Below, in pieces: positions 1 through 64,000 of a stretch of DNA of 64,000 nucleotides (the stretch's first letter is position 1; each line of letters starts with the position of its first letter). Made by a program: the position numbers and the translations under genes. The notes under the pieces are model-generated. The model ran no database searches. It was not told the origin of the DNA and saw nothing but the letters and a program-made list of their open reading frames with translations. Source of the DNA: Lepraria neglecta (taxonomy: Eukaryota > Ascomycota > Lecanoromycetes > Lecanorales > Stereocaulaceae); contig CM065646.1 of the NCBI GenBank assembly GCA_033220425.1, positions 875,501 through 939,500 of the forward strand, in the 5' to 3' direction.

Positions 1-123
1 AGACCGAGCAGGTGTCGCAAGAGTGGGTGGGCTGCACCTGACTGCATCATGTGACCGAAATGACACAACTCACCACAGCACACCTTCCATCCCATATCAC
101 AACACTGGTATCCATCGACAACG

Positions 124-198
124 CACCGCACAGCTTGCTATGCACTAGCGGAGCGAAAAGTCGAAGGCGCATGGGGGTCCAGGGGGTGTCCCCTAGAA
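124..198 (+). repeat. Structured repeat, copy 1
   Basis: This stretch matches the segment at 729-824 over its first ~49 bases, differing almost only by C/T and A/G transitions, and both end in a G-run/C-run hairpin (around 173-193 here). It shares the core AGCGGAGCGAAAAG. The first stem, clear in copy 2, is weakened here by the transitions, which suggests a decayed copy. I do not recognise the family; it could be the end of a non-coding transposable element or a structured RNA. No gene is seen in 1-123. Confidence 0.5.
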
Positions 199-728
199 AT
201 GTTCCGACTGCTAACACTTATTCTCCTCCTGCCAGTCTGCATATAACATCATCTCTACCATCTCCCGGCCCTGCATCAGCCCTAGTGGAATCTATAATGC
301 GACAAGTCTCTCTACCACCGCCTTCTCCGCCATCCGCGCATCCACCGCCGCCGCCACCAAGGCCACCACCAAGATAAAGAAGAATTGCCAGCAATACCGT
401 TAAAGCGAGACATTGGCCAGTCTTCCGCTACGCCACAACCGCTACGTAACGTCAATTGAGGTCAAGTTACTCTTGGGGATGGCCCACTTGTTGCCGAGCG
501 ACGACGAGACTGTATAGAGCCTCAAGTCTCCCCTTAAAGTTATGCCGCCCGAGATCCTTATGATGATATTCAAGGCTGGTGTGAGCAATCAATGTCCGGA
601 TGATTATGAGGTTCCTGCTTGGGAAGATGCGTACACGGTAGAGCAGATGGATCGGAAAGCTCCCAAGCAAGTCCTGGACAAACGCATGTTCCTGGATTCA
701 AGCATGTCGAAGTCTTCGCGCTGCCACA

Positions 729-824
729 CACCGCACAGCTCGCTGTGCGCCAGCGGAGCGAAAAGCCGAAGGCGCAGGCCCACCGCAGGTGAAAGTGGGG
801 TGCAGGGGTTTCCCCCTGATATTC
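729..824 (+). repeat. Structured repeat, copy 2
   Basis: Better-preserved copy of the element at 124-198, in the same orientation. It starts with a near-perfect hairpin (CGCACAG, four-base loop, CTGTGCG), continues with the shared core AGCGGAGCGAAAAG, then GGCGC pairing back to GCGCC, and ends in a GGGG...CCCC hairpin. About 20 bases between the core and the last hairpin are absent from copy 1. The conserved stems suggest selection on structure, or simply the ends of one mobile element. No protein of note is encoded across it. Confidence 0.5.
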
Positions 825-876
825 AAAGTGCTCAGTCTCGCCTTCCGTTGTTTTGTTGTCTTCGGATGTGGAGATT

Positions 877-921
877 TGATGTCTCTAATGTCTCTGATGT
901 CTCTAATGTCTCTGATGCCTC
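877..921 (+). repeat. 9-bp tandem repeat
   Basis: About five head-to-tail copies of ATGTCTCTR (R alternating A and G, so an 18-bp higher-order unit), the last one diverged. A short minisatellite in non-coding DNA; no function is implied. Confidence 0.8.
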
Positions 922-1690
922 CGTTTGCTCTCTATTCTATTCACCTGGCAAACAAGACGAAAAGCGTTATGGCCTCGAAGTTTAAGTTGAGCAGTTTCCT
1001 TCGTCTTCCCACCCTTATACCCCTAGCACCTACTACCCGCTTATATTAGCTCATTCACTATGTAGGAAAAGAATCATGCGATGTTCAAGCTCCCTACGCT
1101 GCACCTTCCCTCCTGAAGTTCAAGTCGCCTGTCTGTTTCAGGTTTCGACTTGTGACCGGGGGGCTGAACTGACTTTCGAACGAGCACTCACTTAGGCTGC
1201 GCAAGCTTATCTCTGGGCATTGAACCCAGATCAGGATGGCAAATGGCGATTGAAGCGCGGTTAAGAAGGCGCAAAAGTACCTCAGCCTGACGTGGGGGGA
1301 AGAAATCTTGCGAGGCGTAGTACGACATTCCCGACGGGAATCCCATGAGGTGGTGAGCTGACGTAACACATCGGTAAAGCAAGGTAAGACCGGGAAAACA
1401 ACAACGCGAAAAGAGACGCTTCGGGTACGGCGGGGCGTTATCAAATCAATATGATCGGGAACAAGATCACCTTAGATAATTACGCGCTCGGTGTTGACCC
1501 GGAACACTTGCGTTGCGGTTGAAGATACTTAAGACGTAGGGGAGAGAAGGGTTCTTACTCACAGATACTGTGCCCCCTTCGTGCCCTTGATTGTCTGTTA
1601 TGTTCACTGTCTGTAGCGATTCATCATCGCCCCGACGCCCATCCATACCATCCCGTCCCATCCCATCCAGAAAGGCAAGCAACAACAACC
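922..1690. other. No recognisable gene
   Basis: Only short ORFs without family resemblance occur here. The last part, just before the PKS relic, would be its promoter. Confidence 0.5.
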
Positions 1691-2360
1691 ATGGGCCCAA
1701 CTCATCCCACCGTCCTCCTTCTTGGGGACCTCACAGACGCATGGGTTGATGGCATGGACTATGTCTTTGGCCAGGCCACAACGACGCCATGACTCCAATC
1801 CTTCTTGGATGACTTGTTCTCTGCCTTTAAGGCCGAGGTGAGAGGCATGGACAGCTTCTTGCAGGAGAGCTTCGGGGCTTGTTCCAACTTCCAAGAGCTC
1901 GCCCAGAAATATCGCCGTTCGAGCGACCAGGTTGGCTTGGTCCACGCCATGCTTCTCTACGCCGTGAGAGCGGTCCTGCTATTAGAGTGCGTCTCCTCTC
2001 CTCTCCTCCCTATAACGCGGACTCTAACTCTGCTCGCTGGCTGACCTGACCGTCCCGAATTGAAGGACTGCGAACCGCGAGCCACTGTTGCTCCACCCAG
2101 GTGAGGACGGCAGGCCCGAGACGCACCTGGTTGGCATCTCTGGCGGTCTATGGAACGCTGTTGCCGTGCCAATCTCGACAAACTTCAACACTCTGTACGA
2201 TTCCTCCATCGAGGCCGGTCGGGTGTGGGTCCGACTCTGCAGCCTCATCTTTGCGCGGTCAAGAGCCAGGGAGGACCGCCCGAGAGTCTGGGGCTGGGCT
2301 GTCTTGGGTATCGCGGCAGATGAGCTCGAAAAGATACTCGAGCAGTTCCAATATGCCATG
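1691..2360 (+). pseudogene. Truncated non-reducing polyketide synthase (SAT domain only)
   Basis: The reading frame from ATG 1691 encodes the N-terminal starter-unit:ACP transacylase (SAT) domain of a fungal non-reducing PKS: VLLLGDLTDAWVDGMDYVFG, then FQELAQKYRRSSDQVGLVHA, and after a 79-nt intron (1987-2065) HLVGISGGLW and EAGRVWVRLCS. Exon 2 ends at a normal donor (GTAAGC at 2361), but nothing of the ketosynthase or later domains follows, so over 90% of the gene is missing. A TGA at 1790-1792 interrupts codon 34, where a Trp codon would fit (TGG to TGA). The nucleophile motif reads GISGG, with Ser where catalytically active SAT domains usually have Cys. Non-functional; part of a decayed secondary-metabolite cluster with the next two genes. 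Confidence 0.8.
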
Positions 2361-2379
2361 GTAAGCAAGACTCCTCCCC

Positions 2380-2994
2380 CCAACCCGTATCCCCAGCCTG
2401 GACGATCCCGTCGCCGCCGAGGACGTGCTTCACGGCCGTGGAGTGCACCCCATCCGCCGCAACAACGAGATGGGCCTGCAGGACCTCGCCGTCTTCGGTC
2501 GTGACCTTGCCGTTCTCGGCATCGTAGTCGACCACCTTGGCCAGTACCCGGACGTCGCAGGGACGTCCGGGCCCTTTCGCTTGGGTGGCGAGCCGTCTCA
2601 GCTGGGTGTGCAGATCGACGCGGTGAACGGCGTACATGGGCAGGCCCCACGTCGATTCGCAGTCCTTGTAGTAGGTGGGCACTAGGGTCTGCATATTGCT
2701 GCCGTCGACTAGGCTCATCCCGCGTAGGGCCACCATGCTGGACTGCTCGGGGACAAAGTCCCACGACGCGAGGACCCGCGAGGCGTTGGGCTTGATGGTG
2801 ATGGCCGCTCCGACTTTGTGCAGCAACGAGGATTGTTCGAGGATCTTGTTTGTGTGACATGTCAGAAGTTGTGTGGCCTGGGGGAACGAGTTACTGGAGG
2901 GGGAGATGCCAACCGTCACTTTGTGGCCTGCCCTGCGTAGACCAACTCCAGCGCCGAGGCCGGCAATTCCGGCGCCCACGATGATGATATCCAT
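2380..2994 (-). pseudogene. Truncated FAD-dependent monooxygenase (salicylate hydroxylase-like)
   Basis: Read leftward from ATG 2994: Rossmann dinucleotide-binding motif GAGIAGLGAGVGLRRAG, a 69-nt intron (2845-2913) that restores the usual VT/ILEQSS join, then VGAAITIKPNASRVL and the second FAD motif (LVVAADGVHS) at about residue 180. Homology stops near 2400, where the sequence becomes the tail-to-tail PKS relic, so roughly the C-terminal half is gone. Such monooxygenases hydroxylate aromatic polyketides and usually sit beside a PKS. The junction with the PKS, both genes losing their 3' ends, looks like one deletion between convergent cluster genes. Confidence 0.8.
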
Positions 2995-3722
2995 GGTTTC
3001 GGCTGGTCACGCACTGCCGCGGTTTTTCTACAGGAGTGATAAATGATTATCATGGCCACGTCGTTGATCAATGCCCTTGCTCTATATATAAACGCCAAGC
3101 ATGGTGACGAGTGTGTCGCTAAGTCTGGGATGTCATCATGTCACTTTTCTAGCTTATCCGATCAAGGGTTCCTCCTCGAATCAGCCTTTACTGTCCGCGA
3201 CCTAGCTTCATTTGCGCCTCGCGGCGATGCCATGAACTTTCGAGGGAAGGTTCCCGATGGTGGTTCCCCGAGCTTCGGGGAAGCCATGCAAGCCGGATTA
3301 CATCCCGGGGATGCAGACACGGAACGGCTGAGTGAGAGAGATAGCGGTGAGTTGTAGGAAGAACATGACAGCAAGACAGGTCTTGTCGCGTGTCCGAGAC
3401 AGGTCTCGGCGCGTTTCATACTCAATAATTGGTAATCGAGTGAAGACGACCACCTCGTTGCCTAGAAATGGCTTTTGTCCAGCGGACTTTCGGCCTTACA
3501 CTATGCCCGCCGGCTGGAATATATGTATCTGTCGCGACTGTCTTTCCGTGTTCAGAACGCTGAAGCACGCACGAACACCTGTGTTACACAGCAGCAACAG
3601 CAGGAGAGCGAGCTCGTCCTTTTTTTGTTTTTTTTGTTTTTTTTGCATACCTTACCCCACTGTTCAACCAGCACGCTGACGCCCAACCATACCTTAAACC
3701 ATCACCACCACCACAAACCAAA
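2995..3722. other. Promoter region between monooxygenase and dehydrogenase
   Basis: Divergent intergenic DNA between the two relic cluster genes. A TATATATAAA-like stretch lies near 3081-3092 and a T-rich tract (runs of T broken by G) at 3619-3643 about 80 bases before the dehydrogenase ATG. No gene seen. Confidence 0.5.
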
Positions 3723-4572
3723 ATGCAGACCGTCCTGATTGTCGGAGCTACAGGCAACATCGGCGCCTCGGCCATCCACGCCGCTCTGCGCCCAAACTCC
3801 ACGTCCTCGCCATCGTGCGCAACCAGGCTTCGGCGGAGAAGCTGTTCCGCAATGTAGGAACTCGCGAGGGCATCACGACGGTAGAGGCGGACATCATGTC
3901 TGATCGGGGAGTGAAAGATGTGGTGGAGAAAGCGCGGAAGGGGGAGTTGCCGGCATTTCAGCATGTTTATGCTGCGGGTGAGTCTGTACTTCATCGGAGA
4001 GTTAATATGATAGCGTTTTGGCTAACGAGAAGGGTGATTGTGTGATGGGCAGCTGGCGGGTTGTTCGAAACGACGTCCATACTTGGTCTCACCACGGAGG
4101 AGCTAAGGAAGCATATGCTGGTCAACTTTGAGCCGAACCTTTGTGAGTGTGGCCATGCCGTAGGAATCCACAGGTATGAAAGAACTGATGCGTGTCGACA
4201 GTCGCCTATCAAGCGACCATCCCCTATCTTCTCGAGCAGAACGACCCTACAAGCACCTGGACGCTGTGCACAGGCGCAAGCGGAGACAATGGGAGTCGCG
4301 CAGCAGCTAGCATGACACAGGGCGCGCTATACTCCATGGCGAACGTGGCATGCCTCGACAATGCGGACACAAATGTCCGCTTCAACGAGATCTATCTCGG
4401 CTTGTTCGTGATGGCAGGTGCTGCAGCAGACCAGTTCGGGGTAATGAAGGCGTCGGAGTTTGCTATTGCGTACGAGAAGATCTTGGCCCGCCCGGACATC
4501 AAAGGCTGCCGCGTGATGGTGTGTCAGCGGGAGAATTTGACGGAGTTGAGGTTCAGGAAGAAGTTGGAGTAG
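3723..4572 (+). pseudogene. Short-chain dehydrogenase-like gene with a frameshift
   Basis: Starts MQTVLIVGATGNIGASAI, a GxxGxxG-type NAD(P)-binding Rossmann motif, then shifts frame between about 3789 and 3798: before it the reading is frame 1, after it the conserved SDR reading (HVLAIVRNQASAEKLF) needs one extra base. Introns at 3978-4052 and 4143-4201 are well formed and join AAAGG/LFETTS and EPNL/FAYQATIPYLL. Summed exon length is 716 nt, one short of a multiple of three. The C-terminal half (CTGASGDNGS, GALYSMANV) keeps the SDR fold, but the YxxxK motif reads YSMAN, lacking Lys. Probably the third decayed member of the polyketide cluster; a sequencing error is the alternative explanation. 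Confidence 0.65.
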
Positions 4573-4764
4573 GAGGCGGGTAGTGTGGTTTGGAGTCGCC
4601 ATTGTAGCGCGGGTTTGCATCACGAGGTACATAGTGGCATCCTTGGTCGACGGTAGTGCATTCATGATCTGGTATTTCCGCTCCTGTTCCTGTAGCCGGA
4701 ATATTGTTGATCGATGTTGCACTTTCCTATCATGGCCTGTCTGGATGATGGAAATAGATCATGA

Positions 4765-4860
4765 ATCCTGAATTATTCAGATTCAGCCCTCATATTCAGA
4801 TTCAACTCAACTCAGCCTTGTTGTATTCAAATTCAACTCAGGATATTCAGGATTCAGCCG
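4765..4860 (+). repeat. ATTCA-rich degenerate repeat
   Basis: Irregular reiteration of ATTCAGATTCA and ATTCAACTCA units. Low-complexity DNA downstream of the dehydrogenase; no coding potential. Confidence 0.6.
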
Positions 4861-5204
4861 GTAGTATGCCGGTGTATGCTCGGCGCACTGCGGAGGCCTC
4901 GAAATCGCCGTATTTGAGCTGTTTTGCGTACAGGAGGATGCAGAGACTTACAATGAACAGTCCGAAGTCATGCGGTATGGAAAACGTCCCAAATGAGTCC
5001 TAGAATGAGGTATGTGGAGGTGGATACGAGAGCCTTGTTACAGTGGGATATTAACCACCGATATAGACTGAAGGTTCTGCCTCCAAGTCAGCAGAATGGT
5101 CGCCAAACACGCCGCATCCACCGATCCTATATAGACGCATCCCACCATCACTTGCTGCAGATGTATCTACTGAGGAATGGGGTGCTCTTACCAGGGCAGG
5201 CTAG

Positions 5205-5932
5205 TTGGCTCTGATTCGCCGTATCAATGAAGAGGACGAGCTGCGGCGGTGGGCGGAGGAGGACGAGAGGCGTGCGAGGACGACGGAGGAGTTGCGGACT
5301 TTGCTGGTTAATATCGCCACCGTGTGCAAGAGGTTCCCCCGGAGTGTGATGGTAGAGTTGATGGAGAATCACGGCTTATGGGCGCTGGAGCATGCGTGGT
5401 TGCGCGAAAGCGCGGGCACGACGATGGTGAGAACGACGACGAAGATGAAGAGGAGGAAGATGATCGCCGCCGCAAGACTACTACCACCACACTGCCGCCG
5501 CCGTCGCCGCCGCCGAAGAAGAGAGAGTCGCCCAAAAAGGGCAAGAGACAGGCAGGGACGGTGCTAGATCGCCCGGACATTGAGGGAGAGCGGTGGTCGG
5601 TGACGCCGGAGAAGTAGGCTGCCAGCCCAAAGGACCAGTCTAGGTGGTCTACGATTGGCAAGATTGAGGAGGGAGAGGGTGCTGATGCCCCGGCTGAGTG
5701 TGACAACTGTCGCCTTAATGGCGATATGTGCTATGTCCTCGCCAGCAAGCTTACGGAGTTCGGCAGCGAGCCTGGCGCTGGTGCTGGTTCCTGTTCCCGC
5801 TGCATGTTCAATAAGGCTCGCTGCTCGCTGTCGAAGCCGATTAAGGCCCGTCCGACTATTAAGGACAAGTTGGCGGAGCTGAAGAGGCTGGAGAAGGAGA
5901 ATGCGGAGTTGAAGAGGAGGAGGAGGCGTTAG
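5205..5932 (+). pseudogene. Broken Cys-motif protein gene (C-x2-C type), copy A
   Basis: Three pieces in series make one ancestral ORF. The first (frame of 5205) reads acidic/basic helix and VMVELMENHGLWALEHAWLR. A frameshift near 5410-5440 moves to the frame of 5324 with Asp/Glu and Lys/Arg blocks. A TAG at 5615-5617 interrupts that frame, which then continues to CDNCRLNGDMCY and CSRCMFNKARCSLS, ending in a Lys/Glu/Arg tail at 5932. Spacing (C-x2-C-x6-C ... C-x2-C-x6-C) suggests metal binding but is not the Zn2Cys6 cluster. A related, equally broken copy lies at 15915-16738. The pattern suits a multicopy, repeat-associated gene family of unknown function. Confidence 0.5.
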
Positions 5933-6551
5933 CCAGCAGCAGCCAGTAGCAGTAGTACCAGAGATGTTCGTTCGTTGGCCAGAGATCGGTCGTTCACAAG
6001 TCCATTTCCTTTAACTCAATGCGCTCAAGCTCTCTTTATTGCCACGTAGTCCACCTTCCCATCGAATGATCCTCACACTCCAAGCATCACAACACACCAA
6101 GAATCTGGCCAATCTGAGCGGTGGTTGTTAAGTTATCCAGTCCTGGAAAGGTGAGGTGTGCACATGAAGTTGGGACGAAAGATGATTGAGAAAGAGCTGG
6201 TATGACTAATCTACTTTTCCTTCCTCCATCACCACATTCTTCCTCGTCGCATTCCTCATGGTCGCATTGCTCTCCTGCAAAACAAACGCCACCGTCGCCA
6301 TCGCGAACCTCTCATCCCAGAGCAATGACAAGAAAGAACACGAGAGATCGCGAGCAGTGCACCAAGCAACACACAGCGCGTATACGACACCGTCAAGCCT
6401 CTCTCAATAATCTCGCCTCCTTCGCCTTCCGGGAGAGCTTGGGTTCGCGCGCCGGACGACCACCAGCACCACGAGGCGAGTCCAGCAGGAACGAAGTCTC
6501 GGATCTAGGCGCCTTGGATCCGGCATCATCATCATCCTCATGACGAGTGCT
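5933..6551. other. No recognisable gene
   Basis: Low-similarity DNA with only short ORFs between two pseudogenes. Confidence 0.5.
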
Positions 6552-7170
6552 CTAGTTTGCGGCGTCAAGCATTCGTTCCGCTTCCTCTGGTGTGATCTCA
6601 CCATATGCACTGGATGCTGGAGAATGAAGGCGAGGGCGTGTTGATAAGGAAGGGCCTGGAGCTGGAGAGGCCGCGCCAGCACGTACGCGACTAGGAGTGC
6701 AATCGCTCATGTATGTATCACCGCCACCGGGAGGCTGCGCAGTCGATGTCTGGTCCTGGTTCGCCTTCTCCACCACCGCCGCCTTGCGCGCAGACTCAGC
6801 CATAGCCGAGAGCCTGAGATTGCCACGCTGCTTCTTGCGCTTCGCAGCCTGCTGTTTAGGTGTCGGCATCGGTATAACTGTTCTAGCTTCACCGGCCTGT
6901 ATCCTCCGCTCTTTAGCTTCTTCAGCCGCTTTCTTCTCTACGGCAAGCCTCTCCTTCTCTACGGCATCCTTCTGCTTCTTCGCGGCCTTCTAGAGCTACT
7001 CTACGTGAAACTCGCCCTATCGATCAAGTACTGGGCGCACGAGGTTATTAAGCTCAGTAACGACTTCGTCTGTAGAGATAGGCAGCGTGCCGGCAGCTTT
7101 ATGGGCATCATACCACTCCTGGAAGAGAAGCGCACCCCTATGACTTGACTCTAGGCCGGCACCGTGACAT
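6552..7170 (-). pseudogene. RIP-struck ORF relic, C-terminal part
   Basis: Leftward from about 7170 a continuous frame reads GALLFQEWYDAHKAAGTLP, a Lys/Glu/Ala-rich helix, MPTPKQQAAKRKKQRGN and a terminal ITPEEAERMLDAAN. It is broken by TAG codons at the junctions LDR-GEF, HVE-L and L-KAAKK, each at a place where Gln fits, as expected of CAG to TAG change. The charged C-terminal tail resembles those of fungal transposon proteins, but no catalytic domain is visible, so the family stays open. Confidence 0.45.
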
Positions 7171-7299
7171 TCCAAGCCTAGTGCAAGATTTTTTGGCGGC
7201 GGAAATTGACGCTACTAATACACTACTCAGCTCCGCTAATAAACCCCGAGACCTAGATAATGAGATTACCTACGACTGCGAATTCTTCCGCAAATACTA

Positions 7300-7690
7300 G
7301 CTACCGTGTCGAGATATTTAGGTCCAGTATATACTATTTAATACACTACGGGCGGAGCACTTTGAGCGCTGGGCGTTTATATAGGAGGACTCGGGGTTCG
7401 AGCTCTATAAGGGTATTACCTCGGAGTACTATACCAAGGAGATTGATGGTAAGATTAGGGCGCTATACCGTCGGAGGCTTGATATAAGGGAGGCCCTAGA
7501 CTCGCTAAAAAGCAAGGAGGAGGCAGTAGCGGAGCTTCTATAGGGCTTGGCGGATAACGCGCTGAAAAGATAGGTGGCGTGCCTGGAATATATCACTGGA
7601 CCGCTCCGAAATATAGGGATAGCGGACCTGAAGGCGGAGCTATAGGCGGAGTATAGGGTGGTGGAGGGCGCCATGAACCCCCTAGGCGGC
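7300..7690 (+). pseudogene. RIP-struck ORF relic, plus strand
   Basis: The frame through 7368 reads LRAEHFERWAFI, then EDSGFELYKGITSEYY, IRALYRRRLDIREALDSLKS and CLEYITGPLRNIG, with at least four TAG codons standing where Gln would fit. GC content remains moderate while CpA is nearly absent, the signature of CpA-to-TpA mutation. No known domain is recognised. It could be a second ORF of the same dead element as 6552-7170. Confidence 0.4.
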
Positions 7691-8673
7691 AGTTTGTATT
7701 ATTAGTACTGAATGACTCCATCTCCTCTACCCCAATTTTGCCTAGGGGTGCCTTAGTGGCCAGCAGGCTTCAGCGGCAGCGAGGTGATTATCTAGGACGC
7801 GTCTTCTCCGTGTTTACCTACCAAATTTATATAGGGATTAGCGGAGAAGACGGTGCGTTGGTGGCTTGCATTAGCGTACGCGCCGTTGCGGTCATTATAA
7901 TCGGGACCGGTTCCAAAACTCATAAAATTATGACGATATCATATGACGTATATGGCGCGGGGAAGAAGTGCGCAGTTATGTTCAACTTTTGATGTTCCAG
8001 GGTCCGGGGACGACTCCCGGGGGGGCGCTCCAGGGCCTACATTAACTTTTGATGGCTAGGAGGCTATGAATTTGGCCAAGTGGACATTTCAAGGGCGATG
8101 ATAAACAGAGAAAACTATGGTTATTACCGAACTCTTTCTACATAAGTTCCGAGAGCGGAGAGTCTTGCTCTAATGGCAGCGAAATTCCACACCCGGCAAT
8201 TCCAATTTGACGCCTCCATTGCTCGACAGAGCATTCCATCACCCCATTCTTCTCCTATGCTCCACCTATTAACCCAAGAGGATCTTTTATGTCCTGGTTA
8301 AGTTCTCCCGTATCAGCTCACAAAATTGGCGACCCCGATAAATCCTTATTCCTTGCGACAGATACTCTCACCAATCCTTTATCCTGCAAGCAGAATGATC
8401 CCTTTCCATAGTAGGATTGTCAGGACCGGGTTCACGTTCCTATCGGAGAAAGCCTGCCAACAACTAGATAGGATTCCGACAACAACAGCCAGTGCGTATT
8501 CATAGGGAAACTTTAACAGAATCAACTTGCTTCAGAGAATGGAATTTGTGCAATGCCTGCTCTCAACACCCTCGCTATCCTGCGCTAATGCAACTGCTGA
8601 AGGAAGAAGTAATCCACTGTCATGTAGTCATTTTGCTTTTCTCGTTGTATCGCCCAATTCCATTGCCCTCCCC
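7691..8673. other. No recognisable gene
   Basis: Contains a short direct repeat (AACTTTTGATG near 7983 and 8045) flanking a GC-rich block with CCGGGGACG and CCCGGGGGG. No coding evidence. Confidence 0.5.
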
Positions 8674-9253
8674 TTACCACGAGTTCCTGTCCCAGTTTGG
8701 ATCTGTCTCCCAATTAGCCGCCCTATCTCCACCTGATGTCCTCTTCTTCCACCACAAGTAGAACCACTCACCCTGCACGAAACTCGCCAGTACCTTACTA
8801 CCAGTCTGCAACAGCGGATGCCCCACCACAATCTGCAAGAATCGCTGTAGCCCTTCCCTCCTATGTTCAATCACATCATCGCTAAACCGATTCGTGAACA
8901 CCTTTCCTGGTAGCGGTGGTATCGTCACCCGTGCGCTTTCACGCTCGAGTATATCGCGGAAGTATTCGAAGTCAGAGTAGCGGCGCCGTACTGTGCTGTG
9001 TTTGAGTTTGAAGGCGGGTATGTTGGTGCGGCAGACGATCTCATAGTCGGTGTACATGTTGCGTGATGTGCCATGGGTTTGAGGGTTCTTGACCTGTGGA
9101 GGGGTCAGCGATGTTCAGGTAAGGCCCTTCGAGGATGGGAGGCCTGAGGGTGGAGGAGGGAAGAGAGAGGCGCACTTCTATCTCGAGGAAGTTCTCTGGT
9201 GGACCGTATATCTCCTCGAAGCTTTGTTGGCGGGCATCGGGCATTGCCTGCAT
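8674..9253 (-). CDS. SNX3: Sorting nexin-3 (PX domain, retromer cargo sorting)
   Basis: Three exons: 9253-9176, 9093-8772 and 8702-8674, giving 142 aa. The N-terminus ([20 protein letters not shown]) matches fungal Snx3/Grd19, and nearly the whole protein is one PX domain with the phosphoinositide motif [10 protein letters not shown] and the PPLPGK loop followed by [11 protein letters not shown]. The family binds PI3P on early endosomes and works with retromer to recycle membrane proteins to the Golgi. The last exon encodes only DPNWDRNSW; its 69-nt intron is easily read through, giving a false tail. Start chosen because the upstream reading has no family resemblance. Confidence 0.9.
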
Positions 9254-10160
9254 GTTGAGCGATAGAGCATGAAAATATGCGGCTACTGCGCAGTGGTAGG
9301 TATGGAGCAAACGTTCAAGAATTTTCAGGCTAGGTCTTCGGGTATTGTGCAGGGAAAATCTAAGATGTCAAATTCGTGTGTTCGCTTTTTCGAGGTGGGG
9401 CAGCTGCGGCAAGAAAATGTGAAGTTTTTTGTTTGTCTACCGCCACATGTCACACGATCGACTGGAGATTGTCCCAAATACTTCACTGATGGCTATCTAT
9501 TCTCCTAATTTACGCCGTTGTATTTATTGTCTGCCAACCCACGTTCTGCAATAACAACTTCTTCTTATCCCATTATCCGCCATCTGCGAATAAAACACTA
9601 CCCTTGAACGACTTTATACCCATCTCCACCATATCTTGCTCATTTTATTGCCACCTACTCCTTCCCTTTCCCATGTAAATGAGCACATACTTTCATCGCA
9701 TGGTAAGGCAAACCTAATCCGTGGTGCCATTGTCATTGCGCTGCCGATCGCTTCTAGTGTCGTCAGTCAAGGATAGAGGAGCCTGATATGTATGACTTGC
9801 GAATGGACAAGGAGACCGAGAAGAGCCTTGTCAGATGAGATAGAAAAGAGGCCAATAACAAGAGTATTGAAGGCCTTCACATTTGAAAATTGTCTCTTTG
9901 CAAATTAGCAGGCCCAACAAGTGTGCACTTGCGAGGAGTAAGAGCCAATCGTAGAATGCTTTTGCCAAGGCAAGCAGATCTTGAAATGCGACTTGGGAAG
10001 AGAGCAAGCGCTTGGGTCTAATTCTGGTCCTCTGTTATCACAGCCGAAGACGTAGTCATGTGTGTACGTCGAAGCAAGGAGTATTGGTCTTGCTCTTTCG
10101 AAATTGTTTTTTTCTACCAAAATTTTGACCATGTTCGCAATCCTCCCTCCACACGTCAGG
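9254..10160. other. Intergenic, no gene seen
   Basis: Upstream of SNX3 and downstream of SEC61 gamma. Only short ORFs without family resemblance. Confidence 0.5.
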
Positions 10161-10563
10161 TCACCCGACAAGGACTTGATTGACGGGAATATGTACTGTG
10201 GGAGAGTGATCAGCAATGTGGCTTTCTAGGACGTCAAAAAGAACCACAAGTAAGGGGCCACCAACTCAGCTTGACAACGTATCCTATTGCGCCCATTACC
10301 ACGAATCCAACACCCACTGCCTGGGATATCTTGAGAAACTCGCGCCTGTCCGCTGTATATCCTCCTAGTTAGCGAAAGGTACTCTCGTAGCGTTCCATAA
10401 TAGGGTTAGCATAGCTCACGTTTTGTACATCTGCAGGACTGGTCAGCACAGTACTAGAAAAGAATCTGCATAGCCGGGAAATGACTGACCTGTTCATGAA
10501 TTGCGTGCCATCATGGAGGAAGTCCCGTGGGATATCCAGGAGCTCTTTGAACTGGTCTGACAT
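10161..10563 (-). CDS. SSS1: Sec61 translocon gamma subunit, with an 11-nt microexon
   Basis: Four exons: 10563-10490, 10430-10420 (11 nt), 10352-10266 and 10195-10161, giving 68 aa, close to the usual 70. The product begins MSDQFKELLDIPRDFLHDG, continues TQFMNRCTKP, and has the single tail-anchored membrane helix (SQAVGVGFVVMGAIGYVVK) and the conserved end IHIPVN. It is the small SecE-type subunit that clamps the Sec61 channel in the ER membrane. The microexon supplies RCTK; without it the protein would lose the conserved join and frame. Introns are 59, 67 and 70 nt. Confidence 0.92.
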
Positions 10564-11495
10564 TTTGGGTTTCAGGTGGATGAAAAGGAGAGAGCTGGGG
10601 TGGTTCGAAGTATGTCCGTGGCGTCTCTGAGCAAGTGACTGCAGGAGACAGGTATGAAGGAACGGCTAGAATGTATCTGTGGATAGGAAGAGAGCGACTT
10701 GGATAGTTGGATTAATGCGAGCGAATTGTAAGGACAGCTGGAGGTCGAGACACTTTGAGCCGCAGTAATAATAGCTTCGCGCTAGCGATTTCTCTGAAAT
10801 TCAGTGAAGCGGACTTGCAAGCTCCCACCATCCCCTCCGCCAGGTCAGCTTCATCTTACACAATAGTTGAGGCTTCGCCGTCGCGGCCAACACGACATTC
10901 TTTCTATATTTTCACACCATTCCCTCTCCCTACAGTACTTCCATCCATCAAAACATCTTCCAACAGCTCGACTCGAGTGGTCCCAGTCTACCTGACGAGG
11001 CTAGCAGCCCCCTCTTCAACTGACATTGTCCCAGTCCACTGACTACAGCGATACTGTTTTCTTCTTCTGGCTCGAGATGTCGAGATGTAGGGATTGCATT
11101 TGTTAAGACTGTCTTGTACCACTGTTGTACTACTTCAACTTCAATCAGCCATCTGTCAAGGCAGGCCTTCGGGTTGAACCAATTGTTGTGCGCACACCAA
11201 GTGCTCTGTTCAAGATCTCTTCTTCTACTGAGCCTAATTTAACTGTACGTATATCTGGCTGGCTTTGCGAAAGGCGTCTCCTTACCTTGGGCGATCCTTG
11301 CCGTTTGCAGCTCGCAGTCTGGCGAGCAGTGGTACTGGTTGATCTTCCAGCGTCTTCATATGTGTCTTGTTGAAAGCTAATTCAGTCGTTGGCGCTCTGC
11401 AGACCTGTACTTCTACCTTCACTCTTCGAGACCTGTATTCATAATACAAATACACTCGAGGTTACCCTCCTAACAGCTGAACCAAGCCCCTCACA
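10564..11495. promoter_or_regulatory. Bidirectional upstream region, SSS1 / RRM gene
   Basis: Divergent 0.93-kb spacer between SSS1 and the RRM gene, pyrimidine-rich on the plus strand near the latter, which may include its 5' leader. No convincing ORF. Confidence 0.5.
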
Positions 11496-13121
11496 ATGGC
11501 TGAAAATGAAGAGGACACATTCGACATTGACATTTATGGTGATGGGGGACAAGACTACCAACAAGATGGGACAGATGACGCAATGAAAGCCGAGGACACG
11601 TCCGATCCTACTAGTCCCGCAACCATCACTGCCACAGATGCTGCACCAAGTGGCCAAACCGATCCCTCCACAAACCCGGCAGTAAAACAAGAGAATGGCC
11701 ATGGGGGAAATGACGTAGCACAGAAGATTGCTAGCACTGACGAGTCAGCTCCAGATCCTGTACATCTTCCCAAGCAAGCTCCCCAGACCCAAGGCTTGAA
11801 GCGTAAAGATGGAGCAGATGACAGATACGTCGATCCCGGCGCCACTACAGCTCTTTTCGTCTCAGAATTGCATTGGTGGGTCAACGACGATGATATCCGT
11901 GGCTGGGCAAACCAGGCTCAATGCGAGGACGAACTTGAGGAGATCACATTCAGCGAGCACAAAGTCAATGGAAAGAGCAAAGGGTAAAACATGCATCAGA
12001 AGGAGACGATGAGCGAAAGACTAATGAGATGATAATTTAGGCAAGCCTATGTCCTTTTCAAATCACCCCAGGCAGCGACTGCTGCGAAGCAGAGGATCGA
12101 ATCTTTTGGCGAAGGCCAGCAGTATACGAAAAAGTTCACAGTCAGCTACACCAATCCCTACACCAACCCTTTCAAGACGCTCCCCAAAGACGGACCACAG
12201 CGTAACAGTGGTCCCTCGAACAACAACCGGTCAACAACTGCCGCCTACGGCGGAGGGGGCACAGGAATGACTGGCATGCAATCGCAAAACATGGGCTACA
12301 ATAATTCTGGCGGCTACCGAGGGAATCGTGGCGGCGGATATAACAATCGAGGAGGCATGAACACCATGGGAGGCTATAATAGAGGAGGCTTCCAGCAGTC
12401 AATGACTGGCGGATTCCAAGGTGGTTTTCAAGGCTCACCTATGGGCGGCATGCAACCTTACGGCGGCTTCCAGAACCGAGGGGGCATGGCTGGAGGCATG
12501 CGAGGATCACCGATGGGTATGAGAGGCGGTAGAGGAGGCATAAGCAATGGGATGATGGGTATGCCAATGAATGGAATGGGGATGGGTGCGATGGGAGGTA
12601 TGGGAATGAACATGCCCCAAATGGCTGGAGGCATGGGAATACAAGGTATGCCCGCTTCTTACAATTACTCCAACACCAACCCTTTCGGATATCATGGCTT
12701 GTCTGCCACCCGGGCAGTGCAATACACGTCTACTGCTCCCCAAGCACAATACACGTCTGTTGCTCCGCAACGGCAACAGTATTCCCGTCCCCCTCCCGCG
12801 AGCCCCTCTTCCCCAAAGAAACGTGGAAGGATTGCTCCCGGAATGAATAGCAATCACAACTCCGCGTGGGCCCACTACACGCAGTACTCGCCTGCCCCAG
12901 CGAGTCCTCCCCCAGCCTATTCTACTCAAGCCCCAACCCCAGGCAATATTACTCCTCCCTCTACATCAAGCGCAGCGCTAAATCGTACTTCCTCATGGAT
13001 AGGCAATCAAACGCACTTCAACCCTGCTTTCTTTCCCCAGCAGAACCAAGGGCAACAGGGTAGTGCTTCGCCAGATGCGAACTGGAACCCTCACGGCGCG
13101 AAACGGACGAGGCAGGAATAG
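11496..13121 (+). CDS. RRM protein with Gly/Met-rich tail, CPSF6/7 (CFIm)-like
   Basis: Two exons (11496-11983, 12041-13121; 57-nt intron inside the RRM) encode 522 aa. An acidic N-terminus (about 1-105) precedes one RRM at about 115-200 with ALFVSELHWWVNDDDI, an intron-split AYVLFKS (RNP1-type strand) and FTVSYTNPYTNPF. Then comes a low-complexity region dense in Gly, Met, Arg and Asn with RGG/GGYNNRGG blocks, and a Pro/Ser/Gln-rich end. This layout matches fungal relatives of the 68/59-kDa cleavage factor Im subunit, which acts in mRNA 3'-end processing. The subfamily call rests on the RRM only; another hnRNP-type protein is possible. Confidence 0.8.
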
Positions 13122-14209
13122 ACCTGTCTTCGATAACCATTTCGGCCCTCACCACTCGAGCATCCTTGTTTTCTCCTACTTTCGAGCTTTACGATCCCCC
13201 TGTTTGCATCGGTTCGCTGCATCCCGCTGATTAGGCCCCAAACCTTTGGGCTCTGCTAAGTGAGCCCTGGTCATGATGAGGACGTTGCTGGAGGATCATG
13301 TCGGTCAGTATGAACTAATCAGGTTCAATTCCATTCGTGTATTTTAGATATTAGCATTCAGGTCTAGGATGGAGGAAGGATCTCATGCTTGAGACTACCT
13401 TGCATTACAGAGAAGGGATTATGGCCGTGCAAGATGATTGTTGAATCTTGAATTGTTACATGAGATGACTATGCATGAAAAATCTATGGAAACCCTGTGT
13501 AATACATTGTCTGCGCCTATTTTTATCCGTGCCTTCGGTGTTTCTTTAAAGCTATGCTAGGTCCTCTGTATTGATGAAATTGATTCTTACCACATTGAAA
13601 GTCTGTACTGCACCTGGCTGCCCATAGAGCACGCGCCTCTCATGCTTGCAATGAGTGGTGGGGCTGGGGAAAGAAAGCTCCCATTGGAAAATCGAAACAC
13701 TTGTCGACCAGATGAAAATACCGAACGGGATTTGGGAAGGTTGCTGACCGATTGAAGGCTGTGTGGGACGGGTTCGGTAATAGATTGGTCGCATCATCGC
13801 CGGGGTTGAAAATCTGAGTTTTTTAGAGTATCGTATGGAAATGCTGCACGCTGAAAGAAGACATGTTCAGCAGGGTCGCTGTGAAAACGACTTTGGGGCC
13901 ACCGGCTGATGGAGAGGTGTGTAAATAGTCGCTGCAATGGACTGGTCGAAGTTGCTGACTGATAGAAGGGTTTGTGAAATAGTTGCCATAACGGGAAGGT
14001 CGAAAGTTTCCAGCTCTTGGGGAAAGACGCATCACCGTGCGAATCATGTTGACCTGCAACTTTCGGAGTCAGTGTTGGCCTTCGCAGGGATAACCTTGAG
14101 CCAGAAGGCTGTCAGGGAGTAAAATTACTGCCAAGAAGACGTCTTGAAAGCAACGAACATACAGAGTGGGGAGTTCAAATGACCCCGAAAAATGCACTTA
14201 CGGACATGT
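13122..14209. other. Intergenic, no gene seen
   Basis: 3' regions of the two flanking genes. Short ORFs only. Confidence 0.5.
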
Positions 14210-15123
14210 TCAGGCGCTGAGAGCTTGCTTTCTCAACTCCTCAGTTGTTTCAGATTTGCCTATTCTCATGGCCTCCTCGAGGTACTCAGTCCAATCTTCT
14301 GGCAAACCCTCAACCTTCACATGCTTGATCGCCCTCAAGCTGCTCAAAGGAGTCAATACATGAACCTCCCTGCCCGTCCTCAAGTCTGCACGTCCAATGT
14401 CTGCATACACCACCTCTACGCTGATGAGGTTCTTTGAGAGGTACAAGATGCCGCAAAGGTCTTCCAAAGCGCCCTCAACGATAGCGGCAATTTCTTGTTT
14501 CTTTGCCAAATCCGCAGGAGAAGTAAGAGGCTTTCCGTTGTCATGCTCAAAACCTAAGATGACGTAGATTCTGATGGCTCGCATTTGATGTACGCTATCG
14601 CGAAGCGCTAGATTCCATTGTGATGGCACGGCAGCGATGCTAATGTGGTCTTTGCAAGGGCTGACTGGCAAGCCCCTATTACGGCCCAGAAAGCTCCCTT
14701 CGTTCACAACGAGGGAGACTTGATTGCTGCTGTAGAGCATGGCGCGGCCTTCGCTGCAGATCTGCTTGTTGGTTCGGAGGAATGCTAGAAAAAATATCGT
14801 TGGTGGGTGGAGCCATACTCCGTGCTCATCGCGCTTGTAAAGGAGGATTTTGGAACCGGCTATGACTAGTTCTTTGTCTTCGCCGATATTGACACAGTAG
14901 GCCCAGATTTGATTGCGAACTCTGGTAATCGGTTAGTATTGCAGAGGAACATTGCTGAGGAAGAAGGAGCTTACTCTGCTGGAATGGTGAGAAGGCGAGA
15001 CTTCTGTCCGTTGGAACCCGATGCGTTGGAATCGAAGCTTGCTGGTGTGGTGACAGTCATATTCAAGTCGGCAAGAGAATTGGGTCGCTGCAATAGTGCT
15101 AGTAGGGTATTTGGAGAATCCAT
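14210..15123 (-). CDS. Fungal 2EXR-like protein of unknown function
   Basis: Two exons (15123-14975, 14921-14210; 53-nt intron) encode 286 aa. The spliced join gives the family motif LLTIPAEVRNQIWAYC, followed by FFLAFLRTNKQICSEGRAML, characteristic of the very common fungal family that opens with an F-box-like PAE.RN.IY segment and a LL.TN.QI.xE motif. These proteins have no established biochemical role; some are suspected ubiquitin-ligase adaptors. No signal peptide or membrane segment is visible. Confidence 0.75.
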
Positions 15124-15914
15124 GCTGTGATTGAAGTGAACGACGAAGTTGGCATGCAGTTTAAATGCTGTGCGTTAGGCGAGCGGAAGGCAGCGTAGAT
15201 GTCCGCTTGGATTGACGTTGTATAGAACTAGATATGTGTTGGGGCCAAGTAGAATATGCGAAGAATTTAAAGATGACTTGAATCACTTTGACCGGAGGTT
15301 TTCACATAACAAGTTCGACGGGAACTATCCTCACTAGTGTTCATGTGTATTCAGTGAAGTACCATCACGACGCCGGTTAAGTCTTTGTCACCGGCGTAGT
15401 ACCCTTAGGTTTTGGCGCTTGAGCGAGTACGAGCCCATTTGTGACGATTGTCCTCGTGAATAGCGCGGTCTGCTACACAATCTGAAGTAAAGCTTGCGTC
15501 GCTAGAGAAGTTGCCATGATCGAGCTTCATCGAATGGCAAGATACTCCATGAAAAGCTGCATGGAACGGTTGGAGCTATTCATATCTTGGGGTCTCGAAA
15601 TAATGTAGCACAGATCATCAAAATTGGTTCCTAGATCACACGGGTGCAAGCCATGGGGTGTGCAATCACGGCCCTTCAGGCTCTGACGCTTTTCCAGTGC
15701 AGCGACTTCCCATTTCTATCTTTAAGTTAAGTAGAGAGTCCCCATTCCTTTCTTCGGATTGGCTCAATAGAAACGCACGACGCTCACCAGTTAAGGACCC
15801 AGATTCCAATCAGGATTAGCAATCAAGTCTACTCAACCCAGGATGCCCGATTTGCATTGCTTATCGGTGCAGCCTGTGACTGCTCTCATTAGTGCTCGTC
15901 CTCTTTAGTCTACC
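15124..15914. other. Intergenic, no gene seen
   Basis: No ORF or structure that I can support. Confidence 0.5.
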
Positions 15915-16738
15915 TCTTCACTTGATTTTTCTCATGCCTCTCCTGCTTCTCCGCTGTCTGCCCTCCTTGTAGATACTACAGGCCGTCTTACATCTTTGGC
16001 ATGCGGCACAGGTCTCGAGTCCACGCTTCGTCAGAGTCTACCATATAGCAATAGCTGTCGCGATCCTTGCACTTTTCGCACCGATATTCCCTAACCTAGT
16101 CCTTCGCTTTGGCCCAATTCCCGCCCAGATCAGATTGACGTCCCGAAGATCCAGCAAGGACTCTATGCGTGGTTGGAGCCTTACCAATGCGGTCATGATC
16201 TTGAGCAGCCTTTAACAAGGAACTTGGCTCGAGCTTTTGCCTCTTTCGATTTGCTAGCCCGTCGCTTTCGTTGCCCGTCGAGGTTGCAGTACGCCAGAAT
16301 AGAACGAGCCCATTGCTTTGGAGGATTTTGACCGTTTCTACTGGTGATAAGACAGGAACTTGTACGTCTCTGGAGCAAGTGCCACGCCACGTTCCATTAA
16401 GCTAGGCTCCTCGGTACCTTCCAGGTTCCTCAAATACACTTGATATTCCCGGGAAAAGTCCAATTCGTTTCGTTCTGTATCTGGTGTGTCCCCTACCATG
16501 ACTTAGCCAACAGCAGCTACCAGACGTTAGAGGGATAACTACCAGTCATAGACATCATTTGAAATATGGCAGGGTACTGCTGCAGTTGCCTGTCAACGTC
16601 CGTACTAGGCCTCCATCGGTGAAGCTTAGTGCTACTGCATGAACTCTGAGGTTTGGAGACAAGCGAGCGATCAAGATCACGCCGTACTTCTTCAGAACGC
16701 AATGCAGGTAGAAAAGCCTGAGGAATTGTAGATGGCAC
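15915..16738 (-). pseudogene. Broken Cys-motif protein gene, copy B
   Basis: Leftward from ATG 16738 the reading begins MPSTIPQAFLPALRSEEVRR, crosses a probable intron near 16552-16500, continues ERNELDFSREYQVYLRNLEG, then shifts frame in a basic helix (RKRRASKSKEAKARAKFLVK). After a TAG where Gln fits (KAKD-VREY) it reaches CEKCKDRDSYCY, and after one more frameshift CAACQRCKTACSIYK. The cysteine spacing parallels the C-terminus of the broken gene at 5205-5932. Multiple stops and frame changes mean no product is likely. Confidence 0.45.
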
Positions 16739-17270
16739 CTTAGGAAACCATTAGATAGAGGTCGTAGTAGGAGAATAATTCTAGGGAGAATGTTGGTTTA
16801 GGGAAAATGACAGCTACAGGTACCTAGCTAGAGAAAGTTAGGCGAACCAAACATCAGACGGAAGTGTGCAGATACCCCCTGGAAACCAGCAGAGAACATA
16901 ATGATTTGTAGGGGAAACCCGGCTTGCTCAACCCTACCCTTCACAACGTTCACGGAAATCTGACCATTAATTCGATCGATTCTGTCAGTTCACCACTAAT
17001 ATATTCCAATTGATTGCACTGATCACATACAAATGCCGGAATTGGCGAGATCTGTGATGGTTGAGACATTGTTCTGAGTGTGGTTCATGCTTGCCGGGAG
17101 CCAAACCGCTTTGGGCTGAGGGATTAGAGGAAATATTTTGTGCTCCGTCAAGGTTGCATTGGAACAGACTGCTTTACTACATCACTTCTCCACAGCGATA
17201 CAATGTGTTCTTTCTAACTACAGCTTTTCAAGCTTGCCCAACATCCCATGCACTAAGACAGCCTCCTTTC
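16739..17270. other. Intergenic, no gene seen
   Basis: Upstream region of the carrier gene; the ORF running into it from 17061 has no homology before the Met at 17271. Confidence 0.5.
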
Positions 17271-18529
17271 ATGAGCCTCCCATCGGCGCCAGGAAAGCTT
17301 GCGCACGCGCAGATTCAAGCACCTCTATCGAACACGAACGATGCGCCACTGACCCTGCCGAAAGAGACTGGAGACGGGCTACCAAATCCACATCCCAAGA
17401 ATGCAGCAATAACAAAAGGAGCAGCGCCCGTGGCAAAGTCATGGGCGCATCTCGTCGCTGGAGGGTAAATCTGCCCGATCTCACTCGCGTCGATGATACT
17501 GAATTGTGCTAGGATGGGGGGCATGATCGCTGCGACGCTCACATCTCCTCTCGACGTTCTGAAAACCCGCCTACAATCTGATTTCTACCAATCCCAACTC
17601 GCTGCCACGCGAAATGCACGCGGCGTACCTCCACACGCCGCCCTCTCCTTACCTCGTAGCGCCGTACTACATTTTCGTGAAACACTCCAATTATTGTTCT
17701 CAATACACCGAGTCGAGGGATGGCGGGCACTCTTCAAAGGCCTCGGACCAAACCTGATCGGTACAGTCCCGGCGCGGGCTATTAATTTCTACGCTTACGG
17801 AAATGGCAAGAGAATAATAAGTCAAAACTTTAACCAGGGCCGAGAAGCGGCTTGGGTGCATATGTGTGCAGCAGTGAATGCTGGTGTGATCACTGGTACG
17901 ATTACGAACCCCATATGGCTCGTCAAGACACGACTCCAACTCGATAAAAATCAGGCTGAGAAGACCGGCATGCCCTCGAATCGACAATACAAGAACTCAA
18001 TGGATTGCGTTAAGCAGACCCTGCGCGCAGAGGGAATTAGAGGATTGTACCGAGGGCTCAGTGCAAGTTACCTTGGGATAACAGAAAGCACGTTGCAGTG
18101 GGTCTTGTACGAGCAATTGAAGCTGTATCTGAGTGGGCGAGAGGAGAGGCGAGTAGCCTCGGGAAGAGATTACACGTACTGGGACAAGACCGTCAACTGG
18201 ACTGGCAATTTTGCCGGGGCTGGGACGGCCAAATTATTCGCAGCAGTTATCACATATCCCCATGAGGTTGTACGAACGAGATTACGGCAGGCACCGCAGA
18301 AGAATGGTTTAATGAAGTACACGGGCATCGTGCAGTGCTTTACGACGATCTGGAAAGAGGAAGGCATGGCCTCGTTGTATGGAGGGCTCACGCCGCATAT
18401 ACTGAGGGTTGTGCCGAGCGCTGCCATCACGTTCGGAATGTGAGTTCGATCTATCTTTGTCCCTGAAGAAATTGTCTGACACTCCACAGGTATGAGGTTT
18501 TCTTAAAGCTGCTGGGAGCCAAAGCTTGA
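17271..18529 (+). CDS. RIM2: Mitochondrial pyrimidine nucleotide carrier (Rim2 type)
   Basis: Three exons (17271-17464, 17513-18439, 18490-18529; introns 48 and 50 nt) encode 386 aa. It has the three-fold solute-carrier repeat with signatures SPLDVLKTR, NPIWLVKTR and YPHEVVRTR. The PIW variant in the second repeat and the long first loop are typical of the Rim2/SLC25A33-36 branch, which exchanges pyrimidine (deoxy)nucleotides across the inner mitochondrial membrane and supports mitochondrial DNA maintenance. The spliced join LVAGG/MGGMIAATLTSP matches the family's first helix. The last exon encodes only YEVFLKLLGAKA. Confidence 0.88.
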
Positions 18530-19070
18530 TATTGGCATCATTCGTCCTACAAAACAAACTCCCTTCTAACATAATAATTATTCATCTCTGGTCTACCTTG
18601 GCGGTCAACTAATTCAACTCCCCGAAAACATTTTTCGACCGGTGCTTTAGGCAGGATCTTAGACACATGGTTCTATATAATTCGGCGCACTGGATTCGTC
18701 AATAGCGTTTGCGAACGGCGGAGCCATCACGACCATGTACAGTAGCATCGTTCGACTGTCCAATAGACCCGGTGTGGCAGGCGTGGAAATGGGATAGTTT
18801 AGAGTTATGGATGGGTCGAGGTATCCACGTTGACATCTTCACTCTAGTAAATAATTAAGAACGAGATATCATTCAATTTACCCCTCCGCACGAGAACGCT
18901 ACAAGAGAAAGTGACCGTGAGCGTAGATTCCTCCCATCTGTCATCAATTGTCGCTGTCACTGTCTTGGTGACGGACCGGACTTTGCTTATATCCGGCGCT
19001 ATCGATAATCGATAAGAACCTCGTCGAAGCTCCATGCATTGGCCAACCTCGACAACAAAGAAAGAGAGCC
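18530..19070. other. Intergenic, no gene seen
   Basis: Spacer between two plus-strand genes. Confidence 0.5.
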
Positions 19071-21490
19071 ATGCCTACCTCCCAATCATTTGAACCAGGC
19101 CGGGGCGAATCTCCAGACCCCGCTAGCCATGCTGCAAACATCTATGATACCACAGGCACAGAAGGTGAGTGGGAAGATGAGAGAGATGATGACGACATGG
19201 ATTTCGAACCAACCACAGATGAGAGCGAAGACGCTGAGTTCTTCGACCCTACCGAAGACGTCGAGGCAGATTTCCACGGTATGGCGCCCAGTTGCTGGAA
19301 AATGGCCTTTATCTGCGGCCTAGCGGAGCAGATATACTAATCCGGCGGTGTGTTGAATAGATGCTGAGGAAGGGATGAATGGGGTAGAGATTGAGTTCTC
19401 CATTGACAGTCGAGAGAGCGGAACGCATGAAGAAGAAGGGGGAAATGAGACCGAGACTGGGGAAACGCAGCCTCAATCTAATACAGCCGACGCGAGGCCG
19501 ACGCGCATACAAGGTAGACCACCTCCAAGAGAACGGAGGTCTACCTTGCTAAGACTCCGGGCAGTTCCAACGCAATTAATGCAGCTCCTTGGCAATGCCG
19601 GCCTCCGCCGAATGTTTGCCAATCGCAGTAATGGTGACCGTGGGATTACTCTGCAAATAGACGAAGACGAATTAGATGATGGCATTGGCATTCTTGGATC
19701 CCGACGAAGACGGCGAGCAAGGAGCACGAAGAACCAGTTTCCAGCAGTACCAAGCGAAGTCGGGCAAGAATTGATGGATGGTGGTGTGTTTGGAACGAGC
19801 GAATACTATCGGGACAGTTTAAGAAAGAGAAATAAAAGATTAGCAAGAAAATTAATGAGTCGAGAGCTGGGTAATGATCGGAATTACTCTACACGCGCAA
19901 CCAGTGCTGTATCACAGGTATGACCTGGGGCCGCCGGACTCTCCGTTGCCCAGATTGACTGACGTTCATAGGGCATGATACCTTCATCGAATGCGGACAC
20001 AATCATACATTATAATTCTCGATGTTACTCCGGTCAGTTTTCTGAAGATGGAAATTTCTTTTTCTCTTGTGCACAGGATTTTAAGGTTCGGATGTACGAC
20101 ACCTCGAATCCTTACAATTGGAAGTATTACAAGACCGTCCTGTATCCCTTTGGCCAATGGACCATCACCGATGCTTCTCTGAGTCCGGACAACAAATGGC
20201 TGGCATACAGCTCAATTCGGAGTATCGTCTGTCTTGCACCCACGGATCCAAGCTCCAGCGGAGACCCGTTCCTTTGCGACTTTTCGGATATGGGTGGGAG
20301 AAGGGGCGGGAGACGTAGAGGTTTTCACGGAGGGTATAGCCATTTTGGTGTATGTATATCTCCAACCCTCTCTCCGGGGACTTGGGTGGCTGACGTCCCT
20401 AAAGATATGGTCAATACGCTTTTCCGGGGACGGTCGAGAAATTGTTGCTGGAACATCTGACCATTCCGTCTACGTCTACGATCTCGAAACTCGTCAATCG
20501 ATTCTCAGTATTCCTGGACATAATAATGATGTAAATGCTGTTTGTTTTGGAGATCAGTCGTCACCGCACATTCTTTATTCTGGCTCTGACGACACAACCA
20601 TCAAAGTCTGGGATCGCCGCAGCATGGGCGACAGCCGAGAAGCTGGCGTTTTCATGGGTCACACGGAAGGGTTGACCTACGTTGACAGCAAAGGAGATGG
20701 CAGATACGTACTCAGCAATGGAAAGGATCAGACAATGAAGCTGTGGGATCTGCGAAAGATGATGCCTACAGAGAAAGCTTCATCACTTGATCCGGCCCGC
20801 TATACCACATCTTTTGACTACCGCTTCATGACTTATGACGAAAAGGACTACGTACCACATCCTCACGATTGCTCGCTTGTTACATTCCGAGGCCATCGTG
20901 TCTTGAAGACCTTGATAAGATGTCATTTCTCGCCACCAGGCAGTACGAATTCAAGATATGTCTATTCTGGCAGTGAGGATGGTAGCGTCTATATCTACAA
21001 TTTGGATGCGACGTTGGCTGGTAAGGTTGATGTCAATCAAGCAACACATCATTCTCGACCAAGGGATCCGGATCTGTACATGAGTACGTATGCACCTGAG
21101 GAAGGGAGAAGTAGGGGATCTTGGAAGACGTGCGTTCGGGATGCGAGTTGGCATCCTAACGCACCTGTCATTGCTGGTGAGTCTACCTCTGCCTAACGAA
21201 GCGTGCCCTTTCCCCGAAGATTTGTTTGCTAACACGTTACAGCAACATCATGGAACGGCTGGGGCATGTCTACCGGTACTTGCACAACTCACAGTTGGAA
21301 TGACGGAGCAGAAGATGACGAAGGCGAGCCGAAGATGGGCCTGAGAGTCAACCAGCGACTCGAAGTGGATGATGACCTTTACGATAATCCATCCCGTGGT
21401 GGTGGACCAATGGGCGCCTACAGATCGAGATTGAGGAGTCGACGAGTTCCTGCTGCAGGCGATGATGATGATGGCCCTTCACCGTGGTAG
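19071..21490 (+). CDS. WD40 protein, DCAF11/WDR23-like (CUL4 adaptor family)
   Basis: Five exons (19071-19278, 19361-19917, 19972-20349, 20405-21176, 21243-21490) encode 720 aa. A very acidic N-terminus and an Arg-rich middle precede WD40 repeats from about residue 270: SGQFSEDGNFFFSCAQDFKV, SIRFSGDGREIVAGTSD, YSGSDDTTIKVWDRR, VLSNGKDQTMKLWDLR and YVYSGSEDGSVYIYNLD. WDRR and WDLR are the WDxR boxes found in DDB1-CUL4 associated factors. The family recruits substrates to the CUL4 ubiquitin ligase in animals and plants (LEC14B). All four introns (54-82 nt) restore the repeat frame exactly. Confidence 0.85.
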
Positions 21491-21873
21491 AAACTGGCGT
21501 CCAAGGTACAGGTTGCATTTCGAAGGCAATTTTGGAATATCACATCCTAAACAGCAGGGTGTTGGGGGTGATTTGTGATTGCATAAGAGGTTGATTTGGT
21601 TAGCAAAGGAGCAGACTGTTCAATGCGCTATGATGCTATCTCTGCCTGCATTTTGAGAGCCAGGCATTTAGGACGGCGTCCTGAAGGGCATTGTAGGAGT
21701 TGCAGTGGCATGATCAATGAACCTTGTGTATCACTTTTCCTCAGTCTCATAGCCCAGAAGCTAAGAATTCAACATCTTGACATCACATCTCACTTGCATG
21801 ACTCGGACCCTCAACGTAGATGTAGACTTTAATTTCTCAGCAACGTGCTATTGCTCCACAGAAACCTCCCCCT
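21491..21873. other. Convergent 3' region
   Basis: 382 nt between the ends of the WD40 gene and eL21. No gene seen. Confidence 0.6.
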
Positions 21874-22504
21874 CTAGATGGTGGTCTCATAAGCAATCGG
21901 CACAACAGTCTCCACTCCCATCTTCGCATCCACCGTCCTGGCCTCCCTAGGCCCAAGTGGCTGCCTCTTCAGAAACATATGCGTCCCCTCCGCCTTCGCC
22001 TTCTGCTTCTTTCCCGCATTATCCTTCACCCGGTTGATGAACTCCTCTCTTGATCTAGACAAAGAAACGTGCTCGATTCGGACATTCACGCGCTTCTCGA
22101 TGTACCGGTTGCCCACTCGTTTGTAGATTATGACACCCACGGCGGACTTCGTTACGTTGTAGATGACGCCGGTTTTGCCGTGGTAGACTTTGTGGGGCAT
22201 GCCTTTTTGGACGGCGCCGTTGGCTTTGATGTCGACAATGTCTCCGACTCTGGAAGTGGGTTAGTATGGATCTCTGGAATCGATGTTTGGGAGGGAAAGC
22301 GGACTTGTATTGACGTAAATACGTAGACAGCTTGATCATTCCCTTCTTCTTGAATTGACGTGAGAAAGCATACTGTGAGCTTCGTTAGCATTGGCACTGG
22401 GGGAGGGTGGAAGTGGTTCTGGAGGCGATTTTGCGCCGCCTTTGCGAGGGGATTGAATATCGACATACCCGAGTACCGGCGCGAAGACCAGCTGAGTGAC
22501 CCAT
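21874..22504 (-). CDS. RPL21: 60S ribosomal protein eL21
   Basis: Three exons (22504-22469, 22372-22305, 22249-21874) encode 159 aa, the family's normal size. It starts MGHSAGLRAGTR, continues GMIKLSTYLRQYK, then VGDIVDIKANGAVQKGMPHK and YHGKTGVIYNVTKSAVGV, and ends in a basic RNA-binding tail with MFLKRQP. The first exon codes only 12 residues, common for fungal ribosomal protein genes. The second intron has an unusual donor, GTCCGC. Divergent from uS4 with only 178 bp between the start codons. Confidence 0.95.
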
Positions 22505-22682
22505 GATGGCTGGTAATTCGAGGTTGTGGTGTCGAAAATGAACTTTCAAAAGGCCTTGTTGATTGAGTGCTTCTTTGAAGTGCGGTTCGCTTAGTCTCGG
22601 GGAAACGTTATTCCGCTTCCGCAAAGCACACAACTTCAATCTCTCAACCTCTTTCTTCATCAAAGGACCATTAACAGCAATT
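22505..22682. promoter_or_regulatory. Shared promoter of eL21 and uS4 genes
   Basis: The two ribosomal protein genes are head to head, so this 178-bp interval must hold both core promoters and 5' leaders. The half near uS4 is pyrimidine-rich on the plus strand (CAATCTCTCAACCTCTTTC), as usual for translation-machinery genes. Confidence 0.7.
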
Positions 22683-23592
22683 ATGGCGCCTCGCTCGTAC
22701 AGCAAGACGTACAAGGTACCTCGTCGTCGTAAGTAATACTCTTGGTCATGATGGTTGTTTCCCTCGTCCGCTACCCTGCCCTTCGCGATCTCTCCTTTGC
22801 GATTCTCTCTTCCCTGAAGACATCTGCTCATTCACCAACTTATCACTAAGTCGCTTGCTGACCACTCTCACAGCTTTCGAGGCCGCTCGCCTTGACTCTG
22901 AGCTCAAGATTGTCGGTACGTGCACTTGCCTTTTTAATTCATCCTCGACCAGTGCTGACTCTGAAACATCTAGGCGAATATGGTCTGCGCAACAAACGTG
23001 AGGTGTGGCGCGTCATGCTCACCCTCTCCAAGATCCGTCGTGCTGCTCGGTCTGTTCACCTTCCCATACCAACCATTCTACATCAGCTAACGCAAGATCC
23101 AACACGCAGTCAACTTCTGACCATGGAGGAGAAAGACCCCAAGCGTCTCTTCGAAGGCAACGCCCTCATCCGTCGTCTCGTCCGTGTCGGTGTGCTCGAT
23201 GAATCCCGCATGAAGCTCGATTACGTGCTGGCCCTCAAGGTGGAGGACTTCTTGGAGAGGAGACTGCAGACTTGTGTCTACAAGCTCGGATTGGCAAAGA
23301 GCATCCATCATGCTAGGGTCTTGATTAGGCAGAGGCATATCCGGTACGGTTTCTATCTGATTTCGCGGTACTTGGGAACTGGGAGATGGGGCTAATGGGG
23401 TATGTCTACAGCGTCGGAAAGCAAATTGTCAACGTCCCTTCCTTCGTTGTCCGTCTCGACTCCCAGAAGCATATCGACTTTGCTCTTACTTCGCCATTTG
23501 GAGGAGGGCGTCCAGGGCGTGTGAGGAGAAAGAAGGCTAAGGCTGCGGAGAAGAAGGATGAGGGTGATGGTGGTGAGGAGGAAGAGGAGTAG
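22683..23592 (+). CDS. RPS9: 40S ribosomal protein uS4 (S9)
   Basis: Five exons (22683-22728, 22874-22915, 22974-23049, 23110-23343, 23412-23592) encode 192 aa. Begins [20 protein letters not shown] and carries the S4 RNA-binding domain: [39 protein letters not shown]. The end is Lys/Glu-rich. It binds 18S rRNA and is important for decoding fidelity. Start and all four introns (145, 58, 60, 68 nt) are fixed by the conserved sequence. Confidence 0.95.
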
Positions 23593-23782
23593 CAGGCAAA
23601 AGCATGGTCTCCACGGAGATTATGGGAGACTTGACGATGATGTTGCTAGGATGTCTTTGCAGCAACTAGAGAAATCGAAACTTCATTCAAGACTTGCAAG
23701 CCCCTGTTTGTATTGTGACATTCAATTCTAGTTATGTAAATGGGTATTTTCTAACGCCAACGCTATGCTGCAGAAATTTCCG

Positions 23783-25228
23783 TCAAATGCTTAGCTCGTC
23801 CTTGCCCAAGAACTTTGCCATTGGGTCATCGGCCACTGCTCTAGACCTCTTGTAAGCTTCAAGCTCTTCCTCGCTAATACCACCCTTCATCTCCGTAAGC
23901 GTTCGCTTCTTTGCCATCCCTTGCGGCTTCTCATCCACTTCGTCTTTGCTATTCTTGGCTTCTGCGGCTTCTGCCGACTCGTCTGGAGCTCCTTCAATAG
24001 CTTTTATTTCTGCCAGCTCCTTCAGCTCTGCACCAGTCCGCCGTTGATTAGCTTCTTCAAATGCCAGCTTGCCTTCTTCACCTGTGCAGTAGCTGTTCTT
24101 AATCGTAGAATGACAGCATGCGTAGCCCCACTGGAAGTTCGCCCACCAGCTACCCCAAACCGAAACATGATTATTGATGAGCACATCCTCTGGGTATTTT
24201 GACTTCGCTTCTGCCTTCGGTGCACCTTTGATGGCGCCCGTTTCGTCGTACTCCACATACCGCTCATTCTCTACGACAGTCATGTCCCGAAGCTGTGATG
24301 GTTGAAGATGGTTTTCTCCGCCGTACTTCTCTAGTAACATTTTTCGTTGTACTTCTCGTTTGGCGTCCTTCTCAGCTTTCTCTTTCCGTAGGAAGTACTC
24401 GCCGGAAGTAGGATTAGCTTGCACATGTATCTTATTCTTATCGCCTCGCTCTTGTGATTCCCAAGCGTACTTCTGTGCCTTCTCGAACTCTGCTGCGTCA
24501 CCTGAAGCTCTCATGAAGTTGTCTTCTGCAACTAATGCAGAAGCCTGGTCGGCTTGAGCTCCCATATCCACCATCGATCTTGTCTTGGGATCGTACTTCG
24601 CCGAGTCGAGGTCCAGATTCAGTAAATATTTAGCGGTATCCTCTCGTAATCGTAAGTTCCTTGTAGCAGTACTCTGCTGTCTGCCCATATCGGTCTCCTC
24701 ATCGTACTTTGCCTCCTCTTGTTCACTCTTTTGACCTTCTTCCCCATCTCCCGTCAGCAGCTTCCTTTCACCTTCTGCCGCACCTCCCTTCATCTTCTTC
24801 TTGAGCTTGTCTAATTCCTCATACTCTTCAATGACATTCTGATACTCTTGCGCATCGTAGCCATTCCACCGATCTCTCTTCGCATCCCATCCTAGCTCTA
24901 CATCCTGTACCATTTCATCTGCTTGGATATCCTTGCCAGTCCATCTCGCCCCTTTCGCTCGTGGCCGACTCAGGCACTCCTTCGTCTTATGTGTCATCGC
25001 CCCGCAGTTCTCGCAGGCACCTTTGCGGAACTTTGTGGCGGCGGGTCCAAGCCGTTTGCCTCGGTCGTACCATTTTGACTGGTCTGGAGTAGATGTTTGA
25101 AGACGTTGATGTTCGAGGTAGTCGTTTTCGCTGTCTGCGGATTCAAGGTAGAAGGGTTTCTTGGAGATGAAGGAGGGGATGTATTCGTTTTGTTCTTTCT
25201 TAGCAGGTTCGGCCGGTTTGCGAGACAT
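23783..25228 (-). CDS. SLU7: Pre-mRNA splicing factor Slu7
   Basis: Single exon, 481 aa. The N-terminus [16 protein letters not shown] is the Slu7 landmark. A CCHC zinc knuckle lies at residues 72-85 ([14 protein letters not shown]), followed by the Slu7 core with [34 protein letters not shown] and, near residue 350, [19 protein letters not shown]. The family acts in 3' splice-site choice during the second catalytic step. Intronless in a neighbourhood where most genes have introns. Divergent from REV3. Confidence 0.95.
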
Positions 25229-25680
25229 GATGTGGACGTGAGGAATTTATGAGAGGGAGTAAGATATTATTCTGCGAAGAACAAGTTGGCACTTAGCCGT
25301 TGAGTACTGAACAGTTCAGACCAGGGAGCTTCGGCACACTAAGATCTGCTGCAATGTGTACCAGGTTGTAGCAAGAGAGAAATATCTTGTGTCAGAGAGG
25401 CTTTCCAGAGAGATTGACCCCTGCCTTAGGTTCAAAGAAGAGTAATACTCTACGGAGTAGCGGAGAGCGAATGGAGGGGGGTTGACATTTGCCGAAGCGG
25501 ACCAAGGTTTGGCACGTGATTTCGCTCTGCGAACTTCGAGCAACAGTGCGCGTCATCGTCTTTCTCCATCCAGACGTGTTATTTTGCTCCCAGCTCCTTG
25601 CTTTTCGCTCTTCATTGGCCCTCTAAATCATGCGCCCAGACTTGCTTTGCTCCTAAGAGCTCCTTTCCTCCAGACCTTCA
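25229..25680. promoter_or_regulatory. Divergent promoter, SLU7 / REV3
   Basis: 452-bp spacer between the two start codons. It contains a CACGTG (E-box type) site in GGCACGTGATTT at about 25512-25523. No other feature is supported. Confidence 0.45.
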
Positions 25681-28600
25681 ATGGATCTCTTCCGCGTCCG
25701 GCTCAACTGCGTCGACCACTACCAAGCTACGTCAACCGAATTCGATCCTCAGCTGCCCAGAACCAGTAGGTCTTCCCAGCAGAAGACCATACCAAGGGTT
25801 CCCGTCATCAGAGTCTTTGGGGCCACGGAAACAGGTCAGAAAGTATGCGCTCATATCCATGGCGCGTTCCCCTACCTCTACATTGAATACAATGGGAGCT
25901 TGATGCCCGAGGATGGTAAGACCTGTCTATAATCATGCAGAGAGCCTCACTAACGTACCTCCAGTGGACGCTCATATCCATCAAGTCCACCTCTCGATTG
26001 ACCATGCCCTAGCTGTCAGCTACCGCCGCAATATGTATGATGGAAAGACGGCATTCGTTGCGCACATTTCCCTGGTCAAGGGCGTACCGTTCTATGGCTA
26101 CAATGTTGGCTACAAATTCTTCCTCAAGATTTACATGTTCAACCCACTACACATGACCCGTTTAGCGGACCTTCTCCGACAGGGCACCATTTTGAAGAAG
26201 GTGATACAGCCTTTTGAAAGCCATATGCAATATCTGGCTCAGTGGATGTGTGATTTCAATCTGTACGGGTGTGCGTATATCGACTGTAGCGAAGTCAAGT
26301 TTCGAAGCCCAGTGCCAGATTACTTGGAAATGACCAGTACTACCCATCGGTGGCATGACAGGTCAATAGCACCCTCCTTGATCTCAGATCTGGATGCAGT
26401 ACCAAGGCAGAGCCACTGCTCCATTGAGGTTGATGTTTGTGTAAAGCATATAGTGAATCGCCAGGATGTCAAGCCGCGCCCTTTACACCATGACTTCATT
26501 GAGCGAAAGAATCCAATTGCGCCCGATGAAAAGTTGGTCCAAAGTATGGCTGGTCTTTGGCGTGATGAGACGAGAAGAAGAAAAGCCCGAATGGGCGAAA
26601 TGGATCCTGGCAGTAGCCCGTTCCCGCATGAAGTGCTGGTCTCTGTATCTGCAGATCCACGGAATTCGCAAGCAGGCGGCTGGATACACGAGCAGGAGTA
26701 CATGGAGAAGATCAATGTGATCATGCAGGACGAGAAAGACAAGAGTGATGGCAGAAAGATAGGTTTTGACGGATACGTTGGCAAAGCTCCTTTCGAAAGT
26801 CAGGTGCAAACTTCGCTAGAGAGCATTGAAGATCTCTTTCCAGAGAACCTGGCACGCATAGCCGTCTCTCGAATGGCGTCCCAGGCTGCAACAAATGGGA
26901 GAGATGACTTGGCAATCGAAGCGCCAGAAGTAGATGAAACCCATATTCTCTCGTATGAAGAAGATGAATTTCCCTATGAGTCGGATGAAGAGCTCGCGCG
27001 AGAGCTGGAGATGTCGCAGAAAAAGCGTGGCGACACAATGGACGAACACATGGAGCAATTTGCGAATGAAGGCGTCGACGAACCAATGTACGAAGATGAA
27101 ACCACGCTTCCGAACGGAAACTCCTCTGAATTTCCCATTGACACTAAGGATGCAACCTCGTCAGGAGATGCTCAAGGTCCCACCAGTTCTGCGGAGCTTG
27201 AGGCCCTTGGCATCAGACGTTTAGGTGACTACAACCACGTAGATGAGGATGCTTTCGAGATACCTTTGGAGTTCACGAGCGACATCAATGCCGCGAGAGC
27301 TAAGGATCAAGCGTCTTCTGAGCCCAGCCGAAAGAAACGAAAGATCGCTCAGGGTGTACGGGAGACAAGCGTAGAGTTCTTCGAAGATCAATTGAAATAT
27401 GATCATTCGAAATCACGTAATGTAATCGATCTTGCCAATGGCCATAATTCGAGACTGCTGTATCCTAATGGGCTTCATCAGCAATTCGACATTGGCCAGA
27501 GAAGACACAAGACGCCGTCATCATCGCAAGAAGCTGCCAATGGCGCCAATGGAAACAGGATACTCTCGTTTCCCATCGTCAAAGACCCACAGGATCCACA
27601 CACAATATTGAAGCTTAGTCAAAATAGCGCCTCGCCCACCAAGAGCTCCCAGAAGTCCAAAGTCAAGTCAGTCTCCTTTGCAACACGCAGCGAGCGAGAT
27701 TCGGGCCTCTCCAGTCAACAAAAGAGCGAATCACTGCTCTCAGCACCCTCGCCAAAGACCCTTTCTTCTCAGGTCTCGCGATGCTCGTCGCAGATTCACC
27801 AGTCCTTCAACATCGATCGGAGGAGGAGAGTAGTGTGTTTGGCATACGGTCCACCTTCTTCGACAGACATTTTGCCGGAAATGCGAAGTGTTAGACTTCC
27901 ATCCGTACTCTATCAAGATGCTTACTACAGCAACGAAAAGGACGTGCCTGAGCGTGCAAGAGAGTATGCAGGAAAGGAGTTCAAGATAGAAAGTGGGACA
28001 GTGCCATTCCTACCGGACTTCGATCCGACAAGCACCTCGCTTGCCAGCCTTGGGGAAAAGCCTGGCCTTGTCTTGGACAAGGTAGCTGAAGAGAAGTTGC
28101 TCCAAAGACGAAAAAGGGCATGTGGTTTACGGACTTGGGAATTAGAGGAAGCTCCTCCAACGAGAGGAGAAGTCCAAGCCTGGCTAGACCAGAATATTGA
28201 AGCAGATGCAATTTCCACTAAGCAGCGCCCAGGCGACGAGTCTCTTACGGCAAAGGCTGCTCTCTCCCAAATCGACGGGGCGACGCAGAAGAATCAGCAC
28301 GGGTTTAAGTATTCGCAGAAGCAGAAATCAACAAGTGTGCAACACGAGATACAGTACATGAGTGTCATGAGCCTTGAAATACACGTCAATACCAGAGGAC
28401 ATCTTGTGCCAAACCCTGAGCAAGACGAGATTACCTGCGTCTTCTGGTGTCTGCAGTCCGATGACGAGGACTTGGAGGTCAATGGCGTCAATGAAGGTAC
28501 ACGTGTCGGAATCCTGGCCCTCTCGGAGGAGGAGGGTCTGGCCCACAAGATCCAACAGCAGACGGCTGTCGAAGTTGAGGAGGAAACGTCTGAGCTTGAT

Positions 28601-30892
28601 CTGATAAACCGAATGGTCGATATTGTTCGGAATTACGATCCTGACATCCTAACAGGCTATGAAGTGCACAACGGGTCTTGGGGATACATGATCGAGAGAG
28701 CTAGGTACAAGTATGATTACAACCTATGTGACGAGTTCTCGAGAATGAAGTCTCAATCCCATGGTCGATTTGGCAAAGACGATGATCGATGGGGCTTCAA
28801 CCACACCTCCACCATCAGAGTCACAGGAAGGCACATGATCAACATCTGGCGCGCAATACGAGGAGAGCTCAACTTGCTGCAGTATACCATGGAAAATGTT
28901 GTCTTCCAGCTCTGTCATCGACGCATACCTCACTATGCATTCCAGGACTTGACCTCATGGTACAGAAACGGCAAACCAAAGGAGCTTGCTAAGGTCGTCG
29001 ATTACTACGTTTCTCGAGTCCAGCTCGATCTTGAGATTCTAGAGCAGAACGAGCTCGTGCCGAGAACAAGCGAACAAGCACGTCTACTTGGTGTCGACTT
29101 CTTCTCAGTGTTTTCGAGAGGGTCTCAATTCAAAGTAGAGTCGCTCATGTTTCGTATTGCGAAGCCAGAGAACTTTCTGCTCCCCTCACCAAGCCGAAAG
29201 CAGGTGGGCCAGCAAAATGCCCTGGAATGCCTGCCTCTGGTCATGGAGCCCCAAAGCGCCTTCTACAGCAGTCCGCTACTGGTCCTTGACTTCCAATCTC
29301 TATATCCCAGCGTCATGATAGCATACAATTACTGCTATTCTACCTTCCTTGGAAGAGTCGTCAGCTGGCGTGGCCAGAACAAGATGGGATTCACAGACTA
29401 CAATAGGGAGCCAAGACTTCTCGAGCTCTTCAAAGACCAAATCAACATTGCACCCAATGGCATCATGTATGCCAGACCAGAGATCCGAAAGTCGCTATTG
29501 GCAAAGATGTTGGGTGAGATATTGGAAACTCGAGTCATGGTCAAGAGCGGTATGAAGGTGGATAAGGACGACAAGACCCTGCAACGCCTGCTCAACAACA
29601 GACAGCTGGCTTTAAAGCTCATCGCAAACGTCACTTATGGCTATACCTCAGCGTCGTTCTCTGGACGTATGCCCTGCTCAGAGATTGCCGATAGCATTGT
29701 CCAGACTGGCCGTGAGACCTTGGAGAAGGCCATCGCATTGATACATTCCGTAGAGCGGTGGGGCGCTGAGGTCGTTTATGGTGACACCGACAGTCTCTTT
29801 GTCTACCTCAAGGGCCGCACTAAGGGCGAGGCTTTCGACATTGGCCAGGAGATTGCTAAGACAATCACCGATATGAATCCCAGGCCGGTGAAGCTAAAGT
29901 TCGAGAAGGTCTATCATCCGTGCGTACTGCTTGCAAAGAAGAGATACGTTGGCTTCAAATACGAGAGCAAGAACCAGAAAGAGCCGGAGTTTGATGCTAA
30001 AGGCATTGAGACGGTGCGCCGAGATGGGACCCCAGCAGAGCAAAGGATCGAAGAGAAGGCCTTAAAGATACTATTTCGCTCAGCAGACCTGAGCCAAGTC
30101 AAAAACTATTTCCAACGACAGTGCACGAAGATCATGAAAGGGAAAGTGTCTATTCAAGACTTCTGCTTTGCGAAAGAAGTTAAGCTTGGTACATACAGCG
30201 ACAAAGGTCTTCCGCCGCCTGGGGCGCTCATTAGTATGAGGAGAATGCTTGAGGATCCTCGAACAGAACCACAATATGGCGAACGCGTTCCTTATGTCGT
30301 GATCACTGGGGCACCCGGAGCCAGGCTGATCGATCGTTGCGTGGCTCCAGACGTGCTGCTGCATAATGACAATAACGAGCTAGACGCGGAATACTACATT
30401 TCCAAAAATCTCATTCCTCCACTGGAACGCATATTTAACCTCGTCGGGGCGAATGTCCGACAGTGGTATGACGAGATGCCCAAGTTCCAGCGCATTCGGC
30501 GCATTGAAGCAGGTTTACTTGGAGGCAAAGAAGTGATCCTTGAGAAGAAGACATTGGAATCGTACATGAAGTCTTCTTCATGCATCGTGTGCCACGAGAA
30601 GCTGGAAGAGGAAGCCGCCATCTGTAGCAGATGCGTGCAACATACGGACACATCTCTATTGACCCTGCGAACAAGGCTGAACAATGCAGAGGAGAAGGCG
30701 TTCAACCTGGAGAAGGTCTGTCGTTCATGTGCGGGTCTGGCGTGGGGGGAAGACGTCAAGTGCGATAGTAGAGACTGTCCTGTGTTCTACACCAGGACAA
30801 GGCATATGGCAGGCTTACGAAACACAAAAGTGGTTACGCAACGGGTTATCCAAGTACTGGAGGACCTTGAAGATGGGGTTTTGAATTGGTGA
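25681..30892 (+). CDS. REV3: DNA polymerase zeta catalytic subunit
   Basis: Two exons (25681-25915, 25965-30892; 49-nt intron) encode 1,720 aa. The N-terminal B-family region (VPVIRVFGATETGQKVCAHI) is followed by a long Ser-rich insert typical of Rev3, the degenerate exonuclease domain, and polymerase motifs A (DFQSLYPSVMIAYN, about 1187), B (KLIANVTYGYTSASFSGR, about 1297) and C (YGDTDSLFV, about 1350). At the C-terminus, CysA (CIVC...CSRC, from 1618) and CysB (CRSC...CDSRDC, from 1664) are complete; CysB carries the 4Fe-4S cluster in this family. Error-prone translesion polymerase. No lesion seen. Confidence 0.95.
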
Positions 30893-31258
30893 CTATTTGG
30901 TGGCAACGGCGTTTGCATTGAAGGCGCACATGGGTGTAGGATATACCCCCGGAGCAGATGTGAAAGATGTGCCTACGATTTATATGTATAATAAAGGATT
31001 GCTCAAGAGTGCATTCGCGCCAAGAGAAGCGACTAGTAACTATGCGTCATCGGTAGAGCTTAGCGATCTAGGAACGCATTCGATCAAGTATCCAACTGCC
31101 CTTAAATTGCTTTTGTATCACCAAACGAAGTTCTCAAACACAATATTCACATTCAAACTGGGGCCAGATTTTCTCCAGCATGACTGGTGAGAAGCACTGA
31201 CATAAGTTCGCGTAATATTCGGACTGGACAACTTGCACCCTTCCAAACGTCGTGAACA

Positions 31259-31303
31259 ATGAGCTCAATACCTTCGCGCTACAAAGAGTCGCCCCCGGCG
31301 TAA
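31259..31303 (+). promoter_or_regulatory. uORF overlapping the NVJ2 start (TAATG)
   Basis: ATG at 31259 opens a 14-codon frame (MSSIPSRYKESPPA) whose TAA stop at 31301-31303 shares its last base with the ATG of the next gene at 31303-31305. The overlap permits termination-reinitiation. Whether the leader includes it is not visible here. Confidence 0.45.
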
Positions 31304-34095
31304 TGGGCGTTTCGATTGCTTTCATAGCTACATATTTACTCGGCGGCTTAACCTTTCTGCCTGTCGTCCTCGTGCTCGTCCTTGTGCATGCGTATCTTAC
31401 ATTTCCAATCCAACCCCCGCCCTCCCAACCCTCCGAACCCTCCTCAGACGACTTACGCGACGCCAACGACGATGGACGGAACATCAAGTCTCGTGAGAGT
31501 ACGGCGGAGCTGGCAGAGAAGTTCCATCGAAGACATGAGCCCGATGTTGCCGCTGGCTACTTCGCGGTCTGTCGAGAATATGTGCCCGGCGGAATCAATG
31601 GGAAGCCACCAGAGCGGACCACGCCGGCGGGTGCAGTAGTAGGTACAGAGAGTCCCAGTGTGTATCAGAGCATGTACAGGAGCATATTCGACCGCAAGCA
31701 GGGTCCAAGTCTCGATCCTGGCAAGGGCAATGGCAAGACGGCCAAAAGAGCTAGGAATGTCTTCTTCGTGGTCTTGAGGCATAAGCATTTGATGCTCTAC
31801 GAGGATTCGGAGCAGATGGAGGTGAAATATGTCATATCGCTTGAGCACCACGATGTCAGTATCTACAGTGGAGGAGATATGATACCCGAAGGCGAGCTGT
31901 GGATCAAGAGGAATGCTATACGGCTGGCAAGGAAAATGGCCGTGGAGGATCCTACATCTACGTCTAAGCCGTTCTTTCTGTTCTCTGAGAATTGCTCGGA
32001 TAAGGAGGACTTCTACTTTGCGTTGTTGCAGAACCAAGAAGTCAAGCCAGACGCGCCTGATAATCCTCCACGGCCACAGCAATACGAGACCAAGCACATC
32101 ATAAATCTAGTACAGAAGCTACACTCGTCCGAAGAGCACTTGCAGACGCGGTGGATCAACGGGCTCGTCGGCAGGCTTTTTCTGGCTCTCTACAAGACTC
32201 CGCTACTGGAGGATTTCATACGTAAGAAGATTAGCAAGAAAATTGCACGAGTCAAGAAGCCTGCTTTTCTTTCAGGGATCGTTCTTCAAAAGATCGACAT
32301 GGGAGGGGCGGCGCCGCACATCACCAACCCAAGGCTCAAGGATCTCACAATCGATGGTGACTGCTGCGCCGAAGCAGACTTCAAATACAGTGGAAACTTC
32401 CGATTAGAGGTCGCAGCTACAGCTAAGATTGACCTTGGTGCGCGATTCAAAGCTCGAGAAGTGCATCTGGTGCTAGCCGTAGTCGTCAAGAAGCTGAATG
32501 GTCATGCTTTGGTGAAATTCAAGCCCCCACCGAGTAACAGGGTATGGATCTCCTTCGAAACAATGCCTGACATGGAACTGGCAATAGAGCCGATCGTGAG
32601 CTCAAGGCAGATCACGTATGGCATCATCTTGCGAGCAATCGAAAGTAGGATCAGGGAAGTCATGGCAGAGACGATTGTCCTGCCCCACTGGGATGATAGT
32701 CCATTTACAGACACTACGAGTCAACAATTCAGAGGAGGTATCTGGGCAGATCAGGCTTCTGAGAATCAACTGCCCACGATACACACGAAGATTCCTGACG
32801 AAGCACTAGAAGATGAAGCCGAAGTCGAACTTGACCCTGCTTCGATTCCACGTGGTTCAGCACGAACGACGGACGAGAGAAGCATGAGTATACCTGTCAT
32901 ATCTGATGTTCCTCCCTTGAGCCAAACCTCGGACGTAGCCACGAGCTCAACGCCAACGCTCGTTAATACTACCAAAGATGGAGTTTCCACTGGCGTGCAG
33001 AAGTCTACAGAACCTCCAAAAGCACTGAGATCACGCTCATTTGCTTCAGCGGCCAATCCACTGGTCAGCATGGACAATGCGAACGTCGATTCTACTCGAC
33101 AGGAAAAGAAACGCAAGCAGCAAAAAGATGCTACTAGTGCGATGATGGCAATATCCAGTCGCTCGAAACCCACATCACCCTCTGACACGATCGCTGGATC
33201 TGCTTCAACTCCTTCTACACTATGGGAGAACAGCAAAAAGACCGACAGCAGTTCTTCGAGCATGTCAGATCACAGTGGACCAGTTGACCAGATTCTGACG
33301 CAAAGCGTAGTCACGGACAGCCCAACTCAAACCTCGCTGCCTCCGACGCCTACGAGTTTAAGCTCACGCTCCACAAAGTCAGCTTTCGGCGGTGAGACTT
33401 CGCAGCCTCGGTCATTGCAGGCAGACAGCCGTACGTCTACGAACTCAGAGAAAAATCAGTCTATGGCAGCCATTAGCGCAGCTACTGCGGCAGCCAAGAA
33501 TTGGGGGTGGGGAGTGCTAAACAGGAACCATCAAAGGAATCAAAACAACGCGCACCCTGATCGTGCTGGAACACCCGAATATCCCATTGGTCGTGGCCGA
33601 CCTTTACCCCCGCCAGGTCAGCCATTACCATTCCCAGACAGGCTGAACCCTCCTGCAACCCCCAAAAGGAAGCCGGTTGCACCACCAGCTCTGCCTCAGA
33701 GGAGGCAGGATGAGACCAAGAATCGCTCTGTCCCACCGCCTCCGCTTCCTGCCAGAAAACGGCAAGGATCGGTACCTCTCGACAACGTTGGTGATGAAGG
33801 TCTTCTTGTCGTCGAAGCGCCGCCTGAAGAGGAAACTTCGAGTCCAATCGATGACAAACCCGAGAAAGACATGGAAAGTCTTGAGACAGGACATGAGAGT
33901 GACGAAGTGGCGTCTTCATCGGGCGCTTCTGGAGCTGTTCCACCGGACAAAGAGGTTTCCATTCCTAAGGATGACGTGAAACAGCATCGAAAGTCGTACG
34001 GAGAGGAAGAGAGTGCTCTTTCTAGCTGGCAAGCGGCGCAAGAGGAAGAAGCAAGGTCAAAGAGCATATGGATGGATACCGAGGAGCATTCGTGA
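31303..34095 (+). CDS. NVJ2: NVJ2/TEX2-like SMP-domain lipid transfer protein
   Basis: Single exon, 930 aa from ATG 31303. Residues about 2-30 form a hydrophobic hairpin (LLGGLTFLPVVLVLVLVHAY) that anchors the protein in the ER, as in Nvj2. A PH-like region follows (NVFFVVLRHKHLMLYEDSEQ), then the SMP domain at about 275-475 (WINGLVGRLFLALYKTPLLE, RLKDLTIDGDCCAEADFKYS, RVWISFETMPDMELAIEP). The rest is disordered and Ser/Pro-rich with polyproline runs. Nvj2 works at nucleus-vacuole and ER-Golgi contacts, where it moves ceramide. The upstream in-frame extension has no ATG. Confidence 0.85.
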   Translation: MGVSIAFIATYLLGGLTFLPVVLVLVLVHAYLTFPIQPPPSQPSEPSSDDLRDANDDGRNIKSRESTAELAEKFHRRHEPDVAAGYFAVCREYVPGGINGKPPERTTPAGAVVGTESPSVYQSMYRSIFDRKQGPSLDPGKGNGKTAKRARNVFFVVLRHKHLMLYEDSEQMEVKYVISLEHHDVSIYSGGDMIPEGELWIKRNAIRLARKMAVEDPTSTSKPFFLFSENCSDKEDFYFALLQNQEVKPDAPDNPPRPQQYETKHIINLVQKLHSSEEHLQTRWINGLVGRLFLALYKTPLLEDFIRKKISKKIARVKKPAFLSGIVLQKIDMGGAAPHITNPRLKDLTIDGDCCAEADFKYSGNFRLEVAATAKIDLGARFKAREVHLVLAVVVKKLNGHALVKFKPPPSNRVWISFETMPDMELAIEPIVSSRQITYGIILRAIESRIREVMAETIVLPHWDDSPFTDTTSQQFRGGIWADQASENQLPTIHTKIPDEALEDEAEVELDPASIPRGSARTTDERSMSIPVISDVPPLSQTSDVATSSTPTLVNTTKDGVSTGVQKSTEPPKALRSRSFASAANPLVSMDNANVDSTRQEKKRKQQKDATSAMMAISSRSKPTSPSDTIAGSASTPSTLWENSKKTDSSSSSMSDHSGPVDQILTQSVVTDSPTQTSLPPTPTSLSSRSTKSAFGGETSQPRSLQADSRTSTNSEKNQSMAAISAATAAAKNWGWGVLNRNHQRNQNNAHPDRAGTPEYPIGRGRPLPPPGQPLPFPDRLNPPATPKRKPVAPPALPQRRQDETKNRSVPPPPLPARKRQGSVPLDNVGDEGLLVVEAPPEEETSSPIDDKPEKDMESLETGHESDEVASSSGASGAVPPDKEVSIPKDDVKQHRKSYGEEESALSSWQAAQEEEARSKSIWMDTEEHS

Positions 34096-34141
34096 TTTCA
34101 AGTATTAGCGGGTTCTGGGCGTTGGGTACTAACCCCGAGGG

Positions 34142-34387
34142 TGTCAATTCGACGACTTATTAGGTAGGGTGGCATACGAGAATGTGGTCGCCCTCCCAGT
34201 GCGGTTAGTCAGCTCCCGCCGCTCTGCTCACCCACCACGTACCTTTACTTCACCCTCCGCTCACCTCTGCTCACCTTTACACACCCACGGCTCAGGCACT
34301 GCACCCTCCTGCTCTCCTATATCGCCATTCTCATGATTCTTAGCACATCCTGCTGACTCGATTTCGTTAACTTTAGACGACCAAACA
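34142..34387 (+). repeat. Possible solo LTR
   Basis: A 246-bp segment starting TGTCAATTCG and ending GACCAAACA (TG...CA ends), directly followed by TAGCAGGATGGGGGCC and a G/C hairpin, a layout resembling LTR plus primer-binding region of a fungal retrotransposon. No second LTR or coding part was found, and no clear target duplication, so this is tentative. Confidence 0.3.
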
Positions 34388-34750
34388 TAGCAGGATGGGG
34401 GCCCCGAGCTGATCCCCCAGTAGTACAGAACTAGATATAGAGCCTATACTATACCTTCCCCCCGATAATTTCGTATAAAGCATACTCTACTGCCCTCTTC
34501 TTTCTATTTCTTCCTGCCTACCTATCTACCTTAGTTATGCTGTTCTACTATTCGTCTCGTAGTACGCCTCTAGTACTCCTTCTTTACTTCTCGCAAGATA
34601 TACCTCTATAGTACCTAGGTACTCTCTCCTTATTATCTCTTCTTTTCTCTACCTCTTCCTTATATATACGCTCGTCACTTTACCTAAACTACTCTACCTA
34701 TTATTAGTAATACTGAAGAAGAAGTCCCTAGAGAATTTCTTTAAGCGAGC
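34388..34750. other. RIP-like AT-rich decayed DNA
   Basis: Sequence dominated by CTA, TAC and TAG with very few CpA or TpG steps, as left by repeat-induced point mutation. Probably the internal part of a dead element. No readable protein. Confidence 0.45.
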
Positions 34751-35588
34751 TCAAGGCAAGGACAACCCCATCAAAGAAGGTAATACAACGTTGGTAGGTT
34801 TGAAACGGGGCGCAACGGGTCCGTTGATGTTAGATATACTACCGCTGCTGCTTTGTGTGGGAGTGCTTGGGACTGCAGGGTTTGTTCCCGGACCAACGTT
34901 GGACACTCGGGTAGGTGATACGAACATACCTGTTGCTGTGCCAGCTGTGCCAGCTGTCCCTGTTCCAGACATGAAGGGATAAGTTTGCGGAACGGAAATG
35001 CCCGCGGGCGTGGCAAGCGTTGTGCTCGGGAATGGCGCAAAGCTGGGCGAAGAACCTAATGCGGCAGGAAAGCCACTAGAGCTAGGTCTATACGTGCTGG
35101 CAGTAGGTCCAGAACACATCAGAGCAGACTAGAGGCCAGTCAATATGCATCATGACAGGTAAAGTGGGAATTGATGTGTCTTACCCCCGGTTGGGAACAT
35201 GTATTTATCATGGCCAAGGACCCTGGGGCTCCTGTATTGGTTCTCCAGTTGCCCACACTGATGATCGTGCTTCCGATACTGTTTGTTGTGGTAATGAGGG
35301 GTAGGTTCTGAGTCCCGACGACGGTGGCAACCTTGAAGTCATGTGTAAGCAATGTACGCGCTTGAAGGTGCTGGAATATCAAAGACCAACATATTTTGGA
35401 ATAAAGATGGGCGTGCTCAGCATCTGACCAGTTGACCAGATACCAATCTCATCGTAGACTGAACATGAAGCATCGGTCGTCACTGCAATGGTATAGCTCG
35501 AAGGGAGTCTAGGGAGGCCAGGTCTCGGAAGAGCATAACAGCATCCCTCAAAGGTAAAAGCGAGGAAGAGTCTAATACGAGAATGCAT
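34751..35588 (-). CDS. Small secreted Ser/Thr-rich protein, unknown
   Basis: Three exons (35588-35444, 35360-35185, 35128-34751; introns 83 and 56 nt) give 232 aa. The first 19 residues (MHSRIRLFLAFTFEGCCYA) look like a signal peptide. The middle has four cysteines (DASCSVYDEI, INTCSQPG, MCSGPT); the C-terminal half is rich in Ser, Thr, Gly and Pro, suiting O-glycosylation. No catalytic motif. The first intron's boundary was chosen to keep frame with the well-supported second exon and is less certain. A cell-surface or effector-like role is possible but unproven. Confidence 0.5.
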
Positions 35589-36473
35589 GGTGATTTAGAT
35601 GATGGCCACAAATCAGTGTCATAGGAAGTTTCTGAGTTAGGTCTCGAGCTGACAATACTGAGACTGGAGTATATAGAAAACATCGAAGGGAGGGTGAGGC
35701 TGATAAAGAACAAGGGAGGAAAGCAACATTAGTAACTTAGGAAGTTGGTGATTAAGAGGACAGCGTGGAGAGAACAAGGATATTCGAATTCGGCATGGAA
35801 GAGAGGGCAATGCAGAGGTCGATCTATGCTGCCTGAAACCGCAGGAAGGCAATTTCAAAATCCAAAACAACATTGTCATCGGCTTTAGACGCTTGTGTCG
35901 TCGTGGAGTTGGACTATCAGGAATATTGAAGTCACACGATGAATCATAGATACTGTGATAGATCAACATAGTCCGTCGGGATGAGACAAGATGGTGAAAT
36001 TGCGCTCCCTTGAAACACCTCTTTCTCGGAGGCTACCATGTTGTTGGTAGACACCGAAGACCCTCGTTTCCTGAATGACTCCACTATCTACCCGCGCCAT
36101 AAGATTGCTTCCAGCTGCTGCCAACAATCCTGCAACTGATTGAAGCAAATCTTAATTACTTGTGCAACGATGATCGTCTCTAAGGTATACGTGTGACTAC
36201 TCCGCCGCCCACTGCCTATGATTTTGTATCAGAATCAGCCGTGGGTTCCGGCTCTCGTTCCTCCTGGTGCGCCATATATTCCCAAACAGTCTCACAGCCT
36301 CTGTCGTTGACATGTCGATCGATCCTTTCGTCTCATTGCAAAGCCTATCTTTCCCTACTTGACTTGCCCAGAGTACATACATACTTGTACTCTTTTGCAG
36401 ATATAGATTGCTCTTTCCCCTATTTAAAATTCTGATTTACTATCCTCATACCCACCGCTGAGCACGATCAATC
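35589..36473. other. Intergenic, no gene seen
   Basis: Divergent upstream regions of two secreted-protein genes. Only short ORFs. Confidence 0.5.
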
Positions 36474-38003
36474 ATGTTTTCAAAGCCATACTCTCGACTC
36501 TCGCTCAGTCGAGCCCCTGGGTCAAACATCTGCTTCCTTCTTGCTTGTTTAACACTCAACGCAATTGCTTTCAAAATAGACCCATCATGCAAGAGCCTCA
36601 AGGGGTTGGATTCAGAAGGCGTCGAGAGAAAATATGGAGATGTGAGCGACTCAATAACCACCGCGACGCTGGAAGCTATGCAATTCGCCACCCTTGCACG
36701 TTACTATCTCGCCCAAGCTGCCGAAGGCCAAGGCGATCCATTCGATCAATACCGAACCACGCAAGCTTTCAATGTTTTTCAAGGAACTTTCAGTGGAGAA
36801 ACAACTCCCGAAGATCGATTCAATAAAATCGTAGGCGGAACGGTGAACGGAGAGGTAGAATTAGGTAATTAAGATGCCAAATGTCACCCCGTTTCGCACT
36901 ACGGTCCTGATATGACTAACAGAGCGTTTTATTGGCAGGCTATCTACAGAAGTTCGCAAATTACGCTGCAGATAGTGACGCGGAGGAGGCCCCGCTCTTC
37001 GTTTGCGGAGACGAGCACCTCGAGAAGGCCTACCAGTATGCCAACGATAACGATATTGAGGATATTACAGGCGCGAAATCTTGGCAATACTATGGTAAGA
37101 AATAAGCATTCAATCAGGACGAATGACTGCAGCCTCTGAAAAGCTAACGATAATTTGATGGAACGTAATAGACAACATCATTGACGAATGGTGGCCAGTT
37201 GGAGAAGGTGCTTGCCAGGACGCGGCCGGGGATGTTGCTATTGTAAGTAATCCTATATGGGTTATCCGGATACTAGAAGAACTGATCGTTTTTCAGACCC
37301 ACATGGGCCGCTACATACAGATTTGTTCAAGCGCCTTTTCCTGGGCGCAAAGGGTTGAGCCGTCTGTTAGCATAGGGTCGGATGCCTACACTGACTGGAG
37401 CGCTCCTGAATACGCATCTGACTACAGAAAAACTCTCGATCGTTGGGCCACTCCTCTGAGCTTTACTGTGTTCCACGAACTCTGTCACTTTTTGTTGAAC
37501 AGTAAGTTTTCAAAGCTCTGATGCATGTCAAGAAGTTCCTAATGCTGACGACGTTTTCAATTTTGAAGTGGATGATTACGTTCTCTCACAACCATTCGAG
37601 TGGCTTGGCGGTACAACAAACAAAGCCTACAGGTTCAAAAGGGCTGTATAGCTAGTGCAAGAGTAACCCGACGCTGTGATAGATAATGTCGACAACTTCG
37701 CTATGTTGGTCTTGGGTGTGTCACTCCACTATGGATTTCCCATTTTTGGTGTTCACAACTTCTTTTCATTCCCCCTTTCCATTCCCTCCTTATGTGAAAT
37801 TGTATCAGCCCCTTCACCAGCTCACTCTTTCCAGTCCAAGCTCTTACTGACCTCGATCTCTTCTCTAGCACTTTTCGTGTCTGAAAACAATTGGAGCACT
37901 GGCATCGCAACTAAAGCAGGACCAGCGCCCCCCAGCAGCACCTCCAGCCCCAGCCGGAGGTGGAGGTGGAGGTGGATCCGGCGACTCATTCCAAGTACAA
38001 TAG
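36474..38003 (+). pseudogene. Secreted HExxH metallopeptidase-like gene with nonsense codons
   Basis: Signal peptide (FLLACLTLNAIAFKID after a basic start), then exons 36474-36864, 36939-37094, 37172-37242, 37297-37501 and one from 37569. The protein carries FTVFHELCHFLLN, a HExxH zinc motif, downstream of an aspzincin-like (M35) helical region. In M35 enzymes a GTxDxxYG motif supplies the third ligand; here the matching place reads GGTTNKAYRF, without the Asp. After it, TAG at 37649 and, 8 codons on, TAA interrupt a frame that continues IDNVDNFAML and, after an intron, a Gly/Pro-rich tail to 38003. Either a decayed gene or one that lost its C-terminus; activity is doubtful. Confidence 0.55.
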
Positions 38004-38368
38004 ATCCAATTAGGCGTGGTGCTTCACTGAGTCAAGATTGCGGAAAGTGGAGGTGCTACAGGTTTCACTTGTTTTTTAATCACAGATCATCTGTCTATCA
38101 GTGATTGTACCTATACGTTAATAGCTCCTAGAGCAAATGTTTCCACATAATGTACTAACAAATTAATTCAAGTAATTGGCTGCTATTACACAGGTCTAGC
38201 TTGTTTTTGTCCCCCGCTGGACTGTATGTTGTAATTCGTAGGATTCTGAGAATTCTCCTGTCAGCTTAAGGGATTCCGCTGGTTTCACCAGTCTTCGCCC
38301 CCCTCCATTCAAATTGAACCAATTCTTTTAAAGTCATAGATTATTTATCCCAGAATATTGTGCTCAAC
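38004..38368. other. Intergenic, no gene seen
   Basis: AT-rich spacer between two plus-strand genes. Confidence 0.5.
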
Positions 38369-39474
38369 ATGTCAGTAAGCCGACCTCGAGCCCCACCTTA
38401 CGACCCTACGGGCCCACCTCGACCCTCCAAGTTATACAATCCCAGCGTTCCGCCTGCTCCACGATACCCGAACGGAAGAATCCCAATCCCACCGAAACGG
38501 AGCCGCCCTGAGGTGGAGACTAGGGTCGTGCTCTTAACATTCCACCCGCATACGCCTCTAGAAGATGAATCAACGACAGCTGGGGAGGCTTGGGCGGCAA
38601 CGAGAGCGGCGATAAAGGGGGAGAGGGGAGTGGGGAATTTTGTGTGGGGAAGGACCGAGGAGAGGGAGGAAGTTGTAGTTTTGATGATAGGTAAGTTTCA
38701 CGTAATGTTTGTTTTCTTTAGTTATCACCAACTAAATTATCGTCTCTACGTCTTTCTTGTAATAGTTGCACCTTACTCTTGTTCAGTTGACGCCTATGCC
38801 TTCATTTCCAATCGATTCATTATTCCTTCCTCTTCCTTTGCCCTTCCACCCACATCTTGAAAGATATACCCTCCCCCGCATGCGGTCTCTTTGACTAAAT
38901 CTTTCCACGACACACTATAGACCACGACGAACCGCAACGCCAACCCACGACCCCCTTACTCGCCCCCGTTAATCCTTTTCTTGCCACTGCCCCATCCATC
39001 TGTACCACCTATTTCTCAGAATACCCGCCTTATCCTCATCCTCATGATCTCACTTCCCTAACATTCCGTCATCTCGAAACCCCAGCGAGCACCCCGATAG
39101 TAAGACAGAAGCCCCAATATCTAGGGCTGTACTGCACGCAGATACAACCGAGGATGGAGGGCGCGATGAGAGCAGCGGGAGGGTGGTGCGAGATGGGCGA
39201 TGTGGAAAAGGTAGGGGGGACGAAGGAGGGGGATAGTCGGGGAGAGGGGGAGGATAATAATGACTCTTCCAACACTGAGGTTAAATTGGGAGTATATCTG
39301 ACGCTTTGGACATGGAAGAGTGCTGAGGCGCGCGGATTGTGGGAACTGACTGATGAAGGAAAGCGGTATCAGACATGGTGGGCAGAGAGGGAGGATTGGA
39401 GCAGGAGGGAGGAGTGGATTGTGCAGGTTCAGGCCGGGTATTACTATGGGGATTATGATATGCGGCTCTCTTGA
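38369..39474 (+). CDS. Unknown protein, Pro-rich N-terminus
   Basis: Two exons (38369-38690 and 38921-39474) give 291 aa in frame. It begins MSVSRPRAPPYDPTGPPRPS; the middle reads RVVLLTFHPHTPLED and, after the intron, TSLTFRHLETPASTP, QYLGLYCTQIQPRM, VYLTLWTWKSAEARGLWEL and IVQVQAGYYYGDYDMRLS at the end. No domain recognised, no signal peptide. The 230-nt intron is long for this window, so an extra small exon inside it cannot be excluded. Codon use and the long second exon support a real gene. Confidence 0.6.
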
Positions 39475-39569
39475 ATCATAACAGGGAAATGAGGGTATTT
39501 ATGTAGAGTGACTTTTGTGAAGTCGCGATTTGAGGCGATAATCGGATTAAAGTAACGCCGGTACTCGTA

Positions 39570-41986
39570 TTGACCCCACAACCGGCAGGACCCTACAACC
39601 GGCAGGCGCTAAGCCTAATTAGGCAAACTTCTAAAAAATTAGCAATGTTGTCCACATAAACACCTCCATTCAAGGACATTATATAGCGAACTGACCGAAT
39701 TAGGGCTCTACAATATACTCGGAGGCAGCGGACTAGTAGTGAAAGAGGCCCTGATATCCAGAATAGCCATATCTTAGATACATAGTGTGGCACATCCACC
39801 CGAATTCTTAAATATATGAATGTGCTTACTATATTATATCGCAAATCGAATTCGAAATCAGGCCTGAAAACGCGATTGCAATACCTCCTTCCTATTTGAG
39901 TATAGCTTCTATTCCAGCAGTCGCCGTGGCTTCCTAATAATCCGACCTCCTTGCGTAGCTACAGGAGTAGGTGATAGCTCTCGCTCAGGGACTGGCTGCT
40001 CCGTCCTCGGTGATGCGTCTGATATATATACTCGGCGAGTCGTGATTACTGTCGCTCGGGGTACTTTTAGTATTACTGTTGGAGGCTCTGGAAGCTCGAA
40101 TAGATAGCGGATGAATCCTAATACAGTAAATGCCTTCTTCTCGTTATCTTTTCGAGCCCTTACTCTTGCTTAACTAATAAGCTTATATATTTTGGCTTCT
40201 TCTTTCTTCTTCGCTTATTGGATCTTATCTAGTGCCTTCTTCTCCTTTGCTTCTTCCTTCTATTAGTTTCTTAAAGTATCCTCCTTCTCTCGCTGTTCTT
40301 TAGCAAGTAACCTCTCTTAGACGACTTCTAAGCTTATAACTCGGGCTTTACTATAAGTGCCTTGCTTATTGCCTTTACGCCTCTGATTTCGTTGACTAGC
40401 TCTTATCAGTTACTTATTAACGCTCTCTTGAGTTTCCGAGAAGGAGGTAGTATAGATAGCGGCTTTCCCTAGCTTCTCTACTCGAGGATCGATGTTTCCG
40501 ATGGCTTAAAGGAGGTCTTGTATCTGCTAGATATTGGTAGGCGTTTTGAAGCTGTTGATAGTGACCCCGGCTTTAGATAGTGTAACTAGACGAATACTGA
40601 TATCGATATTGACAGGGAGCTTTCCGATGATTATATTGGGGTCCTAGGGAGATAAGCCAGCTTTCTTCTAAGCGTTTTTGATTATATCCTCCCTGCCTAC
40701 TACTTTCCTCGCTTAGCAATAACATTCGATAAATTCTGCCTTATTTACCGAAACATGGGTAGCGAACCTCGTAACTTCTAATAGCTGCTTTCGATATATA
40801 TTAGCCAAAGGTCCGAAGAATAAGATATCTAGAGGTTAGAGTAGATATATAGAGTAGGAAGGAAGGCATAAAAGGATGATATTATAAGCCTTACAGAACT
40901 CAATAGCTTTATTTGAGATATAAGATTGATGGCCGTCGAATATAAGTATTCTATATTTATCTTTTAAGCCTTCTCGCTTCGTATATTTATAGAAGTACTC
41001 CTTTATCCAAAGTAGGCCTAATTCGTTATCTATCTAGCCGTTCTTACTATATATAATATAACCCCAGACCTTCTCTTTACTTAGTGCTTCCCAGTAGACT
41101 ACTTACTATTGCTTTCCTTTAAAGATGATCTAGGGCCGAAGGAGTCTTCCGTCGAGCGAGATAAGCTTAAGGAGAGATACCTATTCCCGATTGCCGCAAT
41201 AAGTAATATATAGTTAGATAGCATGTTTTGAGATAACGCATTTGACCTTCTTTAGGACTCCAAGCATGAAGCCTTTCTCGTCTATATTGTATATATCCTG
41301 GTCTTCTATATTGTACTTCTGCTTCATTATAATATAGAGCTCGAACTAATAAGCTATCGTTGCAGGGTCACTGGCGGTATTATTCCTATTCTTATCCATG
41401 GGCGAGAGGAATTTCGTTTTCAGATCGGGATAGCGATACAAGAACTTATCGACCTAATAATATCCTAGATCTCTTATATAGCCTCTTTTCTAAAGTATTT
41501 ACTGAGCTATAGAGCGCAATTAAATAAGCCTTGGTAGCTACCCCCATTTGCCGAGTTATATTATCCATCTCACGATAGAAGCTTCTTCTGCTGGCGATAG
41601 TAATTACTGTTCCTCGTCGTATTCCTTCTTTGATCTTGCCCCTTTAATCCGATCTTGTAGAGTACTCCGACTGATCCGAAAGCGACTAGCGATCTGGCAA
41701 ATAGGTTCGGCTTGTAGGGTGCTAACAACTTTGTGATAAAAGTGCAGAGCTAACAGGATTCTTTGCTCCTTTGGGAGCTCCGGAGGACCTGTCTGGAGGT
41801 CTTCGTCATCGGCTAGATCTGGGAGAGGGTCCAGGGGCTTGTGGAGCGTTAACGTGGCCATAATGGTGGAGTTAAGTGGGTGATATGGAGCAATTCGAAT
41901 AGAATTGTTTATGGTATTTGTTTACTACTATGCCTAACTAGGCTTAGCGTCTGCCGGTTGTAGGGTCCTGCCGGTTGTGGGGTCAA
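39570..41986 (-). mobile_element. Pogo/Fot-type DNA transposon, complete but RIP-inactivated
   Basis: 2,417 bp bounded by 56-bp terminal inverted repeats (39570-39625 and 41931-41986) with two transition mismatches, starting TTGACCCCACAACCGGCAGG, and flanked by a TA duplication on both sides (39568-39569, 41987-41988), as for Tc1/mariner-superfamily pogo elements. Each repeat contains ACAACCGGCAG twice. The internal minus-strand gene is a DDE transposase full of Gln-to-stop changes. It sits between an unknown gene and SLA2, at the flank of the mating-type region. Confidence 0.93.
39900..41861 (-). pseudogene. Pogo-type transposase relic
   Basis: Leftward from ATG 41861: 85 intact codons with the psq/HTH motif ASRFRISRSTLQDRIKGARS, then LLSPAEEASIVRW and a frame in which TAA and TAG replace Gln codons again and again. 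Recognisable DDE parts are IYNIDEKGFMLG (first catalytic Asp), IFDGHQSYISNKAIEF (second) and LCLPSYSIYLL/PLDILFFGPL, the family's QPLDVxxFGPL box with its Gln turned to stop. The C-terminal part is too damaged to follow. Stops arise as CAA to TAA and CAG to TAG on the coding strand, the RIP signature. Confidence 0.88.
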
Positions 41987-41988
41987 TA

Positions 41989-42397
41989 CTAGTATTCTAA
42001 GGCTGACGACGGAAATCCGGAGACTGGAGCCTTAGATGAAGAAGGCAGCTCAAAGTTTCGCAAATGCCGCCTGTACTCTGACAACTGCCCTTCCACCCCA
42101 TCCTACAGCTACTTTCACTCTCTAGCCACCCTCATCGCACCTTCCTTCTGATGTGAGCCTGTCTCCTGAGACCCTAAGTTTCCCTTCTCCGTGCCTTCCA
42201 CCTCCGCCATGTCGTACGGGTACGGAGGAAACAGTACGCGTAATGTCGACCTGGGCAAGTATGGCAGCTCCTTCCATACTTTCTGAAGCTCCTCAAGCAT
42301 GACATGAGCCCCCATGCTTCCGTCATACACAAGTCCGACTGTCCCTCTCCCCATTGATGCCCCTACTACCGTGTGACATAGGCTCTAGACATTAGAT
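41989..42397. other. SLA2 upstream region
   Basis: Between the transposon and SLA2. A minus-strand ORF (42354-42115) has no family resemblance. The SLA2 promoter must lie here. Confidence 0.5.
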
Positions 42398-45300
42398 ATG
42401 AATATTAATACGTGGTCTAGATCCGAGAGCGACCTTGCTATAAACATCCGTAAAGCTACGAGCATAGAGGAGACCGCGCCAAAACGCAAACATGTCCGAG
42501 CATGCATCGTCTACACATGGGACCACAAGTCCTCACAATCTTTCTGGGCGGGCATGAAAGTGCAGCCTATCCTCGCCGACGAAGTCCAAACTTTCAAAGC
42601 TCTCATTACCGTACACAAGGTGCTCCAGGAGGGACATCCGGTATGCGTGAAAGAGGCGCAAGCAAACATCAATTGGCTAGAGAGCTTGACGAGAGGGGTA
42701 TCTGGTGAAGGCCTCCGAGGTATGCATGCAGACCCTGCCAGAAGTGGGTTGAAAGACTAGCGACGCAGGTGTATGGCACAGCAAGCTGATACTGGGTATA
42801 GGCTATGGACCTTTGCTACGGGACTATGTCTATTTCCTTTTAGCGAAGCTAGCCTTCCACAGGCAGCATCCTGAATTCAACGGTATGATTCTTCTCCGAA
42901 GAAATGCGCGCAGCACGAGCTGAGGATTCTTGCAGGTCTTTTCGAATACGAGGAGTATATCAGTCTGAAGTCGATAAATGATCCCAATGAAGGGTGAGCC
43001 ATCCTTTCGAGGCTCTGCGCTGCAGCAGCTGCTGACATCTGGCTAGATATGAGACTATCACAGACCTCATGACCCTCCAGGATCAGATAGACACCTTCCA
43101 GAAGCTCATCTTTGCTCATTTTAGAGGTGGTGCAAACAACGAGTGCAGGATATCGGCACTGGTGCCCCTCGTACAAGAAAGCTATGGCATATACAAATTT
43201 ATTACGAGCATGTTGCGGGCGATGCATACCAGTGAGCCAGCAGTTGCTAGTGCCTATGTATGCGGTACTAACAGGTTATAGCTACTGGCGATGATGAGGT
43301 TCTCGAGCCATTACGGGGAAGATACGACACACAACATTACCGCCTTCTCAAATTCTACTACGAATGCTCCAATCTCCGATATCTGACCAGCTTGATCCAA
43401 GTGCCCAAATTGCCACAAGAACCTCCAAACCTTTTAAGCGAAGATGACGATCGACCTGCCTTGCCCCGTCGACCAACTCGAGAGATCGAGAAAAAGGAAG
43501 AGCCAGCCCCTTCTAAGTCTCCTCCGCCCAGTGCTGCTCCAGATCCAGAACCGATCAACGAGTTCTGGAAGAATGAACAACGGCGACGGCAAGAGGAGTA
43601 CGATGCCGAGCAGCGGAGATTACAGGATCAATGGAACCAAGCACAGTACCAGCAGCAACTGGCGCAGCAACAAGCTGATAGGGATTTCGAGGAGCAGCGC
43701 CGACTACAGGCTGAGCAGCAACGGCTAGCTCAAGAGCAATTGATGCGAGACCAGTTCCAGGCACAAACCCAAGGCCGGATGGCCGAGCTGGAGCGAGAGA
43801 ACCTCAATGCTCGAGCACAGTACGAACGAGATCAGTTGATGCTTGAACAGTATGACCGGAGGATGAAGGACCTGGAAAATCAGCTGAATCAGCTGAATCA
43901 AAATTTCAATCAACAAACTTCTTCGAAGGACGATCAGGTACGGGCGTTACAAGAGCAGGTCAATACTTGGCGGACAAAGTACGAGGCGCTCGCCAAACTC
44001 TACTCCCAGTTACGGCACGAGCATCTTGAGCTGTTGCAGAAGTTCAAAGGTGTCCAATTGAAAGCGGCGTCAGCACAAGAGGCTATTGAGAAGCGTGAGA
44101 AGCTCGAGCGTGAGATCAAGACAAAGAACCTCGAGCTGGCAGACATGATCCGGGAGCGAGACAGGGCTCTGCACGAGAAAGACCGGTTAACAGGCGGCAA
44201 CAGAGAGGAGGTCGAGAAACTCAAGCGAGAGCTTCGGTTTGCGCTTGAGAAAGCAGATAATGCTGAACGAGCCAAGGGCTCGGAATTGTCCTCGATGCTG
44301 GCCAAGTACAACCGAGAGATGGCGGATCTTGAAGAGGCTCTGCGGGTTCGTTACTTGTATTCGTGGATTGCAGGCATCTACTGACCAAGACTTAGAACAA
44401 GACGAGGGCCTTGGATGACACTCATTCGAAGTTCGGCGAGCGAGATGGCGATCTCGAACAAACTTTAAGAGAAAAGGAAGATGAACTTGAGATCACCAAG
44501 TCTGGCCTGGATCAGGCATTGATACAACTCAACGAGCTAAGCATGGTGTGTGAAAGCTGAGCGCTATATTAGGGGCAATCGCTGACTTCTCCAGAACGGT
44601 GGCGACACAGACAAGGCGCTCGACGAACAGATAGACCAAGTACTTCTAAGCAACATCGACAAGATCAACGATATCATTGACTCCGTACTCGAGAGCGGTG
44701 TCCAGCGTGTGGATGACGCTCTTTATGAGCTTGACTCGTCGATGCAGGCTGGAAACCAGAATGCATCTGCACCATACGTTCTATCGCAAATAGAAAAGGC
44801 CTCAGCCAGCACTACTGAGTTCGCCACCGCCTTCAACAACTTCATTGCCGATGGTCCTAACAGTCCTCATGCCGAAATTATTCGCACAGTCAATGTCTTT
44901 GCTGGCTCGATAGCAGACGTCCTCAGCAACACCAAAGGACTTACACGCTTTGCTACAGAGGAAAAGAAAGCTGACCAGCTCATCAACGCTGCTCGCCAGT
45001 CAGCCCAGTCGACGGTTAAATTCTTCCGCAATCTCCAATCCTTCCGCCTTGACAGTCTGAAACCAGAGGCGAGGACAGACGTCGTCATCAATAATATGAA
45101 CGATACCCAAGTAAACCTTCAGAAGCTTTCCAAACTCGCTGATGCCTTCGCTCCTAAGTCTGGGAAAATCACGAACGCAAAGGGCGACCTTGGAGATCTT
45201 GTCGACCAAGAGTTGACCAACGCAGCAAAAGCCATCGATGCTGCCGCAGAACGTCTGAACAAGATGATGAATAAGCCCAGGGAAGGTTACAGTACCTACG

Positions 45301-45899
45301 AACTCCGCATCCACGACAGCATCCTCCAAGCCGCCATAGCCGTCACCAACGCCATAGCACAGCTCATCAAAGCTGCTACAGCGTCACAGCAAGAAATTGT
45401 CAAGGAAGGTCGTGGCTCCTCGTCGCGAAGTGTCTTTTATAAGAAGAACAACCGCTGGACCGAAGGGCTCATCAGCGCTGCAAAAGCTGTTGCTTCCTCG
45501 ACCAACACACTCATTGAAACAGCCGACGGTGTCATAAGTGGCCGAAATAGCCCGGAGCAGCTGATTGTCGCAAGTAACGATGTTGCAGCTTCTACGGCAC
45601 AGCTTGTGGCTGCAAGTAGAGTCAAAGCGAACTTTGGAAGCAAAACGCAAGATCGGCTGGAGGAGGCCAGCAAGGCTGTCGGCAAGGCTTGCAGGAGTCT
45701 GGTCAAGCAGGTTCAGAATATCATCAGCCAGAGGAACAAGGAAGACGGAGAAGATGTGGACTATGGCGCATTGAGTGGGCATGAATTCAAGGTCAGGGAG
45801 ATGGAGCAGCAGGTCGAGATTCTACAGCTGGAGAACAATCTGGCGCAGGCAAGACAGAGGTTGGGTGAGATGAGGAAGATCTCGTATCAAGAAGATTAG
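42398..45899 (+). CDS. SLA2: Sla2/End4/Hip1R cytoskeletal adaptor
   Basis: Seven exons (42398-42719, 42802-42882, 42936-42993, 43047-43231, 43282-44345, 44396-44545, 44595-45899; introns 49-82 nt) encode 1,054 aa, the expected size. The N-terminal ANTH domain (DLAINIRKATS, IVYTWDHKSSQSFWAGMKV) binds PI(4,5)P2. A Gln/Glu-rich coiled coil spans about 350-720, and the C-terminal I/LWEQ (talin-like) domain (about 800-1000, e.g. GLISAAKAVASSTNTLIE) binds actin. It couples endocytic coats to actin. In most Pezizomycotina it marks one side of the mating-type locus, as here. The first ~7 residues (MNINTWS) are unconserved, so the start is slightly uncertain. Confidence 0.93.
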
Positions 45900-46867
45900 G
45901 GATATCGGTAATGCATGCATGCATGGGACTGGGTAGGTGTGGTCTGGGGCACCTCCAGCACCTTCCTCTATCAGTAGATATTTGGGAGCAAACTGCCTAC
46001 ATACTCTAGGAGTCTCTTGTATGATATGTACAGCTCTGAGGAGATCGAAGAGATTGTACCACACGCTTGCTAACTCGTACGGAAAGCCTTTTGATCTCTG
46101 AATTGGCGAGGAAGCCTGTGCAACTGCCTTTGGTGTGACACCATTCTCCAGAAAGAAGAAATCAAAGACGTAGACTTACGTCGCTGTAAGACCAGGGTAG
46201 AGAGAGCAAGGGACACGTAAACATCGGTAGATAGGAGGAGGTCCCTTCCCACAATACCGCCATCTCGTTAGTGCCGTCTAGCGAGCAAAATTGGGGGCGG
46301 GAAGCTGCACCCTGCAAGCGCAAGGGACGGCGGCAGGACGGAGAAGAATTTGCTTTCTTGGCAGGCAGCACTCTATTTGCACCACTCTCCTTTGTGGACG
46401 AGAGGTCTATCTAAAGAGCATTTGTATTCTGGTATCTATTTGCGAGACTGTCTATGTACTGCTGTACAAGACTTGTCTACAGCAGCCGAAGCTGCAAGAG
46501 TTATCGCCGCCCATGCGAGGTCTGATACAGGTAACGGCCAATGTTAAGGGACGACTTGCCAACACGACAATCTGAACATGAAAAATAAACCGCCAAACAA
46601 CGAGAGGAAAGAGTCGACATCATGAGGACATTTGTGAGCATGGAGCCGGCGATGATCCATCGTCACATTCGCAGTCCCTTCCAAGGATGTATCCACCACA
46701 ATATGCACCCCTTGTAGGCCAGCTCTTATCCAGCCAATGATCCCAGCGCCAATCCGAACACCCAACGTCGGCATAAGTGCGAGCAGCAGGGGCTCAGCCA
46801 TATAGGGCAAAGGGACACTATTAGCCTCTATGCATCATCAAGTGGAAAGGACTCTTACTCACTGTGT
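45900..46867. other. SLA2-side flank of the MAT locus
   Basis: No supported gene. Short ORFs only; includes the 3' region of SLA2. Confidence 0.5.
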
Positions 46868-47740
46868 CTAATCACTAGTGTTGAAGTTGATGAGGTCGGC
46901 CCAGCCAGCGTCGCTGATATCGAAGACGTTGAACTAGTTGTCCATGAAAGGGTCATACGTGAAGGATTGTGTGTCAGGATCGAACTCAATGTTGTTTGGA
47001 TATTCGCAGCCGACACTGTCCTCAGAGGCCGCTAGACTCGATGTATGAGGGTTGTTGGCAGAGGCCTACATGCCTTTGTGGAAATCATCCCTGACCATGT
47101 TATCCGTCAGGATGTGCTTGGTCCTATGACCTTTCGAGTTCAAATTCCAGACTCACACTTACGGCGATGTGCATTGCCAGAACGCTGGATCTCTTCAAGG
47201 TTCCCTCCCATGACAAACTTGGTGTTAGTATATCTATATAAGCACGTTCCACTGCGGCCTTCCTTGTGCAAGATCTACGATCGGCTATCGCTCAGTTGGA
47301 ATCGCCTACGACACGAAACTATAGTTTCCAACATAGTGGTACGCCTCTGATAATAAATGAAGCTTTGCTTGTCTTTGTTATTCAAATTCAAAACAATGAA
47401 TTCATGCAGAAATCCATCGCGACAGATCAGCGCATTACGCTGGTCTGTTTGGGTGAATTTGCCATTGCAGCTACCTCTTAGGCATTACCAGTGATCTCCT
47501 TGATTCGATATGAAAATGAGACTGACAAGCTGCCTCAAGGGACGCATGTATTCGAGATTAAAGGAAGGTGGGGTTTGCTAGCCTCGAAGCAGAAACACAA
47601 GGTACTCTGGCGGTCTCTTGCCTTCCAATTTCAATGGAAGAATTTACGTGCCCTCAGGTCCGCATTGAGAAGACTGATGAAGCCACTGGCATCCATGCTC
47701 CGTAATAACGCCCATGTGTCTTGCAATCTGTAGGACAGAA
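46868..47740 (-). pseudogene. Probable relic of MAT1-1-1 (alpha-domain mating gene)
   Basis: Leftward, 47070-46868 reads SANNPHTSSLAASEDS, FDPDTQSFTYDPFMDN, a TAG (46934-46936, where Gln fits), then FNVFDISDAGWADLINFN and a stop, a coding-like acidic C-terminus of the kind MAT1-1-1 proteins have. Further upstream at about 47715-47530 the same strand reads ASGFISLL, NADLRARKFF, a stop, RDRQSTL and KPHLPLIS, which lines up in order with the second half of an alpha domain. Pieces between are out of frame. Position between SLA2 and MAT1-2-1 fits. The alpha-domain match is weak and was made by eye. Confidence 0.4.
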
Positions 47741-47802
47741 GTCAGTCTTAGATAGGCCTGGCTCATTGAGCTTGATCTAACCATTTACCTGCTTTCGTCA
47801 AC

Positions 47803-48695
47803 CTAGTGGCGGGTATAGGGTTTTTTCACCTTGGGCTCGGAAGAGTCGAAGCGTTCTGATGAGCCTTGTGGAAGAAGACCCAAGCCTTTCATGTGAGAAA
47901 TCGACCGGCGAAGCTCTTGGATGACCTGTTGTTTGACCGCTCGATAGGCGCGAAGGCGAAAGGATTTCACTGCAACTGTAGAGTTTTAGATCAGCCGCCG
48001 TGACGTGAATCTGCGAATCCTTGGAGTTTCCTTACACCAGGCATCTACAACTTCAGCATCAACATTTCCGACTCGCTGGAGGAGATCGCGCTCGTCATCG
48101 TTCGGTACTCTGTGGGCTTTGTAGAAATTCTCGAAGAGACCTTGCGTTTCGATTGTGAGCTCTGGGTCAAGTGGGAAAATTTTGCAAAGTTGAGCTGTAG
48201 TTTTCAAACGCCTGCAAACCATCATAAGCGCAGTCTCAAATCTAGGTGGGTCTCTTACTCTTCGAAGAGCTCACGGACGACACAATGAAGAGCGGTGTTA
48301 CTTTCTTTTGTTGGTTCGCCTCGCATTATGGTTTCAAGAATCTCATTTGCTCTAACTTCGTACTTCTGATACATTGCGTGAAGTCTGACCAACTGCTGAA
48401 CTGGCACTGGACCTCCAGACCGTAAAATCACACGTTGACCCAGTTTGAGGGGCTCAGAGTCCTGATACTTATGCAAAGGCTTTAACACTTTGAACACTTT
48501 GCCGGTCCTTCGGAGCTTGTGCAAACGCTTTCTCAGGTTGCCGATCATTCTGAACTTGTGCAAACGCTTTCTCTCATTGCCCGTCATTGTGAGAGACGCT
48601 GTCTTGCGTATTTTTCTTAGAAGTTTCTTGAGATGGGTTTTCATGCGCTTTCGGGGCGCAAAGAATGTGCCGCTCAGACCTGGTGTAGAAGCCAT
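47803..48695 (-). CDS. Second MAT1-2 gene: homeodomain-like protein
   Basis: Three exons (48695-48259, 48211-48036, 47975-47803; introns 47 and 60 nt) encode 261 aa; an in-frame ATG at 48785 would add 30. Exon 1 is strongly basic with a tandem RKRLHK repeat. Exons 2-3 read LTIETQGLFENFYKAHR, VPNDDERDLLQRVGN, then VVDAW/F across the second intron and AVKSFRLRAYRAVKQQ. This follows a homeodomain: L16/F20 in helix 1, a hydrophobic helix 2 and WF in helix 3 followed by basic residues, with one extra residue in a loop. The invariant Asn51 is Val and Arg53 is Ser. It lies head to head with MAT1-2-1, 484 bp apart. Accessory genes are known beside MAT1-2-1 in Leotiomycetes; I cannot equate it with a named one. 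Confidence 0.65.
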
Positions 48696-49179
48696 GGGAG
48701 TTGTGTTAATTTGAAATGGTGTAAGAATATCGACAATTACGTTAATTCTCTGACCTCGCATTGAGAAGCCATGGGAGTTGTTCATTATGTGATCTTGGAA
48801 CTTGAAGGATTATGGTTGTTAATGCCACAGCTCTAACGTACAATCCGTGAAAGAGTCCCGTCGCTTAGTGTGTTGAGATCGTAAACAAAGAAAATGACCA
48901 ACCTCCTCCTTTTCCGGCTAGCGCAAAACATTTCCCCCGAATTTCATTTCACTTCCAACCTTCGTCTCACTTTTCTTCCCACAAACACGAACACCTTCGT
49001 CATTGCGACTGGCTCGCAAGCTCTTTTACAACTAATACTTGCACCTCTATTACATTCTTCTCTGCCCACTTCATTGAACAGCATCGCTGCTACGCTCATT
49101 GTCATCATTCATCTTTTTTAGCCACCCAAGTTCCGAAACCTGACCCGAACCCCGAGACTGCTAAAGTCAAGGAGCAATC
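48696..49179. promoter_or_regulatory. Divergent promoter between the two MAT genes
   Basis: Intergenic control region of the homeodomain-like gene and MAT1-2-1, so the two may be co-regulated. An 18-bp direct repeat (AGAAGCCATGGGAGTTGT) occurs at 48687-48704 and 48764-48781 and spans both candidate start regions of the minus-strand gene. Confidence 0.5.
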
Positions 49180-50466
49180 ATGAACGCAATGACCGCAATC
49201 ATGAACGCTGTCCCAGCTTTACTTCAACGTAATCTGTCTGGCGAAGCTATCATGGATGCGCTCTGGCCAGCGTTTCAGATATGCATCACCTCAGGCGCCA
49301 AGCATGAGATTGACATGCCTATGACCCTCGCAAATGTCGTAGGACAGAAAGGAGTTAATCTCTTGAAAGCTCGCTTTTGGTAAGACCCACACTCTTGAGA
49401 ATGCACCACAATGATGCTTACTCCAATCTAGCAGCCTCATCCAGGCCCCAGTGACAGCCGTGGAGGATTCCGCTCGTGGAGTTATGCTGATCACGCCTTT
49501 ACGCCCCGTTCTTGGACACGAGACTATCATTCCAGGAGTCCAGAAGCCAAAGGCGAAGACTCTCAACCAAGCCAAGGTCGCTCGTCCAGCAAATGCTTTC
49601 ATTCTCTACCGCAAGCATCATCACCCTCAGATCAAAGCCGAACAGCCTAATATCCACAACAATCAGATCTGTAAGCGCTTCTCTAAAACATAGCGTCATG
49701 TATCTGGGCTAACAATGTTGCAGCCGTGATTGTTGGGGAAAGATGGCGCAATGAAGACAATGCTGTCAAAGATCGTTTCGTTGCTTTGGCCAAGCAAATG
49801 AAAGCTAAGCATCTTCTCGAGCATCCGAACTATCATTACAAGCCACGCAAATCAAGTGAGAAGAAGCGTCGAATGACTCGTCGTAAAGAAACTGCGTTTG
49901 TCAACAACATCCTCTCAAGTTCAAAGTCTTCCGTCAAGCCAACCTCCACGGCCCAAGTCTCCGAAGTCCCCAAGACTGCATCTGGCAATGCGATGCTGGA
50001 CCTTGGCAGCGAGGATATTCATCCGAAAACACTCGAAGCTATGCTCATCGAGTACAACAACTCCTTCCCTCCTGCGACCAATCAGGTCACCACTACCTTG
50101 CTCGCTCAGGGTACAATGCCAGTCATCTATGACGAGCTTACGGAAGAAGCGCAAAATGACTCCAACTTCTACCATAGTCAACACGACTTTTCTCCGTTTA
50201 TGACAAGCGAAGAAGCAGGGGTAGAAATGGATTCCTTTCTCGAGGATGTGGATCACTCCGATGGGGTGGCAGCTTCGATGAGCTCCAACGCTCAGATTAC
50301 CGCATTCGATCAGCACAACGAGTCTATTTTCAATGCTGAGGTTACCCGCACGGCCTGGGATTCTATGCCTATGCTCCCTATCTACAACCAAGTCGATGAT
50401 ACCATGTCTCCCATTGGCGAGGCTGGATACATGTCTCCAATTGGCGAGGCTGACTTCGTCAACTAG
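49180..50466 (+). CDS. MAT1-2-1: Mating-type HMG-box protein MAT1-2-1
   Basis: Three exons (49180-49379, 49432-49670, 49724-50466; introns 52 and 53 nt) encode 393 aa. The HMG box (about residues 116-187) reads VARPANAFILYRKHHHPQIK, NIHNNQISVIVGERWRNED and KHLLEHPNYHYKPRKSSEKK. The second intron splits a Ser codon inside the box (ISVIVG), the position conserved in ascomycete MAT1-2-1 genes. The C-terminal part is acidic, with a short duplication (MSPIGEAGYMSPIGEADF) at the end. It is a sequence-specific transcription factor that sets MAT1-2 identity, pheromone response and sexual development. No lesion seen; probably functional. Confidence 0.95.
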
Positions 50467-51547
50467 ACTTCCTGCTCCGTTGTTTACATTCCACATACGT
50501 CTCCACCACCTACGATAATTTCCAGGTTCCTACAGCACAACCCAGCACATTTCCTAGCACCAGCCATCAAGCTCTCATACGATTGGGGGGCATCGAGAAA
50601 TCCCCTACAATAGGGGCAACGAGGCAAAATGTGATACAGTAAGTGGTGCTAAGGAAGTCCCGTCTAGGGATGGACACAGATGTAATTACAAGCACACGAT
50701 GTTAGATAGTCCATCTTAGATAACCCCCCAATGCAATAGATTAACAACCTTCGCGCTCTACATAACGTGACATCAAATCTCCCTCCACATTCCTGCGCCC
50801 GTGTCTCGGGTGGCGAACTTTTCCTTCCCAAAACGGAAGTAAACACCAACCTCCTTTTTTTCGAAGTGAATTACCTCATGACTCCGTTTCGCCACCTGAC
50901 TCCGAGGAAAGTGAAAGAAAGACCCACCTCCTTTTTCAGGGGGTGTTTCATGTCGCTGACGACTCCTGTCCGGAAAGGGAAGGAGAGACCAACCTCCTCA
51001 ATTTTCGACAGCGGTATCGGATCGTGGGCTTGGAGGGTGTCGGTCGGCATAGCTGCAGGGAGGGTGGATTTATCATCAGTCTTGCGTACAAACAGTAATG
51101 CACATTAATTCATTATTGTTCAACCAAAATATGTGCTTCATTGATATGCACCGTAAGCAGTAAGGTATCTGCGTCCTCGGCTTCCTCCCTCTAGAGGCTT
51201 AACGTACTTCTCTCGAGGCATTCTCCACGTCTCCAACTACAGAATCTGCCCTCAACACGCCTCTTTGCCTGCTCGTCCCTTTCAGGTAAAGCGCCGAGGA
51301 AGCGGCAGAGATAGAGGCCTTGCTGGAGGGTGCAGCAACCTCTAACTAAATGATGGCGTCATTGCAGTTATTGTAGCACACGTAGTCCTCCTGTGCTAGC
51401 TATTGACTATCATGCTATTCTTTTCGAGGAAGTGGTGCGTCTTCAGAAAGGCAGCCAGAATGGGTCTCCTAGCTCGCACCACTCTGCCGTCGCGATTGCG
51501 CTCGGCAGGTTCGTGTCTTGTAACGAAACATTCTTTAGAGTATCTCA
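50467..51547. other. MAT-APN2 spacer with short dispersed repeats
   Basis: No gene supported. Around 50840-51000 a motif like GACCAACCTCC or GACCCACCTCC followed by TTTT recurs three times. Confidence 0.5.
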
Positions 51548-53830
51548 TCAACCATTTGCTGCATTAGGATTCCAGTCGCTGCACCAAATGAAGGTCTGGC
51601 ACCGCCATTGTGTATTCTTCTCCTTCGCTCCTGAGGGACCTAGCGGGCGTGGACACATCCAGAAAGATCTTCCGAGGTTCATACCAGGCTTCTTTGTGAG
51701 AAGCGTGATGCAGGGCTCGTCATGGCCTTCGCATCTGGGCGCAGCTGGCTTTGTGAAAAGTTTCGACCATGACTCCTTGCTTTGGATGGGATCGTGTACA
51801 GTGTCTTGATCCTGCGTCGAAGCACTGCGACTAGTCGGAGAGCTGTTCGCAGTTTGGAGGCCGCTCGTCCCAGAGCTGGTTACTTTTTGGCGTGCTGATC
51901 CGTCCGCAGAACTCAGTGGACTGGCAGTCTCGGTGGGCGTAGCCAGATCGTGCTTGTCTTCTAGACTTTCCGCAACTGGTTCGAGGTCTGCGCCCCGAGT
52001 GACGTCATGGGTGTTAGCTTCTGAGACCACTGGTTCCTCGGCGACGCTGGAATGATTCGAGATGGTATTGGATTTGGGTTTGAAGAATCCCTTGAGACTC
52101 TGCTGGCCCTTGCCAATTGCTGCGGGCGCGGTTGCTGAAGACCCAGACTTGGCGCGTTTCAAAGATTTGCTGGTAGACACTTCGCCCATAGGCCGCTTCG
52201 TGCCTGCTACAGATGGATCATTGGATGAAGCCACAGGCGCGGTGGCAGACAGCGCTTGTGCGCTATCTGCTTTTGTGGAGGTGGTTTCGATCGCGGAGCT
52301 GCCATTGACTGATCCTTTTGCGTCTAAGACCCCAGCGTCTTTGCTGGTGACGTTCGTGCTCTGCGACTGCTGAATCGATGGCTTGCGAGCGAACATGTCG
52401 CGAATGTTCCTTCGGCCAAAGAACTCCGGTATCAGTTTACCTGAAAGTGGTAAAGCGTCGTTGGCTGTGGAGTATTCTCTAAGGCGTTCACCATTGGAGA
52501 ACATTCCTGGAGGATTCATGACATCCTTGGTGTCCTGCTCCTCTCCATCGATGTTTATTTTGTCCTTCATCACTGCATACACGGGGCAATGGTCAGAACC
52601 CTGCTCCCCAGTCAGTCATATCATGAGATGCAAGCAAGCAAGACAATACCATAAGTCCTTCTTGTATATTAGAATCCGAGAACCAATCCTTCATTGTAAG
52701 GCTGCAGAGCACGTAATCGATCCTCGCACCGCAATTGCCAGGCCTCGCATTGACCTTCTGTTCCCAACACGTGAACATGCCCTTTCTGTCAGGATGAAAG
52801 GCGCGGCAGATATCCCACATGACGGGCTCCTCTCTACCCCCATCCCTCTCTCCAAAGACCTTGCCGCCTTCTAGCAGATGGTTGAAGAGTCGTCGGGCAG
52901 GGGTGGAGACAAACTCCAGACCCGTCAAGCCTTGCTTTCGCATTGACGCTTCAGCATTGGCAGCGTCAAGCTCTTCCCTCGATATGTTCAGATCTCCAGT
53001 GAGGAAGACTCTCTTTCCCATCGCAATCAAATTTCGTATACGAGCGTCGAGAACGTCAAGAAAGCCGAGCCGAAAATCGTCTCTTGTTTCGTCGCGGTTC
53101 GCCGGACTGTAGACGCCCAAGAGAACAAAGGCTGGAAACTCAAGAACCACGCACCGACCTTCGGAATCAAGCGTTGTGGCATCGACGGCTGAAGAGGCTA
53201 ACTGTGAAGGCGTCGGATACCCACCGATTTGCTCTTCTTCTGGTAGGTTGGAGAAGCTCGTAGATGAGTTTGGTGGGCAGAGTATTCCTGTGATGCCTTC
53301 TTCCGCGCGAATAGGTGCACAGACCGATTGTCTTGTGTAGATGACAACGCCAGAGTAACCTGTACGCAACAGTCAACAACCTATCAGAGACGTGGAATTC
53401 CTTACTTACCCTTCTTGTGCCGGGGAAGACTGAAACAGCAATCCCATCCTGGAACTAGTACCATATCATCGGAGAGATCCTTTCGTTGAATCTTGGTTTC
53501 TTGGAAGACAACGATATCTGCTTCGAGGATGTCGAACATGGCCTGTTGGCTCAGATTAGATGAGTTTCCCAGAATGGCTATTCTGGAATCCTACTGCGTA
53601 TGAACGTTTGTCTCTCCATGGCTGGTAGGCAAATGGGTTCCTAATCCAAGCTCTTTAGCCAAAATCCTCCCAAGCATGTCTTTATTCTAGAACGAATGAT
53701 CGCAGGGGTGAGAGCCACTCATGTTGAGTGCTTACCGTATGCCATTGACTGCAACAAGAGGTCAGCTAAAGGTTACCAGTGCTTGAATTCAGAGAAGCAT
53801 ACCATTCCAAGTCGTTATACGTAGCCCCAT
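51548..53830 (-). CDS. APN2: AP endonuclease 2 (class II DNA lyase), with a 13-nt microexon
   Basis: Six exons: 53830-53803, 53748-53736 (13 nt), 53640-53595, 53542-53410, 53359-52650 and 52600-51548, giving 660 aa. The EEP nuclease fold starts MGLRITTWN/VNGIR and shows DILEADIVVFQETKIQ (metal-binding Glu), LTGDLNI and, near residue 310, GSDHCPV (catalytic Asp-His). A PCNA-binding box QQSLKGFF lies near 475 and a C-terminal GRF zinc finger (CEGHDEPC...WRCQTF) from about 598. It repairs abasic sites and 3' blocks. The short early exons are typical of this gene. It marks the other flank of the mating-type locus. Confidence 0.93.
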
Positions 53831-54071
53831 AATGCTCTCGTGACTTTCTGACGCTTCATGACTTTCACTGAGGGTTCAGGAGCACCATACAAGCATCCCA
53901 AATAGCCCTTCACTGCCCCAAGGGACTTCTCGTGAAGCAATTCATGTACGAGTGAACGTTCTTTGTTATGTTCAGCCCTACAGGTCACGTGTCGGGCTCA
54001 TGCAAGCGAACCAACCCGTAGTTCTACTTCTGAAGAGCCCCAACAACCTAAGCATCTATAGAATAACGACA
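53831..54071. promoter_or_regulatory. Divergent promoter, APN2 / COX13
   Basis: 241-bp interval between two start codons on opposite strands. No specific site identified. Confidence 0.6.
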
Positions 54072-54819
54072 ATGCTTCCACGTCCTTCGGTCCTGCGTGC
54101 CGCGCAGCTTGTCAGCAGGCAAATTCGTAGCCCGGTCCCCCGGAACACAGTTCAGCGCCGCTTCGCCAGCCATGAATCCACCAAGCTTGTCGGGCCCATG
54201 GACAATGCATTCAACAGAGAGAGGCTGGCTGTGAAACAACATGCGAAACAATCTACTGGTACGTCATCATCCTGGAAGCGAGGTGTGGTGCTCCTCTCAG
54301 CTAACCTCTGAGTACAGAACTTTGGCGGAGACTTTGCATCTAGTACGGCCGTTCTGATAGCAGCGTTGAAGACTTTGTTGGCTTACAGACCACAGCGTCG
54401 TCGTTCCAGCTCTCATCCTAGGATCACTTAACGCCAAGAATCTATGGGATGAGCATTGGGAGCATTGGGAGCACATGCCGCCGCTGGAGGAACGGGTGGA
54501 ATACCCTTACCAGAACATTCGGTCGAAGGCATATCCTTGGGGTGATGGTGATAAGGTCAGTCAGGCTGAACTTGGTAGATCTTTATTGCTCACGGGCTAA
54601 TCTATGTTGGGTGCGATGCAGACTCTCTTGTAAGTCCGCTTTTCATTGCAGCGTAGCAAAAGTTGGGATGGTGAAAGGGAAGATAGCTCCAGGAATGGGG
54701 TTTTGGGAAGACTCGGGCGGAAAAGCAGGAGACCTTGAGAACCGATGAACATGGACAAATGCTGACAGTGCTACCCTAGCTGGAACCCAAAGGTCAACTA
54801 CCACCACAAGGAAGAGTAG
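54072..54819 (+). CDS. COX13: Cytochrome c oxidase subunit VIa, with an 8-nt microexon
   Basis: Five exons (54072-54258, 54318-54342, 54396-54555, 54622-54629, 54780-54819) encode 139 aa. A mitochondrial presequence rich in Arg and Ser (MLPRPSVLRAAQLVSRQIRS) precedes ELWRRL, one membrane helix (VVVPALILGSLNAKNLW), HMPPLEERVEYPYQNIRSKA, YPWGDGDK and the end TLFWNPKVNYHHKEE. The conserved DK-TLFW join needs the 8-nt exon ACTCTCTT between introns of 66 and 150 nt. Exon 2 is also only 25 nt. Peripheral regulatory subunit of complex IV. It sits in its usual place between APN2 and APC5. Confidence 0.92.
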
Positions 54820-55093
54820 GAGGTACGGGTTCGGAGGCAGTGGGAGGTTTCGATAGGAAAATTGGGGCGATGCTGCAGAAGTTGTGGAGCGGAAGCCTTG
54901 GGAGTTCTGGTATCTTCAGCCATGAGAGGTAGACTTCTACCTCGCACAATACAATACAATACAATCCATTCAGTCACAATGAGGCCCAACTTCTCATCAC
55001 TGATGTTATTATCGATTGAGCTAGAGCGTGTGCACGTAAGACCACCTGGATTCTGGATATTTGCCACAGGGCTCTTGCATGATTATGTCTGGA

Positions 55094-57723
55094 TCAAAGC
55101 TGATCTTTTGCAGCTCGCTTTATATCTAAATACTTCGCTGCGCAGTCATTCGCCAACACCGGATCGCCGTTCAGGTGCATGATAGTAGCCTTCTTAGCCA
55201 TCATCTCACATTGCCCTCGAACATCCTCGATCCTTGAAAATTCGTCGAACGACCTCTCAATATGCTCCAAGGCCTTCGTCAGCTGCTCTTTCCGCTGCAA
55301 CGTTTCAGCTTTTGCCTGTCCTGCCATTCCTACATGGGCATCTGCTAGAAGTGCAAATGTCTGCGCTGACAAGTTGCAGTCTTCGCATTCGAGGACCTGC
55401 GGCATGATGCTGTCCAGTAGCTTTGCAGCTGCACTGAACTCCTTCAGGCTTATCAGGACAGCACTCACTCTGCCGACAGCTTCCCAGAGGGCTGGCAGCA
55501 GCCTGGCTCGGTGTGCGAGACTTGCGGCGCGCAAAGCGACGGAAAAGCCTTTTTGGGTAATACCTGATTTGTCGTAGATCTGTGCTTTCAGTGTCATCAG
55601 CTTAACTCGTTGGTAGGTGTCCGCTTCCTCCTCGTTGAGTTTGGTAGCAAGCTCCTCCAGCATCTCCATCGCTTTTGAGTAGTCGCCACGCCGTATCAGG
55701 AGGTCCATCTCAAGCATCGACACGTTCATTTGCAGGTCCTGGCTTAGATTGAGAGGAGCTCGCAGCTGGGCGAGAACGTGTTCGGCAGCGGTGAGGTTGT
55801 CACTAGAGATGAGTCAGAGTGGACAGCTTGATTGTGGAAACACACACCGGTGGAGATGTCTCCGGAACTTCAAAAGACCCAGACTCGACGTCCAGTATTG
55901 CGAGTATCGAAGGGTCCCTAGTGTTTCTTCTTCAATCTCTTCCATACGGGCCAGAGCATCCTCGTACCTCCCCTTCTGGGACAGCTGTACAAACGATTCA
56001 GTATTTTGATGCTTCCGAATCACCAAGGCCCTTACCAAAAATGCACTCTTGCAGATGCAATGCACTACGTCTTCGACAGGGGATGGACTCGCGTAGCATT
56101 GAAGGAACAATTCGCCGTAGACCCATGCTTGGCAGCTCACGCCTGCAGTGAAAGCCAATGTCAGACCTGTAGTAGGGATCTGGAACAGAAAAGGGAACGT
56201 ACCGAGTCTCCCAAAGACTGATGACTGCATCGACATCTGGCTGCCAATTGCATTCAAGACATTTTTCGTCACGTTTAGATGTGATGCTTTCAAGATACTC
56301 TCAAAAGCTTGCGCGACACCGTCGCCCTACAAAGCAGACCGTTAAGTCTTTGAACATTGCAGACTGACTAGAGGAGCGGTGCTTTCATACTTGGCTCAAA
56401 GATAGCTTTGCTTCACTAAGTAGGGACGTGCTTAAGAGAGCCCACATACTCGTCTCCTTAGCCTTTGCTTTGAGGAAAGCCAGAGCCTCCCTATCTGTTC
56501 CTAGGACTCCTTTCTTTTGCACCTCGTGGATCTCCTCGGGGTGTGCTTTACCGAAGTGATACAGCCAGCTCAGGCTATAATTGAGACAAACCATGTCATT
56601 GTTCTCTCGTGCGGTAGAAATAGTCTCCTGCATTGCAACTACTGCCTCGGAGTAGCAACCAAAGTCTTGATGAAGAATCGCAAGATTCAGAAGAGCGTAC
56701 TGATAGAATGTGCGGTCTCGATTATGCATGGTATAATCAAAGTAACGATGCAATTTGTCGAAAGACGATGGGTAATCTCCAGCCTTCCAGGAGTCGAGGA
56801 ATCTGGCGAACTATAAGTAAGATGGCCAGACTCTTTGAAAGAATACTCACGAAACGTAATGAGACAGGCTTGGAATTGTCACACCTGACTCAATCATATC
56901 GCGAAGCTTCATCTTCATGGCCTGGGGAAGTCGATTGCCCATTCCTGGAATCTGTTCAGTAGATGTAATCCCAGTAAGGAATCTACGGTTCTTGTTTACT
57001 CTGCATTTGATCCACCTGGTACTCGAGTAGCTTCTCCACATCTTCCGTACTAACACCCGCAACTTGCGAAGCCTCAGTTCCGAGCTCTCCGTATGCGACC
57101 TCAGTCAATCGATCTCCGAGGTCGAGGCGATCTTGTTGTAGATTGACATCGAAGCTGGTATTTCCTGCCGTCTGATTCCTCTTCTTCCACTGCAGGAGGG
57201 ATGGTGCCCGATAAGTGACGAAGCTCTTCCACAGAGTCAGACCATCGTGAAATTGGAGCCTTGTAAATTCTAGCTGGGCTCTTCTAACGAATGCTCCTAG
57301 TGGCGACGTTCGAGAAAGCAGCATGCGGTTGGGATTTGAGTCTGTGTCCGCCCCATCCTCGGCCTCGTTCTGCAGCTGCTCCGGTGTCTTTTGTAGCAGT
57401 AATGAAAGAGTGTCAAAGAAAACATGCAATGCATCAAATGAATTGATTTTCCATAGTTTGTTCAGTAGGAGGTCCCAGACAGTTCGCCCAGGTATACCCG
57501 AAATGTGATTTATGGTTGCCTTCTGGAAGTCGTCAAGGGTAAGAGTGATGTCGCGCGAACGCAAAAGATCATCATTTCGAGATTTCACGGAGTTGACGGG
57601 AAGAATTTGGGAGATGAGAAACGACAAAACAGGTATCGTCGCTGCTGATGGTACCACGGATTCTGTGTATAGTGATATCAAGGCGAGCAGCCCAACTTTC
57701 GAGGGCGTCAAATACCGCGACAT
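55094..57723 (-). CDS. APC5: Anaphase-promoting complex subunit 5
   Basis: Seven exons (57723-57000, 56944-56851, 56802-56391, 56326-56203, 56142-56036, 55984-55848, 55802-55094; introns 45-64 nt) encode 768 aa. Begins MSRYLTPSKVGLLALISLYT. The Apc5 core comes around 260-330 (YFDYTMHNRDRTFYQYALLN, LAILHQDFGCYSEAV, NYSLSWLYHFGKAHP), then TPR-like helices run to the end. It is a scaffold subunit of the APC/C ubiquitin ligase, which drives mitotic exit. In many ascomycetes it lies next to COX13 and APN2 beside MAT, as here. Confidence 0.9.
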
Positions 57724-58353
57724 GCTATATCGAGCGGCTCATAGGCGAATGGTGTGTTACCATCTAGGGGCTGGAATGTCAGATTGGGCGCGTTCCTCGC
57801 GTAACACCGGCTTTGAAAATGCTGCTGCGGTTGGGTGTGTCTACGGAGAAACATTGAAGGGGCCTATCCTAGCGGCAAATACAACACCTTTCTTGCTACT
57901 TTTTTTGGAACACATATTTACGGGTCATTTAGACTTCAAAATTCTCTTGATAGCACATCAGAGTCTTAGACAGAGGGCATAGCTCATCAGGTACTGTACA
58001 TTTATTTACCAACCCTGCTTCTAATCTTCGCGCTCGTTCCACTACGAATTCCCGTTCCCCCAGTAGACATCCGCTTCCGAGCAAACCCTGATTGCCGGCA
58101 ACCTTCAACCCACCCGTATCGGGGTGGCGTTGTCCACCATGCTAGACCGACGCTGAACGGTCTACTCCTTTCAACCTGGATTGGCAGGCTCGCGAAGCGG
58201 GTCTTGTCTTCTGTAAGGGCCAGGGTAGAACGTCTTATTACATCATAATTGACCAATCTCACTCACTTGGTAGTGGTGACTTCCCTCCGTTGTGTGCTAT
58301 CAAATTCTCCTGTTTGGCGGTGTTTTGTCTAGAAGCCACTCCCACGTATGTCC
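57724..58353. other. Intergenic, no gene supported
   Basis: Promoter of APC5 and 3' region of the CIA30 gene. A basic minus-strand ORF at 58262-58002 has no family resemblance. Confidence 0.5.
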
Positions 58354-59183
58354 TCATTGCAATGATCTGTCCTGTCCTCCTGCCTCTGTGACTCTACCCT
58401 TGCCTTCGTCTCCTATCGTATCTTCATCCTCCATTTGGTTCGAGGCCCAGATACGACTGAATGCCAGATCAAACGGTCCAGGAACCCGGTCAGTGAGGCT
58501 GACGCCAACAGTCCGGATCTTCTGTCTCATCATCTCCGTCTGCGGCTCGACCACCTCCCCATGATTTGTCCTCACAAAGGCATTGAGCTCGATGAGGACC
58601 GTTTCCCACTCGCCCGGCTTCTGAGCGTGCAAACGGTGTTGATGTAGATCGGTATAGACTATCGACTCTGTTTGTACATTCACAAAGTATTTCCTCCCAT
58701 CCGACTTAACTCTCAATGCAAGATATGTGTACGGATCAAGGTCCCAAAGGCTCTTCCCAAATATGGTAGCTGGTCGATCCTTGTTGCGCCAACCAGCGTA
58801 GCCTGTGCGTTGCACTTGCGGCCTGTTCCGAGGTAGGTCGGTAGATATCGTCCCGTGGAATCGGGCATGTGCTGGTTGTGAGGAGGTCTTTGCAACTTGT
58901 TCGAGAGAAGCGTTGGAGAACCCGCCTATGTCGGCGTCTGACATGGTTTTGCAATCTGGCACAGTCTCGGGATCGGAGAAGTCCAGGAGTGAGTATGGCG
59001 TCGTAGGGGCTCGAATAGCCTCTGAGGTCAAAGCTGGCAAGCGAGACAGTGTTAGCTACAATAACCATATTATGTAGATGACACAGGAAAGGGATCTCGC
59101 GCACCGATCTTCGCAAATCTCTTGAACTCGTCCAAACTACGTTTTGCGAGCCCTGGGGCAAGCAAGTGCGTCGAGCTTCGCAT
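58354..59183 (-). CDS. CIA30: Complex I intermediate-associated protein 30 (NDUFAF1)
   Basis: Two exons (59183-59105, 59033-58354; 71-nt intron) encode 252 aa. The CIA30 domain starts LLDFSDPETVPDCKTMSDAD, continues IGGFSNASLEQV, TGYAGWRN, SLWDLDPYTYLALRVKSDGR, YFVNVQTESI and PGEWETVLIELNAFV, and closes VGVSLTDRVPGPFDL. The family assists assembly of the mitochondrial complex I membrane arm; Neurospora CIA30 is the prototype. The N-terminus has the Arg/Ser/Leu character of a mitochondrial presequence. Confidence 0.9.
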
Positions 59184-60824
59184 GGCTTTGAGGAAAGATG
59201 CTGCAAGAACACACAATTGGATGATATTAGGTAAGCTATGCAGCGACAGTAGGTACTGATAGTTCCCAAGCCTGAACAATGGGCAAGTAAATCGAATGGA
59301 CTCAGTGGCAATCAATCAGTTCATCACTGGATGATGATGTGATAACCAGTCAGCTCTAAACAGGCGCCGGGCCGGACCGTTCGTCTAGCCAAACTTTCGT
59401 ATATCAAAGTCTGGGGAAGCGAAGTAAGCCTCATGATAGCCTTGTCAATGTTATGATAATGTTGGGTTGACAGAAGGGAATGCGTCCGCAGAAAAAGCTC
59501 AATTCTCACTTGAGTGTAAGGCTTAGCAGTACATGGGAGGGGAACACGGTGAACAGCAACTTTGATTGCCTGATAATACCAAATCGAAAATGCCGTTAGA
59601 ATTGTTGGGTCTAATTTCTCTACTCGTGGGAATATCTACAATGATAAGCATTGGTCAAACGCAATGGCCGAACATTGAAGCTGTCAGATATCCTCCAATG
59701 TCCGCTGTGGCAAAACGTGGGGCAATGCTGGAAGCTTCTTGTCCGAGACAGTTTTACCCTTGCTTGAAGCAATGAAGTCAAGTTTTTTCAATGCTAATGA
59801 CGATGTCTGCAGATATTTCATAGTAGTCTGAACTGGACGCTAGGCATGAAGGCCGACGAGTATTGTCCAATCCAGCCAAGTGTGACACATGGGTGAAGGG
59901 AATGCTGGATTCATTGGGTGTCGAGTCGCCAATGAGGCATTAAAAGTCAAGACTCTCGTGCTAGCGGCGATTTTCAGGCCCACCGTCGGACTTTGGTCTA
60001 AAGGCTTGACTTTCGGGCTAATAGACATCGACGCAGTGCCGCCAATTGGTGATGGGAATGCTAGGAACTTCTGGATTCCCTACTCACTTGCTTGAACGTC
60101 ATACGTCTTCTGATGCTTGCATGGGGCCTTTCACTCCAAACACATATCTATCTTATTCTAGTCAATGGCAGCAGCTACAATCCTCCACGAGTCATGACCC
60201 ATTCAAGCAAAGGACCAGATGGAAGCTGGAAAGCCGATCCAGGTCTTGGTGAAGCCGCACCACAAGGGCCTCGGTCCTGTAGACTTGGGGCATCCAGGCA
60301 CACTTATCTTCAGCCTGACCCATTAGCGGGCACTAGAGAGTTGAAGTGCACCTCCTGGTGACATCCAAGAGGTATAGCTCCCGTAGTGGTGCCAGTGCGG
60401 CTGCTGTCAACCGGAGGCTAGGCCAAGCTAACCTCGGCGATGGTAGAACATTTGGAAAACCACGCGATTCCTCACCCCAAAGAGGCCTTATGACAGGTTA
60501 GAGGCATCGGAGTAAACCATTCTGAGCATTAAGCAGTAGTATAGTACGATTACAGCGAAACGGTGCAAAAATTAGACCGGTAATTCGAGAGCGGACGGGT
60601 ACTTAAGGACCTTCCTCACCTGCAAAAAAATATCTTCCTCTTTACACTCACACTCACTCTCCTTCACCAGCTTCAAACAAATACACAAGCTCTTCACCAC
60701 TTGTTTCAAGGCTATCACACACTCTCTCATACCTTACCCTCCGTGCTCCTTAGTACACTCTTTCATCCCACAAGGCACACTACTATTCATTCAACCAAGC
60801 GCCGTGCTCGTACATCGAAGCACT
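59184..60824. other. Long intergenic region
   Basis: 1.6 kb without a supported gene. The final ~200 bases before the RRM gene are C/T- and CACTC-rich, typical of a strong fungal 5' leader. Confidence 0.5.
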
Positions 60825-63350
60825 ATGTCTCACTCACCAGCTACACCCGACAAGGCTGGCAAGCATGCCACCGAGTCTTCACCCAATGCCACCATGCCCT
60901 TCACCGAGAAGCTTACCTCTACCTCCAAGGTCAAGCAGGCGTCCCTCAATGAGCCTTCTCCAGCTAGCACCTATGGTGACACAGCTGGCAGCAGCTGTCC
61001 TGCTACTCCTCAGGAAGTCGGTAGCCATGGTAAGCACTCACACTCTTTTCTATCTTGCACTTTCTCCATGCTCTTCTATCCTAGTGGCTTCTCTGCGCAT
61101 TCTGCATGTCCTTTGAAAGAATACCATTCCACTTCAGTACCAAACCTTCAGCATCACACCTTCAGTACCATACGCAAGCCTCCACTGTGATGTCAACCGT
61201 TTGCTCTCAATCTCCCCCTTCACACTCTTTCATGATGGCTGACCGTCACAAGATCCTGTTACAGGTTTGGCACACTCCTTGCTCGCTGTGCAGATCGATC
61301 CCGCCATCAAGTCAATCTCTGGCTCTCCAATGCCAGGTCACGGCGCGAAGTCTTACCCCCAATCCGAAGGCATTGCCAACTCCCCTCATGCTTTGTCCAC
61401 GAAGTCTTCTCCATCGTCCGATCGTGCCAAAGCCATACGCATGAGCCCCAACTGGCGCAACAAAGTAAGCGACTTGGCTCTGCTGAGCGGGTTGAGCGCT
61501 GCGAGCCGTGCGAGCTTCGTGCGTCAGTCTGCCAATCAGTCTGACGATCCTTTCGTCTCCAATGGTAGTGCGACGCAATCTCAAGCCCAAAGTAAGTTCA
61601 TCACCCTCCCTGCTACCTGTTCTTGCTCTGAGTGTTCTAGATGGTCCATCCTTCAGCCTTCGTCCTGACCGCGCTGGAGTTGCGCTGACCAATGACAACG
61701 CTCAAGCTTTGCTACCGCCTCATGCTTGCGTCTTTGTTGCCAAGTAAGCTGGGTGACCTCTACATGCGGACACATCGTTAATGTTGTATAGCCTCACGCA
61801 AACTCAGACCGATGACCAGCTTGAGCACCATGTGCGCGACGCCTTTGCTCAATTCGGTACTTGCTATATCAAGATTCGACGTGATCCGAATGGCATGCCC
61901 TTTGCGTTTGTTCAATATGAGGTAAGTGTTCATTTCTAAAGCAGCGCATGCCGAGACTGACCTTTTTTCAGACCGAAAACGACGCTCAGCGTGCCATCAC
62001 TATGGGTCGTGGTATGCTCATCACTGGCCGTCCATGCCGCACTGAGGTTGCCAAAGTGAACCGTAAGCCTGCTTCTTGTCCGACCTTCTTCTTGCTCGGC
62101 TGTTCCCAGATCTGACTTGCACCTAGGTTCCTTGTACATGTCTCGAGTCACTGGAGGTCATATCACTGAAGACGAAGTCGTTCAGGTTCTCCATTTGTAT
62201 GGAAAGATCCAGGAGACATGGTACGCAATGCCGACCGAGAAAGAGATGTACCGTTTACCAGAAGGCATCTGGGTGAAATTTGCCTACTTCCAAGATTGTC
62301 GGGATGCACAAGCTGTAAGTACATCCAGGCTTTCCCACAGACTTGACTGATCATCCAAGGGATTCCGCGACCACGCGGTGTACCGTCTCGAGCAGCCACC
62401 TGTACCTGACGACCTTCGTACTCGTCATGGAGCCCGTCAACAGCGTGTCCTGTCGTCGGCCATAGGCGTTTCTCCAATTCAGCGACCTAGCCCCGGCCGT
62501 ATGCTGCCTTCACCAATGAGGCGAGCTGCGACGGACATCTGCTTCATCTTTGTGGGCGGCTTGCCTCCGCATGCGACTCAAGAGCGTCTACGTGAGATGT
62601 TCCAGGTGTATGGTCAAATCTTGCACATCGAGCTTATTCAAAAGCCTTCTGTGAACAGTATGTCTTCCTCGTCTTTATCTTTTCCGCACGAGCAGTCGCT
62701 TATTGTTCCTAGTCAACGGTTTCAATACCTTCGCCTTCATTGAATATCTGTCTCCAGATATGGCCGCTGCTGCCGTTCAGGCGAGTCCCAGAATGTACGG
62801 GAGCGATCGTCTTCGCGTTGAGCGCAAAGAGTCCATTGATCCCTTTGCGCGTCGCGACAACTTCGGCGGAAGCCCCCGCGATGCATACACCATGCAGGCT
62901 TCTCAAGACATGGCGATGCTTTTCCAGCGCGGAGTGTATGCTGGTATAGCCCAAGCACAGGCAATTTCACCTCCTCCGGTGTACGCTGCATACCCTAGTA
63001 CGTACTACGAGGCATATGATCCTTCCCAATACAGCCAGTACACCGCGCCAGCTGCACCGGTCAACCAATACACCGCACCAGCTGCCCCAGTCAACCACTA
63101 CACCGCACCAGCTACCTCAAATAATAACCACATCGCGGCGAGCCTCCAAGGTCCGGGTCACTTCCAGTTTGGTCCTGCAGCTCAGGCGTCCGCCCCATCA
63201 ACGGCCAACTTCCAGTACCCTGCTCCTGCTCCGGCACCCACTCAATACGTTCAGCCCCCAATGGTGCCGGCTGGGAGTGGCTACCAATGGCCTCCTGCAT
63301 CTTCCAACAACGAAAACGCCAATGCGTCCCCGTCTCAAGAGGCCCAGTAG
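60825..63350 (+). CDS. Multi-RRM RNA-binding protein, Rim4-like
   Basis: Eight exons (60825-61029, 61265-61591, 61641-61743, 61792-61921, 61972-62062, 62127-62314, 62360-62657, 62713-63350) encode 659 aa. After a Ser/Thr-rich N-terminus, RRM1 (HACVFVANLTQT, FGTCYIKIRRDPNGMPFAFV, TGRPCRTEVAK) is followed by a divergent RRM2 (SLYMSRVTGG...WVKFAYFQDCRDAQA) and RRM3 (ICFIFVGGLPPHATQERLRE, FNTFAFIEYLSPDMAAAA). The tail is Tyr/Ala/Pro/Gln-rich with a repeated QYTAPAAPVN. The array and prion-like tail resemble yeast Rim4, a translational regulator of meiosis. The subfamily is an inference. Intron 1 is 235 nt. Confidence 0.8.
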
Positions 63351-64000
63351 AAGCTGAGAGCACTCGCCTGTTGCACTTGACCTGAATGATCCCTACACAT
63401 CATCCTCTCTTCACCAAAGCTCACATGCCTCTCGACGTTTATGTTTCCAACACGCATACAAGCATTTTGCAATACCTGTCGGCCGCTGTGGTCATTGCTT
63501 ATTCTTCGTCCGAGTTCCTACCTTGTGTCATCGACCTGAATATGCAGCCTCATCGCGAGCTAAAATTCCTGTGGATCTTTGCACTCGCTGATTAGGGCTC
63601 GGATGTTGTCATCGACTATTACTGTGGTTATGTTTTCAATAGAAGGAGGTAAGCATTTCAAGATCGCGGCTATTCTTTCTAGAGACATGACTGACGACAC
63701 CACAGTGTGATCTTACCATCTTTTACCCCCCGCGGGGGGGCCGAGCCGCAAGTTACTGGTTAGACTTGTCTTCCCTTCTATCTGCTGAGATCTTCCTCAC
63801 TGCGATCCGATTGGCTTTGAGGCGCGGTGGACAAATCTAAGATCCAGTGGAAGTTCTTTTCATGTGGGGATGTTTGTTTCTTTCATCTTTTTCCGATTTA
63901 TGTATCGATTTCCCCATGGCATACAAAAACTTCGCAAATCAGCACAATAGACTTGTCAGAAACAATAATCAATCATCAAGATGTAGCTAAAATGAGAAAA
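63351..64000. other. 3' region of the RRM gene, no further gene seen
   Basis: Contains a GC palindrome (CCCCCCGCGGGGGG) at 63726-63739. The window ends before another gene can be identified. Confidence 0.5.

Follow-up and report, generated by a model that had tools for sequence, protein, structure and literature searches.

Many secondary mating-type (MAT) proteins of filamentous ascomycetes have no recognisable domains, yet mature fruiting structures cannot form without some of them (PMC9602353, accessible part). MAT1-2-10 (formerly MAT1-2-4) of Botrytis and Sclerotinia is described, in the accessible parts of the sources, as a gene of unknown function with no reported domain. It is the second gene at MAT1-2 in Botrytis cinerea, where SLA2 and APN2 flank the locus; upon its deletion stipes form and the apothecial disk is blocked, the Sclerotinia mutant instead produces delayed and aberrant apothecia, and MAT1-2-10 has been proposed to act together with MAT1-1-5 as a possibly dimeric regulator (PMC5821092, accessible part). 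In Pseudogymnoascus, MAT1-2-1 is adjoined by MAT1-2-5, presented in the accessible text as an unknown gene without a known domain (PMC4169168), and its 3' end is common to MAT1-1-1 (PMC4438637, accessible part). In some lichen fungi, MAT1-2 auxiliary genes encode a homeodomain leucine-zipper domain (pfam11569; PMC6414310, accessible part); the lichen gene was named MAT1-2-14 and, according to the accessible part of the source, has no homologue outside Lecanoromycetes (PMC10512270).

We analysed a stretch of 64,000 nucleotides of the Lepraria neglecta genome, hereafter the window, which contains an accessory gene next to MAT1-2-1. An earlier note on this DNA proposed that the gene encodes a homeodomain-like protein, that no homeodomain had been assigned at MAT loci of filamentous ascomycetes, and that pairing HMG and homeodomain regulators in one idiomorph would be a new combination. 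The lichen auxiliary genes contradict the second statement, and the pairing had already appeared in print for lichen fungi (PMC6414310, accessible part). This was the paper that we found on a homeodomain-type domain at filamentous ascomycete MAT1-2 loci; none was found for Leotiomycetes, and the word homeodomain is absent from the accessible part of a Leotiomycete survey (PMC10569646). The new part would be a homeodomain-type accessory gene in this lineage, together with a link between families. We regard the gene as a promising lead rather than as a system of a new kind.

Compared by description and place, the Lepraria gene resembles MAT1-2-10 in its position at the locus and its small introns, and differs from it in exon lengths. 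It resembles MAT1-2-5 in adjoining MAT1-2-1, but the MAT1-1-1-like stretch is separate from the gene here. Compared by description with MAT1-2-14, it likewise adjoins the MAT1-2 gene; however, MAT1-2-14 sits between MAT1-2 and APN2, whereas the Lepraria gene is on the SLA2 side and has no match to PF11569.

The MAT1-2 locus and its accessory gene

In a Pfam scan of the window, SLA2 and APN2 domains flank MAT1-2-1 and the accessory gene (Table 1). The latter has three exons, is conserved, and is transcribed divergently from MAT1-2-1; the region between the two is probably a shared promoter region. Across the 11 contigs of the genome (42.0 Mb), the accessory protein matches this locus only. The accessory gene is presumably idiomorph-specific. 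A search of the genome for an alpha box gave no match, and its control likewise had no match anywhere.

Table 1. Features of the MAT1-2 locus in the window (positions count from the first letter of the window)
Feature	Position	Strand	Remarks
SLA2, 3' exon	44586..45899	+	I/LWEQ E 2.3e-65, talin IBS2B
Exon 3	47803..47975	-	remaining helix 3 ([FL]A[VM]KSFRLRAYR); C-terminus ends KPYTRH
Homeodomain-like region	47941..48180	-	aa 157-216 = homeodomain positions 1-60; split by intron 2; below Pfam cut-off
Intron 2	47976..48035	-	60 nt, GTAAGG...CTACAG; TAA in frame in the window
Exon 2	48036..48211	-	homeodomain-like helices 1 and 2 and beginning of helix 3; ends with W and the T of a split codon
Intron 1	48212..48258	-	47 nt, GTAAGA...TTTGCAG
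Exon 1	48259..48695	-	basic N-terminus, then conserved block QDxEPLKLGQRxVLRS...VRxxFEE
Intergenic region of the two divergent genes	48696..49179	.	484 nt
Alternative upstream ATG, in frame	48783..48785	-	+30 aa; conserved in P0001
MAT1-2-1, HMG-box gene	49180..50466	+	PF00505 E 2e-22
MAT1-2-1 intron, inside HMG box	49671-49723		
APN2 part, two ORFs	51548..53372	-	Exo_endo_phos E 1.6e-9, over cut-off; GRF zinc ribbon E 0.0007, below cut-off

Nine database proteins, P0001 to P0009, match the accessory protein (37-93% identity). They were obtained in three protein searches, which yielded 4 of 660 candidates, 1 new one of 137 and 4 new ones of 7989 scored, and were compared as protein sequences. 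P0002 and P0004, each on a contig of length 6406, are probably one gene. No relative was confirmed in the viral and prokaryote contigs that were scanned. An alignment with six relatives shows conservation of QDxEPLKLGQRxVLRS...GEPT...VRxxFEE in exon 1, in which EPLK begins at residue 81 (position 48455); this N-terminal block, EPLKLGQR...FEE, has no known relatives. In exons 2 and 3, AQLCKIFPL, PNDDERD, VDAE.VDAW, KSFRLRAYR and KPYTRH are conserved. Within exon 1, a 39-bp tandem duplication (48499-48576, 82% identical) encodes repeated basic units, RKRLHK.

The gene model of the earlier note, with three exons and a 261-residue product starting at ATG 48695, is borne out by the sequence and the relatives, and the gene itself is more than a chance reading frame. 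Both introns have a GTAAG donor and a CAG acceptor. The donor of intron 1 is supported by five of the six relatives that cover exon 1 (P0001, P0002, P0006, P0007 and P0008), which end with FEE exactly there: GAAGA followed by GTAAG reads E-E-stop. The sixth, P0009, reads IEE and continues. Intron 2 is supported by P0005, in which the frame changes within the intron and exon 3 is recognisable in another frame, as an indel in a true intron would look. A second acceptor for intron 2 lies six bases further (last intron base 47970), and its use replaces W-F-A-V-K by W-L-K. Judging from their protein translations, P0003 to P0005 appear to lack it: at this place P0003 and P0004 read T-V-A-M and P0005 reads S-C-I in another frame, neither of which leaves an AG. 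The protein may also start at ATG 48785, which would extend it to 291 residues. An 18-bp exact direct repeat (48687-48704 and 48764-48781) has one copy over the proposed ATG and the other just inside the upstream ATG.

Between SLA2 and the accessory gene, and downstream of the latter, the stretch 46868-47101 on the minus strand reads EFDPDTQSFTYDPFMDN, stop, FNVFDISDAGWADLINFNTSD, stop, with the stops in frame. It has no match in the Pfam scan, and looks like a decayed remnant of the 3' end of MAT1-1-1.

A homeodomain-like region in exons 2 and 3

The homeodomain family (PF00046, curated cut-off 22.9 bits) is the only Pfam family matched by P0003 (E 0.015), P0004 (E 0.018) and the exon 2-3 piece of the window (E 0.063, 13.5 bits), all below the cut-off. 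The best score (15.8 bits, E 0.012) was obtained for P0004 with intron 2 joined out, again as its sole Pfam match. P0003 and P0004 outscore the window, and all these matches, including both versions of P0004, have one common register. Altogether, four of the eight scanned sequences that contain the region match PF00046, two of the four being versions of P0004. The full 261-residue product has no Pfam match at E<=10, and P0005 has no Pfam match.

In phmmer searches of the PDB with the region, homeodomains made up 4/6 of the matches of P0004, 4/6 of those of P0003 and 3/9 of those of the window, as well as 2/8 for the three-sequence profile and 1/9 for the full product. Counted here as homeodomains are 2da2, which is listed as alpha-fetoprotein enhancer binding protein, and the part of 3d1n (POU class 6) that the match covers. 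A homeodomain consensus run against the PDB matched only 167 of 177,635 sequences at E<=0.001 (best 60 of the 167 listed). The top PDB match was TFIIIC tau131, which is not a homeodomain, for the full product (E 0.2), the three-row profile (0.054), P0004 (0.086) and the window (0.012); of the five PDB searches that included the region, only the one with P0003 did not rank tau131 above the homeodomains. We regard the tau131 likeness as due to chance, with a Tyr where the Trp is expected; it still counts against the homeodomain reading. Other candidates were rejected: DUF7175 was matched by the isoform that uses the alternative acceptor (E 0.073 and 0.029), otherwise not, and by no relative, and the matches to FTO_CTD, Suf, YnhH-like, DUF3320, H2TH, designed helical proteins and ribosomal S13 were weak, mostly in exon 1 and inconsistent among the relatives.

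With PF11569 (Homez), an exon-by-exon scan of the genome gave five sub-threshold matches, none of them at the accessory locus. The family is also absent from the Pfam lists of the spliced sequences, in which filters can drop weak matches. Canonical homeodomains are matched over the cut-off by four exons in the genome (L001-L004), the accessory locus not among them. All four matches stop in helix 3, at the end of WFQNR or a few positions short of it, ahead of the W, and an intron inside helix 3 seems common in the homeobox genes of this genome. The position of the helix-3 intron in the accessory gene differs slightly from that in L001-L004.

Measured against canonical homeodomains, including yeast MATa1, the region agrees in register, helix spacing and most core positions (F/L8, L/F16, Y20, P26, E30-R31, L34, V40, V45, W48 and F/L49), with W48 present in all four sequences that cover it. 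At core position 38 the window has Gly, as does P0005, and P0003 and P0004 have Leu. The earlier note had read Leu and Phe at positions 16 and 20 of helix 1, but that pair lies one residue earlier and requires a gap; the ungapped Pfam register has Phe16 and Tyr20 in the window, and Leu and Tyr in P0003 and P0004. As had been claimed, the WF pair of helix 3 exists only after removal of intron 2: Trp204 is followed by Phe205, whose codon is split across the splice as T and TT. The pair is not conserved: the window has it and P0005 probably has the Phe, but P0003 and P0004 would have WL, as deduced from their proteins by a matching splice. The replacement of the invariant Asn51 and Arg53 is likewise confirmed, by Val in the window or Met at position 51 and by Ser at position 53. 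The region further differs from canonical homeodomains in lacking the basic N-terminal arm, which is replaced by IFPLDPEL or IFPLEPGF. Helix 3 is still basic.

Structure modelling was performed with the read-through version of P0003, whose helix 3 includes some 20 residues encoded by the intron, and gave models of low confidence from the single sequence (pLDDT 46) and from a four-row alignment (pLDDT 46.8; helices 25-38, 42-52 and 57-75). With F23 set as position 8, the helices of the low-confidence model coincide with helices 1, 2 and 3 of a canonical homeodomain. In a Foldseek search with this low-confidence model, 6 of the 11 weak matches were homeodomain chains (best E 4.0, rmsd ~8-10 Å). 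VIA-align of 34 Foldseek chains returned 13 rows with no homeodomain among them, a result that by the tool's own note excludes nothing. In the structure and Pfam check that the earlier note had suggested, the helix boundaries fit, at a pLDDT of 46-47 that is too low to decide for or against the fold, and the full product has no Pfam match.

We compared the match with chance in several ways. A small homeodomain model, made of homeodomain sequences and four exons of the L. neglecta genome, gave scores that were reached by 366 (window), 35 (P0004) and 104 (P0003) of 50,000 shuffles; for exon 2 of P0005 alone the number was 1303 (0.026), and for the alternative-acceptor isoform 3181. With an ungapped profile, 640 (window), 98 (P0004) and 420 (P0003) of 100,000 shuffles reached the score, all three sequences peaking at one offset, and 66 of 100,000 column shuffles reached the family mean. 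Two of 486 ORFs in the window score above the spliced candidate. Profile-profile comparison by hhalign aligned 42 columns without a gap (P 0.0015; score reached by 2/600 column shuffles), with a probability of 17% by the program's own estimate and P 0.09 for the reversed sequence. Overall the shuffle tests lie at ~0.0007-0.007, except for exon 2 of P0005 (0.026). From the window alone, the domain signal above chance is suggestive but weak.

Possible origin and role of the accessory protein

We hypothesize that the gene encodes an accessory regulator at MAT1-2 whose degenerate homeodomain serves protein contacts, a reading to which we assign a probability of roughly 45%. For exon 2 and the first part of exon 3, a homeodomain is a plausible though unproven reading; it is the most consistent sequence match that we found for the region, and it recurs in relatives. 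Most likely the C-terminal region descends from a homeodomain. Canonical base reading is unlikely because of Val or Met at position 51, Ser at position 53 and the absence of the basic arm, and the region is probably not a sequence-reading homeodomain; the core is largely intact and helix 3 basic, which favours a protein-contact module. HOPX is an animal protein with a homeodomain fold that lacks the DNA-contact residues and works through protein contacts; the parallel is one of functional analogy only. With the fold, partner and role presumed here, the homeodomain-derived region would act as a protein-interaction module and, together with the basic N-terminus and the basic helix 3, would join a MAT regulator complex. 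It might do so late in sexual development, after fertilisation, the role that genetics indicates for MAT1-2-10, which occupies the corresponding place in Botrytis.

A quite different reading, which we consider a serious possibility though short of even odds, is that an all-helical C-terminal segment with no relation to homeodomains, in an orphan accessory MAT protein, matches them by chance or convergence through its charged helices and one Trp. Every score below the Pfam cut-off, the missing Pfam match of the full product, the rank of tau131 in four of five PDB searches, shuffle values of only ~0.0007-0.007 (0.026 for exon 2 of P0005), the 17% of hhalign and the low-confidence structure models all speak for such a segment. 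Against it, one register recurs across relatives, Pfam, PDB phmmer and hhalign, and the predicted turns of the low-confidence model coincide with homeodomain positions. A decaying or mis-spliced gene with no functional product could be read from the in-frame stop in intron 2 and from the alternative acceptor, which would abolish the WF pair; we deem it very improbable, as exon blocks and splice-compatible ends are conserved in relatives of 37-93% identity, with PNDDERD kept in P0003 to P0005, and KSFRLRAYR and KPYTRH kept in the two relatives whose in-frame sequence includes these motifs, P0003 and P0004.

The gene could also be an orthologue of a named gene, either MAT1-2-10 of Botrytis and Sclerotinia or MAT1-2-5 of Pseudogymnoascus, in which case it would be ordinary for its class and any homeodomain likeness would be that gene's; we hold this tentatively, and it is compatible with a degenerate homeodomain. 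The locus and its neighbours are alike, and S. sclerotiorum MAT1-2-4 (282 residues) has two introns of phases 2 and 1, calculated from the printed table, as here (PMC3574095, accessible part). However, the first exon of the S. sclerotiorum gene measures just 170 nt and could not hold the conserved block, the B. cinerea gene is modelled with three introns, the second of them in another phase (same source), and the final ~150 nt of MAT1-2-5 match MAT1-1-1 (PMC4438637, accessible part), whereas here the putative MAT1-1-1-like remnant is located downstream of the accessory gene. By its place the gene is likely the same as MAT1-2-10, although the printed exon lengths of S. sclerotiorum and B. cinerea agree in part only (PMC3574095, accessible part).

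If the degenerate homeodomain is real, a shared homeodomain-like module with a conserved N-terminal block would give secondary MAT proteins a testable biochemistry, namely dimerisation with another MAT protein. It could unite several separately named genes in one family, and could shed light on the way in which homeodomain and HMG regulators came together at mating-type loci or disappeared from them. We speculate further, and regard as unlikely, that the MAT1-2 accessory genes of Leotiomycetes and those of lichen fungi form a single ancient family, and that its eroded homeodomain is a remnant of the mating gene of that type in yeasts and basidiomycetes, retained for contacts with proteins rather than for reading DNA. 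The homeodomain class thought to be missing from the MAT loci of filamentous ascomycetes would then never have been lost.

A 29-nt repeat is present on both sides of MAT1-2-1, at 48883, 50831, 50908 and 50974, with copies 69-79% identical to the reference copy. For Sclerotinia trifoliorum, deletion of MAT1-2 genes via direct repeats is reported in the title of a paper (PMC4891775).
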